From Flavobacterium sp. IB48 (GTDB lineage Bacteria; Bacteroidota; Bacteroidia; Flavobacteriales; Flavobacteriaceae), in assembly GCF_016405855.1 (NCBI RefSeq), contig NZ_JAEFCA010000006.1, positions 124,001 to 188,000 on the forward strand: a DNA stretch of 64,000 nt. The letters run 5' to 3'. Below are positions 1 through 64,000 of this stretch, piece after piece (position 1 is the stretch's first letter; every line of letters begins with the position of its first letter). The translations under genes were made by a program, and so were the position numbers. The notes under the pieces were generated by a model that saw nothing but the letters and a program-made list of their open reading frames with translations, searched no databases and was not told the DNA's origin.

Positions 1-1121
1 TCACGAATTACATTCGAACAAAGTGCTTTTTGCGTTCTGATTTCTGGGAAAGAATCTCCCATTTGCTCGCTTAAAGTCTCAACCAATTTATAAATAAATG
101 GCTCTTTAGTACCTAAGAAAGTAAATCCGTAACGAATAGCACGACGTAAAATTCTACGAATAACATATCCTGCCCCCGTGTTAGATGGCAACTGACCGTC
201 AGCAATAGCAAAAGCTACCGCGCGAACGTGATCTGCTACTACGCGAATAGCAATATTCATTTTATTTTGTTCTTCACTAATGCCTATTACATCATTAGTT
301 GTATATTTTGCACCTGTAATCGTTTCGATTTCTCTAATCAAAGGCATAAAAACATCAGTATCATAGTTTGATGTTTTTCCTTGTAAAGCCATACACAAAC
401 GCTCAAATCCCATTCCGGTATCTACGTGTTGTGCTGGAAGTTTTTCTAGAGAACCATCTGCTTTACGGTTGAATTCCATGAATACGTTATTCCAGATTTC
501 AACAACCTGAGCGTTATCTCCATTAACTTCTCCTTTTCCTGGTTTTAGCGCTTTTTCTTCTTCAGAACGTAAATCAACATGAATTTCAGAACAAGGTCCA
601 CAAGGCCCCTGATCTCCCATTTCCCAGAAATTATCTTTTTTATTTCCTAAAACAATTCGATCTTCATCAATTAAAGTTTTCCAGATATCCCAAGCTTCTT
701 GGTCAAAAGGAACATTATCTTCCTTACTTCCTTCAAAAACAGAAACGTAAAGATTTTCTTTTGGAATCTTATAAACCTCAGTCAATAATTCCCAAGCCCA
801 GTTGATCGCTTCTTTTTTGAAGTAATCACCAAAAGACCAGTTTCCTAACATTTCAAACATTGTGTGGTGGTAAGTATCGATACCAACCTCCTCAAGGTCA
901 TTATGTTTTCCTGAAACACGAAGACATTTTTGTGTATCGGCTATTCTTGGACTTTTTGGAGTTCCGTTCCCTAAGAAAAATTCTTTAAACTGGGCCATTC
1001 CCGAGTTATTGAACATTAAGGTTGGGTCGTCTTTAAGAACAATAGGAGCTGATGGAACAATAGTATGTCCTTTACTCTCAAAAAAATCTAAAAATTGTTT
1101 ACGTACGTCTTGTGATTTCAT
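1..1121 (-). CDS. alaS: Alanine--tRNA ligase, N-terminal part (cut by window edge)
   Basis: Class II alanyl-tRNA synthetase, which charges tRNA-Ala with alanine in the cytoplasm. The reverse strand reads from an ATG at 1119-1121 with a typical AlaS opening ([19 protein letters not shown]) and continues through the catalytic core, with stretches such as [18 protein letters not shown] and [19 protein letters not shown]. About 373 codons are present out of roughly 870 usual for the family; the rest, with the editing and C-Ala domains, lies beyond position 1. It is divergent from the M23 peptidase gene, with a 279-bp spacer. No frameshift is visible in the part seen. Confidence 0.96.
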
Positions 1122-1400
1122 ATTTTAATTAGAAAATGTGTCTGTTTAATGTGTCAATTTGATAACGTGCTGATTACGTTTTATTTTCAATCAATAATGC
1201 GTTAATTTTTAAAAACGAAAAGTAAAAACTTACGTTTTACAACAATAAAATTGCTAATTTGCGCATTATATAATTTAAGTAATTCTCCCCAAATTATCAA
1301 ATTATTTTGTTCTTGTAAAAAAGCCCAAACAACTGAAACATTTTGTCAAATTGTTCGTCTAAGTTATTTTACAAGCTGCAAAAATAGCGTATTTTAAAAT

Positions 1401-2378
1401 ATGGCGAAAGTAAAATATTATTACGACTCAGAAAATCTGGCTTATACGAAAATAAAAACCAGAAAAAGAATAAAAATTGGTTACGCATTACTATTTTTAT
1501 TGGCATCAGCACTATTTGGATTTTTAGTTTTTGTACTTCTAATTAATACTCCTTATTTCGAAACCCCAAAAGATCGTTTACAAGCCCGAGAAATCGAAAA
1601 TTTAAAACTGCAATATGCTATTTTGAATAAAAAATTGGATGAAATTGATGAAGCCGCAGATGCATTAGAAGAACGTGACAATAATATTTACCGCGTCTAT
1701 TTTAATAAAGCTGAAATTCCAGATTCTATAAGAAAAGCTGGTTTTAAAAATTCTGACCGATATAAAATTCTTGAAGGATATAATAATTCGCAATTGGTTT
1801 TAAATACCACCAAAAGAATTGATAAACTTTCAAAGCAATTAGCAATTCAGTCCAAATCTCTAGATGAAATTTTAAAATTAGCTGGAGCTAAAGAAAATTT
1901 ATTATTGGCAATTCCTGCCATTCAGCCAGTACGAAATGAAAATTTAAAACGTGTCGCGTCAGGTTTTGGATACCGTATTGATCCTTTCACGAAAGTCAGA
2001 AAAATGCATAACGGAATGGATTTCACTGCCAATACAGGCGCTCCAATATACGCAACAGGAGACGGAGTCGTTGACAGAGCTGACAATACTGCTTCTGGAT
2101 ACGGAAATCATATTGTGATCAGGCATGGTTTTGGATATGAAAGTTTGTATGCGCATTTAAGCAAATACAACTGTCATCCTGGACAGCGAGTAAAACGTGG
2201 CGATATTATTGGTTACGTTGGAAGCACAGGAAGATCTGAAGGCCCGCATTGTCATTATGAAGTACATAAAGACGGAAAAGTAGTTAATCCGTTGAATTTT
2301 TATTACGGAAATATTTCAGCTGTAGAATATGTGGCAATTTCACAAATGGCAAACCAAGAAAACCAATCATTAGATTAA
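1401..2378 (+). CDS. M23 family peptidoglycan metallopeptidase, membrane anchored
   Basis: Predicted cell-wall peptidase that cuts peptide cross-links of peptidoglycan. A short cytoplasmic tail is followed by one transmembrane segment (about residues 27-48), a coiled-coil-prone region (about 55-160) and a C-terminal LytM/M23 domain. The zinc and catalytic residues look intact: H203 and D207 in HNGMDF, and H283/H285 in GPHCHYEVH. The glycine-rich GYVGSTGRSEGPH stretch is typical of the family. Length (325 aa) fits flavobacterial members placed next to alaS. The MerR gene follows after 47 bp and is probably cotranscribed. Its exact substrate bond cannot be read from sequence. Confidence 0.93.
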   Translation: MAKVKYYYDSENLAYTKIKTRKRIKIGYALLFLLASALFGFLVFVLLINTPYFETPKDRLQAREIENLKLQYAILNKKLDEIDEAADALEERDNNIYRVYFNKAEIPDSIRKAGFKNSDRYKILEGYNNSQLVLNTTKRIDKLSKQLAIQSKSLDEILKLAGAKENLLLAIPAIQPVRNENLKRVASGFGYRIDPFTKVRKMHNGMDFTANTGAPIYATGDGVVDRADNTASGYGNHIVIRHGFGYESLYAHLSKYNCHPGQRVKRGDIIGYVGSTGRSEGPHCHYEVHKDGKVVNPLNFYYGNISAVEYVAISQMANQENQSLD

Positions 2379-2425
2379 TAGTACAAAAAATACTATTTTT
2401 GATGTAAAATAGAAAAAAACAAACC

Positions 2426-2758
2426 ATGCATATTGAACTTTCTAAAGACAAAAGATATTACAGTATTGGCGAAGTAGCCAAAGCTTTTAATGTCAATGCT
2501 TCTTTGATACGATTTTGGGACAGCGAATTTGACATTCTAAAACCTAAAAAAAATGCCAAAGGAAACAGAATGTTCACACCAGAAGATATTACCAACCTTC
2601 AATTGATTTATCACTTAGTAAAAGAAAGAGGATTTACTTTAGAAGGTGCCAAAACACACTTAAAAGAAGGTCAGAAGAAGACGTTAGATAAATTCGAAAT
2701 AATACGTAAATTAGAATTGATAAAAACGCAACTAAACGACATCAAAAACGAATTGTAA
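2426..2758 (+). CDS. MerR family transcriptional regulator
   Basis: Small DNA-binding protein of 110 aa. The N-terminal MerR winged helix-turn-helix is clear: YYSIGEVAKAFNVNASLIRFWDSEF (split here only by reading: helix-turn-helix at about residues 11-35), followed by a wing and a helix with LIYHLVKERGFTLEGAK. The C-terminal helix is short and there is no ligand-binding domain or cysteine cluster, so it is not a metal sensor of the MerR/CueR type. It lies between the M23 peptidase and the LemA gene on the same strand, 34 bp before lemA. Targets are unknown. Confidence 0.9.
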   Translation: MHIELSKDKRYYSIGEVAKAFNVNASLIRFWDSEFDILKPKKNAKGNRMFTPEDITNLQLIYHLVKERGFTLEGAKTHLKEGQKKTLDKFEIIRKLELIKTQLNDIKNEL

Positions 2759-2792
2759 TTAAAAATTGAAATAAACTTAAATCAAAACAAAT

Positions 2793-3377
2793 ATGAAAAA
2801 GTGGTTGATCCCTGTTGGAATTATTGTAGCTTTTATTGCTATTATCGCATTTTGGTCGATTGGAATTAAAAATACTGCTTTACAAAAAAGTCAAGCTGTT
2901 AACAAAGAGTGGGGAAATGTTCAAACCGCTTACCAAAGACGTAATGATCTTATCGGAAATTTAGTAAATACTGTTAAAGGTGCTGCAGACTTTGAAAAAG
3001 GAACTTTAACTGCTGTAATCGAAGCTCGTGCAAAAGCTACATCTGTAACAATTGATCCAAGCAACGTAACTCCAGAACAATTGGCACAATTTAACCAAGC
3101 GCAAAGCGGTGTATCTTCTTCTTTATCAAGATTATTAGTTTCTGTTGAGCAATATCCAACATTAAAAGCAAACGAAAACTTCTTAAAATTACAAGACGAA
3201 TTGGCTAGCACTGAAAATCAGATTTTAACAGCTAGAACTCGTTTCAATGAATCTGTACAAGATTACAACGGTTACGTTTTAAAGATTCCAAACAACTGGT
3301 TCTTGAGCGAATACAAAGAGAAACCATACTTTGAAGCTTCTACTGGAGCAGACAAACCTGTTGAAGTAAAATTCTAA
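2793..3377 (+). CDS. LemA family protein
   Basis: LemA proteins are small membrane-anchored helical proteins of poorly known function. This one (194 aa) has an N-terminal transmembrane segment (about residues 5-25) and then long amphipathic helices with the family's conserved WGNVQTAYQRRNDLIGNLV region and a C-terminal YNGYVLKIPNNWF stretch. It starts a three-gene set with two TPM-domain genes downstream (28 and 3 bp apart), an arrangement widely seen in bacteria and suggesting a common envelope role. The reverse-strand open frame inside it is a shadow. Confidence 0.93.
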   Translation: MKKWLIPVGIIVAFIAIIAFWSIGIKNTALQKSQAVNKEWGNVQTAYQRRNDLIGNLVNTVKGAADFEKGTLTAVIEARAKATSVTIDPSNVTPEQLAQFNQAQSGVSSSLSRLLVSVEQYPTLKANENFLKLQDELASTENQILTARTRFNESVQDYNGYVLKIPNNWFLSEYKEKPYFEASTGADKPVEVKF

Positions 3378-3405
3378 AAAAAAATTAAACTCTAAAATCA
3401 TTTTT

Positions 3406-3843
3406 ATGTCAAAAGTAGAAGATTTTTTAACCAAAGAAGAAGAGCAAGAAATTGTTGAAGCTATTCGTATGGCCGAAAATAATACTTCTGGCGAAATTAG
3501 AGTTCATATAGAAAAAACAACTTCTAAAGCTCATTACGATAGAGCTTTAGAAGTTTTTCATCAATTAAGAATGAATGAAACTAAATTGCAGAATGGTGTT
3601 CTACTCTATTTTGCAGTTGAAGATAAAAACTTTGTTATCTGTGGAGATAAAGGAATTAACGATGTGGTCGCAAATGATTTTTGGGATTGTACTAAAGATG
3701 TTATGACTAATCATTTTAAATCTGGCAATTTTAAACAAGGAATTGTTGATGGCATTTTGAATGCTGGAGAACAGCTTAAAAAATATTTCCCTTCTCAGGA
3801 AGACGATACAAACGAATTATCTAACGAAATCTCAAAAGGATAA
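3406..3843 (+). CDS. TPM domain-containing protein (no signal peptide)
   Basis: A 145-aa protein with a TPM (TLP18.3/Psb32/MOLO-1) fold. Motifs visible are the start EEEQEIVEAIRMAENNTSGEIRVHIE, then a central beta-strand GVLLYFAVEDKNFVICGDKGIND, and a C-terminal helix. Unlike the next gene it has neither a signal peptide nor a membrane segment, so it probably acts on the cytoplasmic side. It lies 28 bp after lemA and 3 bp before the second TPM gene, so the three are almost surely one operon. Function of the family outside photosystem repair is unclear. Confidence 0.88.
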   Translation: MSKVEDFLTKEEEQEIVEAIRMAENNTSGEIRVHIEKTTSKAHYDRALEVFHQLRMNETKLQNGVLLYFAVEDKNFVICGDKGINDVVANDFWDCTKDVMTNHFKSGNFKQGIVDGILNAGEQLKKYFPSQEDDTNELSNEISKG

Positions 3844-3846
3844 ATA

Positions 3847-4677
3847 ATGAAAAATTCCCAAATTAAAATCTCAAATTCTAATAGAATTTTTCAGATTACT
3901 CTTTTGTTTATCACATTATTTATCAGCAATGCTATTTTTGCTCAATTTGATATTCCCAAAAAGCCTGATTTCCAAACTTCTGTTTACGATTATGCAAATG
4001 TTTTAAGCGCTTCTGAAAAAACACAATTAGAAGAAAAATTAGTTCGTTACTCCGATTCTACCTCTACTCAAATTGTTGTTATTACTATCGAAAGCCTAAA
4101 AGGTGAAGATATTGGCATTCTTACTCCTAAATGGGCTCAAGAATGGGGAATCGGACAAGCTAAAGAAGATAATGGGGTTTTAATTTTATTGGCTAAAGCC
4201 GAAAGAAGAATCTGGATTTCTCCTGGTTATGGACTTGAAGACCGACTTACGGCCGGTATTGGTGGAGAAATCACAAGAAATATTATCATTCCAGAATTTA
4301 AAAAAGGAAGTTATTACAACGGTCTTGACAAAGGAGCCGATGCGCTTTTTGATGTTTTTAAAGGAAAATACAAAGGCGAACGCAAACAGAACAAAGGACA
4401 AGACTTTCCTTTTCTGCCTTTTATTGTAATTGTTGTTATTGTTTTAATTCTGCTTTCTCGAAATAAAAGAGGTGGTGGCGGAAATTCAGGCAACAACGGT
4501 GGCGGTGGCCCTAGTTTACTTGATGCTATTATTCTAAGTAATCTTGGAAGAAGCGGAGGTGGATTTGGAGGATTCGGAGGCGGATCATCTGGAGGCGGTT
4601 TTGGCGGAGGCGGTGGCTTCGGCGGAGGCTTTGGAGGCGGAGGATTCTCTGGAGGTGGTTCTGGAGGAAGCTGGTAA
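3847..4677 (+). CDS. TPM domain protein with signal peptide and Gly-rich tail (YgcG type)
   Basis: Envelope protein of 276 aa. It has an N-terminal signal peptide or anchor (about residues 15-36, ending in NAIFAQ), a TPM domain (about 45-180, with SVYDYANVLSASEK and GYGLEDRLTAGIGGEI), one transmembrane segment (about 195-207, FIVIVVIVLILLS), and a C-terminal low-complexity tail made mostly of GGG/GGF/GGS repeats. This layout matches the YgcG family, whose members pair with LemA. The tail ends in SGGSW, a common terminus in the family. It is the last gene of the lemA-TPM-TPM operon. Confidence 0.9.
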   Translation: MKNSQIKISNSNRIFQITLLFITLFISNAIFAQFDIPKKPDFQTSVYDYANVLSASEKTQLEEKLVRYSDSTSTQIVVITIESLKGEDIGILTPKWAQEWGIGQAKEDNGVLILLAKAERRIWISPGYGLEDRLTAGIGGEITRNIIIPEFKKGSYYNGLDKGADALFDVFKGKYKGERKQNKGQDFPFLPFIVIVVIVLILLSRNKRGGGGNSGNNGGGGPSLLDAIILSNLGRSGGGFGGFGGGSSGGGFGGGGGFGGGFGGGGFSGGGSGGSW

Positions 4678-4770
4678 TTTATTCTGGTTCTAATTTTCAT
4701 TGTTTGAGGTTTCAGGTTTAGGTTTCAATCTTAAAAAATCATACATTTACATTTTACAATTTATTAATAG

Positions 4771-5184
4771 ATGTTATCACATAAAGCAAAATACGCCCTT
4801 AAGGCCTTACTTTATTTAGCAGAACAAGACGAAAATCACATTTCTAGAACTGTAGAAATTGCTGATGGAGCGAATATTCCTAAAAAGTTCCTAGAACAGA
4901 TTTTACTGGATCTAAAACGCGGTCGTTTTGTAAGCAGTAAGCAAGGAAAATTTGGTGGATATTATCTGATAAAATCTAAAAACGACATTACTTTGGCAGA
5001 AATTCACCGATTATTTGACGGTGCAATTGCACTTTTGCCATGTGCTTCTTTAAATTTTTACGAACCTTGTTCTGATTGTAAAACCGAGTCTGAATGCAGT
5101 CTGCGTCACGGTCTAATGCTTATTAGAGACAAAACTTTGAAGGCCATGGAAGGCATTACAATCGCTTCTCTTGTAAAAAAATAA
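4771..5184 (+). CDS. Rrf2 family transcriptional regulator
   Basis: Winged-helix regulator of 137 aa. It opens with MLSHKAKYALKALLYLAEQ and the recognition region IPKKFLEQILLDLKRG, both typical of Rrf2. The loop that holds the iron-sulfur cluster in IscR-like members has cysteines here too (CASLNFYEPCSDCKTESEC), but spaced as in CymR/YwgB-type sulfur regulators rather than classical IscR; this assignment is tentative. The gene is followed by a 36-codon leader ORF and a TonB receptor, so these are plausible targets. A cofactor or sulfur-metabolite signal is an inference. Confidence 0.9.
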   Translation: MLSHKAKYALKALLYLAEQDENHISRTVEIADGANIPKKFLEQILLDLKRGRFVSSKQGKFGGYYLIKSKNDITLAEIHRLFDGAIALLPCASLNFYEPCSDCKTESECSLRHGLMLIRDKTLKAMEGITIASLVKK

Positions 5185-5226
5185 AAAAATATTTTCTAAA
5201 GTCTAGTAAATCGATAGAATTAATTA

Positions 5227-5234
5227 TATATTTG
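5227..5234 (+). promoter_or_regulatory. Bacteroidota -7 promoter element (TATATTTG)
   Basis: The octamer TATATTTG matches the Bacteroidota -7 consensus TAnnTTTG and lies 40 bp before the start of the short leader ORF at 5274. No good -33 TTTG is seen at the right spacing. A weak dyad centred on ATCGAT lies just upstream at about 5205-5220 and could be an operator for the neighbouring Rrf2 protein; that is a guess. Confidence 0.5.
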
Positions 5235-5273
5235 CCAAAAATAATTAACTAATCATTTACAAAATTTTAACTC

Positions 5274-5384
5274 ATGAAAGTACATTCTAGTAAATCAGGT
5301 GGACAAAATCTTTTGCAAAAAAACTATAATTATAAATTCACAACTGTGAATACTGGTTCATTTATGATGTGTATGTGTTGGTAA
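5274..5384 (+). CDS. Short leader ORF ending in a Met/Cys cluster (36 aa)
   Basis: An ATG-started frame of 36 codons between the Rrf2 gene and the TonB receptor. It reads MKVHSSKSGGQNLLQKNY and ends NTGSFMMCMCW before a TAA. Five of the last six sense codons are Met or Cys, which is very unusual. It sits 40 bp after a -7 promoter element and 48 bp before the receptor start. The likely role is a regulatory leader or uORF whose translation reports Cys/Met supply, or a small peptide in its own right. No terminator hairpin is obvious after it, so a classic attenuator is not proven. I do not recognise a named family. Confidence 0.55.
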   Translation: MKVHSSKSGGQNLLQKNYNYKFTTVNTGSFMMCMCW

Positions 5385-5432
5385 AAAAAATTTAATTTTA
5401 AATTCTACTAATCACATATACTTAATATAAAA

Positions 5433-7994
5433 ATGAAAACATCTATAAAAAATATACTTACAATACTTGCAGTTTTAACGTTCTCAATCTCATTCGCACA
5501 AAAAATAGACGGGGTTGTAACAACAGATCAAAATATTCCTTTAGAAGCAGCGAACGTGGTTATTAAAGGAACAACTTTTAGTGCAATTACAGACTCTGAA
5601 GGAAGATTTTCGATAGAATCACAAGGAAAATTACCGCTTACCCTTTTGGTTCAATACATTGGCTACAACACTGCCGAACTTGAAATCACGGCTATTCCAG
5701 CTTCACCTCTATTGGTTACTTTACGTGAAGAAAACAAACTTGTAGAAGTTGTAGTTTCTTCAAGAAGAAGAATAGAAAAAGTACAAGATGTGCCAATTGC
5801 TGTTTCGGTAGTTACAGGAAAACAAGCGGAAGCGGCTGGAGCATTTAACGTAAACCGTATTAAAGAATTGGTTCCTTCTGTTCAGTTGTATTCTTCTAAC
5901 CCAAGAAATACAGGAATCAATATTAGAAGCTTAGGTTCTCCTTTCGGATTAACAAATGACGGTATCGATCCTGGAGTTGGTTTTTATGTTGATGGTGTTT
6001 ATTATGCACGTCCAGCAGCGACTACTTTAGATTTTATTGACGTAGAACAAATCGAGGTTTTACGTGGTCCACAAGGTTCTTTATTCGGAAAAAATACAAC
6101 TTCTGGAGCTTTTAACATTACTTCTCGCAAACCAAGTTTTACTACTGGTGCCGATTTTGAACTTAGCTACGGAAATTATGCCTTTTTACAAGCTAAAGCT
6201 TCTGTTACAGGAGCATTAGGAAAAAAAGTGGCAGGTCGTTTATCTTTTTCTGGAACACAAAGAGATGGTTTAATCGATAACATTGCTACAGGAAGACCTA
6301 CAAATACTTTAAACAATCAAGGTTTTAGAGGACAATTATTATGGACTCCTACTGAAAATACAAACGTTACTTTTGCAGGTGACCTTACCACACAGCGTCC
6401 TGACGGATATGCGCAGGTTGTTGCTGGTGTTGCCCCTACTAAAAGGGCTGCATACCGTCAGTTTGATGCTATTATCGCCGATTTAAATTATCAATTGCCA
6501 AGTTTAAATGCTTTTGATCGTAAAATTGATCATGATACTCCTTGGCGTTCTGGACAAGATTTAGGAGGAGTTTCATTAAATGTCGATACAAAAATTGGAG
6601 GTGGAACACTTACTTCTACAACAGCATGGCGCTTCTGGAATTGGGATCCATCAAATGATAGAGATTTTACAGGATTACAGGTTTTAGCTAAATCTCAAAA
6701 CCCAACAAGACAAACACAAATTACACAAGAGGTTCGTTATGCTGGACAAATAACTTCAAAAATAAGCGGTGTTGGTGGAGTATTCTTTATTGATCAAACT
6801 TCTCAAACAGATGGTACAGAAGAATCTGGAAATGCACAATGGAGATTCTCTCAAAGCTCAACTAGCCCACTATGGAAAACACCAGGTCTTTTTGAAGGTT
6901 ACGGTATCCATACTGATGCAAGAATTAGAGCTTCGAGCGCAGCAGTATTTGGTCAGCTTGATTGGTCAGTTACAGAAAGATTCCACATTTTACCAGGTTT
7001 GAGATATAATTTTGATAAAAAAGACGCAAGTTATTCTCGTAAAACTTACGGAGGTCTTCAAACAACAGATCCTGCCTTATTGGCTTTGAAAAAATCAGTT
7101 TACTCAGATCAAGCATTTGACTCAGATACAGACAATACAGATTTTTCTGGAAACTTAACGCTTACTTACAAAGCATCAGACAAAATCAATGCTTATGCAA
7201 CATTTGCTAAAAGTTACAAACCAGTTGGAGTTAACGTAGCTGGGCTTCCAACAAACTCAGCAGGACAGCCAATGACTGAACTTGCTGTAGTTAAACCAGA
7301 AAAAGTATATCATTACGAAGTTGGAGTAAAAACATCTCCGTTTAAGAACTCTATTTTAAACTTAACACTATTTAATACTGACATCAAAGATTTCCAAACT
7401 AACGTTCAGGCAGCCGAATTAGGTGTAAACCGCGGTTATCTTGCAAATGCTGATAAAGTACGTGTAAGAGGTGCAGAATTGGATGCGAGCTTTGTTATCA
7501 ATTCACACATAACGATAAATGGTGCTGCTACTTATACAGATGGTAAATATGTGAAATTTACAAATGCACCGCTTCCGTTAGAAGAAACAGGACTTACTGT
7601 TGATGGAGTTCAGGTAGCTTATAAAGATGTTTCTGGAACTGATTTACCAGGTGCTTCAAGATGGGCTGGTTCTCTTGGAGGTGAGCTTTCTGATCATGCA
7701 AAATTCTTTGGTAATGCTGGAAAAATTTTCTTTGCTGCTGATAGTTACGCTCGTTCTGAATTTTCTTCAAGCCCTTCGGCTTCAAAATATTTAGTAGTTC
7801 AAGGTTATGCAATCTTTAATGCTCGTTTAGGTTTCCGTGCTTCGCAAGGTTTATCTATTCAAATTTGGGGAAGAAACCTTTTCAATAAAGATTACTATGA
7901 GCAATTATTGCCTGCAAGTGGTAACACTGGACAATATGCTGGAGTTCTTGGTGATCAAAGAACTTACGGAGTTACTTTTAAGTATTCACTGTAA
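5433..7994 (+). CDS. TonB-dependent outer-membrane receptor with carboxypeptidase-like N-domain
   Basis: Outer-membrane importer of 853 aa. It has a signal peptide (residues 1-22, ending SISFAQ), then a CarboxypepD_reg-like domain (about 25-95), a plug domain with VQDVPIAVSVVTGKQAE and IEVLRGPQGSLFGKNTTSG (about 115-230), and a 22-strand-type beta barrel ending in FKYSL with a terminal aromatic/Leu pattern. The plug resembles the Fe/small-molecule TonB receptors rather than SusC, and no SusD gene follows. The Rrf2 regulator and Cys/Met leader upstream suggest uptake of a sulfur-containing or sulfur-linked compound; this is inference. Confidence 0.92.
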   Translation: MKTSIKNILTILAVLTFSISFAQKIDGVVTTDQNIPLEAANVVIKGTTFSAITDSEGRFSIESQGKLPLTLLVQYIGYNTAELEITAIPASPLLVTLREENKLVEVVVSSRRRIEKVQDVPIAVSVVTGKQAEAAGAFNVNRIKELVPSVQLYSSNPRNTGINIRSLGSPFGLTNDGIDPGVGFYVDGVYYARPAATTLDFIDVEQIEVLRGPQGSLFGKNTTSGAFNITSRKPSFTTGADFELSYGNYAFLQAKASVTGALGKKVAGRLSFSGTQRDGLIDNIATGRPTNTLNNQGFRGQLLWTPTENTNVTFAGDLTTQRPDGYAQVVAGVAPTKRAAYRQFDAIIADLNYQLPSLNAFDRKIDHDTPWRSGQDLGGVSLNVDTKIGGGTLTSTTAWRFWNWDPSNDRDFTGLQVLAKSQNPTRQTQITQEVRYAGQITSKISGVGGVFFIDQTSQTDGTEESGNAQWRFSQSSTSPLWKTPGLFEGYGIHTDARIRASSAAVFGQLDWSVTERFHILPGLRYNFDKKDASYSRKTYGGLQTTDPALLALKKSVYSDQAFDSDTDNTDFSGNLTLTYKASDKINAYATFAKSYKPVGVNVAGLPTNSAGQPMTELAVVKPEKVYHYEVGVKTSPFKNSILNLTLFNTDIKDFQTNVQAAELGVNRGYLANADKVRVRGAELDASFVINSHITINGAATYTDGKYVKFTNAPLPLEETGLTVDGVQVAYKDVSGTDLPGASRWAGSLGGELSDHAKFFGNAGKIFFAADSYARSEFSSSPSASKYLVVQGYAIFNARLGFRASQGLSIQIWGRNLFNKDYYEQLLPASGNTGQYAGVLGDQRTYGVTFKYSL

Positions 7995-8022
7995 GCGGTT
8001 AGGTTAGTTAGTTTTAGTATTA

Positions 8023-8058
8023 AAAACGAGATGCATTTTAGAATGTGTCTCGTTTTTA
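8023..8058 (+). terminator. Intrinsic terminator after the TonB receptor
   Basis: A hairpin with the arms AAAACGAGA and TCTCGTTTT, with inner CATT/AATG pairing, followed by a T run. It lies 28 bp after the receptor stop. Confidence 0.8.
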
Positions 8059-8144
8059 TTTTCACAAAAAATTACATAAAACAGATTTTAAAATAATTAG
8101 GAATGAGATCATTTGTATAAATTCGCAGCCTGAATTTATCGCAA

Positions 8145-8888
8145 TTGAAAGGATCTTTTAAACTATTTTTCACTTTACTCTTTATTAGCCAACTAATTAC
8201 AGGGCAAAACCAAAGAAATATCGACCAGCAAACTCTAACCTGGATTCGTTATTATAATATTTTTCCCTTGTCCGAAAAGTGGGCGCTTCATTCTGAGTTT
8301 GATAATAGAAGTTTTGTAAATCCTGTTCATGAAAGCCTTTTTGTCATTAGATCTCAAGCTAGATATCGGGCCAATAAAATGATTGAAGTTGGAGCTGGAT
8401 TTGCTTTTTTCAATGTAAATACCCAAAATCCGTATGTTGATCCTGATTATTCTGTTCCTGAATATAGAGGGCAACAAGATGTAACTCTGATTAATGATCT
8501 TGCTAAAATCACTTTTCACAACCGTTTTCAGTTAGAAGAACGCTTCATTCAAAAAGCAGACAAAAACGGACTCTTGGACGAATTTTCATATGCTTTCCGA
8601 TTTAGATATCGTTTACAATCCATGTTTACCCTTTGGGAAAAAGAAGGCAGAAGCATAAAAGGAACTATTTCAGACGAAGTTCTTTTTAATTTCGGAAAAG
8701 ACAATCGCAAAAATACATTCGATCAAAACCGTTTTTATGTTGCTTTGCGTTATCACTTCAATCCAAATCTTGGTGTAGAATTGGGTTATTTAAAGAACTT
8801 TCAAAGACGCGCAAGTGGTGTAGATTTCTATGATCGTGATATTTTCAGACTTACGGTTTATCATCGAATTAATCGAAAAAAGTTATGA
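8145..8888 (+). CDS. DUF2490 family protein (secreted, beta-barrel-like)
   Basis: A 247-aa exported protein. The frame opens with a TTG at 8145 giving a good signal peptide (residues 1-20, ending LITGQ); no in-frame ATG is available upstream, so the TTG start is accepted. Alternating hydrophobic strands with motifs such as WALHSEFDNRSFVNP and FRFRYRLQSMFTLW fit the DUF2490 family of predicted outer-membrane barrels. It follows the TonB receptor after a terminator, so it is probably a separate unit. Function is unknown. Confidence 0.85.
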   Translation: MKGSFKLFFTLLFISQLITGQNQRNIDQQTLTWIRYYNIFPLSEKWALHSEFDNRSFVNPVHESLFVIRSQARYRANKMIEVGAGFAFFNVNTQNPYVDPDYSVPEYRGQQDVTLINDLAKITFHNRFQLEERFIQKADKNGLLDEFSYAFRFRYRLQSMFTLWEKEGRSIKGTISDEVLFNFGKDNRKNTFDQNRFYVALRYHFNPNLGVELGYLKNFQRRASGVDFYDRDIFRLTVYHRINRKKL

Positions 8889-8902
8889 GTTATGAGTTAT
8901 AC

Positions 8903-8941
8903 AAAAAATGCCTGTCAAATTGAATTTGACAGGCATTTTTT
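8903..8941. terminator. Bidirectional terminator between convergent genes
   Basis: A near-perfect hairpin with arms AATGCCTGTCAAATT and AATTTGACAGGCATT, flanked by A and T runs. It serves the DUF2490 gene on one side and the large receptor gene on the other. Confidence 0.88.
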
Positions 8942-8970
8942 GTAACCTTTGAGCCTTTGTCCCTCAAGAA

Positions 8971-11718
8971 TTACGCCCCTCTCTGCTTTCTTCCTTTTTT
9001 GCTTTCTGCAAAATTCCCGATTTTATAGGCAAGAGAAAACATTACATATCTTTTTAAAACCGTATTTTCTTCATCGCGAATAGACGTTGGCGAAATGGTT
9101 CTTGTTGCGCTTTGATTTTGGTTTAAAACGTCGTAAACTTTCACTTTTGCATATAATTTTTTATCCAAAAATCCGTAAGACAAACTGGTGTTCCATAAAA
9201 AGAAATCCTTTTTGAAATCGTCTGAAATATTTGAATTATAAGTATATCCAAAATCATTTCCGAAAATTAAATTTGCTGGCCAGTAAGAAGTTGTTTGCAT
9301 ATTAATTCTATGAATTACGTTTGAAGTCGCATCTCTCGAATAATTTTCATATCTCGTTTCGTTATACGATAAACTGTAAGACGGCGAAATCGAAAGTACT
9401 TCTCCATAATCGTAAGAAGCATAAACGCTAGGTGTAATTACAACCGATTTTGCATTGTACATAACTGCATTTGTAAATCCTTTATCAAAATTATAATTAC
9501 CGCTTAAACGCAAACCGTATCTAATGGTGTGTGCATCTTTTTTAATCTGCTGATTCCAGTTTCCTCCAACCGAAGCCGAATAAGTTCCTGAAATATTTAC
9601 ATAAGTTGTATTTCTTTTTCCGCTGTCGTCATAAATAGAGGTCGAAACTATATCATTATTATAGTAATCTCCTTTAAGAAATAAGCTATAGCCAGAACGC
9701 GTTCTAAAATCAAAATTTTTAAAATCGATACCAGCAGTATTTTTCTCAATCGGATTTAAATTTGGATTACCAATTACACTATTTAACGGATTATTTAAAT
9801 CTGCAACCGGCATTAATTGTGTTGCCGATGGAAGCGCATTAGAATAATCATACTTAAACGTTAAGTTTTTAGAACGATTAAATTTATATCGAAACTGTGC
9901 TGTTCCATACGGAAGCATATATCTTTTATTCAAATCAGTCGCTTGATTTAAATAGAAAGAATGATTATCAAACTCAACAATTGATGTTCTAGAATTTACA
10001 TTAAGTGTAAATTTTCTTTTCTGCCAACTAATACCCACTTTTGGCGTAATCGAATTTTGTTTTGATGTTGTATAATTCGTTAGCGATGAGTTTAAATCTG
10101 AATATTCTTGTGAAGCATCATCAAAATTATATGTTTTCTGATCGTTCATTGAACTCTGCCAGTCAAAATCGGTTCCAAAACGCAATCGAAGCGAATCTGT
10201 GATAGGTTCTGTATATTCTAAATCAAGCGAGTACGAATCACTTTTTGAAGTATTTTTTGCATTCTGATTTCTTTCATCATTTGGTTTTGCATCTTGATAA
10301 AAAATGGTTTCAGAAATATTAATTCCGTTCGAATCATTTTTAGTGTTGCTATTGCTAAAAACCACACTTAAATTTCTCGATTCCTTTTTAAAAGTTTTGT
10401 TGAAGTTAATGCTATTCGCAAAACTAGTATTCGAACTTTCTGTATGAGATGTTGCCGTACTTTCGTTCAACGCCTCTCCATTTTGGTTTTCTGAAGAAGT
10501 AGAAGAACTAGAATTACTATTTGATTGAGACACATTCAGTTTAGGTGCAACAACAATCTGCATAGTAGGATTAATTTTGTATTCTAACTCAAAATTAGCC
10601 TTGTTTCCAGTATTTTCATTTCTTGTTTTAGAATCTGCTTCAGTTAAAATATTTCCTGTAGGCAATAAACTAAGCTGATTGGATTTGCTATCGTTTTTAG
10701 TCACCGCATTTGTAAAGTTATAACTGCTCATAAACTCCAAATCTTTTGACCAATCGTCAGAATAATTAATTCCAGCCAAAGTCGACTGCGTAATTCCTTT
10801 TCCTCCACTGCTTGCGCCCTGACCTCCTTTTGCATTTCTTCCGCCTCCCATATTATCAAAAACTTCATCCATAGAAAATCCAGTCGAATTGATATTATTT
10901 GAAGAGGCTAAAACGCTAATTTTTTGTTTGTTTTTAAAGAAGTTCATCATCAAACTGCTTTCGTAGCGTTCGTCTGAGCCGTATCCGCCAAGTACTTTAC
11001 CAAAATATCCCTTGTTTTTCTTTTCGTCAATGGTAATATTTATACTCGAATAATCTGAAGTCGATTCTTGTTTGGCCAATTCTTCTTTTTTGGTTTTAAA
11101 ATCAGAAACTTGAACTTTTTTAATAATATCGGCAGGAAGATTTTTAATGGCAATGGCACCATCTTTATCAAAAAATGCTTTTCCGTTGACTAAAACCTGA
11201 TTGACTTCTCGCCCATTTACCGTAATTTTTCCAGTATTATCTACGTCAAATCCGGGCAATTGTTTCAGTAAGGTTTCCACATTTGCATCTGGACGCACTT
11301 TATAAGAGCCGGCATTAAATTCTAAAGTATCTTTTTTAATCGTAATTGGTGGGGCTTCGCTCTTAATTATTACTTCGTTTAAAACATTTGCATTTTCAAG
11401 CATGTACAATTTACCAAAGTCTTTACTTTCTGTAAGTCCTTTTTGTTCTTCAAAATACGTTTGGTATCCAGTATAATTTACCTTTAAAAAAACCGGTTTA
11501 TCATACTTTTTCGTATTGATAATAAAATTTCCGTTTTTATCTGTTGTAGCATATTCTATAATTGTAGAATCTTTTACAGTTGTAAAATAAACGGTTGCAA
11601 GTTCAAGCGGAAGTTGCGAGTTAATATCAACTACAGTTCCTTTGATAACAATATTGTTTTGGGCATTTGCCGAATAAACAAAAGCTAAAAACAATAGAAA
11701 TGAATAAATCTTGGTCAT
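8971..11718 (-). CDS. Large outer-membrane beta-barrel protein (OMP_b-brl_3 / TonB receptor-like)
   Basis: A 915-aa outer-membrane protein. It has a signal peptide (residues 1-19, ending VYSANAQ), a carboxypeptidase-regulatory-like beta domain (about 22-110), a plug-like domain (about 125-215, with VETLLKQLPGFDVDNTGK and VNGREVNQVLVNGKAFF) and a long barrel rich in Ser/Asn that ends in MFSLAYKIGNF before a basic tail, KKGRKQRGA. The short plug with VNG motifs is typical of the OMP_b-brl_3 group found in Bacteroidota. It stands alone between two terminators. The substrate is unknown. Confidence 0.9.
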   Translation of the reverse strand: MTKIYSFLLFLAFVYSANAQNNIVIKGTVVDINSQLPLELATVYFTTVKDSTIIEYATTDKNGNFIINTKKYDKPVFLKVNYTGYQTYFEEQKGLTESKDFGKLYMLENANVLNEVIIKSEAPPITIKKDTLEFNAGSYKVRPDANVETLLKQLPGFDVDNTGKITVNGREVNQVLVNGKAFFDKDGAIAIKNLPADIIKKVQVSDFKTKKEELAKQESTSDYSSINITIDEKKNKGYFGKVLGGYGSDERYESSLMMNFFKNKQKISVLASSNNINSTGFSMDEVFDNMGGGRNAKGGQGASSGGKGITQSTLAGINYSDDWSKDLEFMSSYNFTNAVTKNDSKSNQLSLLPTGNILTEADSKTRNENTGNKANFELEYKINPTMQIVVAPKLNVSQSNSNSSSSTSSENQNGEALNESTATSHTESSNTSFANSINFNKTFKKESRNLSVVFSNSNTKNDSNGINISETIFYQDAKPNDERNQNAKNTSKSDSYSLDLEYTEPITDSLRLRFGTDFDWQSSMNDQKTYNFDDASQEYSDLNSSLTNYTTSKQNSITPKVGISWQKRKFTLNVNSRTSIVEFDNHSFYLNQATDLNKRYMLPYGTAQFRYKFNRSKNLTFKYDYSNALPSATQLMPVADLNNPLNSVIGNPNLNPIEKNTAGIDFKNFDFRTRSGYSLFLKGDYYNNDIVSTSIYDDSGKRNTTYVNISGTYSASVGGNWNQQIKKDAHTIRYGLRLSGNYNFDKGFTNAVMYNAKSVVITPSVYASYDYGEVLSISPSYSLSYNETRYENYSRDATSNVIHRINMQTTSYWPANLIFGNDFGYTYNSNISDDFKKDFFLWNTSLSYGFLDKKLYAKVKVYDVLNQNQSATRTISPTSIRDEENTVLKRYVMFSLAYKIGNFAESKKGRKQRGA

Positions 11719-11842
11719 AAAATTGGGTTAGTTAGATTTGTAAGACTTACAAAAACGCAAAAGGTTTAATTGTATTTTTTACATTTATTCAAATATAATG
11801 CCAATAAAAAATTGATCTTTTAAGTAAATAGAAATAAATCAT

Positions 11843-11877
11843 AAAAAAATCCCCTATTTTCAAGGGGATTTTTTTTA
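11843..11877. terminator. Terminator shared by der and the receptor upstream region
   Basis: Hairpin with arms AAAATCCCC and GGGGATTTT and long A and T runs on both sides, overlapping the der stop codon. On the minus strand it ends the der transcript. Confidence 0.85.
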
Positions 11878-13188
11878 TTTTTCTCTAATGTAGATATCGA
11901 TTGGAACTCCTGCGAAATCCCATTTTTCACGAATTTTATTCTCTAGGTATCGCTTATAAGGCTCTTTTACATATTGAGGTAAATTAGCAAAAAACACAAA
12001 TTGCGGTGTTTGAGTTGGCAATTGCATGCAGTATTTAATTTTTACATATTTACCTTTTGTTGCTGGCGGCGGATATGCTTCAATTACTTTCAACATATAT
12101 TCGTTGAATTTTGAAGTTGGAATTCTTTGTTTTCTATTTTCGAAAACTTGAACCGTAGCTTCCAATGCTTTTAATAAACGCTGTTTTGTTAAAGCAGAAA
12201 CGAATAAAATTGGCACATCTGTAAAAGGCATCAATTCTTTTTTGATTTTCTCCTCGTAGTCACGAGTCGACATCGTATCTTTTTCTACTAAGTCCCACTT
12301 GTTTACTAAGATTACAACTCCTTTACGGTTTTTCTCAGCCAACCAGAAAATACTTTGATCTTGACCTTCAAATCCGCGGGTTGCATCGATAACCAAGATA
12401 CAAATATCTGCATGTTCGATCGCACGTACCGAACGCATTACAGAATAAAACTCTAAATCTTCTTTTACTTTTGCTTTACGGCGAATTCCCGCAGTATCAA
12501 CCAAATTAAATTCGAAACCAAAACGGTCAAATTTAGTATCAATAGCATCACGAGTTGTTCCTGCAATATCTGTAACAATATAACGGTCTTTACCAATTAA
12601 GGCATTGATAAAACTAGATTTTCCAGCATTCGGACGTCCTACAACTGCAAAACGAGGCAATTCTACTTCTGGCGTAACTGGCTCTGGTTTTTCTGGAAAA
12701 GCTTCAATTAAAGCATCTAATAAATCTCCAGTTCCACTTCCTGAAATACTTGCAAATGTGAAATAATCACCTAAACCAAGATTATAAAACTCAATTGCAT
12801 CTTTCTCACGCATTGCGTTATCAACCTTATTTACAGCCAATAAAACTGGTTTTGTTACTTTACGAAGTAATTTTGCAACAGTTTCATCCATTGGCGTAAT
12901 TCCTTCTTCAACATCAACCACAAAGATAATAACATCGGCTTCGTCGATAGCAAGTTCTACCTGTTTACGAATTTCTCCTTCGAAAACGTCATCAGACCCT
13001 CGAACATATCCACCTGTATCAATGACAGAAAACTCTTTTCCGTTCCACTCGCTTTTACCATAGTTTCTATCACGGGTAACCCCAGATACTGAATCTACAA
13101 TAGCTTCTCTTCTTTGTATCAGCCTATTAAACAGGGTCGATTTCCCTACGTTAGGTCTTCCTACTATCGCAACAATGTTATTATTCAT
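11875..13188 (-). CDS. der: Ribosome biogenesis GTPase Der (EngA)
   Basis: Essential GTPase that helps mature the 50S ribosomal subunit. The 437-aa protein has two tandem GTPase domains: the first P-loop GRPNVGKST is at residues 10-18 with DTGG and NKVD (120-123), the second GRPNAGKSS at 184-192 with DTAG and NKWD. A C-terminal KH-like domain follows. Length is standard. It lies 228 bp downstream of era on the same strand, and both genes have a TACCTTTG -7 element of their own. Confidence 0.97.
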
Positions 13189-13285
13189 TTTTTTTGAATT
13201 TTAGGCTTTAGACTTAGATTTCAGATTTTTAGCTTCCTAAAAACCCAATCACTAAAAACCGTAAATGCCTTATTTAAATTTTTTG

Positions 13286-13293
13286 CAAAGGTA
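13286..13293 (-). promoter_or_regulatory. -7 promoter element of der (TACCTTTG)
   Basis: On the minus strand TACCTTTG matches TAnnTTTG and lies about 98 bp before the der start codon. No matching -33 box was found at 19-21 bp, so only the -7 half is supported. Confidence 0.5.
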
Positions 13294-13416
13294 GTTAAAA
13301 AAAGTTGCTGAGACGCTAAGTTTGTAAGTACCTAAGTTTTTATTGTTTTTTGTTTCAAGTTTCAGGTTTCAAGTGCCAAGTTTTATACCTGACATTTAAC
13401 TTGAAACAATTATAAA

Positions 13417-14298
13417 CTATTGATTATATCCGAAACGTTTCAGCATATTAGCATTGCTTCTCCAGTTTTTGTTCACTTTTACATAAAGCTCAATATGAAT
13501 TTGTTTTCCGAAGAATTTCTCTAAATCAGCACGGGCATCTGTTCCTACTTTTTTCAAAGCTGCACCTTTATGTCCGATAATGATTCCTTTTTGTGTGTCA
13601 CGTTCCACCATAATTACCGAACGGATTCTGATAATATTGTCGGTTTCATGAAATTCTTCTGTTACAATTTCTACTGCGTATGGAATTTCTTTAGCGTAAT
13701 TCAATAAGATTTTCTCACGGATTGTTTCGTTAACAAAGAAACGTTCTGGCTTGTCTGTTAATTGGTCTTTTGGATAATAAGGTGGTGATTCTGGCAACAA
13801 TTCGATAATTCTTCCGAAAACTTCCGGAACGTTGAAATTCTGCAAAGCCGAAATCGGGAAAATTTCTGCATTTGGCACTTTCTCTTTCCAGAAAGAAACT
13901 TGCTGTTCTAATTGTTCTTGGTTTGAATTATCAATTTTATTTAAAAGCAATAAAACCGGAATCTTAGCATGAATGATTTTCTTAAAGAAGTCTTCATCTT
14001 TAAGATCTTGCTCGCCTATTTCGACCATGTAGATTAAAATGTCAGCATCTTCAAAAGCCGATTTTACAAAGTTCATCATCGATTCCTGCATTTCGTACGC
14101 TGGTTTGATGATTCCAGGAGTATCAGACAAAACTAACTGAAAGTCTTCTCCGTTTACAATTCCTAAAATTCTATGACGTGTAGTTTGTGCTTTTGATGTA
14201 ATGATCGACAATCGTTCTCCAACGAAAGCGTTCATCAATGTTGATTTTCCAACATTTGGATTTCCGATAATATTTACGAAACCTGCTTTATGTGACAT
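13417..14298 (-). CDS. era: GTPase Era
   Basis: Ribosome-associated GTPase that acts in 16S rRNA maturation and 30S assembly. The 293-aa protein has P-loop GNPNVGKST (residues 12-20), DTPG (59-62), NKID (120-123) and a C-terminal KH RNA-binding domain with GIIIGHKGAALKKVG. Length is normal. It is divergent from the initiator tRNA gene and upstream of der. Confidence 0.97.
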   Translation of the reverse strand: MSHKAGFVNIIGNPNVGKSTLMNAFVGERLSIITSKAQTTRHRILGIVNGEDFQLVLSDTPGIIKPAYEMQESMMNFVKSAFEDADILIYMVEIGEQDLKDEDFFKKIIHAKIPVLLLLNKIDNSNQEQLEQQVSFWKEKVPNAEIFPISALQNFNVPEVFGRIIELLPESPPYYPKDQLTDKPERFFVNETIREKILLNYAKEIPYAVEIVTEEFHETDNIIRIRSVIMVERDTQKGIIIGHKGAALKKVGTDARADLEKFFGKQIHIELYVKVNKNWRSNANMLKRFGYNQ

Positions 14299-14318
14299 TT
14301 TTTGCTTTATTTATTTTG

Positions 14319-14326
14319 CAAAGGTA
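14319..14326 (-). promoter_or_regulatory. -7 promoter element of era (TACCTTTG)
   Basis: Minus-strand TACCTTTG, the same octamer as before der, 21 bp before the era start. The -33 box is not recognisable. Confidence 0.55.
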
Positions 14327-14373
14327 GTCATATCAACTCAATACAGAAAATAAAACATTTTTTAAAGTTTTCG

Positions 14374-14403
14374 TTGGATTTCTCAAAAATCGCCTTATCT
14401 TTG
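14374..14403 (+). promoter_or_regulatory. Promoter of initiator tRNA copy 1
   Basis: TTG at 14374-14376, 19 bp, then TATCTTTG at 14396-14403, matching the Bacteroidota promoter. The tRNA starts 13 bp after it. The second tRNA copy at 44463 has the same TATCTTTG and the same next bases. Confidence 0.8.
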
Positions 14404-14415
14404 CACCCGAAACAT

Positions 14416-14488
14416 CGCGGGATAGAGCAGTAGGCAGCTCGTCGGGCTCATAACCCGAAGGTCACAGGTTCGAGTCCTGTTCCCGCTA
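14416..14488 (+). tRNA. Initiator tRNA-Met (CAT), copy 1
   Basis: A 73-nt cloverleaf with anticodon CAT in the loop CTCATAA. Three G-C pairs close the anticodon stem (GGG/CCC), and the acceptor end has an unpaired C1 opposite T72. Both are initiator hallmarks. The TTCGAGT T-loop and GC-rich acceptor are intact; CCA is not encoded. Its 3' end is followed directly by terminator copy 1, and its last bases plus that terminator are repeated at 15238. Confidence 0.95.
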
Positions 14489-14531
14489 CTAAGTAAAAAA
14501 GCTTCAGAGAAATCTGGAGCTTTTTTGTTTT
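14480..14531 (+). repeat. 52-bp direct repeat, copy 1 (tRNA 3' end plus terminator)
   Basis: The last 9 bases of the tRNA and the following terminator, ending GTTTT, recur without a mismatch at 15238-15289. This is the pattern left by insertion at a tRNA 3' end. Confidence 0.9.
14495..14526 (+). terminator. Intrinsic terminator, family copy 1
   Basis: Hairpin AGCTTCAGA-GAAA-TCTGGAGCT between an A run and a T run. The same hairpin occurs seven times in this window, after unrelated genes. Confidence 0.88.
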
Positions 14532-14599
14532 AGTAGTTTTGCAAATATTTTGATTTTATTTAGCTCGCGAACAGGATGGTGCTAACAAGAGTATAATAT

Positions 14600-15046
14600 T
14601 TATATTTGTTTAAACAATTCTATTAAGGCATTTTTTGTCGCAAGATGATGCGCAGTGTTTTCTGATGTTTTCCAGTCCCCATCGACAACTGAAAATTTTA
14701 AAACAACATTATTGTTATTGCTAATTGTCGATAAAACTTCGATAAATCCTAATATCACTGGTTTAATATATTCTTCATGGTATTTCGGAAGCTTTTCTTC
14801 TTTAGCTTCCCATCCATATGTATAACAATTAATAGGATTATTAGTCTTACCATATAGATCTCGAATATATTCTATTTTTTCATTATCTCTCTCAACATCT
14901 AATTTTATTTTGACTTTACCATATCTACCTGCATTCATTCTGTAAATCTCATTTTCTCCGTATAAGGGAAGTTTAGACAAATCTATTTCTCTCAAAAGAT
15001 TATCTAAAATTTGATGATATTCACTTCCAAAAATTATTTCGCTCAT
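14600..15046 (-). CDS. Hypothetical protein in tRNA-anchored cassette 1
   Basis: A 148-aa soluble protein of unknown function with no signal peptide or membrane segment. Seen in it are a mixed alpha/beta pattern, the segment GRYGKVKIKLDVERDNEKIE, and a C-terminal helix AHHLATKNALIELFKQI. It is the only gene between the two copies of the 52-bp tRNA-end repeat and points toward the tRNA. Composition is more AT-rich than era/der. This placement suggests recent acquisition. I do not recognise a family. Confidence 0.7.
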   Translation of the reverse strand: MSEIIFGSEYHQILDNLLREIDLSKLPLYGENEIYRMNAGRYGKVKIKLDVERDNEKIEYIRDLYGKTNNPINCYTYGWEAKEEKLPKYHEEYIKPVILGFIEVLSTISNNNNVVLKFSVVDGDWKTSENTAHHLATKNALIELFKQI

Positions 15047-15219
15047 TTTAAAAAAATCTAAATTTTCTTAAACAATAAAAAATATGGTTTTTAATAACTT
15101 AACTAAAAAGATAAAATGACATCCTTTTATATCATAGTTTACCTTTTTGTAAGCGAATATAAGGAATGTTTCTAATACAATTTATGCAGATAAAATTTCA
15201 TTAACATCATAAACAAATT

Positions 15220-15289
15220 GGTTAGATAATTGAATGCTTCCCGCTACTAAGTAAAAAAGCTTCAGAGAAATCTGGAGCTTTTTTGTTTT
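15220..15289 (+). repeat. Cassette boundary 2, including 52-bp repeat copy 2
   Basis: Begins GGTTAGATAATTGAATGCTT, then the exact repeat of the tRNA tail and terminator at 15238-15289. A related boundary, with GGTTAGACAATTAAAATGCT, occurs at 16128-16197. It marks the junction between the 148-aa gene and the NERD gene. Confidence 0.8.
15253..15284 (+). terminator. Intrinsic terminator, family copy 2
   Basis: Identical to terminator copy 1, as part of the 52-bp repeat. It lies just past the stop codon of the NERD gene and would act on both strands. Confidence 0.8.
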
Positions 15290-16048
15290 CTATGCTTGTC
15301 TTTTATAAGAAAGTTTTTTTTTTGTGAATTTACACTTGGGATACGATCTACATCCAAAAAATATCCCAAATTCTCCTTTTCTTTCAACCAAACTATTACC
15401 GCATCTTGGACATTTCTTTTCTTGAATTGCTTTCTCACGATCACTAATCCTTTTTTTAATGGAATTATTATGTTCCTTTTTCTTAAACGAATCAACTAAA
15501 TTAGAAGCATTAATTTTTTCAAAGATACTTTTCTTAGCTTCTTCTGAGAGATTTACGTTTGAGTATTTTTTAATTGTTTTTAAAAGACGATGCATATTAA
15601 CAACATCTACACTAGTATCTATTTTTATTTTGGCATTTATTGAGAAAACAACAATAGATATATATTCTAGATTTCTGTATTCATTTAGACAGGTTTTCAA
15701 AGTCCTAATATGTCCTGCATTTTGAAAAATAGGATTATAAAACTTGGATCTGTATTTATATATTACTTGGGTCCAGTATTCCGATTTTTCATAGCCAACA
15801 ATCCATCCTTTATAATTTTTAGTTTCGATAACAAATATTCCAAAACTAGAAATGACTATATGATCAATTTGAGTAGTTACTTCGCCTCTTTGTAAAACGA
15901 CATTATGGATCACTTTATACTCTGACTTATCTAAGAAATCTAATATTGAAGAGACAGTTTTCTCTCCAATTATCCCTTTAATTTGCGCCTTATAAAAACC
16001 ATAAATAAGAATCAGCAAAAAGATTACTATTAGTAAAATTAGCTCCAT
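15290..16048 (-). CDS. NERD nuclease-related domain protein with topoisomerase-type zinc ribbon
   Basis: A 252-aa protein. It has an N-terminal membrane segment (about residues 2-18, LILLIVIFLLILIYGFY), a NERD domain (about 28-140, with GEKTVSSILDFL, TTQIDHIVISSFGIFVIETKNYKGWIVG), and a C-terminal zinc ribbon (about 213-238, CPRCGNSL...CRSYPKC) as at the end of topoisomerase I. The IDH...ETKN residues resemble the active site of restriction-like nucleases. Such proteins are often found in accessory DNA. It is the second gene of the tRNA-anchored array and is oriented like the first. Confidence 0.85.
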   Translation of the reverse strand: MELILLIVIFLLILIYGFYKAQIKGIIGEKTVSSILDFLDKSEYKVIHNVVLQRGEVTTQIDHIVISSFGIFVIETKNYKGWIVGYEKSEYWTQVIYKYRSKFYNPIFQNAGHIRTLKTCLNEYRNLEYISIVVFSINAKIKIDTSVDVVNMHRLLKTIKKYSNVNLSEEAKKSIFEKINASNLVDSFKKKEHNNSIKKRISDREKAIQEKKCPRCGNSLVERKGEFGIFFGCRSYPKCKFTKKKLSYKRQA

Positions 16049-16127
16049 AAATTCTTAGTCACTTAAATTTCAACTAAATATAAGAAATATTTTCAACTAA
16101 TAATTTTACAATAATCCTCAAAAAATC

Positions 16128-16197
16128 GGTTAGACAATTAAAATGCTTCCTTCTATACAGACAAAAAGCTTCAGAGAAATCTGAAGCTTTTTTTGTT
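16128..16197 (+). repeat. Cassette boundary 3 (diverged copy)
   Basis: GGTTAGACAATTAAAATGCT followed by a diverged tRNA-tail segment (CCTTCTATACAGAC in place of CCCGCTACTAAGTA) and a terminator of the same family. The 380-bp gap 16049-16427 holds nothing else recognisable. Confidence 0.65.
16163..16194 (+). terminator. Intrinsic terminator, family copy 3
   Basis: Hairpin AGCTTCAGA-GAAA-TCTGAAGCT with A and T runs; perfect pairing, one base different from copies 1 and 2. Confidence 0.8.
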
Positions 16198-16427
16198 CAA
16201 ACATTTCTGCAAAATCAAGGAGACTTACATAGCTTTTACAACGAGTATATCTCAGCGTTAAATAAACCAACAAACTCTGTAAAAAACACTAATTAAGTGG
16301 AAATCATATTCTACAATGATTAATTATATAAACTCAAGCCGAAATTCTGTAAATAAAAACATTGTTGCAGCATGTATTTTTGAATTAAGAAAATATGTTT
16401 TTATAAAGCCAATAAATAATAAAAATC

Positions 16428-16724
16428 ATGAAATCATCTATAACTACCTCTACAAATTTTAACTCGATTACTATTCAATCTAATGTAAATCTGATAGATG
16501 CTGAATTTTATTCTGAAAAACAAACTTCAGCTTCGTTAGACTTGTACAATAAGCATGATGACGAACCAGATTTTGACTGCGAATTTCTGCAAGGCATTAG
16601 CTATAACGAAGAAAATGAAAATACTATTGATGCAGAAGCCGATGAAGATTTTGCAGATCTATATAATGATAATCAATGGGATGTAGACATCTACGATCCG
16701 TATTCGGAGTCAACCTATTTTTAA
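16428..16724 (+). CDS. Small acidic hypothetical protein
   Basis: A 98-aa protein, strongly acidic in its second half (many Asp/Glu, for example ENENTIDAEADEDFADLY). It opens with MKSSITTSTNFNSITIQSN, a Ser/Thr/Asn-rich stretch with no clear signal peptide. No domain is recognised. The start ATG is 7 bp after an AATAATAAAAATC stretch. Terminator copy 4 follows after 49 bp. A real gene is likely because of the clean start and terminator, but function is unknown. Confidence 0.6.
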   Translation: MKSSITTSTNFNSITIQSNVNLIDAEFYSEKQTSASLDLYNKHDDEPDFDCEFLQGISYNEENENTIDAEADEDFADLYNDNQWDVDIYDPYSESTYF

Positions 16725-16772
16725 TCCCAAAAGTTATCAGTTTGAGGATATTTCTGTTCTCACTATTAAAAC

Positions 16773-16804
16773 AAAAGCTTTAGATTTCTCTGAAGCTTTT
16801 TTGT
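16773..16804. terminator. Intrinsic terminator, family copy 4 (inverted)
   Basis: AAGCTTTAGATTTCTCTGAAGCTT is the reverse complement of the family hairpin with one change. It lies between the convergent 98-aa gene and the 171-aa gene and has T on one side and A on the other. Confidence 0.75.
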
Positions 16805-16861
16805 TCTTATATTCTTATTATTTTGAAATAATGTAAGTTTACAAACATAAAGAAAAGTTCC

Positions 16862-17377
16862 TCAATGAATATAGTTTCCAAAATCTAAGATCAATGATTT
16901 ATTGTCGGAATGCATAAAAAGAACTCTAACCAAACTTCCATCTTTAGTATCAACCAAGTATTCATAACTAATTATGTCCCATAAGTCCGTTAGATCAAAA
17001 ATATGCATTTTTACTTTTTCTACTAATTGACTTAGATTTTCAATATGATAGCTACTTGCGAATATATCAGGCGCATTGTTAAATGTGGCTAAATGATTAA
17101 GACACCAAGAAAAGTTCTCATTTACTCTCTCTTTAATATTGGCAATATCTTTTTTCGTTGGTTGAATCTTGTCTAGAAAAAAAGATTCTGTACCCAAATT
17201 GTTTGGAGAGGAAAATATAAATCGATCTTGATCCTTTAATTTTTTGTCGATACTAACTTTCACATCAAGGATTGTCGGATTATAGCCATCTGACAATACA
17301 CTCATGAAATCGGAAAGCAAGCGAATTGAATTTTCCAACAACTTTATCCGAATCAATTCAGTTTCATTGTCTACCAT
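16862..17377 (-). CDS. Hypothetical protein (171 aa)
   Basis: A soluble mostly helical protein with no signal peptide. It opens MVDNETELIRIKLLENSIRL and has a beta-rich C-terminus (DGSLVRVLFMHSDNKSLILD). The start overlaps the end of the 67-aa gene upstream by 14 bp, so the two are probably translated together. No family is recognised. The low GC content and lack of known neighbours fit a continued accessory region next to the tRNA array. Confidence 0.6.
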   Translation of the reverse strand: MVDNETELIRIKLLENSIRLLSDFMSVLSDGYNPTILDVKVSIDKKLKDQDRFIFSSPNNLGTESFFLDKIQPTKKDIANIKERVNENFSWCLNHLATFNNAPDIFASSYHIENLSQLVEKVKMHIFDLTDLWDIISYEYLVDTKDGSLVRVLFMHSDNKSLILDFGNYIH

Positions 17378-17567
17378 ATACTTTATTTAAATTAAAACTA
17401 ACTTTGATATTTGCATCGTAAGTTCCATGCTTAATTAACCAAATATAGATAATTCGTAACTCGTCGATTGATAAATTTAGAGAAATCTCAAGTCTTGTCT
17501 TATAAATATACTTAATCGAAATAAAGTCCGTTATTCCTTTACAATAATTTAATATTATGTTTTCCAA
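17364..17567 (-). CDS. Small hypothetical protein upstream of the 171-aa gene
   Basis: A 67-aa frame, MENIILNYCKGITDFISIKY to KVYGRQ, overlapping the next start. It is mixed helix and strand with no known motif. It could be the first gene of a coupled pair or, less likely, the 5' part of one longer gene broken by a -1 shift in the overlap. The coding nature rests on the overlap only, so confidence is limited. Confidence 0.45.
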   Translation of the reverse strand: MENIILNYCKGITDFISIKYIYKTRLEISLNLSIDELRIIYIWLIKHGTYDANIKVSFNLNKVYGRQ

Positions 17568-17723
17568 TAACTGATTTTATATTATTAAATGTTTTCTTAA
17601 ATTCGCAATTCCGTAATGAAACCATTTGTTTTCATTCTAAAATTGTGATTTTCATATCAATACCACAAAAAGAAATTTAATAATCTTTTAAAAACAAATA
17701 TATTATAACTACAATTCAACGCA

Positions 17724-18821
17724 ATGCTTAAAAAACACAACCCCAAATTTTTATTTTTTACTCTTTTAACTTTATTTTTTTCTATCACTTCATTTTCTCA
17801 AAAAAGTGTCTACGCTGGAATCGAAATCGGACGTAGAGCTATAAAAGTTTCTGTTATTGATGTAAATAACATTAGAAAAGCCGATTATAAAATACTTTCT
17901 TTCTGGACTGAAAGAATCCCTTTTGCTGATCATATTACTGCTAATGGCGAGCTTACTGCAGAAGATATTAGTAAAACTAGCGTTACGGTTACCACGCAAT
18001 TGCAAAAGATTAAAGCTGAAAACAAAATTCTTGAAGAAAACATCTTTGTTGTAGCAGCTCCTGTTTTTGCTTCTGCACGTAACTTAGACGTTCTAAAAAA
18101 CAAAATTGCTCTTTTAACCGGTAAACAATTAGAAGTATTAGATGTAAACGAAGAAGCAAAAACGCTTGTTAAAGGTGCTATACCGCCTGTTGATTTTGCT
18201 AATGCTTTCCTTCTTGATATTGGTGCTCAAACTACTAAAGGCGGTTACATTGACGAACTTAAAGACGGTAAATTAGAATTTGTTCCATTAGAACTTAGTT
18301 TTGGAACAATGACACTTACTGATGCCGTAGAAAAAACAGTGGTAAACAAAAGTCAAGTAAACGATATGTCTACCTACCAAGAAAAATCTTTTGATTATAA
18401 TGTTATTCTACGTAAAAAAACAAAAGAATTATTTGATGCAAATCCTCCTTTAGCTAAAAAAGATAAATTATATTTATCTGGTGGTGCTGTTTGGGCGTTT
18501 TCAACTCTTTTTTATGACGAAACCGTTAATAAAGATCATTATGTTGCTTTAACACTTCAAGATGTTATCGATTATGATGCTATTCTTAAAAACAATTTCG
18601 GTAAGTTTACTAACCTTGCCAAAACAAACAAAGAAGCTGCGAGAGTTTTAAGCACTTATGACCAAAAATACTTGATTTCGGCAAACAACATTCTTGTGAC
18701 TTGTCTTGAAAGTATTCCAGACTATGCAACAAAGAAAATTTACTTTGTAAAAGAAGGACAAGTGATTTGGTTGATCTCTTACATTGCAGATCGTTCAAAA
18801 AAGATAAATACTAATTTCTAA
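17724..18821 (+). CDS. Secreted Ppx/GppA-like (actin-fold) protein
   Basis: A 365-aa protein with a clear signal peptide (residues 1-25, ending SITSFSQ). Just after it comes YAGIEIGRRAIKVSVIDV, which looks like the first phosphate-binding strand of the ASKHA/exopolyphosphatase fold. A second typical segment, FLLDIGAQTTKGGYID at about 167-183, matches the DIGGGS-like motif but lacks the usual GGGS. NEEAK occurs between them, as in Ppx/GppA. An export signal on such a fold is unusual because ATP or polyphosphate is normally cytoplasmic. Enzymatic activity is unproven. Confidence 0.7.
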   Translation: MLKKHNPKFLFFTLLTLFFSITSFSQKSVYAGIEIGRRAIKVSVIDVNNIRKADYKILSFWTERIPFADHITANGELTAEDISKTSVTVTTQLQKIKAENKILEENIFVVAAPVFASARNLDVLKNKIALLTGKQLEVLDVNEEAKTLVKGAIPPVDFANAFLLDIGAQTTKGGYIDELKDGKLEFVPLELSFGTMTLTDAVEKTVVNKSQVNDMSTYQEKSFDYNVILRKKTKELFDANPPLAKKDKLYLSGGAVWAFSTLFYDETVNKDHYVALTLQDVIDYDAILKNNFGKFTNLAKTNKEAARVLSTYDQKYLISANNILVTCLESIPDYATKKIYFVKEGQVIWLISYIADRSKKINTNF

Positions 18822-18844
18822 GTATTTTTTTTTCAAAATATCAT

Positions 18845-18874
18845 AAAGCTTCAGAGAAATCTGGAGCTTTTTTT
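18845..18874 (+). terminator. Intrinsic terminator, family copy 5
   Basis: AAGCTTCAGA-GAAA-TCTGGAGCTT followed by T7, 23 bp after the stop of the Ppx-like gene. Confidence 0.85.
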
Positions 18875-19048
18875 ATTCCTTTTCATTTCAGTCTAAAAAC
18901 AAGTTGATCTTTTTAATTTCTAGCCTTTTAAAATGGTTGCAACTTATAATTTGCAACCATCTTTACTATTCAAAAAAGCTAAGTTTTTCTTTTAAATTCT
19001 AATTTTAAAATCAGGAAAAAATCATATATGAAATAAAACCTCCCGATT

Positions 19049-20449
19049 ATGAAAAATTTAACCGCTTTTTTTATCGTAACCCTTTTGGCAGTAACTGCTT
19101 GCAAAAAAGAACAATCAAAAGATAATTCAGAAAATGCAAATGCAACGTCTACTGATTCTATAACTGCTATTGCAAAAGAAGCCTGGATATACGGATATCC
19201 AATATTTTATAATTACAAAGCGATTTACTCCAGTGCAATCAACAAAGAAGCTAAAGAATATTCCGGATTTAACAAATTCAAAAGCGTAGCTGCAAGCGCA
19301 ACTCCCGCAGATACTTTAATCATAACCATAAATAATGATACTCCGTACTCAATGGCACCAATTAATGTTTCAGACGAACCTGTTATTCTTGAAGTGCCAA
19401 AAATAGAAAGCGATCGATATTATGTAATGCAGTTGGTAGACCTCTACACCTTCAATTTTGAATATGTAGGATCGCGAGCAACTGGCAATAATGCAGGTAA
19501 ATATCTTATTGCAGGACCAGATTGGAAAGGAGAAACTCCTAAAGGCATTGATAAGGTTTTACATTCTGAAACCAATTTAATATATCTTGTAGGTCGCACT
19601 CAATTACATGATCCAGCCGATGTATCAAATCTTAAAAAAATACAGGCACAATATAAATTAATTCCGTTGCATGAATATACAAAACAGCCTGCTCCTCCTG
19701 TAAAAAAATACAATCTACCTTTGCCAGTCTGGAAAGAAAGCGATTATGGTTCGCTTCAATTTATCAGTGCACTAAATGCTTTATTACAATATGCAAACGA
19801 AGACAGCAGCGAAAAAGAACTGAGAAAGCGTTTTGCCAAAATTGGAATTGTGCCAGGACAACCTTTTGACAGTTCAAAATACTCGCCAGAAACGATAAAA
19901 GCAATTGAAAAAGGAATTGCCGAAGCCAAAGAAGAACTGAACTCTAAAATAGATAATGTCAAAGATGCTGGAAGTCTTTTTGGTACACGTGCAGAACTTA
20001 AAAATAACTTTCTAAACCGTGCAATTGCTGCAGCTGCCGGAATTTACGGAAACACCAAAGAGGAAGCTGTTTATACTGGAAGTAACGTTGACAAAAACAA
20101 TCAGCAGCTTTTAGGAAACAATAAATATGTATTGAAATTTACTAAAGATCAATTGCCAGAAGCCAAATACTTTTGGAGCATCACGATGTACAATCTTCCT
20201 AAACGTTTTCTAATTCCAAACCCAATTAACAGATATTCTATCGGTAATAAAACCAAAGGTTTAAAATATGAGCCAAACGGAGATTTAGTTATTTATCTGC
20301 AAAACACTTCACCAGGAAAAGATAAAGAAAGCAACTGGCTTCCGACACCTAAAGATGAAAAATTTATGTTTGTGATGAGAATTTACGGTCCGCAGCCAGA
20401 CGTTATTAATAACATTTGGAAAATGCCTCTTCCAGAAATTGTAAAATGA
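19049..20449 (+). CDS. DUF1254/DUF1214 lipoprotein A
   Basis: A 466-aa exported lipoprotein: the signal ends in a lipobox TLLAVTAC with Cys at about residue 18, then a Ser/Asn linker. A DUF1254 domain follows (about 40-170, with AWIYGYPIFYNYKAIY and NNDTPYSMAPINVSDEPVILEVP) and a C-terminal DUF1214 domain (about 345-460, with YFWSITMYNLPKRFLIPNPINRYSIG and ending GPQPDVINNIWKMP). Family function is unclear; members occur with hydrolases and transporters. It is followed after 58 bp by a related lipoprotein, so the two form an operon. Confidence 0.88.
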   Translation: MKNLTAFFIVTLLAVTACKKEQSKDNSENANATSTDSITAIAKEAWIYGYPIFYNYKAIYSSAINKEAKEYSGFNKFKSVAASATPADTLIITINNDTPYSMAPINVSDEPVILEVPKIESDRYYVMQLVDLYTFNFEYVGSRATGNNAGKYLIAGPDWKGETPKGIDKVLHSETNLIYLVGRTQLHDPADVSNLKKIQAQYKLIPLHEYTKQPAPPVKKYNLPLPVWKESDYGSLQFISALNALLQYANEDSSEKELRKRFAKIGIVPGQPFDSSKYSPETIKAIEKGIAEAKEELNSKIDNVKDAGSLFGTRAELKNNFLNRAIAAAAGIYGNTKEEAVYTGSNVDKNNQQLLGNNKYVLKFTKDQLPEAKYFWSITMYNLPKRFLIPNPINRYSIGNKTKGLKYEPNGDLVIYLQNTSPGKDKESNWLPTPKDEKFMFVMRIYGPQPDVINNIWKMPLPEIVK

Positions 20450-20507
20450 AAAACATTGCTCCAGAAATAAAATCATAACCATTTTTCTAATTTTAATTTC
20501 AAATAAT

Positions 20508-21608
20508 ATGAAAAATTACAAATTATTATCAGGTCTATTTTTAGTTGCTATATCGTTACTGACTTCTTCCTGCAAACAGAATAACGGCAAATCAGAAACA
20601 GATTCCTCTACATTAAAAGATTCTACTGCTGTGACTTCTGATTCGGTCGCACAAAAAAATAGTGTTCCAGTTACTGCTGCAAATTTTAACCGCGCAGAAA
20701 CAGATCTTTACTTTACGACTTCGGTTAAAGATGCTGGTGGTATTGGTAATATACATCATTATAGAACTTTAATGCCAATTGACAAACAAGCTGTAATTCG
20801 TGCTAACCGAGATGTACTGTATTCTTCTGGAGTTTATGATCTCGATGCTGGACCAATAACTGTTACACTGCCAGATCCTGGAAAACGTTTTATGTCTATG
20901 CAGACTATCGACGAAGATCAATATTCTGAAACGTATTACGCTCCCGGAACTTTTACCTTCACAAAGGAAAAAATCGGGACACGTTATTTGATGTTAGGAA
21001 TAAGAACTTTTATTGATCCTAACGATCCGAATGATTTACCGAAAGTTACAGCATTGCAAGATGCAATTAAAATTAGCCAAAAAGATAAAGGAACTTTTTC
21101 GGTTCCAAATTGGGACCTTGTGAGTCAAAAGAAAGTTAGAGATTCTTTAATTGGCGTTTCTAAAAAATTAACTGATACAAAAGGAATGTTTGGCTTAAAA
21201 GGTAAAATTGATGAAACACGCCATTTATTAGGAAGCGCAACAGGATGGGGCGGAAATCCAGAAAAAGATGCACTTTATCTTTCTGTTTATCCTAAAAAAA
21301 ATGATGGAAAAACGGTCTATAAACTTAAAGTTAAAAATGTTCCTGTTGATGGATTTTGGTCTATAAGCGTATACAATAAAGAAGGTTATTTTGAGAAAAA
21401 CGATCTCAATATGTATACCTTAAATAATATTACAGCAAAAAAAGATGCTGACGGATCGATCTCTATTCAGTTTGGAGGTTGTGACGGAAAAACACCAAAT
21501 TGTATTCCGGTTACTGCGGGTTGGAATTATTGGGTTAGACTTTATCGTCCGCACAAAGAAATACTTAATGGCACATGGAAATTTCCTGAAGCTGTTGAAG
21601 TTAAATAA
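20508..21608 (+). CDS. DUF1254/DUF1214 lipoprotein B
   Basis: A 366-aa lipoprotein (lipobox LLTSSC, Cys at about residue 22) with the same two domains as its neighbour but a shorter middle: NFNRAETDLYFTTSVKDAGG and VIRANRDVLYSSGVYDLDAG in the DUF1254 part, VPVDGFWSISVYNKEGYFEKN and ending GTWKFPEAVEV in the DUF1214 part. The two neighbours are probably ancient paralogues acting together in the envelope. Terminator copy 6 follows after 20 bp. Confidence 0.88.
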   Translation: MKNYKLLSGLFLVAISLLTSSCKQNNGKSETDSSTLKDSTAVTSDSVAQKNSVPVTAANFNRAETDLYFTTSVKDAGGIGNIHHYRTLMPIDKQAVIRANRDVLYSSGVYDLDAGPITVTLPDPGKRFMSMQTIDEDQYSETYYAPGTFTFTKEKIGTRYLMLGIRTFIDPNDPNDLPKVTALQDAIKISQKDKGTFSVPNWDLVSQKKVRDSLIGVSKKLTDTKGMFGLKGKIDETRHLLGSATGWGGNPEKDALYLSVYPKKNDGKTVYKLKVKNVPVDGFWSISVYNKEGYFEKNDLNMYTLNNITAKKDADGSISIQFGGCDGKTPNCIPVTAGWNYWVRLYRPHKEILNGTWKFPEAVEVK

Positions 21609-21628
21609 ATAGTATTATCAATAAAATT

Positions 21629-21657
21629 AAAGCTTCAGAGAAATCTGGAGCTTTTTT
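21629..21657 (+). terminator. Intrinsic terminator, family copy 6
   Basis: AAGCTTCAGA-GAAA-TCTGGAGCTT and T6, directly after lipoprotein B. Confidence 0.85.
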
Positions 21658-21696
21658 ATTTAAATTAATTTGTTAAAAATTTCATCATTTAAAAAT

Positions 21697-21720
21697 TATA
21701 TCGTAATATTGCAATATTAA
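21697..21720 (+). promoter_or_regulatory. ArsR operator-like site 1
   Basis: TATATCGTAATATTGCAATA contains the perfect palindrome AATATTGCAATATT at 21705-21718. A close copy lies before the next gene (22077-22097). It sits 11 bp before the arsR start, where an autorepressor would bind. Confidence 0.7.
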
Positions 21721-21730
21721 TATAATTGAT

Positions 21731-22057
21731 ATGGGAGCAACTAAGACTGAACATTTTACAGACGCACAAAATCAAATTGCTACAATTGCCAAAGCACTAG
21801 GGCATCCTGCAAGAATTGCTATAATAGAATATTTACTAAAAGTGAATGAATGTATTTGTGGCGATATTGTAAACGAATTGCCTCTTGCGCAGCCTACGGT
21901 TTCTCAGCATTTAAAAGAATTAAAAAATGCTGGCATTATAAAAGGAAATATTTCTGGAAATGCTATTTGCTATTGTATTGACGAAAAAACAATCGACATT
22001 TTAAACTCCTATTTTTTAAACATCACACAAACTATCTCAAAATCAAAATGTTGCTAA
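21731..22057 (+). CDS. arsR: ArsR family metalloregulator
   Basis: A 108-aa winged helix-turn-helix repressor. The recognition helix region is LPLAQPTVSQHLKELKNAGI. A CxC pair sits in NECICGDIV (C41, C43) at the alpha-3 position, as in arsenite-sensing ArsR, and a C-terminal KCC can add ligands. It starts an ars cluster that continues with DUF6428, a small membrane protein and arsC. Regulation by arsenite/antimonite is inferred from the cysteines and neighbours. Confidence 0.92.
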   Translation: MGATKTEHFTDAQNQIATIAKALGHPARIAIIEYLLKVNECICGDIVNELPLAQPTVSQHLKELKNAGIIKGNISGNAICYCIDEKTIDILNSYFLNITQTISKSKCC

Positions 22058-22076
22058 AACATTTTTTTTGACCAAG

Positions 22077-22097
22077 TATATCGCAATATTGCAATTA
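22077..22097 (+). promoter_or_regulatory. ArsR operator-like site 2
   Basis: TATATCGCAATATTGCAATT, with palindrome GCAATATTGC at 22083-22092, matches site 1 in 19 of 20 leading positions apart from a T/C change. It lies 20 bp before the DUF6428 gene and may control a second promoter. Confidence 0.68.
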
Positions 22098-22116
22098 ACA
22101 AATAAATAAAAACAAG

Positions 22117-22590
22117 ATGAAATTATCAGAAGTAAAACAGATTTTGCCAACATTAGATAATGTGGAATTTCAATTAGAAAACGGAACTTTTGTACCAGAA
22201 CATTTTCATGTAACAGAAGTTGGAGTAGTTACCAAAAATTTTATTGATTGCGGCGGAGTAATCAGAAATGAAAAAGCAGTAAACTTTCAGCTTTGGGATG
22301 CCAACGATTTTGAACATCGTTTAAAACCTAATAAACTATTGAACATCATTCAGCTGTCTGAAGATAAACTAAACATCGAAGACTTAGAAATTGAAGTGGA
22401 ATACCAAAGCAATACAATTGGCAAATATGATTTAGAGTTTAACGGAAAAACGTTTATTCTAAAAAATAAAACAACAGCTTGTTTAGCACAAGATGCTTGC
22501 GGAATTCCAGTAGAAAAACAGAAGATCAATCTTACTCAATTAACTAATGACTCTGCTTCTTGCTGTACTCCAAATTCGGGATGCTGCTAA
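22117..22590 (+). CDS. DUF6428 family protein of ars clusters
   Basis: A 157-aa soluble protein of the family that commonly follows arsR in Bacteroidota. It shows conserved PEHFHVTEVGVVTKNFIDCGG near the middle of the N-terminal half and a Cys-rich end (QDACGIPVEK and SASCCTPNSGCC), suggesting metalloid or metal binding. Neither a membrane segment nor a known enzyme motif is present. It has its own operator-like site and stops 3 bp before the small membrane ORF. The biochemical role is not known. Confidence 0.82.
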   Translation: MKLSEVKQILPTLDNVEFQLENGTFVPEHFHVTEVGVVTKNFIDCGGVIRNEKAVNFQLWDANDFEHRLKPNKLLNIIQLSEDKLNIEDLEIEVEYQSNTIGKYDLEFNGKTFILKNKTTACLAQDACGIPVEKQKINLTQLTNDSASCCTPNSGCC

Positions 22591-22593
22591 AAA

Positions 22594-22719
22594 ATGAAAG
22601 AACCAATCTTTAAATACAAAAAACCAATTGTAATAACCTCATCTGTTATTTTACTACAGCTTATTTTTGGTTTTGAACCCAAATTCTGCATTATAAATAT
22701 CATTTGGCTATTTGTTTAA
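22594..22719 (+). CDS. Small membrane protein between DUF6428 and arsC (41 aa)
   Basis: A 41-codon frame, MKEPIFKYKKPIVITSSVIL onward to WLFV, with one or two hydrophobic segments. It starts 3 bp after the DUF6428 stop and ends 1 bp before the arsC ATG. Such tight packing in an operon supports translation. It is too short for usual ORF cutoffs. Function is unknown. Confidence 0.6.
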   Translation: MKEPIFKYKKPIVITSSVILLQLIFGFEPKFCIINIIWLFV

Positions 22720-22720
22720 T

Positions 22721-23140
22721 ATGAAAAAGAAAATACTAATACTTTGTACGGGAAATAGCTGTAGAAGTCAAATCGCTGAAGGCTACATGAAATTTTTTGC
22801 TGGAAATAAAGCTGAGGTTTACAGCGCTGGTGTAGAAACTCATGGCGTTAATCCAAAAGCTATTTCGATAATGAAAGAAGATGGAATAGATATTTCAAAT
22901 CATACATCAAATCATATTGATGAATATGTTCATATCGATTTTGATTTTGTGATTACGGTCTGTGATAATGCTAAAGAGCGATGTCCGTTTTTCCCAACAA
23001 AGGCAATCAAATTTCATTATAATTTTCCAGATCCAGCAAAAGCGACTGGAACGGATTCTGAAATCATGGAACAGTTTAGAACTGTGCGAGAACAGATAAA
23101 AGAGTATTGCAGAAATTTTGTTGCAGAAAATTTAAATTAA
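22721..23140 (+). CDS. arsC: Arsenate reductase, low-molecular-weight tyrosine phosphatase type
   Basis: Reduces arsenate to arsenite with thiols. The ATG at 22721 is preferred over an in-frame TTG at 22712 because it gives the family start MKKKILILCTGNSCRSQIAE and avoids overlap with the preceding small gene. The P-loop CTGNSCR (C9 to R15) and the DPAKATG loop with general-acid Asp are present, as are downstream cysteines for the resolving thiol (CDNAKERCPFFP). Length 139 aa is normal. No arsenite efflux gene (acr3/arsB) is seen next to it. Confidence 0.92.
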   Translation: MKKKILILCTGNSCRSQIAEGYMKFFAGNKAEVYSAGVETHGVNPKAISIMKEDGIDISNHTSNHIDEYVHIDFDFVITVCDNAKERCPFFPTKAIKFHYNFPDPAKATGTDSEIMEQFRTVREQIKEYCRNFVAENLN

Positions 23141-23150
23141 CATTATTTTA

Positions 23151-23320
23151 TATTCCGTTAGGAATATCTCGTCGGTAGAAAAAAAATATATCGTTTTGCA
23201 TTGTGTCCTGTAGGGACACCTGATTTGTGAAAATTTTACCAACGAGACGTTCCTACGGAACGTGTAATCGTGATCTAAATTTCGTTTCTACCGATGAGAC
23301 ATTCCTACGGAATGAGTTGC
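23151..23320 (+). repeat. Multi-hairpin repeat element, copy A
   Basis: Starts TATTCCGTTAGGAAT..CGGTAGAAA and ends with the inverse, TTTCTACCG..ATTCCTACGGAAT, so its ends are inverted repeats of about 30 bp. Inside are GTGTCC-TGTA-GGGACAC and CGTTCC-TAC-GGAACG hairpins. A longer version is at 23732. Confidence 0.85.
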
Positions 23321-23339
23321 TCCAGATTTCTTTGTTTTT

Positions 23340-23645
23340 TTATTCAACCTCAGCATAAGATTGTTTAATCTGCATTTCATTAATTATATCTAACAATTCC
23401 ATTTCATCAGTTGGAAATAATTGAAGCGCTTGTTCTAAAACCAATCCAACATCTATAGACAGCTTTTGTCCATTATCTTGTTCTAATGCCAAAATACACA
23501 GTTTTAGCATATTTGTTATTACACAGCCTAATTCGGAGTAATTTAAAACCTTGAGTTCTGCATAGTAACCTTTATTAGCTGATTTTAAAATATTTAAATA
23601 TTGAGCCGATTGTTTTTTTAGGTACTCTATTTCTGCCACTTTCAT
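23340..23645 (-). CDS. Hypothetical protein between two repeat copies
   Basis: A 101-aa soluble, helical, acidic protein: MKVAEIEYLKKQSAQYLNIL, then LGCVITNMLKLCILALEQ and a C-terminal DEMELLDIINEMQIKQSYAE. No domain is recognised. It is framed by copies A and B of the multi-hairpin repeat, 19 bp and 86 bp away, as if the gene and the repeats moved or expanded together. A weak RBS and no promoter box are visible. Confidence 0.6.
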   Translation of the reverse strand: MKVAEIEYLKKQSAQYLNILKSANKGYYAELKVLNYSELGCVITNMLKLCILALEQDNGQKLSIDVGLVLEQALQLFPTDEMELLDIINEMQIKQSYAEVE

Positions 23646-23731
23646 TCTTTGAATTTTATATCATTTTCAATAATTCAAATGTCATAATATATTTTCACTA
23701 ATCGGTTATCTTATATGATAACAATGCTTAA

Positions 23732-24010
23732 TATTCCGTTAGGAATATCTCGTCGGTAGAAAAAAAATAATATCGTTTTACATTGTGTCCTGTAGGGACA
23801 CCTGATTTGCGAAAATTTTACCAATCAAACGTTCCTACGGAACGTGTAATCGTGATTTAAATTTCGTTTCTACTACCGATGAGACGTTCCTACGGAACGT
23901 ATATTTCTAATTCAAATTTCGTTTCTACTGATGAAACATTCCTACGGAACGTATATTCCTGATTCAAATCTCGTTTCTACCGATGAAACATTCCTACGGA
24001 ATGAATTGCT
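23732..24010 (+). repeat. Multi-hairpin repeat element, copy B
   Basis: Same start, same GTGTCC hairpin and same inverted end as copy A, but with four instead of two sub-units of about 50 bp, each carrying a TTCCTACGGAA palindrome. The gap 23646-24126 holds nothing else. Confidence 0.85.
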
Positions 24011-24126
24011 TCAAAAATCTTGTGTGTATTTTTAAACATGACTTCATTAGATATAAAAACCAAAAATGCGCAAACCCAAAAAGGACTTACGCATTTTTTC
24101 TGATGAAACATTATAAAAAACGCCGT

Positions 24127-25197
24127 TTATCTTCTTCTTCCGCCGCCTCCGCCACCGAAGCCACCGCCTCCCATGCTGCGAGAACCGCCTCCCATTTGTC
24201 CGGCGCTTGGTCTTGAAGACGCTCCTCCTCCTCTATTAAAATTGGAGTTCGAAGAACTTCCTCTATTTAGATTTGAAGTCCCTGCACTTGGCGATGAACT
24301 CTGACGGGTTCTTCCAGATGCATTAGTATTCCCTGCACGATTGGAGTTTCCTGCTGATGGTCGTGTACTTGCCGAAGGACGCGAATTACCCCGATTTGTA
24401 TTGTATCTATTATTGGTCGAATTGTCTCGCACTGTATTAGATCTCGATCTATTATTATTGTAATTATTAAAACTGTTTCTGTTATTAATATATACATTGT
24501 TATGTCCGCCATGATAATGCCCGCCGTGATAGCCATGATGATGGTAATAATGGTTATGACGATAAATTCCGACCGCCAATACAGTAAAAGCAGCGAAATA
24601 AGGCGGATAAAATCCGTAATAATAAGGTGGATAATACGGCACGTAAGCTGGTGAATATACATATTGTACAATTGGCACCGTTTCTACCACAACGGCTGTT
24701 ACGGCTGGCGCGCTTTGTACGGGATCGTCTCCTGTATAAGCAGGGTTTGATGTTTTTGCTGCCGAGGATTTGCTTACTGGCTCGATAATATAATCTTTTC
24801 CATACAGCAGTTCATCGCCTACAATCTGCATTTTTACTTTTCCGTTTTTGTCTTTATCGACAAAAATAACAGCGACGTCTTGATTCTCTGTTTTGCTAAC
24901 GGCAACTTGAAGAACAAACGTAAACGAGTTACCATCTTTCTTGGTAATTACTTTTATGAAGTCTACTTTTTTGTCTAGATTCAAATCGAGATTATTGATT
25001 CCTGTTTTCTCTAAATTCAGATTTTTTTCAAACTCCTCAATGGTTTTTGATTTCTGAAAGAGTGTCATTACAGCATACAAATCTAGATTATCGCCTGGAA
25101 GTCCTAGTTCTTTACCATCGTTATCAGACTGACTAAAAATTAGCTGGGCAGACATGATTAATGCAACTGTCAAATATTTTGTAAATTTCTTTATCAT
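24127..25197 (-). CDS. Exported protein with Tyr/Pro membrane region and Asn/Ser/Gly-rich tail
   Basis: A 356-aa protein with a signal peptide (residues 1-22, ending LIFSQ), a globular region (about 25-140, YAVMTLFQKSKTIEEFEKNL, VDFIKVITKKDGNSFTFVLQ), a Tyr/Pro-rich hydrophobic stretch (about 175-215), a His-rich run, and a long Arg/Asn/Ser/Gly-rich tail ending FGGGGGGRRR. Low-complexity tail and early domain resemble Bacteroidota surface or envelope proteins, but I do not recognise the family. It follows the 159-aa gene by 76 bp and is likely in the same operon. Confidence 0.7.
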   Translation of the reverse strand: MIKKFTKYLTVALIMSAQLIFSQSDNDGKELGLPGDNLDLYAVMTLFQKSKTIEEFEKNLNLEKTGINNLDLNLDKKVDFIKVITKKDGNSFTFVLQVAVSKTENQDVAVIFVDKDKNGKVKMQIVGDELLYGKDYIIEPVSKSSAAKTSNPAYTGDDPVQSAPAVTAVVVETVPIVQYVYSPAYVPYYPPYYYGFYPPYFAAFTVLAVGIYRHNHYYHHHGYHGGHYHGGHNNVYINNRNSFNNYNNNRSRSNTVRDNSTNNRYNTNRGNSRPSASTRPSAGNSNRAGNTNASGRTRQSSSPSAGTSNLNRGSSSNSNFNRGGGASSRPSAGQMGGGSRSMGGGGFGGGGGGRRR

Positions 25198-25273
25198 ATT
25201 AAGAGTATAAAATATTAGTAAGCGGAGTAGAAAATGATCTTTCTATACTTTCTACTCTGTACCCAGAAATCGT

Positions 25274-25753
25274 CTAGTGTTTTTTGGTTTTATCCAGTTC
25301 GCCAATAAAAGGAATAGCATTCTGAATTTCAGCGCGTATAGTCACTTGCAGATACAACTCAAGCTGTACAAATTTTGCTGCATTGATTCCGCCAATAGCT
25401 TTTGCCAGTTTAGAATGCGTTTTGGCAAGTAATTTTTCTGAATCTTGATTGTATTTTAAGTTTGCCGCTGTTAGCTCTGTAGCTTTAGCATCGCTTAAAG
25501 TCGAATAATTGTTTGCATAGTCTTCGAGAATTTTAATCTTTTGCTGACTTAAGGCTTTGCGCTCTGCTTCGTATTTATCATAAATAGGCTGAAATGCTGC
25601 TGCTTGTGTGTCAGACAAATCCAAATATTCTTTGACTACATCTGCCTTTGATTTTCCATAAAGATCTTGGATCAAATTAATTTCATCTACAGAAGATTGT
25701 GCAAAAGCACTTAATCCGAAAACCAACGAAAGTATAAATAGTAATTTTTTCAT
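25274..25753 (-). CDS. Exported helical protein, Spy/CpxP-like
   Basis: A 159-aa periplasmic protein with a signal peptide (residues 1-18, ending LSAFAQ) and long helices containing repeated LSDTQAAAFQPIYDKYEAER and LSDAKATELTAANLKYNQ, the kind of pattern seen in Spy/CpxP or DUF3826-type proteins. Real assignment is uncertain. It heads a two-gene unit with the following low-complexity protein. A TAAATTTG -7 element lies about 60 bp upstream at 25814-25821. Confidence 0.7.
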   Translation of the reverse strand: MKKLLFILSLVFGLSAFAQSSVDEINLIQDLYGKSKADVVKEYLDLSDTQAAAFQPIYDKYEAERKALSQQKIKILEDYANNYSTLSDAKATELTAANLKYNQDSEKLLAKTHSKLAKAIGGINAAKFVQLELYLQVTIRAEIQNAIPFIGELDKTKKH

Positions 25754-25813
25754 AATCTTAATTTTAAAGTTTAAATAATTTGCTAAAGTGATAGTTACAT
25801 ATTACTCCTAAAT

Positions 25814-25821
25814 CAAATTTA
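25814..25821 (-). promoter_or_regulatory. -7 promoter element (TAAATTTG) before the helical protein
   Basis: Minus-strand TAAATTTG fits TAnnTTTG and lies 61 bp before the ATG at 25753. No good -33 box is seen. It overlaps the intergenic space just before the DUF4440 stop. Confidence 0.4.
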
Positions 25822-25840
25822 AAAGTTTTAAAAATGCATT

Positions 25841-26326
25841 TTATTCTGTCAATCCATCAGAAGCACTCATATCTCTTAAACAAACATATTTGCCATCTCT
25901 TTTTTCAAAAAGACTCATATAATTTCCAGTATTTATAGGCGTTTTTGTCGAGTCGGTTACTTTATAATATCCTACTTCTACCACCATGTTACCATCGTGA
26001 GAAACAAAAACTTCTTTGGTTTCAAATGAGATTACATTCGTATTATTTTCTAAATCTGATTTTAAAAATTCATATCTAGCATCTTTACCAATAATTGGCG
26101 GTCTGTTTTGATAAAAAGTAATGGCGTCATCTGCATAATATCCAATCTCTTTTAATTGACCAGCATTGTATGTTGTAGCATATTCATTTTCTTTTGCCTG
26201 AATTTCTTTCTTGACTTGCTTTAAGTCAATCACAACATTTTCGTCCTTTTTTGTATTGCAGGAAACCAATAAAACACAAAAACCAGAGAGAACCGCTCTT
26301 ATAATTATTTTATTTTTCATAGACAT
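25841..26326 (-). CDS. SnoaL/DUF4440-like lipoprotein
   Basis: A 161-aa lipoprotein (lipobox LLVSC near residue 23) with a single SnoaL-like/DUF4440 domain of the NTF2 fold: KEIQAKENEYATTYNAGQLK, FYQNRPPIIGKDARYEFLKS, and VEVGYYKVTDSTKTPINTG with the closing YMSLFEKRDGKYVCLRDM. Such domains bind small ligands or act as simple enzymes. It lies at the end of a leftward run between the asparaginase and the helical protein but with an 88-bp gap, so its operon is uncertain. Confidence 0.8.
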   Translation of the reverse strand: MSMKNKIIIRAVLSGFCVLLVSCNTKKDENVVIDLKQVKKEIQAKENEYATTYNAGQLKEIGYYADDAITFYQNRPPIIGKDARYEFLKSDLENNTNVISFETKEVFVSHDGNMVVEVGYYKVTDSTKTPINTGNYMSLFEKRDGKYVCLRDMSASDGLTE

Positions 26327-26401
26327 TAAATTTTCAAGTTGATATAAAACTATTTCGTTTTACAAACAGATTCAAAAATTTGTTCGTAAACACAGTTCTT
26401 T

Positions 26402-27472
26402 TTAATATTCTTCGAATATCTTTTGAAGTTCGGCCAAGCTTCTTTTTTTCAACAATGCTACCGACAATAAGATTCTAGATTTCTGCGGATTTAAAGCATA
26501 TGAAGCAATTAATCCAAGTTCATCATCGTTGCATTCTACATTACGGCTTACAAGTCCAGTTGCTACACGTGTGCTTCGAACTACTATAATTCCTTTTTTG
26601 CTAGCTCTTGCACAAGCATCTAGAGAGGCTTTGTTCATATTTCCGTTTCCTACTCCAGCAATTACAATTCCTTTGGCACCGCGTTCTATCGAAGCATCAA
26701 TTAAATCTGGTTTCATATCTGCATCGGCATAAATAATGTCCACGCGAGGAAAAGAGCTAACGCCTTTTACATCAAACTCTGAGTTTTTTCCAAATTTTTG
26801 ACTAGGATAATTAAAGAAATCGTTTGTTCCGTAAGAAGTAATACCGATAAGTCCTCTAAGCGGAGACATAAAAGTCTGAACGGCCGTTGTACTCACTTTT
26901 GTTAAAGATTGTGCCGAGTGAATCCAATCGTTCATTACCAAAAGTACACCGCGTCCTTTTGCTTTAGGATCGCCAGCTACTGCAATCGCATTATAAAGAT
27001 TTAAAGGCCCATCTGCACTAATTGCTGTCGATGGACGCATGGATCCTACAAGCACTACTGGTTTATCTGTTTTTGTAGTTAGATTTAAAAAAAAGGCCGT
27101 TTCTTCCATTGTATCGGTTCCGTGCGTAATTACAAAACCGTCTACATCATTGCTATCGGCTAACTCATTAATTCTATTGGCTACTTTCAGCATAATTTCA
27201 AATGACATGTCCTGAGATCCGACATTCGCAATTTGCTCACCTTTTATATCGGCTACTTTCAAAGCATCTGGAATTGCATTTACCATTGCATCAATGGTAA
27301 CTTGACCAGAAGTATATCCTGACTGTACTCCTGTTTGAGCAGAACCGGCAATTGTTCCGCCTGTTGCTAATATTAGAACTTTAGGCTTAGCCTGTCCGAA
27401 CATGCTGATATTGAGTGACAATAACAGCAGTAAAAGTATTTTTTTGTAAAAGTTGATATTTAATTTCATCAT
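26402..27472 (-). CDS. ansB: L-asparaginase, type II, exported
   Basis: Hydrolyses L-asparagine to L-aspartate and ammonia, probably in the periplasm because of the signal peptide (about residues 1-26, ending ISMFGQ). The asparaginase active-site motifs are intact: ATGGTIAGS with Thr40, and DGFVITHGTDTMEETAFFL with the T-D pair. Length 356 aa is normal. It is the last gene of a leftward set after a porin and a signal-peptide-bearing aspartase, so asparagine would be taken in sequence to aspartate and fumarate. Confidence 0.95.
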   Translation of the reverse strand: MMKLNINFYKKILLLLLLSLNISMFGQAKPKVLILATGGTIAGSAQTGVQSGYTSGQVTIDAMVNAIPDALKVADIKGEQIANVGSQDMSFEIMLKVANRINELADSNDVDGFVITHGTDTMEETAFFLNLTTKTDKPVVLVGSMRPSTAISADGPLNLYNAIAVAGDPKAKGRGVLLVMNDWIHSAQSLTKVSTTAVQTFMSPLRGLIGITSYGTNDFFNYPSQKFGKNSEFDVKGVSSFPRVDIIYADADMKPDLIDASIERGAKGIVIAGVGNGNMNKASLDACARASKKGIIVVRSTRVATGLVSRNVECNDDELGLIASYALNPQKSRILLSVALLKKRSLAELQKIFEEY

Positions 27473-27493
27473 TTTGTCGTTTAAGGTTGAGAA

Positions 27494-28942
27494 TTATTTT
27501 TGGCCTGTTAAAGTTGCTGGATCAAGCAGTTTTTTAATTTGGTCTTCTGTCAGCAATTTCTTTTCGCGTATAAGTTCTAAAATACCTTTATTGGTTGCCA
27601 ATGCTTCTTTGGCCAATTCAGTTGTTTTTTCGTAACCCAAAATCGGATTTAGAGCCGTTACAACACCAACACTTCGATCCATATAATGCGCCAAAACGTC
27701 TTTGTTTACTGTAATGCCATCAATACAGTTTTTTCTAAATAATGGCATTGCTTTAAAAAACAATCCTTGAGATTCCATCATGGCAATGGCCTGAACAGGT
27801 TCAAAAGCATTTAATTGCAATAAACCAGATTGTGCGGCAATCGTTACGGTCAAGTCATTTCCCATTACTTTAAAACACAATTGGTTCATAAGTTCTGGCA
27901 TAACCGGATTTACTTTTCCTGGCATAATTGAAGATCCTGGCTGAAGTGCAGGCAAATTGATTTCGAAAAAACCAGTACGAGGACCAGAAGCCAAAATGAT
28001 CAAATCGCTGCTTATTTTTGCCAAAGCTACTGCCATGCTTTTAAGTGTAGAAGAATACATTACAAACCCTTGTTGACTAGTCGTAGCAGCAATAAGATCT
28101 TTACTCATTACAATTGGTTTTCCTGTAATTTTTGCCAAATGCGCTGCTACTTTTTCAGCATAACCTGGAGAAGCAGTAATTCCTGTCCCGATTGCTGTAG
28201 CACCCATATTTTGTTCGCATAAATAAACCTCCGCCTTTTTTAAAGCGCTAATTTCTGCGTCAAGCTGATTCCCGAAAGCATGAAATTCCTGACCTACAGT
28301 CATTGGTACAGCATCTTGCCCTTCGGTTCTTCCCATTTTTAGAATGTCTTTAAATTCATCGCCTTTTTTATGGAAAGCTTTAGCCAAAAGATCTGCCTCT
28401 TGAAGCAGTTTATCGTTATGAAGAAGTAATGCCACTTTTATGGCTGTTGGGTACACATCGTTTGTTGATTGTCCCATATTAAGATCATCATGAGGTTCAA
28501 TGTATTGATATTCTCCTTTTTTATGACCGCTTAATTCCAATGCAATATTGGCTAAAACTTCGTTTACATTCATATTCGCAGAAGTACCAGCACCGCCTTG
28601 ATACAAATCGACCAAAAATTGATCATGATATTTGCCATCAATTACAGCTTGGCAAGCTTTTTCTATAGCAGCAAGTCTATCTTTTTTAAGTCGGCCTACA
28701 TCTGCATTGGCACGTGCTGCAGCTAATTTAACCATTGCAAAAGCTTTTACATAGTCAGGATAAGATTGCGTAGTCAAGCTACTTATCTGAAAATTTTCTA
28801 ATGCACGGGCTGTTTGTACTCCGTAGTACGCGTTTGCAGGAATCTGTTTTTCTCCCAGAAGATCCTTTTCAGTTCGAGTCTGCGCATTAAGAGCAATTAC
28901 AGACAATCCGAACAATAGCAGATATTGTACAGTTTTACACAT
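27494..28942 (-). CDS. aspA: Aspartate ammonia-lyase with signal peptide
   Basis: Converts aspartate to fumarate and ammonia. The ATG at 28942 is preferred; it gives a clear signal peptide MCKTVQYLLLFGLSVIALNAQ. The mature part begins TRTEKDLLGEKQIPANAYYG and has the fumarate-lyase signature GSSIMPGKVNPVMP as well as the TGITASPGY region of aspartase. Length 482 aa. Export is unusual for this enzyme, which normally works in the cytoplasm. It lies between porin and asparaginase genes on the same strand. Confidence 0.93.
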   Translation of the reverse strand: MCKTVQYLLLFGLSVIALNAQTRTEKDLLGEKQIPANAYYGVQTARALENFQISSLTTQSYPDYVKAFAMVKLAAARANADVGRLKKDRLAAIEKACQAVIDGKYHDQFLVDLYQGGAGTSANMNVNEVLANIALELSGHKKGEYQYIEPHDDLNMGQSTNDVYPTAIKVALLLHNDKLLQEADLLAKAFHKKGDEFKDILKMGRTEGQDAVPMTVGQEFHAFGNQLDAEISALKKAEVYLCEQNMGATAIGTGITASPGYAEKVAAHLAKITGKPIVMSKDLIAATTSQQGFVMYSSTLKSMAVALAKISSDLIILASGPRTGFFEINLPALQPGSSIMPGKVNPVMPELMNQLCFKVMGNDLTVTIAAQSGLLQLNAFEPVQAIAMMESQGLFFKAMPLFRKNCIDGITVNKDVLAHYMDRSVGVVTALNPILGYEKTTELAKEALATNKGILELIREKKLLTEDQIKKLLDPATLTGQK

Positions 28943-28980
28943 ATTTTTCTTTTTTAAGTGATTAATAAACACAAAGCTTT

Positions 28981-30213
28981 CTATTGATTTTTTCTATAAA
29001 ATGCTTCAGAGAAATTATATTTAAAAGAAAACTGTATTTTGTTTATGGAAGTGCTCCATCCGTCGTTGTAATTTTCGCGGTTACCCCACTGAAATTCAGC
29101 TCCAACCATACAGTTTTTTACAGGAGTATACAAGATATTTGCGAGAGCGTATTGTCCCTTTTTAAAGGCGCTGTCTGTTTGTCCGTCTGAGTTGTCAATA
29201 TCAATCATCGAATATCCTATTGCAGTACTAAACTTATCACTCCAATTATGATCTAAAAAAGCGACAACACCAACCACAGGAAGCGCAACACCTTTTACAG
29301 GAGTTACAGGATTACTCAGATTATTTTTAATACCTATATCGACAGGAGCATCATTCATGTAGTTCTGTACTCCTTCTCCATACATAACTTGCCCTCTAAA
29401 AACATCATTTTTACTAAAGTTAATGTTGGTACTTAAGTTAAGTCCCCACCCTACTGCATCTCCTGATAAATTATACTGATCGTTGTTTTGATCTTTCCAT
29501 TCAATTTTTCTTACGATACCTGCTAGCTCAATATACCCCCATTTAGTTCCAAGATGGTATTCTGCTGAAAGGTCTGGCAACGGAAATCTTGCTTTTACGC
29601 CTTGCAATTCTACACGATTGGCATAATCTCCCTGATCGGCACTTGCTCCAGGTCTTTCTAATGCAATGGTTAAACGAGTATCGCCTTGAATTGGCATATA
29701 TCGAATCTGAATGTTTCTAAAAAACACCATTCCAGTTGGCCCCCAATATTCTAGTGAATTCGGAAATACGCCAATATCCATAAAAGGGCTCCAAGTTTGT
29801 CCAGCTCCAAATTTTCCTAATTCGGCATAAGCATGACGCAAACGAAAAGTAGTCTGTCCAGCATCTACACCAGTACCAAACAACTCGAATTCAAAATGTG
29901 TTTTCAATTCTCCAAGTCCAGTATTAAAATAATTTTTAAAGCCAAGTCTAGTCTGGCGTACAGAAGCATAGTAATTGCCGTCTGGACCATATTCATTTTT
30001 ATATGAAGGCAGTTTAGTTGGCCTTACCACATCATACCAATCTGATTGAATTTGATTAAAATTATAACCAACATCGGTCATAATGAAACCATAGATTTCC
30101 ATGCTTTTAGATCCTTCTTCTTGAGCTTGAGCTTGAGCTAAAGCGGAAATGAGAAAACAAATTATAATGGCTCGATGCCTGATCGTGACCATTTGTAAAA
30201 ACCTTTTTTTCAT
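28981..30213 (-). CDS. DcaP-like trimeric outer-membrane porin
   Basis: A predicted 16-strand-type porin of about 410 aa. The start at 30213 (MKKRFLQMVTIRHRA) is preferred; it gives a signal peptide ending ALAQAQAQ. The mature protein opens SMEIYGFIMTDVGYNFNQIQ and contains LRHAYAELGKFGAGQTWSPF, which are typical of DcaP-like porins. It ends with an aromatic-rich strand, QFSFKYNFSEAFYRKNQ. It starts the aspA-ansB operon and could admit dicarboxylates or amino acids. The upstream 440-bp gap holds the divergent promoter region. Confidence 0.82.
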   Translation of the reverse strand: MKKRFLQMVTIRHRAIIICFLISALAQAQAQEEGSKSMEIYGFIMTDVGYNFNQIQSDWYDVVRPTKLPSYKNEYGPDGNYYASVRQTRLGFKNYFNTGLGELKTHFEFELFGTGVDAGQTTFRLRHAYAELGKFGAGQTWSPFMDIGVFPNSLEYWGPTGMVFFRNIQIRYMPIQGDTRLTIALERPGASADQGDYANRVELQGVKARFPLPDLSAEYHLGTKWGYIELAGIVRKIEWKDQNNDQYNLSGDAVGWGLNLSTNINFSKNDVFRGQVMYGEGVQNYMNDAPVDIGIKNNLSNPVTPVKGVALPVVGVVAFLDHNWSDKFSTAIGYSMIDIDNSDGQTDSAFKKGQYALANILYTPVKNCMVGAEFQWGNRENYNDGWSTSINKIQFSFKYNFSEAFYRKNQ

Positions 30214-30465
30214 AATGATTATAGTTTGTTTATTGTGGGATGCTTTACTACTATTCATTTGTTTTTTACAATCTGGGCTTAAAAATAAAAGTGACTTTAT
30301 TTCAAAAATCTGTATTTCTCAGAACTGGCTTTTAGCTTAAAAAATCTTTTCAAAATTCTTTAAATTTTGTTTTTTGGGCAGACAAAAAAATCAAGAACTT
30401 GATAATGTCGTCTTCTTTTTTGTTAAAAAAGCAAAAAAAAGACGCTACACTAACTGATTATCAAA

Positions 30466-30473
30466 CAAATATA
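30466..30473 (-). promoter_or_regulatory. Possible -7 element for the porin operon (TATATTTG)
   Basis: Minus-strand TATATTTG in the divergent spacer 30214-30653. It would give a leader of about 250 nt; no -33 box is recognisable. The same spacer carries two direct TTAACGGTT repeats at about 30500-30522, a possible regulator site. Confidence 0.3.
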
Positions 30474-30571
30474 ATCAATGCTAGTGCACGATTAGGGTTA
30501 TTAACGGTTACATTTAACGGTTAAAAAATCAGATTAATAATATTAATATGTTAAATATTCACATATTTTTA

Positions 30572-30579
30572 TAAATTTG
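30572..30579 (+). promoter_or_regulatory. -7 promoter element of the TPR regulator (TAAATTTG)
   Basis: TAAATTTG lies 75 bp before the regulator ATG. The upstream sequence is AT-rich and the -33 part is weak. Confidence 0.4.
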
Positions 30580-30653
30580 TAACTACATCATATTTAACAC
30601 TTTACTCGCCCAGTGACTTTTTTTTCGACGTTAATAATTTCAAATAATTTATT

Positions 30654-32234
30654 ATGGAGTCAATAAAAAAAATCCCCCCGGATACCATTTACAATGAACT
30701 GGAAAATGTTTTAAAGTTTAATTCTTTCAAGAATTCAATACTGTTAAGCAATTTTCTGCGATATATAGTCACAGAAACCATAGACCAAAGACAGAAGTTT
30801 ATTAAAGAATATTCGATAGCTGTAAATGCTTTAAGCAGACCTTCTCATTTCAATCCTCACGACGACGCAATGGTTCGTATTCATGCAGGGCGATTAAGAA
30901 AACTTCTCAATGAATATTATTCTTCTGACGGAAAAGATAATTCGGTGATTATTCATGTCCCCAAAGGCGGTTACGTTCCCGAATTTATTCATAATAACAA
31001 AATGAGGCACATTGATTTCCCTATTAACACAAGTAAATCAAATCTGGTCATCACAGTATTTCCATTTAAATCGACTTCTCAAAGGCCCGATTTAGAAGCT
31101 TTCTCTCAAATTCTTTCCGAAGAAGTAAGTGCAGAACTTTCACGTTTTCAAGACATTTCTGTAATAGGCCATTTTGCATCTAGTGTAATTTCAAAAATTA
31201 ATGAAAATATTCTAGAAGCCGCCAGTTTAGTAGGAGCCGATTTCATTATAACAGGACATATTCAAATTATTGATAATAAAATGCAGATCAGAGTCAATCT
31301 TGTAAACTCCTCATCTGGTAAATTTATATTGACTAAATTGTTTACGCCTGCCACAATCGATGACGGTATTAGAATACAAAATGAAATCGTGAAAGATATT
31401 GTTTCCAGCATGGGCGGTTATTATGGCATTATCTTTAAAGAAATGGTAAAAACAGCACCTTCTAAAATATCAAACAATTCGGGTATTTTAAAAGCAATCT
31501 GCAGTTATCACGAATATCAATGCTCCTATTCTATAGAAAATTATGCAAATGCATTATCCAATTTAAATGATGCCGTAGAATTAGATCCAAACCATGCTAT
31601 AGCTTGGGCAATGTTGGGCGAAATGCAATTGGCTGCTATTGCTCTCGGAATAGACAACTGCAAGAAAACAATCGAAAAAAGCAGTCACTGCATTACAAAA
31701 GCATTGAAAATAGATCCCAACTGCCAACAGGCTTGGTATTCGCTAGCACTTTTAAGCTGTTTTAAAAAAGATCAAGATAACTGTCTTTCTGCCGCAGAGC
31801 AATGCATAAAAATAAACCCTAATTCTTCTGGCATTATCTCAGGAATAGGCTGCATGTTAATTTTTGCAGGCTATTTTGAGAAAGGCTTTAATTTGGTAGA
31901 AAATGCAATTCGAATAAATACTTCGCATCCGTGGTGGATTAATATTGGATATTGCTACTATTACATTCATAAAAAAGAATATCAAAAGTCCTTATACTGG
32001 GCAGACAATATGGACTTTAACGAAACCATTTGGGATTCTTTGCTAAAAGCGGTTTCCTTATCCCTGCTAAATGAAGATGCAAAAGCTAAAATACAGCTAA
32101 ACAACCTTCTAAAACTACAACCCCAAACTCCAACAGAAATCAAAGAAATATTTTGCAGTTTTATGTTTTCTGATGAGGTTGTTTTTAGAATGGTAAACAG
32201 CTTAAAAAGAATTGGATTAAAAGAAGATATTTGA
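30654..32234 (+). CDS. TolB-like/TPR regulator-type protein divergent from the aspartate operon
   Basis: A 526-aa cytoplasmic protein. The N-terminal part (about residues 8-100, with FLRYIVTETIDQRQKFIKEY and HAGRLRKLLNEYY, then PKGGYVPEF) matches the domain often found before adenylate-cyclase or TPR modules in signal proteins. Then comes a TolB/FlgO-like Rossmann segment (about 125-235, LVITVFPFKSTSQRPDLEAFSQILSE split by eye) and several TPR repeats (about 280-480). No catalytic cyclase motif was seen. It is divergent from the porin-aspA-ansB operon, so it may regulate it; this is inferred from location. Confidence 0.7.
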   Translation: MESIKKIPPDTIYNELENVLKFNSFKNSILLSNFLRYIVTETIDQRQKFIKEYSIAVNALSRPSHFNPHDDAMVRIHAGRLRKLLNEYYSSDGKDNSVIIHVPKGGYVPEFIHNNKMRHIDFPINTSKSNLVITVFPFKSTSQRPDLEAFSQILSEEVSAELSRFQDISVIGHFASSVISKINENILEAASLVGADFIITGHIQIIDNKMQIRVNLVNSSSGKFILTKLFTPATIDDGIRIQNEIVKDIVSSMGGYYGIIFKEMVKTAPSKISNNSGILKAICSYHEYQCSYSIENYANALSNLNDAVELDPNHAIAWAMLGEMQLAAIALGIDNCKKTIEKSSHCITKALKIDPNCQQAWYSLALLSCFKKDQDNCLSAAEQCIKINPNSSGIISGIGCMLIFAGYFEKGFNLVENAIRINTSHPWWINIGYCYYYIHKKEYQKSLYWADNMDFNETIWDSLLKAVSLSLLNEDAKAKIQLNNLLKLQPQTPTEIKEIFCSFMFSDEVVFRMVNSLKRIGLKEDI

Positions 32235-32250
32235 TTATTTATAAAATATA

Positions 32251-32294
32251 GAAAACTACGCAAGTCCTAATAAAAAGGCTTTGCGTAGTTTTTT
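32251..32294 (+). terminator. Intrinsic terminator after the TPR protein
   Basis: Hairpin AAACTACGCAAG and CTTTGCGTAGTTT followed by T-rich DNA, 17 bp after the stop. Confidence 0.82.
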
Positions 32295-32309
32295 GTTTTT
32301 AACTCTAAG

Positions 32310-32768
32310 TTAAAAATGTAATTTAGTTGATTGCTTAATGTAGCTCATAACAAAAGAACTCTGGACTTTACTGATATTTGGAATATCTGAAAGCTTTCTA
32401 ATAAAATCATTAAACGATTCTGGATCTTTTACCACAACTTTCAAAACATAATCAAAAATTCCGCCTGTAACATATCCTTCTACAACCTCATCGAGTGCTG
32501 CGACTTGCCTCGAAAATTCTTCTACAAGATCTAAACGTTGGCTGTTTAGAGAAAGATTTATAATAACAGTAAAATTTAATCCAACTTTTTTAGGATCAAT
32601 TATCGCGACATAATCTTTAATATACCCCTCGTTTTCAAGTTTTTTAATTCGGTCGTAAACAGAAGTTCTAGACATATTGAGTCTTTCTGTCAAATCAGTT
32701 ATATCAAATCTTGCGTTCTCTTGAAGAATTCGAAGTAACTCTATCTCTTGTTTGCTTAATTCTTGCAT
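32310..32768 (-). CDS. Lrp/AsnC family transcriptional regulator
   Basis: A 152-aa regulator. The start at 32768 (MQELSKQEIELLRILQENAR) is chosen because upstream codons encode an unrelated hydrophobic stretch. The helix-turn-helix (about residues 20-45, LTERLNMSRTSVYDRIKKLE) and the C-terminal RAM/AsnC ligand-binding domain with GGIFDYVLKVVVKD are present. It is divergent from the EamA transporter, a common target arrangement for such regulators in amino-acid export. Ligand is unknown. Confidence 0.92.
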   Translation of the reverse strand: MQELSKQEIELLRILQENARFDITDLTERLNMSRTSVYDRIKKLENEGYIKDYVAIIDPKKVGLNFTVIINLSLNSQRLDLVEEFSRQVAALDEVVEGYVTGGIFDYVLKVVVKDPESFNDFIRKLSDIPNISKVQSSFVMSYIKQSTKLHF

Positions 32769-32891
32769 CGGATTTTTTCCAGTTAAAGTATAAAAAATAA
32801 TTAATTTTAGGACAAAACACATAAATATATGCATTCTGAAATATTAAATACATATTTAGATCAAAAATAACGGCTATTATTCTTCATTTTA

Positions 32892-32899
32892 TACTTTTG
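32892..32899 (+). promoter_or_regulatory. -7 promoter element of the EamA transporter (TACTTTTG)
   Basis: TACTTTTG matches TAnnTTTG, 31 bp before the ATG at 32930. The -33 box is not evident. Confidence 0.5.
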
Positions 32900-32929
32900 A
32901 CTGTACAAAACATATTTTCAACAATAAAA

Positions 32930-33832
32930 ATGAACAAATATATTATCATCGTCGCTTTGGGCGCATTAAGTTTCGGAATGCTGTCTTCTTTTGCCAAAAT
33001 CGCTTACGGAGAAGGTTATTCTCCTGCCGAAATCACTTTGACACAAGCACTTGCGGGAACTTTAATTTTATGGTCTATCGTCATTTTCAGAAAATTAAAA
33101 TACGGCACTAAACTAACATTAAATTGGAAATTGCTTTTAGCAGGAACCACAATGGGCTCTTCGGCTTATACTTACTATTTATCTGTGGCTTATATTCCTG
33201 CATCATTAGCAATTGTTTTATTAATGCAAATTACCTGGCTAAGTATCTTAGTCGATTGGATATTTTTCAAGAAAAAACCAAATACGGTAGAAGTCGGTTC
33301 GGCACTTTTTATCATTTTAGGAACTATTCTGGCAGGAAACCTTTTAGACTTAAGCAATGCCAATATATCATTTACAGGAATAGCTTTGAGTTTATTATCG
33401 GCTTTGCTTTATACACTTTATATCGTTTTTACGAGCAAAATAGGCAAAGAAACTCCCATGTTCGAAAAAAGTGCTTTAATGACCAGTGGTTCAGCCATGA
33501 TTATATTTTTAATTAACTGTGAAGCCATTACTACAAGCACACATTTAGATTTTGGATTGCTGCAATGGGGAACATTTTTAGCCATTTTTGGAACTGTAAT
33601 TCCGCCTATCTGTTTTACAGTCGGGATGCCTAAAATTGGCGCCGGCTTAAGTTCTGTTTTACTAACTTTAGAATTACCTGCAGCTGTTTTTTGCGCTCAT
33701 ATTATTTTGGGAGAAAAAGTCACTTTTCTGCAAATTATCGGAATTACTATAATGCTTGGCTCAATCGTGTATCTTAACATATCGAAAGCTAAAAAAGAAA
33801 AAGTGATTCAAAACGAAACCGCAATATGTTAA
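32930..33832 (+). CDS. EamA/DMT family transporter
   Basis: A 300-aa inner-membrane protein with ten predicted transmembrane helices in two EamA repeats. The ATG at 32930 (MNKYIIIVALGALSFGML) fits better than the TTG at 32897. SSAYTYYLSVAYIPASLAIVLL and the GAGLSSVLLTLELPAAVFCAH stretch are typical of drug/metabolite exporters. It is divergent from an Lrp-type regulator and overlaps the hydrolase gene by 7 bp. Substrate is not known. Confidence 0.9.
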   Translation: MNKYIIIVALGALSFGMLSSFAKIAYGEGYSPAEITLTQALAGTLILWSIVIFRKLKYGTKLTLNWKLLLAGTTMGSSAYTYYLSVAYIPASLAIVLLMQITWLSILVDWIFFKKKPNTVEVGSALFIILGTILAGNLLDLSNANISFTGIALSLLSALLYTLYIVFTSKIGKETPMFEKSALMTSGSAMIIFLINCEAITTSTHLDFGLLQWGTFLAIFGTVIPPICFTVGMPKIGAGLSSVLLTLELPAAVFCAHIILGEKVTFLQIIGITIMLGSIVYLNISKAKKEKVIQNETAIC

Positions 33833-34587
33833 TCCATATAAACGAAAATAATCTTTACGCCGAATATCACAATAATTTTGCAAATCGTCCGACTATTGTT
33901 TTTCTTCATGATTCTTTAGGTTGTGTAGAATTATGGAGAGATTTTCCAAGAAGAATTGCGACCCTTTGCCAATGCAACATTTTAATTTATGACAGATTAG
34001 GCTACGGAAAATCAGATCCTATGCAGACTTATCTTCGTCCTGTAAATTATCTGGAACAAGAAGCTGACGTTTTAAACTTATTACTCGAAAATCTAAATAT
34101 TGAAAATGCCATTTTATTTGGCCACAGCGATGGAGGGTCGATCGCATTAATTGCCGTAAGTAAATATCCAAATCGAATTAAAATGGTTATTTGTGAAGCG
34201 GCTCATATTTTTGTTGAAGAAATTACCCTAAACGGTATTCGCGAAGCTGCTCAAGCGTACCAAAATACAAGCTTGCCTCAAAGGCTCCAAAAATATCACG
34301 GAAACAAAACCGAAACCATTTTTAAAGCTTGGACTGAAACTTGGCTGCGAAATGATTTTAGAAACTGGAATATTGAACATTTCCTTCCCAAAATCAAATC
34401 TCCGCTACTATTTATCCAAGGTGAAAAAGATGAATATGGAACTTTAGATCAAGTCGAAAAAACAATAAATGCTACATCTGGAAAAGCTGAAAAGTATATA
34501 ATACCAAATACAGGACATACACCGCACAAAGAAACTCCAGAAATTGCAATAGAAAAAGTAGTCGCGTTTATTACAGCTTATAACTAA
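33826..34587 (+). CDS. Alpha/beta hydrolase
   Basis: A 253-aa soluble hydrolase fold with nucleophile motif GHSDGG (Ser101), oxyanion region FLHDSLG near residue 27, acidic residue in QGEKDEYG at about 207, and His in NTGHTPHKE at about 236. The first base of the start lies in the end of the transporter gene, so the two are cotranslated. Substrate class cannot be read. Its stop overlaps the end of the convergent small gene. Confidence 0.9.
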   Translation: MLIHINENNLYAEYHNNFANRPTIVFLHDSLGCVELWRDFPRRIATLCQCNILIYDRLGYGKSDPMQTYLRPVNYLEQEADVLNLLLENLNIENAILFGHSDGGSIALIAVSKYPNRIKMVICEAAHIFVEEITLNGIREAAQAYQNTSLPQRLQKYHGNKTETIFKAWTETWLRNDFRNWNIEHFLPKIKSPLLFIQGEKDEYGTLDQVEKTINATSGKAEKYIIPNTGHTPHKETPEIAIEKVVAFITAYN

Positions 34588-34829
34588 GCTACTTTCTTTG
34601 CTACACGTTTTTTCTTCTCCAGTAATTTAAGATGATTTTCGGCACACAGAATTTTCTCGGTCGTGCCGTTTTTTTGTATTTCGATGAGGTAATGAAAATC
34701 TCTTTCTTTTGAAGTCGATTTTATAATCAGTCCCTTTTTAAAATCCATTTTCCTTTCGATAATGGTTCCCTTATAAGATATCCCACTCAATGCTGTGTAG
34801 GAAACATCTTGTCCTTTTACAAATTTCAT
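34584..34829 (-). CDS. Small basic hypothetical protein
   Basis: An 81-aa Lys-rich protein, MKFVKGQDVSYTALSGISYK to KKRVAKKVA, with a beta-rich core (possible SH3-like/hypervariable loop) and a basic tail that could bind nucleic acid. Its stop overlaps the convergent hydrolase by 4 bp. About 295 bp separate it from the radical SAM gene. No family is recognised. Confidence 0.55.
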   Translation of the reverse strand: MKFVKGQDVSYTALSGISYKGTIIERKMDFKKGLIIKSTSKERDFHYLIEIQKNGTTEKILCAENHLKLLEKKKRVAKKVA

Positions 34830-35124
34830 TGTTTTAGCCGTTTGTTCCTAATAATTGCTAATACTTCTAAATCTGAAAAACTAATATTAAGGGGGGAAAT
34901 CAGTTTTTCTACTTTGGGCGAATGTAAAAAGTTTTGACAACTTACAACCCCGTATTTATACCTGTTTTGAAGTTTAAAGATAGTTAAAATTTGAATGTAA
35001 AAATAACCTTTCAAAAAAAAGTTGATACAATTTAGAACAGTTTCTTTCGCCTCTTTTTTAGCATGAATTCCTAGTTTTGAAAGAATGAATTTTCGTTTCA
35101 AAAAACAACTAAAAAAAGAGCAAA

Positions 35125-36381
35125 ATGGTACAGGAAAGAGTAATGGAGAAATTGGCGATTTTAGCAGATGCAGCCAAATATGATGTTTCTTGCTCATCAG
35201 GACAAAGTACACGAAAAAACAAAAACAAAGGATTGGGCGACACAGGAGGCGGAATCTGCCATGCCTTTACAGAAGACGGACGCTGTGTTTCGCTTTTAAA
35301 AATCCTACTTACCAACCATTGCATTTTTGATTGCGCCTATTGTGTGAGCCGTAAAAGCAATGATATTAAACGAGCTGCTTTTACCGTTCAGGAAGTTGTT
35401 GATTTGACAATTGGTTTTTATCGAAGAAATTACATTGAAGGGTTGTTTTTGAGTTCTGGTATCTTCGACAATGCAGATTATACTATGGAGCGTCTGGTTA
35501 GAATTGTCAAAAAACTTAGATTGGAGGAAAATTTTAATGGTTATATCCATTTAAAAGCAATTCCTGGTGCCAGCGAAGAATTGCTAAAAGAAGCTGGATT
35601 ATATGCCGACCGTTTGAGCGTAAATGTTGAAATGCCAACAGAACAGAGCCTTAAACTATTGGCTCCAGATAAAAATCATAAAGACGTGATTAAGCCAATG
35701 GAATATCTTAAAAACGAAATTATCGATTATCAAGAAGAGAAAAAATCCAATTACAAAACACCGCTTTTTGCTCCAGCTGGACAAAGCACGCAAATGGTAA
35801 TTGGCGCAACAAAAGAAAATGACATGGAAATTCTCGGAATGGCCAATTATTTTTACGAACAAATGAAAATGCGCCGTGTCTATTATTCTGGTTATGTGCC
35901 AATAAGCCACGATAATAGACTTCCTGCCATTGGAACTCCAGTGCCTATGATTCGCGAAAACCGATTGTATCAAGCAGATTGGCTAATTCGCTACTACGGA
36001 TTTAATGTCAATGAAATTGTTGGTTTTGACCAGCCAAATCTTGACTTAGATATTGATCCTAAATTGGGTTGGGCATTGCGAAATCTGCATCAATTTCCAG
36101 TAGATATCAATACGGCAGATTTAGAATTAATTCAGCGTATTCCGGGCATAGGATTTTTGAGCGCGAAAAAGATTGTTGCTGCAAGAAATTTCAAAAAATT
36201 ACAGCCAGAAGATTTAAAAAAATTAGGAATTGCTTACAGCCGATCGAAGTTTTTCTTGGCTTTTTCTTCGCCTTTTTATATGCAAAAAGACCTCACTTCT
36301 GTTCAAATAAAAAGTCAGATTTTGAATTTGCAAAACAGTAAATACAAGAATAATTTTTCGAACCAGCTTTCTTTATTTTAA
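35125..36381 (+). CDS. Radical SAM protein linked to DNA modification/repair (TIGR03916-like)
   Basis: A 418-aa protein with a radical SAM core. The cluster motif is C66-x3-C70-x2-C73 (NHCIFDCAYCV). It is preceded by GDTGGGICHAFTEDGRCVSL and followed by FLSSGIF. A C-terminal helix-hairpin-helix (about residues 345-375, INTADLELIQRIPGIGFLSAKKI) points to DNA binding. The next gene, 5 bp downstream, is a DUF4130-like protein, exactly the pairing known for these families. The reaction is unknown; a role in DNA repair or modification is predicted from the HhH and partner. Confidence 0.9.
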   Translation: MVQERVMEKLAILADAAKYDVSCSSGQSTRKNKNKGLGDTGGGICHAFTEDGRCVSLLKILLTNHCIFDCAYCVSRKSNDIKRAAFTVQEVVDLTIGFYRRNYIEGLFLSSGIFDNADYTMERLVRIVKKLRLEENFNGYIHLKAIPGASEELLKEAGLYADRLSVNVEMPTEQSLKLLAPDKNHKDVIKPMEYLKNEIIDYQEEKKSNYKTPLFAPAGQSTQMVIGATKENDMEILGMANYFYEQMKMRRVYYSGYVPISHDNRLPAIGTPVPMIRENRLYQADWLIRYYGFNVNEIVGFDQPNLDLDIDPKLGWALRNLHQFPVDINTADLELIQRIPGIGFLSAKKIVAARNFKKLQPEDLKKLGIAYSRSKFFLAFSSPFYMQKDLTSVQIKSQILNLQNSKYKNNFSNQLSLF

Positions 36382-36386
36382 TTCAA

Positions 36387-37163
36387 ATGACACAAATAGT
36401 TTATGATGGAAGTTATGAAGGCTGGCTCACCGCGGTTTTTGAAATTTACGAGTACAAACTTAAAGACATTGTTTTTGCCAAAGAAGAAATTTCAAATACC
36501 CTTCTTTTTTCCAATACCCATTTTGTAACAACAAATGGAGAAAAAGCAAATCGAGTTTTAAATGGCTTGCAGCAGCGTCTTTCGCATCATGGTTTCAACA
36601 ATATTTATTTTGCCTTTTTATCTGAATTGGAAAAGATAGAAGAAATCTTGTTTCGATTTGTCGAATATGCTTTTGCAAGTCCAATTAATATAGAAGGAGA
36701 TTTAAGCCGAAGCGAAGTTTTGAACGTAAAAAAAGCAGCCCATTTAACGGGAAAAGAAAGTCATAGAATGAAAGCTTTTGTTCGGTTTAAACTAACAAAA
36801 GACAATTTATACTATGCCATTGTAGATCCAGATTGCGATGTTTTACCACTTATTGAACAGCATTTTAAAAATCGATATTCAGATCAACGTTGGCTAATTT
36901 ACGACTCCAAACGCAAATACGGAATTTACTACGATCTAGAGAATGTCTCTACTGTCGAAATGCAGTTTGAATCGAATGCATCTTCGAGTTTTTTAGCCGA
37001 AATAAATGATGAAAACGAGGAGTTTTTTCAAAATTTATGGCGTAACTATTTCAGCAGTGTCAATATAGAATCGCGTAAAAACACGAAACTTCATATCAAA
37101 CACATGCCAAAACGATATTGGAAAAATTTGACAGAGAAAATTCCAAACCTCAACAAAAGGTAA
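36387..37163 (+). CDS. DUF4130/TIGR03915-type DNA-metabolism protein
   Basis: A 258-aa partner of the radical SAM protein, starting YDGSYEGWLTAVFEIYEYK and containing VLNVKKAAHLTGKESHRMKAF and PDCDVLPLIEQHFKNRYSDQRWLIYDSKRKYG. In other genomes this family is encoded beside or fused to uracil-DNA glycosylase-like and radical SAM proteins. The 5-bp spacing implies an operon. It stops 2 bp before the convergent GH130 gene. No catalytic residue assignment is possible here. Confidence 0.88.
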   Translation: MTQIVYDGSYEGWLTAVFEIYEYKLKDIVFAKEEISNTLLFSNTHFVTTNGEKANRVLNGLQQRLSHHGFNNIYFAFLSELEKIEEILFRFVEYAFASPINIEGDLSRSEVLNVKKAAHLTGKESHRMKAFVRFKLTKDNLYYAIVDPDCDVLPLIEQHFKNRYSDQRWLIYDSKRKYGIYYDLENVSTVEMQFESNASSSFLAEINDENEEFFQNLWRNYFSSVNIESRKNTKLHIKHMPKRYWKNLTEKIPNLNKR

Positions 37164-37165
37164 TT

Positions 37166-38632
37166 TTACTTGCTTTTCTTAAGTGCGTCCAGCAACTCTA
37201 CCATATCTACCACAGCATAAGTAGAACAATAGTCAGATACGGCATAAGGCAAGATTAAACTATTGTTATGAATAATTGCCCCGCAAGAATACACTACATT
37301 TGGCACATAACCTTCTCGTTCATCTTCTAAAGGAGAAAGCAACGGTTCTGTAAGTCTTCCTATTTCTTTTGAAGGATCATCAAGATCAAATAGCGAAGCT
37401 CCAATACAATAACGTCGCATTGTACCAACTCCATGTGTAATAACAAGCCAACCTTCTTCGGTCCATAATGGCGAACCGCAATTTCCTATTTGAGTAAGTT
37501 CCCAAGTAAATTTAGGCTTTTGCAAGAGAACAGGTGTATTCCATTGTGTTACTCGATCAGAATACATAATATAATTGTTCACACCATCAATTCTCGCCAG
37601 CATGGCATACTTGCCTTTTATTTTTCGAGGAAATAGAGCTAGATTTTTGTTTTGTGCACCTTCTCCATGAAGCGGCATAACTCTAAAACTATAAAAATCT
37701 TCAGTAGAAATTAACTTCGGCAAAATTGTATGTCCGTTATAAGCTGTATATGTTGCCATAACTCTAACAGAGCCATTATCATCAGTAAAACGAACAAAAC
37801 GCGCATCCTCTATTCCGCGACTTTCAGAATCAGAAATTGGAAAAATGACGCGCTCTGTAATATCAGAATCGTGTTTGAACTGCAAATCGTAGAAAGAATT
37901 TGCCAACCACAAAATTTCTTCCAGTGCAACTTTTCTTTCTTCACGAATTAAAGGATCTTTTAAAGCCTCAATCAACATATTTTTAAGAACAGCAAATTCA
38001 AATTCTTCAGGAAGATCCTGCATAATCTGAGCAATATATTTATCAGTTGTATGCATCTCATACAGCTTGGTCAAAAATCGTTCTTTATTAAACAATGTTT
38101 TATGCTCAATTTCTGCTTGATCAATATGATTTCCTATTTTCATGATATGCAGATTATTGTCACGATCTAAAATTGCTCTTCTAAAAACAATCGACGAAAT
38201 ATGACCTTCACCAGTTGCCCGAAATGAAATAATAACACGTTTTTCTCCAACTTCAAGTCCTGTCTGGTCAAAATCTTCAACAATAGAAGGATTAAAAATT
38301 GCAGCTGATTCTATTGCATATTCCATCGTGCAATAAGAACCAATCAGCATTTTTCGGTCTAGAGACATCGCTTCATAATCAATTTGCATTGCTTCGATTA
38401 TTGGTCGTATTCTTTCGCAATGTCTAAAAAATACTGCCGAAATATTTCGGTGTCTTCTAGCAAATTCACGAAGCGTCTGCTCCAAAGTCTGCAAAACTTG
38501 TTTTTCGTCTAGCATCATTATCCGAAGTACCATTTGCTGGGTTCTTTCTTGCCCATTCATAAAATATCGGGCAACAACTCTTTTGGAATCTGGTAATAAT
38601 TTTATATTTTTTCGAACAACGGATACTCGCAT
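37166..38632 (-). CDS. Glycoside hydrolase family 130-like protein
   Basis: A 488-aa soluble protein of the GH130 type (beta-mannoside phosphorylases and relatives). The N-terminal ~150 residues are helical with RFFRH-like FARRHRNISAVFFRHCERI. The five-bladed propeller follows with GIEDARFVRFTDDN (catalytic-Asp region), FPRKIKGKYAMLARIDGVNNY and EGYVPNVVYSCGAIIHNNSL. Members with this N-terminal extension form a less characterised subgroup. No signal peptide, so it acts in the cytoplasm on an imported or internal mannoside; phosphorylase or hydrolase activity is not decided. Confidence 0.87.
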   Translation of the reverse strand: MRVSVVRKNIKLLPDSKRVVARYFMNGQERTQQMVLRIMMLDEKQVLQTLEQTLREFARRHRNISAVFFRHCERIRPIIEAMQIDYEAMSLDRKMLIGSYCTMEYAIESAAIFNPSIVEDFDQTGLEVGEKRVIISFRATGEGHISSIVFRRAILDRDNNLHIMKIGNHIDQAEIEHKTLFNKERFLTKLYEMHTTDKYIAQIMQDLPEEFEFAVLKNMLIEALKDPLIREERKVALEEILWLANSFYDLQFKHDSDITERVIFPISDSESRGIEDARFVRFTDDNGSVRVMATYTAYNGHTILPKLISTEDFYSFRVMPLHGEGAQNKNLALFPRKIKGKYAMLARIDGVNNYIMYSDRVTQWNTPVLLQKPKFTWELTQIGNCGSPLWTEEGWLVITHGVGTMRRYCIGASLFDLDDPSKEIGRLTEPLLSPLEDEREGYVPNVVYSCGAIIHNNSLILPYAVSDYCSTYAVVDMVELLDALKKSK

Positions 38633-38819
38633 AATTAGTTTTTTTAAGGCAACAACTCTTAGGAATTATTTATTACACAACAAGTTACTAAAATTTGTTA
38701 AAGAAAAAAACTTAATTTTTTATTAAAACTTCGAATTAGCCTATAATTTCAGGTTTGTTCACACGGCTTTGATCAAAAGTTTTTTTCATAATTTCGTCTC
38801 AGACCACTAACACAAAACA

Positions 38820-39359
38820 ATGAAGAATAAAGTTAAATTTTTGAGGGAAGAAAAAAACATGACTCAAAATGAACTTGCCGAAAAATCTGGCCTTTCTCTA
38901 CGAACGATTCAGAGAATTGAAGCTGGAAGTATTCTTAAAGGTTTTACATTAAAAACTATTGCCGAAGCTTTAGAAACCGATCTTGAAAACCTCATTTTTA
39001 AAAAGGAAAATATTCAAATCGAAAGAGCAAAACTTATTAATCTTTCTGTTTTATCTGGACTTATAATTCCGTTTGGAAGCGTTATTTTTCCTTTAATATT
39101 ATCTTATAAAACCAAAGATGCTACAAACAAAGAATTAGGAAAACAAATTGTAAGCCTTCAAATTATTTTAAGCCTTTTACTTTCCGTTTTAATGATTGCA
39201 AGTCCGTTTATTCAAAAGTCTTTTGTTCTAAAATTTCCGCTTTTCATTATTCCTTTAATTGCAATTCTTAGTCTAAAACTTCTTATTGTTATTCTAAACG
39301 GAATTAGTTTAAACCAAAAACAAGATTTAGCTATAAAACTGAAAAACAACTTCTTATAA
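38820..39359 (+). CDS. XRE-type HTH protein with membrane domain
   Basis: A 179-aa protein with an N-terminal Cro/C1-type helix-turn-helix (about residues 5-58, MTQNELAEKSGLSLRTIQRI) joined to three or four hydrophobic segments (about 75-168), similar to DUF4870-like membrane tails. Such one-component membrane regulators are frequent in flavobacteria. It is 70 bp from the pepsin-like gene on the same strand and might be cotranscribed with it. Targets are unknown. Confidence 0.82.
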   Translation: MKNKVKFLREEKNMTQNELAEKSGLSLRTIQRIEAGSILKGFTLKTIAEALETDLENLIFKKENIQIERAKLINLSVLSGLIIPFGSVIFPLILSYKTKDATNKELGKQIVSLQIILSLLLSVLMIASPFIQKSFVLKFPLFIIPLIAILSLKLLIVILNGISLNQKQDLAIKLKNNFL

Positions 39360-39441
39360 TTAAAGTCATAAAAATGACGTAAAACTGTCGTATTGTTTTT
39401 GCACGAAAATCGGAATCTAAACCCGAATCTTGCAGGAAAAA

Positions 39442-40386
39442 ATGACCATGAAATTATTTAAGAAAATTGCCGTTGTATTTCTCGCCATTATCGTTTTATT
39501 CTTATTTGGAGGATATTTATATTTCCGACACAAATTCAATCCGCCTGAGAATTATTTGAAGGTTTCTGGAATTGCCGAAAACATTCCAGTTAAATGGATT
39601 TCTAGCAATGAAAACCCCCATTCTGCTTTGCTTTTGCCAATAAAAATTGACGGAATTAATCAAACCTTTTTTATGCAGTTTGATTCGGGTTCAGCGACAA
39701 CAGTTTTCTACAAAAAATCATTAGAGTCGATTGCTAAAAAGTTTCAAAATCAGCTAAAAATTGATACTAAAAACAATGAAATTTCAAGTTCTTTTTCAAT
39801 CGGAAACATGAAAATTGTTTCCAATACTTTTGAAGTTTTGAATTATGGAGAAGAAATCAGTTTTGATAATCCAAATGCTAAAAATAGTATTGGAACAATT
39901 GGAACCGATTTATTAGAAAAACGAATTACGGTTTTAGATTTCAAAAACAATAAATGTTCATTTATAGAGAAAATTCAGGAAAATGATTTTTCTGATTTTG
40001 AATTCAAAAAACGCAAAATTTTAATTCCTTCAATTATAGAAAATGAAAATCTGAAACTATTATACGATTCTGGAACAAGCGGTTACGAACTGATAACTAC
40101 AAAAGGAATTTGGCAGCAATACAGACTTAAAAACAGTGCAGTAAAAACCGAAAAAGGAAATTCTTGGGGAAATACATTGTATGTTTATTCTGCCTCCGCG
40201 AAAAAGAAAATACAATTTGATAAATTGATTTTGAACCTTTCTGAAGTTACGTATATAGAAGGCACTTCAGACCTTCAAAAATTCTTAATGAAGCGTTCTG
40301 GAATGCAGGGAATGATTGGCAACAAACTTTTCCTCAATCACAAACTTATTTTGGATTGTAAAAACGAAAAATTTAGATTAGAATAA
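39442..40386 (+). CDS. Pepsin/retropepsin-like aspartyl protease, membrane anchored
   Basis: A protein of about 314 aa with an N-terminal membrane anchor (about residues 9-27) and two aspartic-protease-like lobes, each with a DSG motif: FDSGSAT (D81) and YDSGTSG (D209). The first lobe continues GTIGTDLLEKRITVLDF, the usual second strand motif. ATG at 39442 is preferred to TTG at 39430; ATG at 39448 is also possible. The active site is probably periplasmic. Proteolysis is predicted but not certain, because the flap region is not well conserved. Confidence 0.8.
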   Translation: MTMKLFKKIAVVFLAIIVLFLFGGYLYFRHKFNPPENYLKVSGIAENIPVKWISSNENPHSALLLPIKIDGINQTFFMQFDSGSATTVFYKKSLESIAKKFQNQLKIDTKNNEISSSFSIGNMKIVSNTFEVLNYGEEISFDNPNAKNSIGTIGTDLLEKRITVLDFKNNKCSFIEKIQENDFSDFEFKKRKILIPSIIENENLKLLYDSGTSGYELITTKGIWQQYRLKNSAVKTEKGNSWGNTLYVYSASAKKKIQFDKLILNLSEVTYIEGTSDLQKFLMKRSGMQGMIGNKLFLNHKLILDCKNEKFRLE

Positions 40387-40414
40387 AAGTAAAATTTTGC
40401 AATACTAAACTGTT

Positions 40415-40657
40415 TTAAGAATTGATTTTAATGATGTTTTTAACATTCTCAATAAAACTTTCGGTGTCTTTAATTTCTTGTTTTATCAATTGGTGATGTT
40501 CAGCCAAATTGTGCTGTTCCATCATATCCTTTTTCAGATATTTAATCATCGATTCTAGACTTCTCACATCGTTTTGATCTTGTCTTTTTAATTCGCGTTG
40601 TTTGCTTTCTAGATATTTTAAAGTCTCTTTTAACTTTTGAACGTTTAATTTCCCCAA
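40415..40657 (-). CDS. Small coiled-coil hypothetical protein
   Basis: An 80-aa Lys/Glu/Gln-rich helical protein: MGKLNVQKLKETLKYLESKQ through MMEQHNLAEHHQLIKQEIKD and ending IENVKNIIKINS. A long coiled coil is likely. No signal or membrane segment. It is convergent with the protease gene and has a small possible membrane ORF upstream (40676-40762) on the same strand, 19 bp away. Confidence 0.6.
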   Translation of the reverse strand: MGKLNVQKLKETLKYLESKQRELKRQDQNDVRSLESMIKYLKKDMMEQHNLAEHHQLIKQEIKDTESFIENVKNIIKINS

Positions 40658-40675
40658 CCTATTATTTTTAATAAT

Positions 40676-40762
40676 TTATAAAAAAACAATAGCCAAAAAT
40701 GCGGTAAGATTCAATATGCTCCAAAAACCAATACCATTCGAATTTACCTCATTCTTAGCCAT
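40676..40762 (-). CDS. Possible 28-aa membrane peptide
   Basis: A 28-codon frame MAKNEVNSNGIGFWSILNLT then AFLAIVFL, with a short polar start and a single membrane segment, before a TAA. It lies 19 bp upstream of the coiled-coil gene. No promoter was recognised. The rest of the gap 40658-41056 holds only the DUF4494 promoter element. Coding is plausible but unproven. Confidence 0.35.
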   Translation of the reverse strand: MAKNEVNSNGIGFWSILNLTAFLAIVFL

Positions 40763-41023
40763 TGTTACCGATATCTACGTGCAAATTGATTTTTTGGATT
40801 TCAGTTTTTTCAGTTTTTTTAAATAATTCTTTTCTAACAAAATAAATATCTGTTTTTCAATACTTTAATCAAGAAAATAGAAGAAAGAAAAATTTTATTT
40901 TTTGTAATGAAGACAAATTGTTTATCAAAAACACAACTTTCAGAGCATCAAAAAGTTACCTAAAATCAGCTAAAATTGTGAATATCTATTTAAAGTTTTA
41001 ACTGTTTATTTTGCAGTATAATC

Positions 41024-41031
41024 TATCTTTG
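41024..41031 (+). promoter_or_regulatory. -7 promoter element of the DUF4494 gene (TATCTTTG)
   Basis: TATCTTTG, same octamer as the tRNA promoters, 25 bp before the ATG at 41057. A -33 TTTG is not at the usual spacing. Confidence 0.6.
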
Positions 41032-41056
41032 ACATCCTTAAAAATTAAATAAAGAG

Positions 41057-41605
41057 ATGAGCGCAATTTGGTACGAATGCAAAGTAAAATATAGAAAAAC
41101 AGATGAAACTGGAGGACAAAAAGTTTTAACCGAGCCTTATTTGGTTGATGCTTTGTCTTATACGGAAGCTGAAAAAAGAATGACTGAAGAAATGGCTGCG
41201 TACACTAGCGAAGAATTTAAAATCACAGCTATTAAAGTGGCAAATTATGCCGAAATTCATCCTTTTGAAAATGCAGACAGATGGTTTAAATCTAAAATCA
41301 CTTTAATTGCTTACGATGAAGAAAGTGGAAAAGAAAGAAAAACAAGCATGTATATGCTGGTTCAAGCAAATGATGTTCGCGAAGCTTATGACAACACACT
41401 TCATATAATGAAAAATACAATGGGAGAATATTCTATTCCTGCTATTTCAGAAACGGCAATTATGGATGTTTTTCCTTATTTCAGCGGTGAAGAGGGCGAA
41501 ACAGAAATGTTGGAAAGATTTAATACTTTAAAAGCTTCTAAACCAGAAAAACCAGAAGCAGAAATGATTGACCATATGGAATTTGAAACTGCTGTCGAGG
41601 AATAA
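41057..41605 (+). CDS. DUF4494 family protein
   Basis: A 182-aa soluble protein conserved in Bacteroidota. It opens MSAIWYECKVKYRKTDETGG and carries EPYLVDALSYTEAEKRM and HPFENADRWFKSKITLIAYDEE. A C-terminal VFPYFSG motif then a Glu-rich tail close the protein. Its function is not established; it is often found as a single-copy housekeeping-like gene. Terminator copy 7 follows after 22 bp. Confidence 0.9.
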   Translation: MSAIWYECKVKYRKTDETGGQKVLTEPYLVDALSYTEAEKRMTEEMAAYTSEEFKITAIKVANYAEIHPFENADRWFKSKITLIAYDEESGKERKTSMYMLVQANDVREAYDNTLHIMKNTMGEYSIPAISETAIMDVFPYFSGEEGETEMLERFNTLKASKPEKPEAEMIDHMEFETAVEE

Positions 41606-41627
41606 TATCCTAAAAAACATAAAAACG

Positions 41628-41657
41628 AAAAGCTTCAGAATAATCTGAAGCTTTTTT
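41628..41657 (+). terminator. Intrinsic terminator, family copy 7
   Basis: AGCTTCAGA-ATAA-TCTGAAGCT plus T7; same stem as the other family members with a different loop. It serves DUF4494 and possibly the convergent 139-aa gene. Confidence 0.83.
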
Positions 41658-41671
41658 TATTTTGGCCAATT

Positions 41672-42091
41672 TTAATAAAGCATTTTTGCCAATGGTGTTA
41701 CTGCCGAAGCTGATTTGGGCAATAAAGCTGTTAAGGCATCAAATTGTGTCGGACTAATATTTTTTTTCATTTTGGATATAAAAGACTCTCTAGTGGTGGT
41801 CATTTTAGAAGTATAACTTGCTTTGTCTGTAGCCATTGCAGGCAAAATATTCTTCTTTTTATTTAGAGTTTCATTTACCAATGAATTTACAACCGGTTTT
41901 TGAGCATCGGTTAATTTCAATTTTGGAGAAAGTACTCCCATAACCTGATTCGCGATACTAGCAACATCAAAAGCGGGTACTGCCGTTGTCGATGCTTTAC
42001 TGGCCGCTTTTGTAACGTCTCCTATGCTTTGTGCATTTGCAAGTGAAATTGTCCCTAAAAAGACAACTAAAATCAATAATTTCTTTTTCAT
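41672..42091 (-). CDS. Exported helical hypothetical protein
   Basis: A 139-aa protein if read from the ATG at 42091 (MKKKLLILVVFLGTISLANA), which gives a clean signal peptide; the 42154 start adds an unlikely leader. The mature part is Ala/Lys-rich helix with LTDAQKPVVNSLVNETLNKK and ISPTQFDALTALLPKSASAV, a bit like Spy-type periplasmic helices. No family is certain. It is divergent from the GT39 gene. Confidence 0.7.
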   Translation of the reverse strand: MKKKLLILVVFLGTISLANAQSIGDVTKAASKASTTAVPAFDVASIANQVMGVLSPKLKLTDAQKPVVNSLVNETLNKKKNILPAMATDKASYTSKMTTTRESFISKMKKNISPTQFDALTALLPKSASAVTPLAKMLY

Positions 42092-42321
42092 GGTATTTGC
42101 TTTTAAAGTTATTTGCTTGATACTAAAGGTAATAAAAATGTTAGTCCAATTCACATTTTAAAACCTTAAACACTTAAATATCTGAACTTTAAACCATTTA
42201 ATCCCGAAATATTTCAGATGTTCAAAAATCAAAATAAGTCCTATCTTAGCTACAGAATCATGCGTTGATTTAAAACCAATTGCAACCTAAAAGTCAAACA
42301 AACCTAAAAGCCAAAATCTAC

Positions 42322-43854
42322 ATGACCAAAAAAAACCTGATTTTATTCGGATTTATAATTCTAAAATTCATTCTGCAATATGTCTTAATCAGTCCCGAAT
42401 ATGATTTGCAGCGCGACGAATATCTACATCTGGATCAAGCAAATCATCTGGCTTGGGGTTATTTATCTGTTCCTCCGGTTACGTCTTGGTTTTCGTATAC
42501 TATTCTTTTGCTTGGAAATTCGGTTTTCTGGGTAAAGTTCTTCCCTGCTCTATTTGGTGCTTTAACGCTTTTAATTGTCTGGAAAACTATTGAACTTCTC
42601 AAAGGCAATCTTTACGCTTTAATACTCGGAGCTTTGTGTGTTTTGCTTTCATGTCTACTGCGTTTAAACATGCTCTATCAGCCAAACTCGCTCGATATTT
42701 TATGTTGGACCGCACTTTATTATGCTTTAATTCAATATCTGACTTCAGAAAATACAAAATGGCTTTATTTTGGCAGCGTAATTTTCGCTTTTGGTTTCTT
42801 GAATAAGTACAATATCGTGTTTTTATTACTCGGATTAGTTCCTGCTATTTTGCTTTCTAAACAAAGAAAAATACTAGCAAAAAAAGAATTCTATTTTGCT
42901 CTAATTTTAGGATTGGTTTTAATTCTACCCAATTTGTATTGGCAATACAGCAATCATTTTCCAATTGTGCATCACATGAAAGAATTGGCGAAAACGCAAT
43001 TGGTAAATGTAGATTTAGGTGATTTTCTAAAAGAACAAATTCTATTTTTTGTTGGCGGATTATTTGTGATTCTAGCTGGACTTTATGCGGTTTTATTCTA
43101 TCAGCCTTTCAGAAAATATCAGCTCTTTTTTGCATCATTTGTTTTCACACTTTTAATTTTTATTTACTTCAAAGCAAAAGCCTATTACGTGATTGGATTA
43201 TATCCTATTTATCTTGCTTTTGGAGCCGCTTATATTTCAGAAATGATAAATAACGGATGGAAACGTTTTTTAAAACCTATTTTCATTCTGATTCCGCTAT
43301 TGCTTTTTATTCCCATTTATCATGTTGCTTTTCCAAATAAAAGTCCAGAATATATGGTTGCACATTCAGAACCGTACAAAAAACTGGGACTGCTTCGTTG
43401 GGAAGACGGAAAAGATCATCATCTTCCTCAGGATTTTGCCGATATGCTAGGTTGGAAAGAATTGGCTAGAAAAACAGATTCGCTTTATGCCTTGCTCCCA
43501 AATCAAAAAGAAACTATTGTACTTTGCGATAATTACGGACAAGCCGGAGCGATTAATTATTATTCTAAAAAAGGAATTAAAGCTGTTTCTTTCAATGCCG
43601 ATTATCTAAATTGGTTTGATCTTAGCATTAAGTATAAAAATCTCATTCGTGTTAAAGATTTTGAAGAAAACGAGAAAGAAATGAAAGAAACAAGTCCGTA
43701 TTTTGAGTCTGCTGTTATTGGCGGTCAAGTCACAAATCAATACGCTAGAGGATATGGCGCTACAATTTTTGTTTTCACGAATGCAAAAGTCGATATCAAT
43801 AAGAGATTAGAGCAAGAAATCAACGAAGAGAAAAACAAGATTATAAATGATTAA
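42322..43854 (+). CDS. Glycosyltransferase family 39-like membrane protein
   Basis: A 510-aa multi-pass protein (about ten to twelve TM helices), read from ATG 42322 (MTKKNLILFGFIILKFILQY) rather than the TTG at 42280. The first loop contains YDLQRDEYLHLDQANHLAWG with acidic residues as in ArnT/PMT-type GT-C enzymes (Asp-Glu pair after TM1). The C-terminal soluble part is about 150 residues. Likely moves a sugar from a lipid carrier to an unknown acceptor in the envelope. Overlaps the next gene by 8 bp. Confidence 0.85.
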   Translation: MTKKNLILFGFIILKFILQYVLISPEYDLQRDEYLHLDQANHLAWGYLSVPPVTSWFSYTILLLGNSVFWVKFFPALFGALTLLIVWKTIELLKGNLYALILGALCVLLSCLLRLNMLYQPNSLDILCWTALYYALIQYLTSENTKWLYFGSVIFAFGFLNKYNIVFLLLGLVPAILLSKQRKILAKKEFYFALILGLVLILPNLYWQYSNHFPIVHHMKELAKTQLVNVDLGDFLKEQILFFVGGLFVILAGLYAVLFYQPFRKYQLFFASFVFTLLIFIYFKAKAYYVIGLYPIYLAFGAAYISEMINNGWKRFLKPIFILIPLLLFIPIYHVAFPNKSPEYMVAHSEPYKKLGLLRWEDGKDHHLPQDFADMLGWKELARKTDSLYALLPNQKETIVLCDNYGQAGAINYYSKKGIKAVSFNADYLNWFDLSIKYKNLIRVKDFEENEKEMKETSPYFESAVIGGQVTNQYARGYGATIFVFTNAKVDINKRLEQEINEEKNKIIND

Positions 43855-44371
43855 TTTCAAGGATTTATCTTATTTGCAAACCGGAAATACTAAACAGCAA
43901 GCTGCATTTACTGTTTTAGCGCAATATAAAGTTCTGGAAAATCTTGCTGCATTTGATCCTATTTTGGTTGGTACGATTCCGATAAATATTGATATCGAAA
44001 ACAGTGATTTGGATATTATCTGTTACTGGAAAAACAAATCTAATTTTATTGATAAGGTAAAAAAACTGTTTGAAAAAGAAGATCGTTTTACCATTCGAGA
44101 AGACCTCATTAATGATCAAGAATCTGTTATTGCAAATTTCTTTATTGATGCTTTTGAAATCGAAATCTTTGGACAAAATATACCAACCGAACATCAAAAT
44201 GGCTATAAACATATGGTAATCGAACACCAAATTCTAAGCTCAAAAGACGAAAACTTCAGATTGGAGATCATAAAACTAAAAGAAAGTGGCATAAAAACCG
44301 AACCTGCATTTGACTTGCTATTAGGCTTAGAAGGAAACGTTTACAAAGAATTATTGAAATATAAAGTATAA
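43847..44371 (+). CDS. DUF4269 family protein
   Basis: A 174-aa soluble protein of the nucleotidyltransferase-like DUF4269 family: MINFKDLSYLQTGNTKQQAA, then DPILVGTIPINIDIENSDLDIICYW, where the D-x-D of SDLDI resembles the metal-binding pair of NTases. Its C-terminal half has GYKHMVIEHQILSSKDE. It is translationally coupled to the GT39 gene. It lies next to the tRNA where the mobile element begins and so is the last chromosomal gene on the left side. Activity unknown. Confidence 0.83.
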   Translation: MINFKDLSYLQTGNTKQQAAFTVLAQYKVLENLAAFDPILVGTIPINIDIENSDLDIICYWKNKSNFIDKVKKLFEKEDRFTIREDLINDQESVIANFFIDAFEIEIFGQNIPTEHQNGYKHMVIEHQILSSKDENFRLEIIKLKESGIKTEPAFDLLLGLEGNVYKELLKYKV

Positions 44372-44419
44372 GAAAAAACATTGTTTTTAAAAATTATAAA
44401 AAATAAAGTACTAAAATTA

Positions 44420-44450
44420 TTTGCATAACCGTATTTAGTGTGTATCTTTG
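44420..44450 (+). promoter_or_regulatory. Promoter of initiator tRNA copy 2
   Basis: TTTG at 44420-44423, 19 bp, TATCTTTG at 44443-44450. The stretch TATCTTTGCACCCGAAACAT is shared with copy 1 upstream of the tRNA. Confidence 0.85.
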
Positions 44451-44462
44451 CACCCGAAACAT

Positions 44463-44535
44463 CGCGGGATAGAGCAGTAGGCAGCTCGTCGGGCTCATAA
44501 CCCGAAGGTCACAGGTTCGAGTCCTGTTCCCGCTA
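44463..44535 (+). tRNA. Initiator tRNA-Met (CAT), copy 2; element attachment site
   Basis: Identical over all 73 nt to the copy at 14416. Its 3' half (44495-44535) also encodes, antisense, the last codons of the serine recombinase. This is the usual footprint of an element inserted at a tRNA 3' end, so the att site probably lies here. Confidence 0.95.
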
Positions 44536-46063
44536 CAAGACCGGACAAATGAGAAAACGACTCATTTGTTCGGTTTTTTTTATCTTCTAAAGCCTTATTT
44601 ACCAAAGAAATACACTCTGCAATAACATTCAATCTCGGGGTTCGATATGCACTTCCATCAAAAAACAGTTTTTCAGGATATATTGAACCTATTATATATC
44701 GTTTGGTTTCTATATCGCCATCTTTATAAAGGGATGACAGGCTGGAAAGGGTATTTAATGCATCATCAAGATTTTTCTTAATATTGTGATTTTTTTGTTC
44801 GGACATGTATGCTGAGAGTTCTTCCTCTAAGTTTTCAATGTTACTTTTACACTCCTCTTTTATTTCCCTGTAATCATCTGCATCCAATTTTTCAGCCAAA
44901 AGTAACTCTCTTGCCTTTGAAAGCTTTGTATTAAATTTCTCAATTTCCAACGCGATAGCCCTGCGTCTATTTTCAAAAACAGATGCAAAACTTTTATAAT
45001 TAACCATCATTATATCATGCAAAATTCCTTGAATGACAATCGGAAATTCATATTTCTTTAAATCAACCTGAAATATTTCATTTGCTTTAACGGCACTTTT
45101 TCTAAAACCGCACTTTGGAATACAATGGTAGTAATAGTAATACCCCCCTTTTGAGCCCTTTGAAGCACTGCCGGTCAGATTCCTTCCACAATCAGGGCAA
45201 ATCAAAAAACCTCTTAAAGGTAAATTATCGTCAGAAAAGATTTTGGTCTGCGGACGCACCTGACGTATATTCCCATCTAGAATATCCTGAACCTTATAAA
45301 ACAACGCTTCAGAAATTAAGGGTTCGTGCTGTCCTTGTACAGAATGTGCCTCCTCATCTTTATGTTTTTGAATGAAGACCTTTCCACAGTACACAACATT
45401 ACGCAGCGCCACATGAAAAGCACTCCTGCTAATATTCTTACCCCTTTTAACCATTGTCTGACGCACTTGATCTGCTGCCAGCACACCTTTAGCAATTTCA
45501 TTAAATGCCCATTGTAAATTAGTTGCTTCCGGTTCTTTTATCGCAATATACTTTTTACCATCCTCTTTGGTTCGATTAATATAACCATATGGAGCCATAC
45601 CTAAAACCCTGCCTTCTTTTTTAGCACGGCGCATACCATAAAATGTATTTAAGGCACGTCTGTCATTTTCAACTTCCGGGGCAGCCAAATATATTGCCAG
45701 CATCATTTTATTTTCGGGAACAGAAAGATCAAGCGGCTGCTCTACAGCCTGTGGTTCTACACCCAGGCCATTAAGCATATTAATCATTTGATAAGCATCT
45801 CCTGCATTCCTGCTAAAACGGTCCCACTTTGTAAAAAGTACGAAGTCCGGTCTTGCTTTACGTTTCTTTACCCCATCAAGAAGCCTAATCCATTCTGGCC
45901 GATTAAAGCTTTTTGCAGAATGGTCTTCAAAAATAACATTATCGACACGAATATTGTGATTATTACAATACCTGCGCAGACGCTCATCCTGATCACGTTG
46001 TGAGTACCCTTTGTCTGCCTGCTCATCAGTTGAAACTCGGATATATAAAATTGCACTTTTCAT
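44495..46063 (-). CDS. Large serine recombinase (integrase of the mobile element)
   Basis: A 522-aa site-specific recombinase. The N-terminal resolvase domain has the catalytic Ser11 in YIRVSTDEQ, followed by a Recombinase domain (about residues 160-270) and a zinc-ribbon region (CPDCGRNL with a second CIPKC pair at about 300-325), then a coiled coil (about 375-435). The last residues, LVAGTGLEPVTFGL, are read from the antisense strand of the tRNA, and the codons just before from the terminator hairpin. This position and orientation identify it as the integrase. It probably both inserts and excises the element. Confidence 0.95.
   Translation of the reverse strand: MKSAILYIRVSTDEQADKGYSQRDQDERLRRYCNNHNIRVDNVIFEDHSAKSFNRPEWIRLLDGVKKRKARPDFVLFTKWDRFSRNAGDAYQMINMLNGLGVEPQAVEQPLDLSVPENKMMLAIYLAAPEVENDRRALNTFYGMRRAKKEGRVLGMAPYGYINRTKEDGKKYIAIKEPEATNLQWAFNEIAKGVLAADQVRQTMVKRGKNISRSAFHVALRNVVYCGKVFIQKHKDEEAHSVQGQHEPLISEALFYKVQDILDGNIRQVRPQTKIFSDDNLPLRGFLICPDCGRNLTGSASKGSKGGYYYYYHCIPKCGFRKSAVKANEIFQVDLKKYEFPIVIQGILHDIMMVNYKSFASVFENRRRAIALEIEKFNTKLSKARELLLAEKLDADDYREIKEECKSNIENLEEELSAYMSEQKNHNIKKNLDDALNTLSSLSSLYKDGDIETKRYIIGSIYPEKLFFDGSAYRTPRLNVIAECISLVNKALEDKKNRTNESFSHLSGLVAGTGLEPVTFGL
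44541..44581. terminator. Intrinsic terminator after tRNA copy 2
   Basis: CCGGACAAATGAG and CTCATTTGTTCGG pair with a 7-nt loop, then T8. The hairpin lies inside the 3' coding part of the serine recombinase. Confidence 0.85.
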
Positions 46064-46126
46064 AGTATAAGATATTTTATTAACACACTGAAAACATAAG
46101 CTTTAAGCATCATAAAAGTAAACAAA

Positions 46127-46294
46127 CTACGGAAGTTTAAAGTGTTTTCTAATAACAAGATATGTTAAATTATGCAAGAAATCCATTATTAAAACTGCGT
46201 CTTCATATGACACTTCCATTCCCGCATCTCTCATTCTCTTAAATGCTTCCTCTATAGCTATCTTTTTTAACTCAAAGTCATTCATCTCTTTCAT
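46127..46294 (-). CDS. Small protein upstream of the recombinase (55 aa)
   Basis: A 55-aa frame MKEMNDFELKKIAIEEAFKR to YLVIRKHFKLP, predicted helical and acidic-basic mixed. It ends 63 bp before the recombinase start on the same strand. It could be a regulator or recombination partner, but nothing in the sequence proves this. A clean start, stop and placement support coding. Confidence 0.55.
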   Translation of the reverse strand: MKEMNDFELKKIAIEEAFKRMRDAGMEVSYEDAVLIMDFLHNLTYLVIRKHFKLP

Positions 46295-46474
46295 ATCAAT
46301 AAAGTAATGGTGAATGGCGCCAAATTATTAAAGTGACAATGAAAAATCGTTATGAGGCTGTGAAAGGATGTTTTTGGCGGAAAAAGGCAGATTTAATCTT
46401 CGAATCTGTATTCTTGTCGATTTTCAATCTGGACGTAATAATCGTTCTACTCTATGATTTTCTCACTGTAATGC

Positions 46475-46507
46475 AAAAAAAGTCTTTTCAATAATGAAAA
46501 GACTTTG
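46475..46507 (-). terminator. Terminator of the leftward R-M/defence operon
   Basis: Hairpin AAAGTCTTTTC-AATAAT-GAAAAGACTTT with a run of A on the left, so a U run on the minus transcript. In the gap 46295-46850 the other feature is the 9-bp tandem repeat at 46591. Confidence 0.7.
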
Positions 46508-46590
46508 ATCAAGGTGGCAGGATTACATGCCTATTCCTTAATTCGTTGATTTTATTGGTGTTTCAAATACTTCTTCAAAAAGGGTAGCCG

Positions 46591-46617
46591 AATAGATCTA
46601 ATAGATCTAATAGATCT
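46591..46617. repeat. Three tandem 9-bp repeats (AATAGATCT)
   Basis: Three perfect head-to-tail copies of AATAGATCT, each holding the palindrome AGATCT. Located in the non-coding gap between the operon end and the recombinase unit. Confidence 0.85.
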
Positions 46618-46850
46618 TATTTATAATGACTTACCTTATAGCCCTTTGTAGCCTCGATCAATTTAATGCCAATCAATCAATGTACTTTTGTATATGTAAA
46701 TTTATTAAAATGTTTCTGAGATACAACTTTATGAAAGCTTTGTATTGAGTTTTTTCATTGTTGGAGTTTCCTGTAAACTAGCACTTCCAAACTAATCTCG
46801 AACTTTTTTTGGAAGATTTGGAACGTTTACTTAATATTCCTAAGCTAAAA

Positions 46851-47561
46851 TTATGAAAGAGCGTGTTCTAATTTTTCTTTCCATTTTTCCCAATCGGGAG
46901 ATAATGTATTTTGTAAATCATAGAATTCCTTATTATGATTGTGATGCACTAAATGACATAATTCGTGAATTACAACATATTCAATACTTCCTTTTGGGGC
47001 TTTTATTAATTCTGTGTTTAGAATTATTTTGCCTGATTTAGCGCAACTACCCCAACGTTTTTGCATTAATCTTATATCTAAAATAGGTTTTTCGATTTTG
47101 TACTTATTGAATTTTTCTAAAGAACTTTCGAGCAATTCTTCAAAATGGACAATTGCTTTTTCCTTGTACCATTCATTTAATTTTTTCTCTAAATATTCCG
47201 GATTGTTTTTTTTAGTTTTCATAATCATTGCGCCTCTATAAAGTTTAATTTCATTTATAGCATCTTCAATAATTTGCAATTTATATTGTCTTCCGAGATA
47301 CAAATGAGTTTCCCCATTAACATATTTTCGTTCTGGAGTATTTGGTTTGTAACTACAAAAAAAGGCTTGCTGTTTTAATATCCAATTGGCTTTTAATTTT
47401 ACTTTTTTATTGATTTCTATTAAATCCGCATCAAATGGAGCAATAACCGATACCAAACCATCAGGCAATACTTTTATGCCTAATGATTTCCTTACAGCAA
47501 AAGACAGATTATATTCAATGCTTTTACTGCCGTAATTCACTTTTTGGATTGAATGTAGCAT
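46851..47561 (-). CDS. YgjP-like (DUF45) zinc metallopeptidase of the R-M locus
   Basis: A 236-aa protein with the metallopeptidase motif VIHELCHLVHHNHNKEFYDL, which gives HExxH plus a downstream His/Glu, and an N-terminal domain with QKRWGSCAKSGKIILNTELI. This is the YgjP/DUF45 (M48-like) family, often found as the last gene after type I hsdR. Start and hsdR stop overlap by one base. A role in the R-M locus is not defined. Confidence 0.9.
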   Translation of the reverse strand: MLHSIQKVNYGSKSIEYNLSFAVRKSLGIKVLPDGLVSVIAPFDADLIEINKKVKLKANWILKQQAFFCSYKPNTPERKYVNGETHLYLGRQYKLQIIEDAINEIKLYRGAMIMKTKKNNPEYLEKKLNEWYKEKAIVHFEELLESSLEKFNKYKIEKPILDIRLMQKRWGSCAKSGKIILNTELIKAPKGSIEYVVIHELCHLVHHNHNKEFYDLQNTLSPDWEKWKEKLEHALS

Positions 47562-50500
47562 TAAATGTATTTTAGTTTAGCAATTTTAATTACTTCGTCT
47601 ATTAATTCATCAATTTTATCAAATGAGAATTGCGTATCGTATTGTTGCTGTTTTTCAAAAAGTAAATCATCAAGATTGTTTTTTAATTCTTTCTCAATTT
47701 CCGTATTGGTTTGCCAATCAATAATAAGTGTGTTATTTTCAAACACTATATTCTTAATACAATCTTCTATTTCTAATGCTGTACTGGCTTGTACTTCTTT
47801 AGGCTCAGGTGCGTTGCTAAAACTATTCTCTAAAACTGCATTTATCAGATTGTAGAAAGCAATTACATTTGGTTTGTTTTGGATAGTATTTGGTACATTA
47901 TTTTGTTTTCCGGTCAGGAATTGATTTTCATATTCTTTAGCTTTTTGTAAATAAAGTGCTTCATCAATTCGATGCTGATGATAATCATTTATAGCTTCTC
48001 TTATTAATGCCGACAAACTTTTATAGAAGATGGGATCTTCATTCATTTTGACATTAATTGCCTTGACGGTACGAGTTGCAATGTGATCCGCTTTTGCTGC
48101 TTTTCCAATTACTTTTTCTACTTCAGCTTCTCTTTTTTCTCTATCAAAAATATTTACGAGTTCGGTTATTTTTAATACTTCACCTTCCGTAGTTATATGT
48201 TTATCTATTAACTTTTGAACTTGTGGTTCATAAGCTGAATAATCTAAATCGTCAAAATATCTTCGCTTAACATCCACTCTTAATTGCAAGAAAAACTTAC
48301 TGTCACTTTTATATTTGTCAATGGTTTTCTCGTTTTTAATATCATTAAACTCTATTGATGCCATTGCTAATTTAAACAAACGAACAAAAGCTGAAAGTTT
48401 TTCATAAAAAGGATGTCTTATGCTTTCATCATTTAATAATTCGGAATATGCTTCTGCATCGTATTTGTTTTTTATCGTTTTGAAAATATCCCATAACTCG
48501 CTGTGTGCCTGTGGCAATTTTCCTATTTCCTTATTGATGTTTATTATTGTTCCTGATAATTCTTCTAATTCAAAGTCATTTAGTCCGCTGTATGTATTTA
48601 GAGCATTGTCTAGATTTTCTAAATTTCCAAAATAATCAATTATAAAACCATATTCTTTTCCTGATGCAACTCTGTTTACCCTTGCAATAGCTTGAAGTAA
48701 AGTATGCTCTTTTAAACTTCTAGTAATGTATAATACTTGATTATTTGGTGCATCGAAACCAGTTAATAATTTATCTACTACAATAATTATTTCAGGTTCT
48801 TCTTGCTTTTTGAAAGCACTAATTACTGATTTTTCGTAATCTAATTGTTTTCCATATTTACCCATCATTGCTTTGTAAAACTTCAAAACTACATCTTCGT
48901 TTTCCTCAAAAGCATCTTCGTGGTTTTCTCTTGTATCGGGTGCAGAAATTAACACCTCACAACTTACTTTTCCTATTTCTTTTAAGTATTCTCGGTATTT
49001 TATTGCGCTGGTTTTGTTGGGTGCTACTAATTGTCCTTTGAAACCAGTCCCTTGAATGTTTGCTTCAAAATGCTCGCTAATATCCCAAGCTCTTGCATAA
49101 ATCACTTGGTCGGCTTTATTAATTTGATTGGTTGAACTGAATTTTCTTTTTAATGCAACCTTTCCATAAGTTGTAGCAGGTTCCGAAATTTTATCGAAAT
49201 AAGTGTCTAATGGTTTATCATTTACCTCAATTAGATTGTGTCTTCCCTCATAAAGCAACGGTACTACAGCCTTGTCTTCAACAGCATCCGTTATAGAATA
49301 AACATCAATTAGACCTCCAAATTTATTGGCAGTACTTTTTTCTTTTTTCATTAATGGAGTTCCTGTAAATGCGACAAAACAGGCATTAGGGAAAACCTTT
49401 TGCATTTTTACATTAAATGTACCATACTGGCTTCGATGTCCTTCGTCAATCAATACAAAAATATTAGGCGAAGTAAAACCTTCTTTTGATTGGTTTATAG
49501 CGGCTTCAAATTTGTGTATCAATGTTGTAATTACTGCATCGGTTGGGCTATTGATTAGTTCTACTAAATGTTTTCCGGTTTGTGCTTCTTCTACATCAAC
49601 GTGACATTTTTGAAATGTTTCTGTAATTTGGGTATTTAAATCTATTCTATCGGTAACGAGAATTATTTTTGGATTTTTTAGCTTTTTTTGGGTTGCAATT
49701 AATTGCGCCAACATTACCATTGTCAACGATTTTCCACTTCCTTGTGTATGCCAAATCACACCACCAGTTCGCTTTCCATTAGCATCTGCAATACTGATTT
49801 TTTTTAGTGTTTCTTTGATTGCAAAATATTGCTGGTATCGGGTTATTTTCTTAATGCCATCATCATAAATTATGTAATTAAAAATCAAATCCAATATTCT
49901 TGATTTCTGACATAAACTGAATATTAATTTATCTTGTTCGGTTACAATTACTTCTTCTTTTTCCAGTTGATTGAAATAATGTAATACACTACTAAATCGC
50001 TGTTTGAAAATGGCTGTTCGTTCCGTATTAGGTAATTCGCTGTTTTTTAGTTGTCTAATTGCATCACCATACTGTATTCCTTCTTCCTTGGTACGGAATA
50101 CTTCTTTCCATACACTCCAAAACTCTTTTTGTGTAGCTGTTGTAGCATATCTTGCCTCGTTTACGGCTAATGACAACACCATATTAGTGTATTGGTATAA
50201 TCCTCTTATTCCGTCATCTAATTGGTTTCTTAAATGTTGCGATATACCTTGTGTTACGGGGTCTTTTATCACATTGCTTTTGCATTCAATTACTATCATT
50301 GGAATTCCATTTATGAACAAAACAATATCTGGGCGATAAGTGTCGTTTCTTTCGCTGCGTAATACTGCATATTCTTCGGTAACGTGGAATACATTATTCT
50401 CTATGTTTTTCCAATCGATATATTGAAAAGAGAAACTTTTTTTATCGTTTAGAATAGTTTGTTCCAAACTTTTTCCCAAAGTTATTAAGTCGTAAAATGC

Positions 50501-50785
50501 TTGATTTGCCTTTATAAAGCCATCTTGTATTGGTAATTCTCGCAAAGCGATAATTGCTGCATTGATATTACTCTCTGAAAAAGAAAACTCTTTGTCTTTG
50601 TATTGAATACTATTTATTTTTTCGAGTTGTTTTTTCAAAATTGGTTCCAGCAATACATTACTGGTTCTACCGCCACGTAATTCCATTGCTTCGTCTGGCG
50701 ACACATATTGATATCCCATTTTTATGAGTAACTGCAATGCTGGAATTTGACTAATATGGTCTTCTATATATGATGGTAGCTGCAT
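47561..50785 (-). CDS. hsdR: Type I restriction endonuclease subunit R
   Basis: The motor and nuclease subunit of a type I R-M enzyme, 1074 aa. The PD-(D/E)xK nuclease region is at about residues 150-170 (RPDIVLFINGIPMIVIECKS, D153 and E167-x-K169). The SF2 helicase has Walker A at 348-353 (QGSGKS), a DEGHRSQYG Walker B box at about 445, and motif VI with QAIARVNR at about 700. A C-terminal helical region binds the methyltransferase. Length is typical. It is 1-bp overlapped with the PLD gene upstream. Confidence 0.96.
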   Translation of the reverse strand: MQLPSYIEDHISQIPALQLLIKMGYQYVSPDEAMELRGGRTSNVLLEPILKKQLEKINSIQYKDKEFSFSESNINAAIIALRELPIQDGFIKANQAFYDLITLGKSLEQTILNDKKSFSFQYIDWKNIENNVFHVTEEYAVLRSERNDTYRPDIVLFINGIPMIVIECKSNVIKDPVTQGISQHLRNQLDDGIRGLYQYTNMVLSLAVNEARYATTATQKEFWSVWKEVFRTKEEGIQYGDAIRQLKNSELPNTERTAIFKQRFSSVLHYFNQLEKEEVIVTEQDKLIFSLCQKSRILDLIFNYIIYDDGIKKITRYQQYFAIKETLKKISIADANGKRTGGVIWHTQGSGKSLTMVMLAQLIATQKKLKNPKIILVTDRIDLNTQITETFQKCHVDVEEAQTGKHLVELINSPTDAVITTLIHKFEAAINQSKEGFTSPNIFVLIDEGHRSQYGTFNVKMQKVFPNACFVAFTGTPLMKKEKSTANKFGGLIDVYSITDAVEDKAVVPLLYEGRHNLIEVNDKPLDTYFDKISEPATTYGKVALKRKFSSTNQINKADQVIYARAWDISEHFEANIQGTGFKGQLVAPNKTSAIKYREYLKEIGKVSCEVLISAPDTRENHEDAFEENEDVVLKFYKAMMGKYGKQLDYEKSVISAFKKQEEPEIIIVVDKLLTGFDAPNNQVLYITRSLKEHTLLQAIARVNRVASGKEYGFIIDYFGNLENLDNALNTYSGLNDFELEELSGTIININKEIGKLPQAHSELWDIFKTIKNKYDAEAYSELLNDESIRHPFYEKLSAFVRLFKLAMASIEFNDIKNEKTIDKYKSDSKFFLQLRVDVKRRYFDDLDYSAYEPQVQKLIDKHITTEGEVLKITELVNIFDREKREAEVEKVIGKAAKADHIATRTVKAINVKMNEDPIFYKSLSALIREAINDYHQHRIDEALYLQKAKEYENQFLTGKQNNVPNTIQNKPNVIAFYNLINAVLENSFSNAPEPKEVQASTALEIEDCIKNIVFENNTLIIDWQTNTEIEKELKNNLDDLLFEKQQQYDTQFSFDKIDELIDEVIKIAKLKYI

Positions 50786-52059
50786 TAAATAACTGTTTTT
50801 ATAAGTTCATAAATTGGATACAATAATTCATATTCTTTAATTACAGTATCCACTATATTGATTTCCGATAGAAATTCAGAATTGGGTAAGTATTCCTTTC
50901 CAATAATAAAATAGTGTTTACTTATGTTGTCTTTCTTTACAAAATCTGAAAGTTCTTCACTATCATTAAATGTTGTTACACCTCTTCTTTCATTATTTAT
51001 AGAGATAAAATAATCATCTGATAATTTATTGATTAGTGTGTAAAACTTATTTTGATAATTTTTTTCTTTTATTCTACTTTTAAAATTTTCTCTATCAACA
51101 ACACTTCCATTGTTTTTTCCGACACGCAACCAAATTGAAACATCGTAAAGATGCACCAGAACCTGTAAACGCATTTGATACATACTTGTTTGATTATCAC
51201 CGTACAGCTGCTTAAATCTTAATAAATCTTTTTCGCTTCTACCATAATGTAGCCACAAGGCTCCTAAATCAGTACTAGTAAACTCCCCATGTTGGTGTGA
51301 AGATACAATGTGATTGTTCATGTGGTGCGGATGAATATCCCAGCCCTTATTTATAATTAAGGGATATACTAATTCATGTAAATCCTCTAGTCTTTTTTTA
51401 ACTTTTAATCGTTCTTTATCATATTGAGGAAAACTTTTTTTAACTTTATTATCCTCAAAAGCTATGTGATGATACAGTTTGAAAAATTGATTTGTAAAAT
51501 CAATTTGGTTTATATCTATAACTGTTTTATTTACTGTTAACTGTTTTTTAAATTCTTTTATTTTTACTCTTTCTGTTGCATCTTGTACTTCTCTTTCCGA
51601 AAAAAATGTGGCATATTGAGTTAACCATTCTTCTCTGATTTCAGTGCCTAACTTGAAATAAGTATCAAACCACGATTTGTATTCACTATACATTTCATCT
51701 TCTGAAATTTTATGAAATAATTCTATATGATTTTCTAAACCACCTATAGTACAGTTGCCAGAACCAATGAATCCTACCTTCTTTTTACCATTTGTCAAAT
51801 AGAGCTTTGGATGAAAAAAAGATGCCTTTAAAAACACTTTTGCTTCAATATTTTCATTATTTAATTCAAAAAGTCTTTGAAATACAGATATTGGTGTTGG
51901 TAAATCAATGCCTATAAGTAATTTTAATTTACAGCTTGGCGGGATATTATCTAACAGTATTTGTAATCCGCTATCAGAAACTATTGCGGAAGCAACATAA
52001 ACTTCATTTGCTTTGTTGAGTTCATTTATTAAATGTGATTGAAGTTTTAGTATTTTCAT
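50785..52059 (-). CDS. Phospholipase D-like nuclease-domain protein
   Basis: A 424-aa protein with an N-terminal PLD-like fold: LIGIDLPTPISVFQRLF then FHPKLYLTNGKKKVGFIGSG, where H-x-K and GSGNCTIGGL (G/S/N) give one HKD-type motif at about residues 104-130. Only one such motif is seen, as in nuclease-type members that dimerise. The rest is helical with no known domain. It lies directly before hsdR in the defence operon. Predicted DNA or RNA nuclease; target is unknown. Confidence 0.78.
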   Translation of the reverse strand: MKILKLQSHLINELNKANEVYVASAIVSDSGLQILLDNIPPSCKLKLLIGIDLPTPISVFQRLFELNNENIEAKVFLKASFFHPKLYLTNGKKKVGFIGSGNCTIGGLENHIELFHKISEDEMYSEYKSWFDTYFKLGTEIREEWLTQYATFFSEREVQDATERVKIKEFKKQLTVNKTVIDINQIDFTNQFFKLYHHIAFEDNKVKKSFPQYDKERLKVKKRLEDLHELVYPLIINKGWDIHPHHMNNHIVSSHQHGEFTSTDLGALWLHYGRSEKDLLRFKQLYGDNQTSMYQMRLQVLVHLYDVSIWLRVGKNNGSVVDRENFKSRIKEKNYQNKFYTLINKLSDDYFISINNERRGVTTFNDSEELSDFVKKDNISKHYFIIGKEYLPNSEFLSEINIVDTVIKEYELLYPIYELIKTVI

Positions 52060-52172
52060 CTTTCTTTATTCTTCAGTTTGATTACCCTCTCTTTGATTGT
52101 ATAACTCTCCTAATTCGTGCAATTTGGCTTGGAGTAGTTTTTTATCAATTAATTTTGTGGTTATTCATTGTC

Positions 52173-53777
52173 TTAATCTTCTTCTTGATTTAAGTTTTTT
52201 CTATCAACATTATCCAAAATATAATATACTGAAACTGGTATATTCATTGTTTTTAGCTCGTTTACAGTCCTCAACAAACTTATACGAGAGAAAATAGGTA
52301 AGCTTTTAGATTTCTTTGCTTTGTCGTTTTTGGTAATAATTCCATAAGTTACACTATATTTTCCCTCGTCAATGAAAGGTAATATTATTGCTTCATCTGC
52401 TATCAACTCTTTTAACTTATCTTTTGCCTGATCATTACTTCTTAATAGCTGTACTGAATTTACACCTTGATTAAAGAGATGACTCAAAGTAGAAGAACGT
52501 GTTGATATTTTAATGTGGGCAAGTTCTAGATAATTGTTATTTAAATAAATTAAATCACAAGGTTCTACCTGATATTGACCGTTAGGTGATATACTTTTTT
52601 TATCTAAACAAATAATATTGGCATTTGAATTTTTAACGGAAACATTGTAATCATCTTCTCTTTTATCCTCACATTGATGTAAAAAGGAATGATTGTCAAT
52701 GAAAATTGGATCTAATTCCGTGGATAAATTTATAATAAAATCTGTTTCTATTAAATACCATTCACCTTCACATAAATGATATGTTTTTCCTTGTATTTCA
52801 CAATCGAACAAAAAACTTTTATAGATAGAATATTCTTTGATGAGGATTTCATTATCATCTAATATTCTTAATTTATGAGTATTAAATTCTTCAACATCTT
52901 CTACTTCTTCAATACCTTTATCTAATAAATATTCTCTATATCCTTTAATATAGACATCAGTAAATTCTAAATTTGATCTGCCCTCTCCAGAAAACTTTAT
53001 TTTATAATCAGTAGAATAATCAAATAAATCAGGAATAGCTAACACTAATTCTACAGGAGCAGGATTACGATTAAAAGCTTCTTTAAGATTATTTTTCAAT
53101 AAGTCTAAAAGTGCAGGATCCTTAACAGGTACGATATTTTGCAACTCAGGAAAAGTGGTTTTGTAATCATCTTTTTCATAAATCTCAACTAAATTTATAC
53201 AAAGATCTGATATTTCATCAGCTTGCAGGTTTGAAGAAACTTTTAAGCTATTTCCTCCTGTGATATTTTTAAATAAATCTGCATATTCATCTTTTACCGC
53301 ACCTGTCATTTTTTTTAATATTGTTTCATCACTTCTAAGATCGAAGAAATTTAACTCTGATGCTGTCGGACTTTGAACTCTTTGTCTTTTAGCATTTTCT
53401 GGTTGCAGAATATCTGTAGATTTTATTTTTTTAGGATCTAGGGCGTTTAATGTAGTTCTCAATCCAAAATCATATTCATAACAATTATCATTTAATTGAT
53501 GATAAGTCATTCCAAAAGTCAACACAACCCAGCGGTTATTTATTGGCAAAAATACTAAAGCTCCTTTTTGCATTTGATACAAATCTTTTTGTACTCCCCA
53601 ATAATTTTTCCACCAAGGAACACTACTGGGCCTATCTGCTATATACATAAAAGCTCCATCAGGCAAATTGATTACTCCTTCAGATAACAATTCTAAACTA
53701 TGATCTTCCTTAAGTGCATTTTCATTTGAAAATGTACTCTTCAATAAATAGATTGAAAACCCTCTGCTTTTTGCCAT
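52173..53777 (-). CDS. TIGR04141/DUF6119 sporadically distributed protein
   Basis: A 534-aa protein of the TIGR04141 (DUF6119) family. It opens with KSRGFSIYLLKSTFSNENAL and has FMYIADRPSSVPWWKNYWGV, then FDLRSDETILKKMTGAVKDE, with a C-terminal HLFNQGVNSVQLLRSNDQAK and YSVTYGIITKND. The family is sporadic in bacteria and commonly found near R-M genes, so an antiphage role is suspected. No catalytic motif is visible. A 149-bp gap upstream holds the hsdS relic; a 113-bp gap downstream may hold another gene fragment. Confidence 0.82.
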   Translation of the reverse strand: MAKSRGFSIYLLKSTFSNENALKEDHSLELLSEGVINLPDGAFMYIADRPSSVPWWKNYWGVQKDLYQMQKGALVFLPINNRWVVLTFGMTYHQLNDNCYEYDFGLRTTLNALDPKKIKSTDILQPENAKRQRVQSPTASELNFFDLRSDETILKKMTGAVKDEYADLFKNITGGNSLKVSSNLQADEISDLCINLVEIYEKDDYKTTFPELQNIVPVKDPALLDLLKNNLKEAFNRNPAPVELVLAIPDLFDYSTDYKIKFSGEGRSNLEFTDVYIKGYREYLLDKGIEEVEDVEEFNTHKLRILDDNEILIKEYSIYKSFLFDCEIQGKTYHLCEGEWYLIETDFIINLSTELDPIFIDNHSFLHQCEDKREDDYNVSVKNSNANIICLDKKSISPNGQYQVEPCDLIYLNNNYLELAHIKISTRSSTLSHLFNQGVNSVQLLRSNDQAKDKLKELIADEAIILPFIDEGKYSVTYGIITKNDKAKKSKSLPIFSRISLLRTVNELKTMNIPVSVYYILDNVDRKNLNQEED

Positions 53778-53788
53778 AATCGTCTAAA

Positions 53789-53857
53789 TTAGTTATTTGT
53801 TTTAACTCTAGTTTTCAGGCTAATAACTATTGCATTATCCATTTTTCTGTAGCTCTG
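53789..53857 (-). pseudogene. Relic of an hsdS 3' end
   Basis: About 70 bp that align, with a shift and two in-frame stops, to the 3' end of hsdS at 55765-55834. Shared features: the final AAC TAA, TAATAACT(A/G)TTGCAT in the core and ATCC(A/T)TTTTTCTG. About three quarters of bases agree by eye. It lies after the CD-NTase gene and before TIGR04141. Confidence 0.65.
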
Positions 53858-53925
53858 TTTTTTATTTATCAACTAATCAACATCTTAGTCTTAATTTTAC
53901 TTATCAAAGTATCTGTTAGCGAATA

Positions 53926-55254
53926 TTATTGTCTAACAATCACCTCTATATTATCTTTTGCAACACAAACATTACCTTTAATTGAATAACATTCAACAAA
54001 GTGTTTTCCTACGTAAGCAGTGCTCTCTGGACGGCAGTATGTATGATAATCTGTAATTTCACCTCTAAGGTCTTTCGAAAGATTATCATTTTTAACTTTC
54101 CATTTTAGAATATCGTGATTTGTTGTGTTTGTAATTACTTTAAAATCAATTTTGTTTTTTGTATCAACAACTCCTCTAACAAGTTTTAAATTTGCCTTGT
54201 AATCTCTAAATCCACTTAAATCTTTTACAAAACCATCAATTTTCAATTGTACCGTATCATCAATTAAAACAGGTATTTTCTGGTCGAATAAGAATTTTTC
54301 AGATACTGAAACTCTTTTGTAAAAACCGCTTTTAACAATTAGATTTACATTATTTGTTGCATCAATATTTTCAAATGAGATTAAAATAGCATCTACAGCT
54401 TCGTGAATTGAATTCCTTTCTTCATCAGTTAATTCAGAAACATAACTGTCGATAAATTTACTATTATCACCTCTGTCTCTCAAAATAGGCATTTCAATTT
54501 TTTCTTTCAACTCGGATAGACATTTAAAAATACTATCAAAAACATCTAAATGAATATTTTGATTATAGTTTTCTGTTATCAATTGTTCTAAATGAAAAGA
54601 TTTAAGTTTAAAATTTTCATTTTTCTCTTTGCAGTCATGCTTCCATCCTTTGATAAATTTAACACTTCTTCTAAAGTCTTTATTTTGCTTATTAATACCA
54701 GACGCGACTTCTATATAACCTAATGGATCCGTTTTTATCCATATTATATTTTCTTTACTTTGGCTTTTTCTTTCATAATACTCAGTTCTTTTCTTTCCTC
54801 TATGTATTTTTATAATTTCGGGTACACGAAATGTATTTCTTCCAAATTCATTCTTCCCATCAGTTAAAGAAGGAACTAAATCAACAGCAAATACTTCGTT
54901 ATCCTTATCTAAATATCTAAATGAAATAGAGTGTGTTTGGACAACGATCTCTATCTTGAAGCGGGTTGGGTTTTTATATTCTTTTGAAAATTTTTCAGCG
55001 ATAGTTTTCAAATCAAATTTTGGATCATTATAATTTGGATTCCAATCACCCATAATATATAAAATATCTAAATCGTGAAATGGCTTTATAGCTGTATATC
55101 TAGGATAAGAGCCTATTTGAACACAATTATTTATACCTAGTAAATCATTAAAAGATTGATAAATATTAGATACAAACTGAATATCCTCCATAGTTGGAGT
55201 AAGATTTTCCTTTATATAACTTCTAAGAAGTGAATTTATATTACTTTTTTTCAT
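53926..55254 (-). CDS. CD-NTase with C-terminal AGS-C-like sensor domain (CBASS-like)
   Basis: A 442-aa nucleotidyltransferase predicted to make a nucleotide second messenger. The NTase core has GS at 48-49 (QIGSYPRYTAIKPFHDLDIL), a metal-binding D61-x-D63 and a third Asp at 125 (VFAVDLVPS). An OAS-like helical middle follows. The C-terminus (about 310-440) ends in ESTAYVGKHFVECYSIKGNV, matching AGS-C sensor domains of SMODS-type systems. It overlaps by 14 bp the upstream membrane gene, the probable effector. The nucleotide made is unknown; other NTase roles remain possible. Confidence 0.85.
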   Translation of the reverse strand: MKKSNINSLLRSYIKENLTPTMEDIQFVSNIYQSFNDLLGINNCVQIGSYPRYTAIKPFHDLDILYIMGDWNPNYNDPKFDLKTIAEKFSKEYKNPTRFKIEIVVQTHSISFRYLDKDNEVFAVDLVPSLTDGKNEFGRNTFRVPEIIKIHRGKKRTEYYERKSQSKENIIWIKTDPLGYIEVASGINKQNKDFRRSVKFIKGWKHDCKEKNENFKLKSFHLEQLITENYNQNIHLDVFDSIFKCLSELKEKIEMPILRDRGDNSKFIDSYVSELTDEERNSIHEAVDAILISFENIDATNNVNLIVKSGFYKRVSVSEKFLFDQKIPVLIDDTVQLKIDGFVKDLSGFRDYKANLKLVRGVVDTKNKIDFKVITNTTNHDILKWKVKNDNLSKDLRGEITDYHTYCRPESTAYVGKHFVECYSIKGNVCVAKDNIEVIVRQ

Positions 55255-55756
55255 ATGCAGTTGTAATTAGTGATGTAACAATATCATTCAATAATCGTCC
55301 TCTAAAGGTTACTACAATAGAATTTCTATGATTATTTATACCATCCATGGTATTTTGAGGTACTCTAACACCATTTGAAACATAAACAATCAAAGCATCA
55401 CTATCTTTTTTAAACCTGAGTATGTCTTCAATTCTATCAGCAAACTCATTAAAATTAACTAACATCATAGTGTGTGTTTCACCTTTACTGAGAGATGACT
55501 TTGTTATTTTTTCAATATTTTTTTCTTTGAAAAGTCCTGAATCAATTAATAAATTTTTAAAATCATCAAATTCACTTTCTGCGTAAACTGCAATTTTTTT
55601 ATTTGACAATCCTTTTCCTAGTCTTATCCATACTGGAAGAACACCTCTTATGATTGTAAGTATACCATATCCAAAACCTACTATCGCTACAACAGTACTA
55701 ATACCTCCCACAATAACGAAAAAGGGATGGTTAAAAAAATTAATTAATTCATTCAT
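55241..55756 (-). CDS. Membrane protein with Rossmann-like domain, likely effector of the CD-NTase
   Basis: A 171-aa protein with one or two transmembrane segments near the start (about residues 12-45, PFFVIVGGISTVVAIVGFGY) and a cytoplasmic alpha/beta domain (about 52-170): KIAVYAESEFDDFKNLLIDS, then HTMMLVNFNEFADRIEDILR and SDALIVYVSNGVRVPQNTMD with a closing NSIVVTFRGRLLNDIVTSL. I do not recognise a named family. Position directly before the CD-NTase with a 14-bp overlap suggests a membrane-acting effector that senses the nucleotide. Confidence 0.7.
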   Translation of the reverse strand: MNELINFFNHPFFVIVGGISTVVAIVGFGYGILTIIRGVLPVWIRLGKGLSNKKIAVYAESEFDDFKNLLIDSGLFKEKNIEKITKSSLSKGETHTMMLVNFNEFADRIEDILRFKKDSDALIVYVSNGVRVPQNTMDGINNHRNSIVVTFRGRLLNDIVTSLITTAYEKK

Positions 55757-55764
55757 ATTTTCAT

Positions 55765-56928
55765 TTAGTTTAAATTTTTTACTCTAATTTTTCCAGTTAA
55801 TAACTGTTGCATCAATCCTTTTTTCTGCAACTGTAAGGTTTGTAGTTTTTGTTGATATTGATTTAGTTCTTCAGTGGCTGTATCTAATATTTTAACGATT
55901 TCATTTTGCTTATCAATAGTAGATGGTATTTTTATATAAATTTTATAAAGCTCTCGAGGTTGTATTCTTTTTGAACCAGTACCAGTAGAGATACTTTCAA
56001 GTTTTTCAAAAAAATGCACTCTTGAAAAATAATAAAAAATATAGTTTATATTGAAATTTTCATTTACATCAAAAGCAGGTATATCTGAACTACTTTCAAA
56101 TCCATCCAACTCATTTGGAACAATTCCAAATGCTCCTTTATGCAAATTTTGTTTACCATAAATAAATTGCCCAGCTTTTCTTAAATAATATGCAGTTGCT
56201 TCATCCATTTCACTTCCTCTTACACCTCTTTTCTCAATTCCTTTTAGATTCAACTTTACTGTAATTCTTTTATTTACATTTGGATTTATGGCAGGAATTT
56301 TACTTTCAATAAATATGTTTCCTAGTTTTACTTTTAATTCTTCATTTTCTATTATCAATTTATTTAAAAGTCCTTTATTTCTAACTTTTAAATTATGAAT
56401 AATCGCTTTGCAATTATCAATAGCATTATCCCAAGTGGAAAGAATTTCTACTATTTTTTGTTGTTCTTTAATTGGAGGTAATAAACAAGGGATTTTACTC
56501 AAAGAATCCTTTGTAAGTTTATACCTACCTACACCTTGTCTAGTTAAGTGAGGCGTTAATTCTTTATGATTGAAATAATAGAAAAACCATTCTGTTAAAT
56601 TATCAACACCTTGTATTATATGAGCATGGTTATTTACATTAAATTTACCTTCAACTAATAAAGTCATTTGGAGGTCTTTCCATTTTAAAAAGTGATCCCC
56701 ATCTTCTCCAATAAGTGCATATTTTCCGTTAATTCTGTAATTATCTATGTACCCTTGAATCTTTGTAGGTCCATAATATGGATACTCACCTTTTATTTTA
56801 TTTCTTTCATCCTGACTAATGGGTAATCTAAGATTATTACAAATCCTAAATGCTTCTCCTACAGGTTTTATATCCCAAGAACTTGGAATTAAGCCAATAG
56901 AAGTATTCTTATATTTAGTAATATCCAT
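55765..56928 (-). CDS. hsdS: Type I restriction specificity subunit S
   Basis: The DNA-recognition subunit, 387 aa, with two target-recognition domains (about residues 10-165 and 205-350) and the conserved helical spacers LLPPIKEQQKIVEILSTWDN and STIDKQNEIVKILDTATEEL. It ends LMQQLLTGKIRVKNLN, the normal HsdS tail. The two TRDs differ, so a bipartite site is expected. It starts 1 bp after hsdM ends. The membrane effector gene begins 8 bp after the stop. Confidence 0.94.
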   Translation of the reverse strand: MDITKYKNTSIGLIPSSWDIKPVGEAFRICNNLRLPISQDERNKIKGEYPYYGPTKIQGYIDNYRINGKYALIGEDGDHFLKWKDLQMTLLVEGKFNVNNHAHIIQGVDNLTEWFFYYFNHKELTPHLTRQGVGRYKLTKDSLSKIPCLLPPIKEQQKIVEILSTWDNAIDNCKAIIHNLKVRNKGLLNKLIIENEELKVKLGNIFIESKIPAINPNVNKRITVKLNLKGIEKRGVRGSEMDEATAYYLRKAGQFIYGKQNLHKGAFGIVPNELDGFESSSDIPAFDVNENFNINYIFYYFSRVHFFEKLESISTGTGSKRIQPRELYKIYIKIPSTIDKQNEIVKILDTATEELNQYQQKLQTLQLQKKGLMQQLLTGKIRVKNLN

Positions 56929-56929
56929 A

Positions 56930-58462
56930 TTATATAAGATTTAACTCTTTCAAGTAGTTTTCCATTTGATTTTCCACTTCGGTCAGTTGTTTTTTAAGTT
57001 CAATGATGTTGGAATGCGTGGCTTTAATATCTACTTCTTCCTCTTCTTCAAATGTATCTACATAGCGAGGAATATTAAGGTTGTAATCGTTTTCTATAAT
57101 GTCAGCAATAGTAGCACGGTAACTGTATTTGTCTTCTACAATAGCCCCTTTTTCGGTTGTTAGTGGTGTAGCAGTTTTAAATGTCTTAAATGCCGTTACT
57201 ATATGGGCGATATCAATTTCTCTTAACTTATTTTGGTTTTTACCATTTTCGAATTCACGGCTGGCATCAATAAATAAAATATCTTTGTTGCTTCCTTTTC
57301 CTCTATTAAAAATTAATATTGCTGCTGGAATTCCTGTGCCAAAAAATAAGTTAGCAGGTAAACCAATTACAGCTTCTAATAAATTTTCGTCAATTAGTTT
57401 TTTACGAATTTGTCCTTCGCTACTGCTACGAAACAATACACCGTGTGGGACAATTACACCCACTTTACCAACATCTTCGTATGTAGTTTCTATCATGTGA
57501 CTGATAAAAGCATAATCTCCTTTGCTCTTTGGAGGAACACCTCTGTGAAAACGGTTGAACTGGTCGGAAGCTGCTGTGTCGGCTCCCCATTTGTCAAGTG
57601 AAAATGGTGGATTAGCTCCCACAATATGGAATTTCATCAATTTGTCATTTTCCAACAATTTTGGATTATTGATAGTATCTCCCCATTCTATGGTAGCACT
57701 GTCTTGTTCGTGCAAAAACATATTCATACGACATAATGCCCAAGTACTACCGTTGTTTTCTTGTCCGTATAAGGAATAATTTTTACCCTCAATTTCATCG
57801 GCCATTTTAATCAACAGTGAGCCCGACCCTGCGGTGGGATCACACATTCTGTTACCGGGTTGTGGATCTAGTAGTTTCGCTAATAGTGTACTGACTTCAC
57901 TAGGAGTATAAAATTCTCCCGATTTTTTTCCACTTTCTCCAGCAAATTTTGATATTAGAAATTCATAACTATCTCCAATGACATCGTTGTCTTTTAAATG
58001 TGATGGTTGTAAATCTAATTCTGAAAAATCAACCAATAAGTTTTTCATAATAGCATTACGCTGTTTGGTTTGACCAAAAACCGTTTCAGAATTGAAAGAA
58101 ATACTACGGAAAACCATCGCTAATTTGGAACGGTTGGCATCCTCTAACGCGGTTAGTCCTATATCAATAATTTCGCCAATGTTTGGTTCGTTTCGATTTT
58201 GGAATAGGTAATCAAAATTGCTTGTTTCGGGTAATATAAAACGTTCTCTTTGTAATTGACGTTTTACCATTTCTTCATTATCTGGATACTTAATACGATA
58301 TTGTTCTACCTTATCTTTCCAAACATCAGATAGATATTTTATAAACAATAGTGTAAGTATATAATCTTTGTATTGTTCACTTCCCATTACTGGACGTAAA
58401 GTATCACAAGCTTTCCAAACAATATTATTGATTTCCTTTTGAGTGATTTTATTCTCTGCCAT
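56930..58462 (-). CDS. hsdM: Type I restriction DNA methyltransferase subunit M
   Basis: N6-adenine methyltransferase of the R-M enzyme, 510 aa read from ATG 58462 (MAENKITQKEINNIVWKACD); the TTG at 58483 adds only seven residues. The N-terminal helical domain is HsdM_N. SAM-binding motif DPTAGSG is at 208-214 and catalytic NPPF at 284-287. A C-terminal coiled coil (ELKKQLTEVENQMENYLKEL) contacts HsdS. It lies between the small 72-aa gene and hsdS with nearly no gaps. Confidence 0.95.
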   Translation of the reverse strand: MAENKITQKEINNIVWKACDTLRPVMGSEQYKDYILTLLFIKYLSDVWKDKVEQYRIKYPDNEEMVKRQLQRERFILPETSNFDYLFQNRNEPNIGEIIDIGLTALEDANRSKLAMVFRSISFNSETVFGQTKQRNAIMKNLLVDFSELDLQPSHLKDNDVIGDSYEFLISKFAGESGKKSGEFYTPSEVSTLLAKLLDPQPGNRMCDPTAGSGSLLIKMADEIEGKNYSLYGQENNGSTWALCRMNMFLHEQDSATIEWGDTINNPKLLENDKLMKFHIVGANPPFSLDKWGADTAASDQFNRFHRGVPPKSKGDYAFISHMIETTYEDVGKVGVIVPHGVLFRSSSEGQIRKKLIDENLLEAVIGLPANLFFGTGIPAAILIFNRGKGSNKDILFIDASREFENGKNQNKLREIDIAHIVTAFKTFKTATPLTTEKGAIVEDKYSYRATIADIIENDYNLNIPRYVDTFEEEEEVDIKATHSNIIELKKQLTEVENQMENYLKELNLI

Positions 58463-58483
58463 AGTGGTTATTTTTTGGAGCAA

Positions 58484-58702
58484 TTATTTTTTATTGTTAT
58501 TTACTAAATCATTTAAAGAAGCAATATCGTTTTTTTCTAAATATGCACCTAAATGCATATCGCTTCTTACATTCAGATCAATGTTATACTTTTGTTCGAT
58601 AGTTCCTATGTGTGTGTCACTTCTTTTTTGTCTTAATTCTCCGTTATCATTTCTGCTTCTGTCGCCTCTCATTCCTGGAGCATCATTTTTTATTTTTGCC
58701 AT
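58484..58702 (-). CDS. Small basic/polar protein upstream of hsdM
   Basis: A 72-aa protein, MAKIKNDAPGMRGDRSRNDN through YNIDLNVRSDMHLGAYLEK to NDLVNNNKK. The first half is disordered and Arg/Asp-rich, the second helical, with DMHLGAYLEKNDIASLNDL suggesting a small helical fold. No domain is recognised. It lies 7 bp after the single-TRD gene and 21 bp before hsdM in the same operon, so it may be a regulator or accessory factor of the R-M system. Confidence 0.65.
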   Translation of the reverse strand: MAKIKNDAPGMRGDRSRNDNGELRQKRSDTHIGTIEQKYNIDLNVRSDMHLGAYLEKNDIASLNDLVNNNKK

Positions 58703-58709
58703 CTTGTGA

Positions 58710-59267
58710 TTATTTTATAATTGTTGAAATTGTTGTTTGAAATAATTTTTGTTTCTCTTTGATTAAGGAATTTGTTAGCTCAATATCTTTTAGATACAGT
58801 TCTTGTAATGCTACAATTTTTTGTTGTTCTTCTAATGGTATTAAATTAAAGGTAAAATCTGCCAACTCGTTTTTACGAATAGAAGGAATAGTACTTCCTG
58901 CACCTGACTGCTGAAAGTGCAGTAAATTTTTTGGAAGATTGAGTACTGAAACCAAATAAGCCGGAATAATTCTAGTTTTATCAGTGCGTAAAATAAAGAA
59001 TATTGAAGAGGCCACGGCTTTGCCATGTTCTTCTTTATATAATGTTGCGAAAAATCGAAATCCTTTTGCTACAAAAAGAATATCCTCATTTTGTAATAGA
59101 TTTTCTATTGATTTTAAGTCTTCTTCTAAAAAAGTATCATTCTCTCCAATATATAGACCAAATTCATTGAAATGTTTGGCTTGTAAATAGGAAAGAGTAC
59201 CTTTTACGCTAGGCTTCCCATAATATCCAAACTGAATATTTGCTATATCTTTTACTTTAACTTCCAT
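58710..59267 (-). CDS. Single-TRD HsdS-like protein
   Basis: A 185-aa protein, read from the ATG at 59267 (MEVKVKDIANIQFGYYGKPS). It has one target-recognition domain and the spacer helix FNLIPLEEQQKIVALQELYL, as in half of HsdS. A full HsdS carries two TRDs, so this may dimerise or bind a distinct half-site. It is the first gene of the leftward operon, 34 bp from the promoter. The longer frame upstream would overlap the promoter and is rejected. Confidence 0.82.
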   Translation of the reverse strand: MEVKVKDIANIQFGYYGKPSVKGTLSYLQAKHFNEFGLYIGENDTFLEEDLKSIENLLQNEDILFVAKGFRFFATLYKEEHGKAVASSIFFILRTDKTRIIPAYLVSVLNLPKNLLHFQQSGAGSTIPSIRKNELADFTFNLIPLEEQQKIVALQELYLKDIELTNSLIKEKQKLFQTTISTIIK

Positions 59268-59287
59268 ACATTTTTTTTGTAATGTTA

Positions 59288-59322
59288 TTCGTTTACAGTA
59301 CAAAGATACAAAAATAAACGAA
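59288..59322. promoter_or_regulatory. Inverted repeat around the defence-operon promoter
   Basis: TTCGTTTA (59288-59295) and TAAACGAA (59315-59322) form a perfect 8-bp inverted repeat with a 19-bp spacer that covers the -7 box, the position expected for a repressor site. Confidence 0.7.
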
Positions 59323-59331
59323 ATAAGCAAA
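59301..59331 (-). promoter_or_regulatory. Promoter of the leftward R-M/defence operon
   Basis: On the minus strand TTTG (59328-59331), 19 bp, TATCTTTG (59301-59308): an exact match to the Bacteroidota promoter. Transcription would start about 30 bp before the single-TRD gene. Confidence 0.88.
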
Positions 59332-59524
59332 TTTATTTTATTGTACAAATATTCAAAAACAACATGATTACTGTTTTTTATCACTATGACGGTTATGTTG
59401 TATTGATTTATAAAACCTTTTCTCTATCATTTAGCTCATTCTTCCCATTACTTTTTTACCCAATAACCAGCATGCTTTTGTCTCATTTCAGCAGCAAAGG
59501 TATTTCCGTGTCCTTAACGCAAAA

Positions 59525-59596
59525 GCAAGGCCAAGCCTTTCAGATTTTACAAAAAATCTCCACCCATTCGGGTCGTATTTTTTGTAAAAGCCTTGC
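59525..59596. repeat. Nested inverted repeat upstream of ssb
   Basis: TTTTACAAAAAAT (59545-59557) pairs with ATTTTTTGTAAAA (59577-59589); outside these GCAAGGC (59525-59531) pairs with GCCTTGC (59590-59596). The rest of the gap 59323-59786 holds no convincing gene. Confidence 0.75.
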
Positions 59597-59786
59597 TATT
59601 GCTAAACACTAACCTTTTTATGCTCCTGAAACGAAACATAGCATACTCCGGCTCTTTAGACGAATAAAAAAAATGTCAGCAATGAGAAATAAAATATTAA
59701 AAATGGATTTGATGAAACAAAACAGCACCTCCTCTCATTGCCAAATAAAATTTCAAAAAAAATAAATCAAAAAAATCGTAGGAATT

Positions 59787-60164
59787 ATGAACATCACAGG
59801 AAGACTGACAGCGGATGCGCAGGTACGCAACGTGTCAAACAGTAAAACAGTAGTAAACTTTTCGGTAGCCATCAACGACAGCTACAGAAACAAAGCGGGT
59901 GAACGCATAGAGCAGACAACGTATTTCGACTGCGCCTACTGGCTTAGTCCTAAAGTAGCGCAGATACTCACAAAAGGTACGGTGGTAGAACTGACAGGTA
60001 AAGTGAGCGCAAGAGCGTGGACAGGCAGTGACGGACAAGCACATGCAGGACTGAACTTCAATACATCGCAAATCAAACTGCACGGGGGCGGTAAAAAATC
60101 GGAAACGGTACAAGCTCCTACAGTAAACAATAATGACAAAACAGGAGATGACCTCCCATTTTAA
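59787..60164 (+). CDS. ssb: Single-stranded DNA-binding protein
   Basis: A 125-aa SSB with an OB fold: MNITGRLTADAQVRNVSNSK, VNFSVAINDSYRN and TYFDCAYWLSPKVAQILTKG, then GKVSARAWTGSDGQAHAGL. It ends DDLPF, the short acidic tail used for partner binding. It has no close partner upstream and leads the rightward set of element genes. GC content and codon use differ from the genes to its left, as expected for an element-borne copy. Confidence 0.93.
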   Translation: MNITGRLTADAQVRNVSNSKTVVNFSVAINDSYRNKAGERIEQTTYFDCAYWLSPKVAQILTKGTVVELTGKVSARAWTGSDGQAHAGLNFNTSQIKLHGGGKKSETVQAPTVNNNDKTGDDLPF

Positions 60165-60209
60165 CAACGAACATCTAAACAATTTTTAACAATTTAAAAT
60201 TTCAAAATC

Positions 60210-61283
60210 ATGGCACATAATATCAATTTTAACAGCGAAACAGGACGTTATTCATTCTTTAGCGTAAAGGAAAAAGCATGGCACGGCTTAGGACAAATCG
60301 TGGAGCAATATCCAACTAGTGAAGAAGCTATAAAGCATGCAGGATTAGACTACGAAGTCTCTAAAAGTCCATTATACACAAGAGGATCAGGCATTATCCA
60401 AACTTCTAACAGTATTGAAATAGGCAGTAGCGAATTGGAAGTACCTAACTATTACGCCAATATCCGTACAGATAACAATGTAGTATTGGGCGTTGTGGGC
60501 AAAGACTATCACATTGTACAAAATCGTGAAGCGTTCAATTTCTTTGATGAGATTGTAGGCGGTGACCAGGGAATTTTGTACGAAACCGCAGGAGCACTTG
60601 GACAGGGAGAACGCATCTTTATCACAGCTAAACTGCCCGATTATATACGAGTAGGTAATGGCGACGATGTTACGGAAAAGTACATTTTCCTAACCACTTC
60701 GCACGATGGCAGTGGAAGTATTACAGCTGCTTTCACACCTATCCGCATCGTTTGCCAAAATACCCTTAACGCTTCACTCCGCTCTATGAGCAACGTGGTA
60801 CGTATCAAACATACTTCGGGAGCAAAACAGCGTTTAGATGATGCTCACAAGGTTATGGGATTGGCGAATACATTAAGCAGTCAGTTAGAGGACATATTTA
60901 ACCATTGGGCTAAAGTAAAGGTAACTGACCGAGAAGTAAAAAAACTAATTCAATTGGCACTCTGCCCGAATAAAGAAACATTGGATTTAATCAAAAAAGG
61001 TGCAGAAGATGAAGTGTCGACCCTATTCAAAAACACCGTGGACGATGCTTTTGCCTATGCTATGGCAAGCGACTCGCAACAGATGAATACTACAAAAGGC
61101 ACATTATTCGGAGCCTACAATGCTGTGACAGGCTACTATCAGAATGTACGCAGTTACAAAGATAATGAAGCCAAGCTACAGAGTATTGTAATGGGCGGTA
61201 CAGCACAGCTAAAGTCCCAAAAGGCTTTTGAACTGTGTACCTCTTTTGCAACAGATGGGGCGGAAATCTTAAACCTAAATTAA
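60210..61283 (+). CDS. DUF932 domain-containing protein
   Basis: A 357-aa protein of the DUF932 family: MAHNINFNSETGRYSFFSVK, then EKAWHGLGQIVEQYPTSEEA and VVLGVVGKDYHIVQNREAFN, FTPIRIVCQNTLNASLRSMS and a C-terminal NAVTGYYQNVRSYKDNEAKL. These proteins are common in plasmids and integrative elements and look like phage/plasmid-like proteins of unknown function. It lies 46 bp after ssb and 52 bp before the 132-aa gene. Confidence 0.92.
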   Translation: MAHNINFNSETGRYSFFSVKEKAWHGLGQIVEQYPTSEEAIKHAGLDYEVSKSPLYTRGSGIIQTSNSIEIGSSELEVPNYYANIRTDNNVVLGVVGKDYHIVQNREAFNFFDEIVGGDQGILYETAGALGQGERIFITAKLPDYIRVGNGDDVTEKYIFLTTSHDGSGSITAAFTPIRIVCQNTLNASLRSMSNVVRIKHTSGAKQRLDDAHKVMGLANTLSSQLEDIFNHWAKVKVTDREVKKLIQLALCPNKETLDLIKKGAEDEVSTLFKNTVDDAFAYAMASDSQQMNTTKGTLFGAYNAVTGYYQNVRSYKDNEAKLQSIVMGGTAQLKSQKAFELCTSFATDGAEILNLN

Positions 61284-61334
61284 ACAATCAAAGGCTACTG
61301 CCTTAAATGGTGGTAGCCTTTAAAAACAACAGCC

Positions 61335-61733
61335 ATGAATATCGGAATTATAACATACAGGGAATACGAAGTAAAAAACATAGGGCTTAATTGGAATTTC
61401 AATTTATCAGAACTGCTCAACATTATGTTGAATAACAAAGATTTTGTCCGCTTTGAAATCTTTGACCCAAATAATAACCTCTTACTGTCAACATACTATC
61501 CGAATGTTGAACAAAAGGGTATATATATCGAAGTTGTCAAGATTAAAAAAGAGACTGAAATTACAGGAATTACCTATGATGCACTTAGAACACCATCCAC
61601 TATTCGCAGGATGAAGGTGCGTTGGAACGTAAACGGCAGAAAATTCCGAACAAAGAAAAGAGCACTTGAGTATGTCTATTGGGAAAACAGAAGAGTAAGC
61701 TTAAAAATTGAGAGCTTCGTTGACCGTAGATAG
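61335..61733 (+). CDS. Hypothetical protein of the PRTRC region
   Basis: A 132-aa soluble protein, MNIGIITYREYEVKNIGLNW, with mixed alpha/beta prediction and a basic end (RRMKVRWNVNGRKFRTKKRA). No signal or membrane segment. It lies between DUF932 and the PRTRC E gene on the same strand, 45 bp before it. I do not recognise the family. It may be an accessory protein of the element. Confidence 0.7.
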   Translation: MNIGIITYREYEVKNIGLNWNFNLSELLNIMLNNKDFVRFEIFDPNNNLLLSTYYPNVEQKGIYIEVVKIKKETEITGITYDALRTPSTIRRMKVRWNVNGRKFRTKKRALEYVYWENRRVSLKIESFVDRR

Positions 61734-61777
61734 CCTGAAAAAAGAACAATTAAACAACACTTTAAAATCTTAGAACG

Positions 61778-62305
61778 ATGAATACAAATTTTTTCAATCA
61801 GATAGCACAATTGGGAGTTGCAGGTGATTTACATCTTACCATAGCAAAAGGAGCAGAAAACAACCTTATTGTTTCGATTATGCTTCAAAACGAACAATGC
61901 GGAGATAATGCAAAAAATATCATACCGCCCCTTAATCTTCGAGGAACAGCCGAAGAACTCGACAACGGTTTTTTCGAGAAGATAACCACTCCTATTCAAA
62001 CCGCTTCGGGCTTAATGGTGGATATGGAAGTCTTTATGAAGCAGTTGGAAGAAACCAAAAAGCAGTCCGCTATGGAAAAAGATAAAGCCGACAGTCAGAA
62101 AAAAGAACAGGAAGCCAAAGACAAGAAGTTTAAGGATAGCATGACAAAAGCAGAGGAATTGGAAAAAGAAGGCAAATTCCGTGAAGCGTGGATAAAAGTC
62201 CCCGAAATAGCAGAGTTCCCCGAAAAGGCTGACGAGATACGCAAACGCAAAACGGAACTTTCAGACAAATTTTCTGCTCCAAGTCTTTTTGGAACAGAAC
62301 AATAA
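61778..62305 (+). CDS. PRTRC system protein E
   Basis: A 175-aa protein of the PRTRC_E family: MNTNFFNQIAQLGVAGDLHL, VSIMLQNEQCGDNAKNIIPP and GTAEELDNGFFEKITTPIQT, then a long charged coiled-coil (about residues 85-140) and a short C-terminal domain ending FGTEQ. PRTRC genes form a conserved plasmid/ICE cluster with a ThiF-like protein, ParB-related and other components. It lies just upstream of protein C. Confidence 0.87.
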   Translation: MNTNFFNQIAQLGVAGDLHLTIAKGAENNLIVSIMLQNEQCGDNAKNIIPPLNLRGTAEELDNGFFEKITTPIQTASGLMVDMEVFMKQLEETKKQSAMEKDKADSQKKEQEAKDKKFKDSMTKAEELEKEGKFREAWIKVPEIAEFPEKADEIRKRKTELSDKFSAPSLFGTEQ

Positions 62306-62330
62306 TGTATAACATCAAATTTCAGAAATT

Positions 62331-62549
62331 ATGTTATTAGCAACACAATTAAAGCGAGTATTTGTACTTAAAGACAAGGGACAGGTCATTATGCTGACCG
62401 ATCCGGAACCACATTGGAGCGTTGAAGCAGTACTTAATTTTTATGCCAACACCTACCCTATTTTAACTACCGCCAAAATCTCTGCGCCCGCCATCAAAGA
62501 TGATGCAGTCGAATATCGATTTGAAAGTGTTATGGGCACTAAAGGTTAA
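62331..62549 (+). CDS. PRTRC system protein C
   Basis: A 72-aa protein of the PRTRC_C family. It opens LLATQLKRVFVLKDKGQVIM and has the conserved LTDPEPHWSVEAVLNFYANT. It lies 25 bp after protein E and 16 bp before the 390-aa gene in the same operon. Function is unknown. Confidence 0.87.
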   Translation: MLLATQLKRVFVLKDKGQVIMLTDPEPHWSVEAVLNFYANTYPILTTAKISAPAIKDDAVEYRFESVMGTKG

Positions 62550-62565
62550 CCTAATTTTTAAAGCT

Positions 62566-63738
62566 ATGAACTATGCGAACAACTATTATATCGGGAACAA
62601 TCAAACCACCCAAAGAAAAACAACAAAAGCAGTTACACAAACAACTCAGCGAGTTCGCCCATTGGATGCAAAGCCCCAAAGATGCAAACGAAGTTCAGAA
62701 AGACAAACGCAAATCAGTACCTGCGGAGATGTTGCCAATGGTTTTCTAAAAACTTCTTTCTTACCTAGATTGCAAGAAACCAAAACGGTACTGGCTTGTC
62801 AGAAAACAGCAAAAATGGAAAAGGATTTTTATTGTTCCCTTTCCAGACTTGCCAAGCATTACGACATAGTGCCAATGCAAACAAGCCACTATGACTATCC
62901 CTACAATATGGCATTGGCTCTATGGGATGTCGAAGAAAAGCTAAAGGAACGTGTTTTGAATTGGCAGGAAATACGTTTGGTACAGGACAGAAAGAAAACT
63001 TACTTAATCAGCGAGGAGAAATACGACACAGGGACAACCCTGTATTATATTCCTATTGAACCGCTATATCAGATGTTGCACGACCGCAAGCGCAAAAAAA
63101 ATGCTCAACTGCTTTTATCGGTGTGCTCTTACCTGTACCATATTGCAAACATTCCATATTTCAGACAGGAAGAAAGCTATCTGTATTGGATGTACCAAAT
63201 GCACGAGGACTGGCTTGAGCAGGATGACGTAACAGACGAAACCGAGGTGTACAAACGTGAATTTGAAAAAGCAGAATTAATTGGAGACTGCATAGAACAA
63301 AAGATTTTTAATAACATTAATTTACAGGTATTTGAACAGCGTTTAAATTCTTTTAAAAACCGTGATGTATTTGATAACGATTGTTGGTACATAGCTTGTT
63401 CTGCTTTTTCCTTATATACAGAATACCCACATGCAACCATTTTCCGAAATGCGCCTGTAAAGGATGACCCCGAAAACGAGCAGGACGAAAACGAGACCAT
63501 TGGTATGGAAAAGTATATTTCCTTTATATCGCACACCAAAGGATGTTTATATGAAAGTATTTCCGAGAGTATCAACAATGAGTTTAACGAGTACGGTTCA
63601 ATGGAAGAACCAACCATTTATAAATGCTTTGACGGAAATGATATAATACAATCCAATCTCGATTTTGAAAGCAGGTTATTTCTCCTTTTAGACAATATAT
63701 GCAGTCTATTGTATAACTATAAAACAACAAGGAAATGA
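62566..63738 (+). CDS. Hypothetical PRTRC-locus protein (390 aa)
   Basis: A protein read from the ATG at 62566 (MNYANNYYIGNNQTTQRKTT); an upstream start at 62500 would overlap protein C. The first 100 residues are Gln/Thr/Lys-rich and low-complexity. The rest is helical (for example MALALWDVEEKLKERVLNWQ, LLLSVCSYLYHIANIPYFRQ) with an acidic linker near 320. Its place between proteins C and B matches the slot of PRTRC protein F, but the match is not certain. It overlaps the next gene by 4 bp (ATGA). Confidence 0.7.
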   Translation: MNYANNYYIGNNQTTQRKTTKAVTQTTQRVRPLDAKPQRCKRSSERQTQISTCGDVANGFLKTSFLPRLQETKTVLACQKTAKMEKDFYCSLSRLAKHYDIVPMQTSHYDYPYNMALALWDVEEKLKERVLNWQEIRLVQDRKKTYLISEEKYDTGTTLYYIPIEPLYQMLHDRKRKKNAQLLLSVCSYLYHIANIPYFRQEESYLYWMYQMHEDWLEQDDVTDETEVYKREFEKAELIGDCIEQKIFNNINLQVFEQRLNSFKNRDVFDNDCWYIACSAFSLYTEYPHATIFRNAPVKDDPENEQDENETIGMEKYISFISHTKGCLYESISESINNEFNEYGSMEEPTIYKCFDGNDIIQSNLDFESRLFLLLDNICSLLYNYKTTRK

Positions 63739-64000
63739 ATATTACAAACGATATGACGACAAGTTTTGGAACATTGTATCATCCAAAATCCGCCTTGGTT
63801 TTCTATAAAACCAAAGGAGTGGATACCGATATATATGTGGAACATTTTGATATGGATAAAAATGGGAACCCTATAAATGCTCATCCACTCACAGTAAGGG
63901 AAGCCGATGCACTGGCAAAGGCATTACAAATTGAAAAGAACAAGGATACAGCGTTTTTAAAATCCAATGGGATTCTACCGCCCAACATCCTGCATATTAA
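63735..64000 (+). CDS. PRTRC system protein B, N-terminal part (cut by window edge)
   Basis: The start ATG at 63735 overlaps the previous stop. The frame reads MNITNDMTTSFGTLYHPKSA, then LVFYKTKGVDTDIYVEHFDM and PLTVREADALAKALQIEKNK, and ends with PPNILHI, open at position 64000. This is the start of PRTRC protein B. It continues the E-C-(F)-B order seen in other elements. Confidence 0.8.
   Translation, partial: MNITNDMTTSFGTLYHPKSALVFYKTKGVDTDIYVEHFDMDKNGNPINAHPLTVREADALAKALQIEKNKDTAFLKSNGILPPNILHI

Follow-up and report, generated by a model that had tools for sequence, protein, structure and literature searches.

A leader ORF with a Cys/Met end upstream of a TonB-dependent receptor in Flavobacterium, a candidate cysteine-sensing peptide

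A 36-codon ORF ending in MMCMCW, located upstream of a TonB-dependent receptor gene in Flavobacterium sp. IB48, is likely, in our judgement, to encode a leader peptide which senses cysteine (possibly also methionine) and controls translation of the receptor. Met or Cys make up five of its six final codons, an end found in one only, this one, of the 636 ATG ORFs of 10-60 codons present in the window (the whole 64-kb stretch of DNA analyzed), and in none of the ORFs from 40 mononucleotide shuffles of the same DNA. The sequence-only reading had pointed to this ORF, to its place between a -7 box and the receptor ATG, to a neighbouring Rrf2 gene encoding a Cys-rich loop, and to the extreme improbability of such an end; all these observations are borne out (Table 1). 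The window leader end reads C-M-C, with no consecutive Cys run. The ATG lies 39 nt 3' of the -7 box, a distance which would speak against a leaderless start. The ORF has what looks like the makeup of an attenuator, being short, placed in the putative mRNA leader, and featuring clustered codons for the presumed regulating amino acid. The receptor is the presumed target.

Table 1. Features of the Flavobacterium sp. IB48 locus (positions in the window)
Feature	Position	Strand	Evidence or remark
Rrf2-family regulator, 137 aa, four-Cys loop	4771..5184	+	PF02082, E=1.9e-32
Putative Rrf2 operator CTAGTAAATCGATAGAATT, an imperfect inverted repeat adjoining the promoter	5203..5221	+	conserved by eye, 34-row alignment
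Bacteroidota-type -7 box TATATTTG	5227..5234	+	sequence; conserved in 34-row alignment
Leader ORF, 36 codons + stop	5274..5384	+	MKVHSSKSGGQNLLQKNYNYKFTTVNTGSFMMCMCW; ends MMCMCW; stop 5382-5384
Terminal MMCMCW codons, proposed sensing codons	5364..5381	+	M-C-M-C-like end kept in orthologues
Hairpin 5' arm, over Cys/Met codons and stop	5369..5383	+	predicted pairing
Hairpin 3' arm TACTAATCACATATAC, bulged T5412, 11 nt before receptor ATG	5406..5421	+	predicted pairing, accessibility model
TonB-dependent receptor, 853 aa, CarbopepD_reg_2 domain	5433..7994	+	PF00593, PF07715, PF13715; ATG at 5433
DUF2490 protein 3' of receptor	8145..8888	+	PF10677, E=6.9e-36

The leader end across the genus

A pattern search by leader end gave matches in 15 of 101 genus genomes; the one in G026 is due to chance, falling in another ORF. 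Since a pattern search alone would be circular, orthologues were searched for in the 101 genomes by receptor, not by leader. The Cys/Met end is present upstream of all 34 receptor orthologues found, which are related to one another and do not count as 34 independent tests. In each of them the end is reached by a frame that opens with ATG and spans 30-37 codons, and the body drifts while the end stays (the frame of G046 and G092 stays open 5' of this stretch, and their leader start was set by position). Upon shuffling of leader bodies the frame is open in 7.9% on average, and the other two reading frames of the leader are open in 3 of 34 sequences each. A second sample added 11 genus loci, all carrying the end, for several of which the script reported an internal ATG as ORF start. 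A lack of conservation of the peptide end in related genomes, named by the earlier reading as grounds for refutation, is not what is observed within the genus. A leader HMM run on 249 family genomes matched two genus genomes only, because the leader body is not conserved.

Ends with a single Cys were found in G005 (MMRMCQ), L201 (MMCMWW) and L203 (IMYMC). The residues that follow MCMC vary (W, C, CL, Q, SQKK or none), Trp being found in part of the genus. Alternatively, the leader might act as an arrest peptide, its stalling tuned within the exit tunnel by some small sulfur ligand and not by tRNA charging. The terminal residues are indeed conserved, inclusive of Trp in part of the genus, but ends vary and other genera share only Cys-richness, so that codon reading fits better than a defined arrest peptide, which we regard as most improbable. 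The short distance between leader stop and receptor ATG (48-62 nt across genus orthologues) would suit plain translational coupling, in which ribosomes that have finished the leader re-initiate at the receptor start and Cys codons are incidental; re-initiation has been proposed for leader genes (PMC4833913). Coupling is highly unlikely, as it leaves unexplained both the conserved Cys end and the Cys-rich ORFs of unrelated sequence found before homologous receptors.

Pairing over the terminal codons and the proposed control of translation

In Flavobacterium the terminal codons and the stop are predicted to pair with a stretch located just upstream of the receptor start. Pairing is kept in 86.7% of alignment cells, against 17-51% in slid versions of the hairpin, and the Cys tracts of 14 Flavobacterium loci pair strongly with the downstream stretch (mean z -3.5). 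Covariation does not exceed that of shuffles (double-change cells: 3, matched by 149 of 500 shuffles; score matched by 44 of 500). From the same alignment RNAalifold did not recover the long stem, giving just a helix of 5 pairs in a different register, and the window leader taken as a whole shows no better folding than its shuffles (z -1.19).

Because the 5' arm coincides with the terminal codons, and pairing is both widely kept and strong, the conserved element might be the RNA, and the MCMC peptide a side effect of the pairing between GUGUAUGUG and CACAUAUAC. Yet in all 34 orthologues the ATG frame reads M-C-M-C or something close to it. In 13 of 32 rows TGC replaces TGT as the second Cys codon, by which the column 30 pair is broken and Cys is kept in all 13; moreover, other genera keep Cys-rich ORFs without such pairing. 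An element acting as RNA only is very unlikely on these grounds. Met conservation may partly reflect RNA pairing.

When a ribosome is modelled as stalled at the first terminal Cys codon, openness of the receptor start rises from 0.41 to 0.69, and it is 0.41 with the stall set at codon 12. The terminal Cys stall opens the receptor start region in 30 of the 34 sequences, the codon-12 stall in one, and the mean gain in openness drops from 0.28 to 0.04 upon shuffling of the intergenic stretch. A ribosome modelled on the stop codon gives the same openness (0.69) as the Cys stall, and discrimination would therefore rest on dwell time.

From this arrangement we infer that the leader is translated, that ribosomes may stall on it, and in which direction the response would go. 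With charged tRNA-Cys plentiful, the leader would be quickly finished by ribosomes, and the MCMCW and stop codons would fold onto the segment preceding the receptor start, hiding the ribosome-binding region. With cysteine short, the ribosome would wait at the terminal Cys codons and cover the 5' arm; the receptor start would be freed, and more receptor made. Cysteine shortage (perhaps also Met shortage) thus probably switches the receptor on, by translational attenuation. A separate layer of control would be transcriptional, with the neighbouring Rrf2 regulator acting on the inverted repeat at the promoter.

Homologous receptors in other taxa

Upstream short ORFs were monitored for Cys clusters at 65 named non-Flavobacterium homologue loci. 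At least two Cys in five codons were found at 28 loci (shuffles: mean 4.85, at most 10 over 100 rounds), at least three at 15 (shuffle mean 0.23), and at least four at 7 (none in shuffles). The control figures, obtained with other genes of the 79 loci, are 27, 4 and 1 of 247 at the same thresholds. Runs of four to five Cys occur in some homologue leaders of other genera, and three Acidobacteriota homologues have a Cys-rich short ORF. The two-Cys test is failed by 28 of 53 other Bacteroidota loci, and passed by none of nine Proteobacterial homologues. The test is crude, having missed L147, whose Cys run belongs to a longer ORF, and L138, whose leader has one Cys; the positives L134, L154, L210 and L215 look weak, and L131, where the contig starts inside the gene, was left out of the counts. 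In a phylum sample of 11 non-genus receptors, six have at least two Cys and four at least three, one leader ending in CCCCCCC. On a FastTree tree of 77 rows (L174, L177 and L182 were too short and are omitted) the Cys-leader label requires at least 11 changes, versus 25.4 in shuffles, gain and loss being indistinguishable. Outside Flavobacterium, the Cys tract does not as a rule pair with the sequence that follows (28 loci, mean z -0.4, three with p<0.05; for L117 the script picked an overlapping wrong ORF).

Close receptor orthologues are rare outside the genus, having been found in three non-genus genomes among 249 family genomes. None of the three has an M-C-M-C leader, and two lack a Cys-rich leader. 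The upstream ORF of L064 has 18 codons and no Cys, nothing Cys-rich was seen upstream at L066, and a tRNA-Cys resides in the receptor leader of L065 (genome G194), followed by a 20-codon ORF with CC. What other genera share is Cys-richness only.

Sulfur context, known systems and promoter region

Sulfur-type genes reside within about 4 kb at 22 of 66 homologue loci, representatives having been checked by profile. An Rfam search, which took in 28 of 80 named loci, detected an S-box (SAM-I, RF00162), an element in which SAM is sensed by an RNA aptamer, in the receptor leader of L132, a Cytophagales member; RF00162 had no match in the window locus taken together with 1.5 kb on either side (L028; E up to 0.1). 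Judging from gene context, the receptor probably imports a sulfur source. Solved structures resembling the receptor (siderophore, haem, metallophore, colicin or pesticin receptors) are only distant, and no cargo is readable from them. The DUF2490 gene is possibly in the same operon as the receptor; of 12 genus neighbourhoods, counting that of the window, 11 have a relative of it after the receptor.

Tentatively, and with a little less than an even chance of being right, this receptor family of Bacteroidota and Acidobacteriota may carry interchangeable sulfur-status sensors in its mRNA leaders, forming an outer-membrane sulfur-acquisition regulon read largely via cysteinyl-tRNA. At one gene, sensors of several kinds seem to stand in for one another or to be combined, and Cys-rich leaders of varied sequence before one receptor family point to a dedicated outer-membrane sulfur route. 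They also provide a clue to the function of the family, which is otherwise unassigned, and a list of candidate leaders. The sensor types that would be involved are Cys-rich peptides (about half of the homologues tested), M-C-M-C with a start-sequestering hairpin (Flavobacterium), the S-box (Cytophagales), and tRNA-Cys plus CC ORF (another Flavobacteriaceae genus).

Mycobacterial polycysteine short ORFs, leaderless, are said to make up a cysteine-responsive attenuator of operonic genes, reportedly the work of Canestrari et al. in 2020. The window ORF resembles them in being a Cys-coding short upstream ORF. Yet those are leaderless and actinobacterial, whereas the ORF described here seems to have a 5' UTR, belongs to a set found in Bacteroidota and Acidobacteriota, for the most part ahead of an outer-membrane receptor gene, and its Flavobacterium form has M-C-M-C lying over a predicted start-sequestering hairpin. 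Mycobacterial polycysteine short ORFs are also mentioned in PMC13236596. Comparative genomics had earlier revealed candidate cysteine leaders upstream of cys and cbs genes in Actinobacteria, in which Cys codons form runs close to the stop (passages of PMC1262725, 2005); as described there, these precede biosynthetic genes and have no conserved terminator hairpin in Mycobacterium, whereas the Flavobacterium type has a predicted hairpin. Leaders with Cys runs are known from Actinobacteria; none of Bacteroidota was found in the literature searched.

Passages of PMC9426467 describe CruR (DUF2946) of Bordetella, a copper-responsive upstream ORF exerting post-transcriptional control of a TonB-dependent transporter, in which Cys residues matter. 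A similar role, the C-x-C/Met end binding Cu(I) as nascent peptide and controlling a copper-type receptor, would suit a short Cys/Met-rich peptide encoded before a TonB-dependent transporter. CruR is, however, according to the same passages, 145 residues long, with a prediction of export, and has an internal CXXC located 45 residues before RAPP. The leader peptide has 36 residues, no RAPP or DUF2946 match, and no Pfam or NCBIfam match at all in a profile search; its Cys codons are at the very end, so that the residues would still be within the ribosome, and homologue loci hold sulfur-type genes, S-box or tRNA-Cys. Copper sensing is quite improbable in this light, and cysteine sensing remains the preferred reading.

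The Rrf2 protein, presumed to be the transcriptional regulator of the locus, is a member of the Rrf2 superfamily (112.6 bits with PF02082, 102.1 bits with TIGR00738, the NCBIfam rrf2_super model, both above cut-off), and falls below the cut-offs of the CymR and IscR equivalogs. CymR is a cysteine regulator of the same family. The window regulator is likewise probably linked to a sulfur-related regulon, but is not a CymR equivalog (50.8 bits vs. a cut-off of 195 for NF047409) and carries a four-Cys loop (C-x8-C-x2-C-x5-C). We infer that it may bind the inverted repeat adjacent to TATATTTG, which we take to match the -7 box consensus TAnnTTTG. A strict operator plus promoter pattern hit 33 places in 25 of the 101 genus genomes, 24 of these places being the receptor locus, and the reversed control pattern hit two places. 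In the IB48 genome one-mismatch operator matches are attributed to chance, since five of the six read fall inside ORFs; for the exact site (C32:138595) no target is apparent, and no Cys-rich leader was found before the TauE-CysH-CysD-CysN genes.

The putative operator also precedes SAM riboswitches at two loci read (G052 and G042). Along with the Cys-rich ORFs and the sulfur-type neighbours, these lend support to the sulfur side of the earlier idea of a sulfur-amino-acid-sensing leader; its Met side is not general, Cys being the common denominator of the leaders and Met being conserved in the Flavobacterium variant only. The IB48 genome also has the putative operator before another leader rich in Cys and Met, after which comes a hairpin resembling a terminator.

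The leader and its conservation in Flavobacterium

The ORF described in the sequence-only reading, 36 codons ending in MMCMCW, is present as claimed (see the table of features), the receptor ATG at 5433 lying 48 nt past its end. That such an end hardly arises by chance holds good: among the window's 636 ATG ORFs of 10-60 codons no other has Met/Cys at five of its last six positions, and 40 mononucleotide shuffles of the window gave none. The source genome measures 5.6 Mb; in the FastTree receptor set the window receptor clusters with Flavobacterium, closest to Flavobacterium sp. ACN2 (97%).

The genus was searched by receptor, not by leader, which avoids circularity. Receptor orthologues (E up to 1e-100) were found in 34 of 101 genomes, and all 34 loci carry a leader ORF of 30-37 codons with an M-C-M-C-like end, the stop 48-62 nt upstream of the receptor ATG. 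Ends include MMCMCC, MMCMC, LCMCMC, MMCIC, MMCMYMC, YMCLC, MMRMCQ and MMRMCCY among others; leader bodies are widely divergent. In two genomes (G046 and G092) the open frame continues upstream of the leader, and the start was placed by position. Shuffled leader bodies keep an open frame in 7.9% on average and the remaining two frames are open in 3/34 each, the 34 rows being related and so not independent of one another. Of 395 genomes sampled from the phylum, 26 have the receptor (E up to 1e-200), 15 of them from the genus (4 already seen). All 11 new genus loci keep the Cys/Met end, so that the conservation which the earlier reading proposed to look for is found in both sets; nine contain two or more Cys in a stretch of five codons, and single-Cys ends are MMCMWW (L201) and IMYMC (L203).

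Coordinates of features in the window and in the extracted loci
Feature	Locus	Position	Remark
Leader ORF	window	5274-5384
Predicted hairpin arms	window	5369-5383 / 5406-5421	MCMCW-stop codons / partner
Rrf2 gene	window	4771-5184 (+)	four-Cys pattern
Rrf2 gene	L067	12937-13350	four-Cys pattern
Rrf2 gene	L068	12950-13351	four-Cys pattern
Second Cys/Met-rich leader	L197, own genome (G000:C35:78633 region)	6685-6774	within 6630-7020
Terminator-like hairpin	L197, own genome	6807-6832	after second leader
S-box riboswitch	L132	851-965	in leader of receptor homologue
tRNA-Cys	L065 (G194)	4165-4236 (-)	in receptor leader
tRNA-Cys	L128	6548-6619	between receptor and YeiH-like gene
tRNA-Cys	L159	7623-7694	directly after permease
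tRNA-Cys	L126	1177-1249	near ChrA
Cys-rich short ORF	L167	~7675-7760	upstream of CysD

RNA pairing and a possible mechanism

The terminal leader codons are predicted to pair with a downstream partner, an outer extension reaching up to the receptor ATG. Paired cells amount to 86.7% over 32 distinct rows, vs. 17-51% with slid partners. In two loci (L044 and L045) an ATG codon within the leader is ATA and the partner T instead of C; T is also found in four further rows, there as a G-U pair. Overall covariation in the 32 distinct rows is not above shuffles, RNAalifold on the alignment returned just five pairs in a different register, and the whole leader has no unusual stability (z -1.19).

Ribosome stalling was modelled in 34 sequences by a partition function with a ribosome-sized mask. 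When the ribosome is stalled at the first terminal Cys in the model, the receptor start region goes from a mean openness of 0.41 to 0.69, with gains above 0.15 in 30/34 sequences; for a stall at codon 12 openness is 0.41 (such gains in 1/34), and with the ribosome at the leader stop 0.69. Shuffling the intergenic segment brings the average gain down from 0.28 to 0.04, the observed value being reached by 28 of 510 shuffles. Since the modelled gain is mostly lost on shuffling, the segment looks arranged to respond to ribosome occupancy of the last leader codons.

We favour for Flavobacterium a translational attenuation of the receptor responding to cysteinyl-tRNA shortage, in which scarce cysteine would give more receptor; Met may be sensed too, or kept by pairing. 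Metal could instead be bound by the emerged peptide, as PMC9426467 describes for CruR, a copper-responsive upstream ORF preceding a TonB-dependent transporter in Bordetella, but the Cys codons of the Flavobacterium leader sit at its extreme end, which argues against metal binding and for codon-level sensing. Cys tracts pair downstream in 14 Flavobacterium loci (mean z -3.5); no general pairing was seen in 28 loci outside the genus (mean z -0.4; best 80 of at least 593 loci). Readout there may be transcription termination (L152 has a GC hairpin and T run between leader and receptor), Rho, or other structures.

Cys-rich leaders and sulfur-type genes beyond the genus

A receptor-alignment scan of named genomes, from which the best 80 of at least 593 loci were kept, revealed upstream of many receptor homologues short ORFs with Cys runs and unrelated sequences: MYKKFTHSFFLPFLSTPLCCCCC (Sphingobacteriales), MKTRVRFKTKNQFYFLPLATSKYCCC (Flavobacteriaceae), MKPPIIPYCCCPKLGKQH (Dyadobacter), ...LSKKCCCCQ (Cytophagales), MNQYIYFPANRCCCCSG... 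(Pedobacter), ...KRMCC (Sphingobacterium) and MCCRPCCAAACCCMCIEPTIVR (Acidobacteria). Cys were counted in ORFs of 6-60 codons within 250 nt upstream of the receptor, with dinucleotide shuffles as control. Among these best 80, at least two Cys in five codons occur in 28/65 non-Flavobacterium loci (shuffle mean 4.85, maximum 10), at least three in 15/65 (mean 0.23, maximum 2), at least four in 7/65 (shuffles 0). The two-Cys ORFs are found in 25/53 other Bacteroidota, 3/3 Acidobacteriota, 14/14 Flavobacterium and 0/9 Proteobacteria of the same set. Other genes of 79 of these loci scored 27, 4 and 1 of 247 at the three thresholds; of the four hits with at least three Cys, one precedes a confirmed CysD, another a binding-protein-like gene just 5' of the receptor, a further one a dehydrogenase-like gene adjoining it (both genes read by eye). 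Non-genus receptors of the phylum sample have at least two Cys in 6/11 and at least three in 4/11, one leader ending CCCCCCC. On a FastTree tree of 77 receptors the Cys-leader label, borne by Acidobacteriota and several Bacteroidota families, changes at least 11 times.

CysN/CysD, YeiH, TauE, chromate transporter or PHO4/CysP relatives, called by tblastn against reference genes, lie within ~4 kb in 22/66 non-Flavobacterium loci of the best 80, the transporter families being broad and PHO4 and ChrA no proof of sulfur; Rrf2 is nearby in 9/66. Profile search of representatives confirmed CysN, CysD, TauE and chromate transporters; YeiH-like and CysP-like ones scored under NCBIfam cut-offs. L132, with its S-box, has no ORF passing the Cys test. 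In G194 the tRNA-Cys, a second copy (84% identity to the other, elsewhere in the genome), stands downstream of a TATATTTG box and ahead of the receptor start, followed before the receptor by a 20-codon ORF, MKGPGTCCSGNFKHKNILFI, with CC. ARAGORN found tRNA-Cys in three loci of three other genera among the best 80, next to or within clusters of receptor and sulfur-transport genes, the remaining tRNAs being Phe, Lys, two Pro (one locus) and one uncertain. In an acidobacterial genome the Cys-rich ORF MSTCCRRACCCPDALG... stands upstream of CysD (L167); sulfate activation genes may thus be under Cys leaders as well.

What appears to be new is the occurrence of candidate Cys leaders in Bacteroidota and before a TonB receptor, Cys-run leaders as such being known from Actinobacteria, where a mycobacterial study reportedly treats them. 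PMC1262725 already describes candidate ones in that phylum. In the open-licence literature, which leaves most subscription papers and preprints outside, we found neither a Bacteroidota cysteine leader nor one before a TonB receptor, in line with the earlier surmise that the latter is undescribed.

The putative operator and its other sites

In the 34-row alignment an inverted repeat of type CTACTAnnnnnATAGAATT stands, by eye, immediately 5' of the -7 box, and the Rrf2 gene ends upstream in 33/34 rows (exception G046); Rrf2 would bind at this putative operator. The strict operator-plus-promoter pattern has 33 places in 25/101 genus genomes, a reversed control pattern 2. The receptor locus itself accounts for 24 of the 33; six of the other nine were read. 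Two (L072 and L097) precede a SAM riboswitch; in the own genome, G006 and G088 the site is followed by a second leader rich in Cys and Met, MKNYSQNIRTSFPCCFAMCCMMNHVLKWR, which is frame-shifted in G088. The sixth (L089) follows Rrf2 and precedes a 473-aa porin-like ORF in G025, where no receptor orthologue was found at the threshold used. An exact operator match at G000:C32:138595 (L100) has no evident target gene within ~500 nt. Sites before SAM riboswitches and second Cys/Met-rich leaders make a sulfur regulon likely.

In the own genome the second leader is followed by the terminator-like hairpin, which has a T run; next come a small ORF containing PCC and a Glu/Leu/Phe/Val dehydrogenase. 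In L177 an apparent ORF, MKKRMCCCCYEK, likewise lies upstream of a dehydrogenase-like gene. The Rrf2 proteins of the window, L067 and L068 share a C-x8-C-x2-C-x5-C pattern, possibly a metal or Fe-S site.
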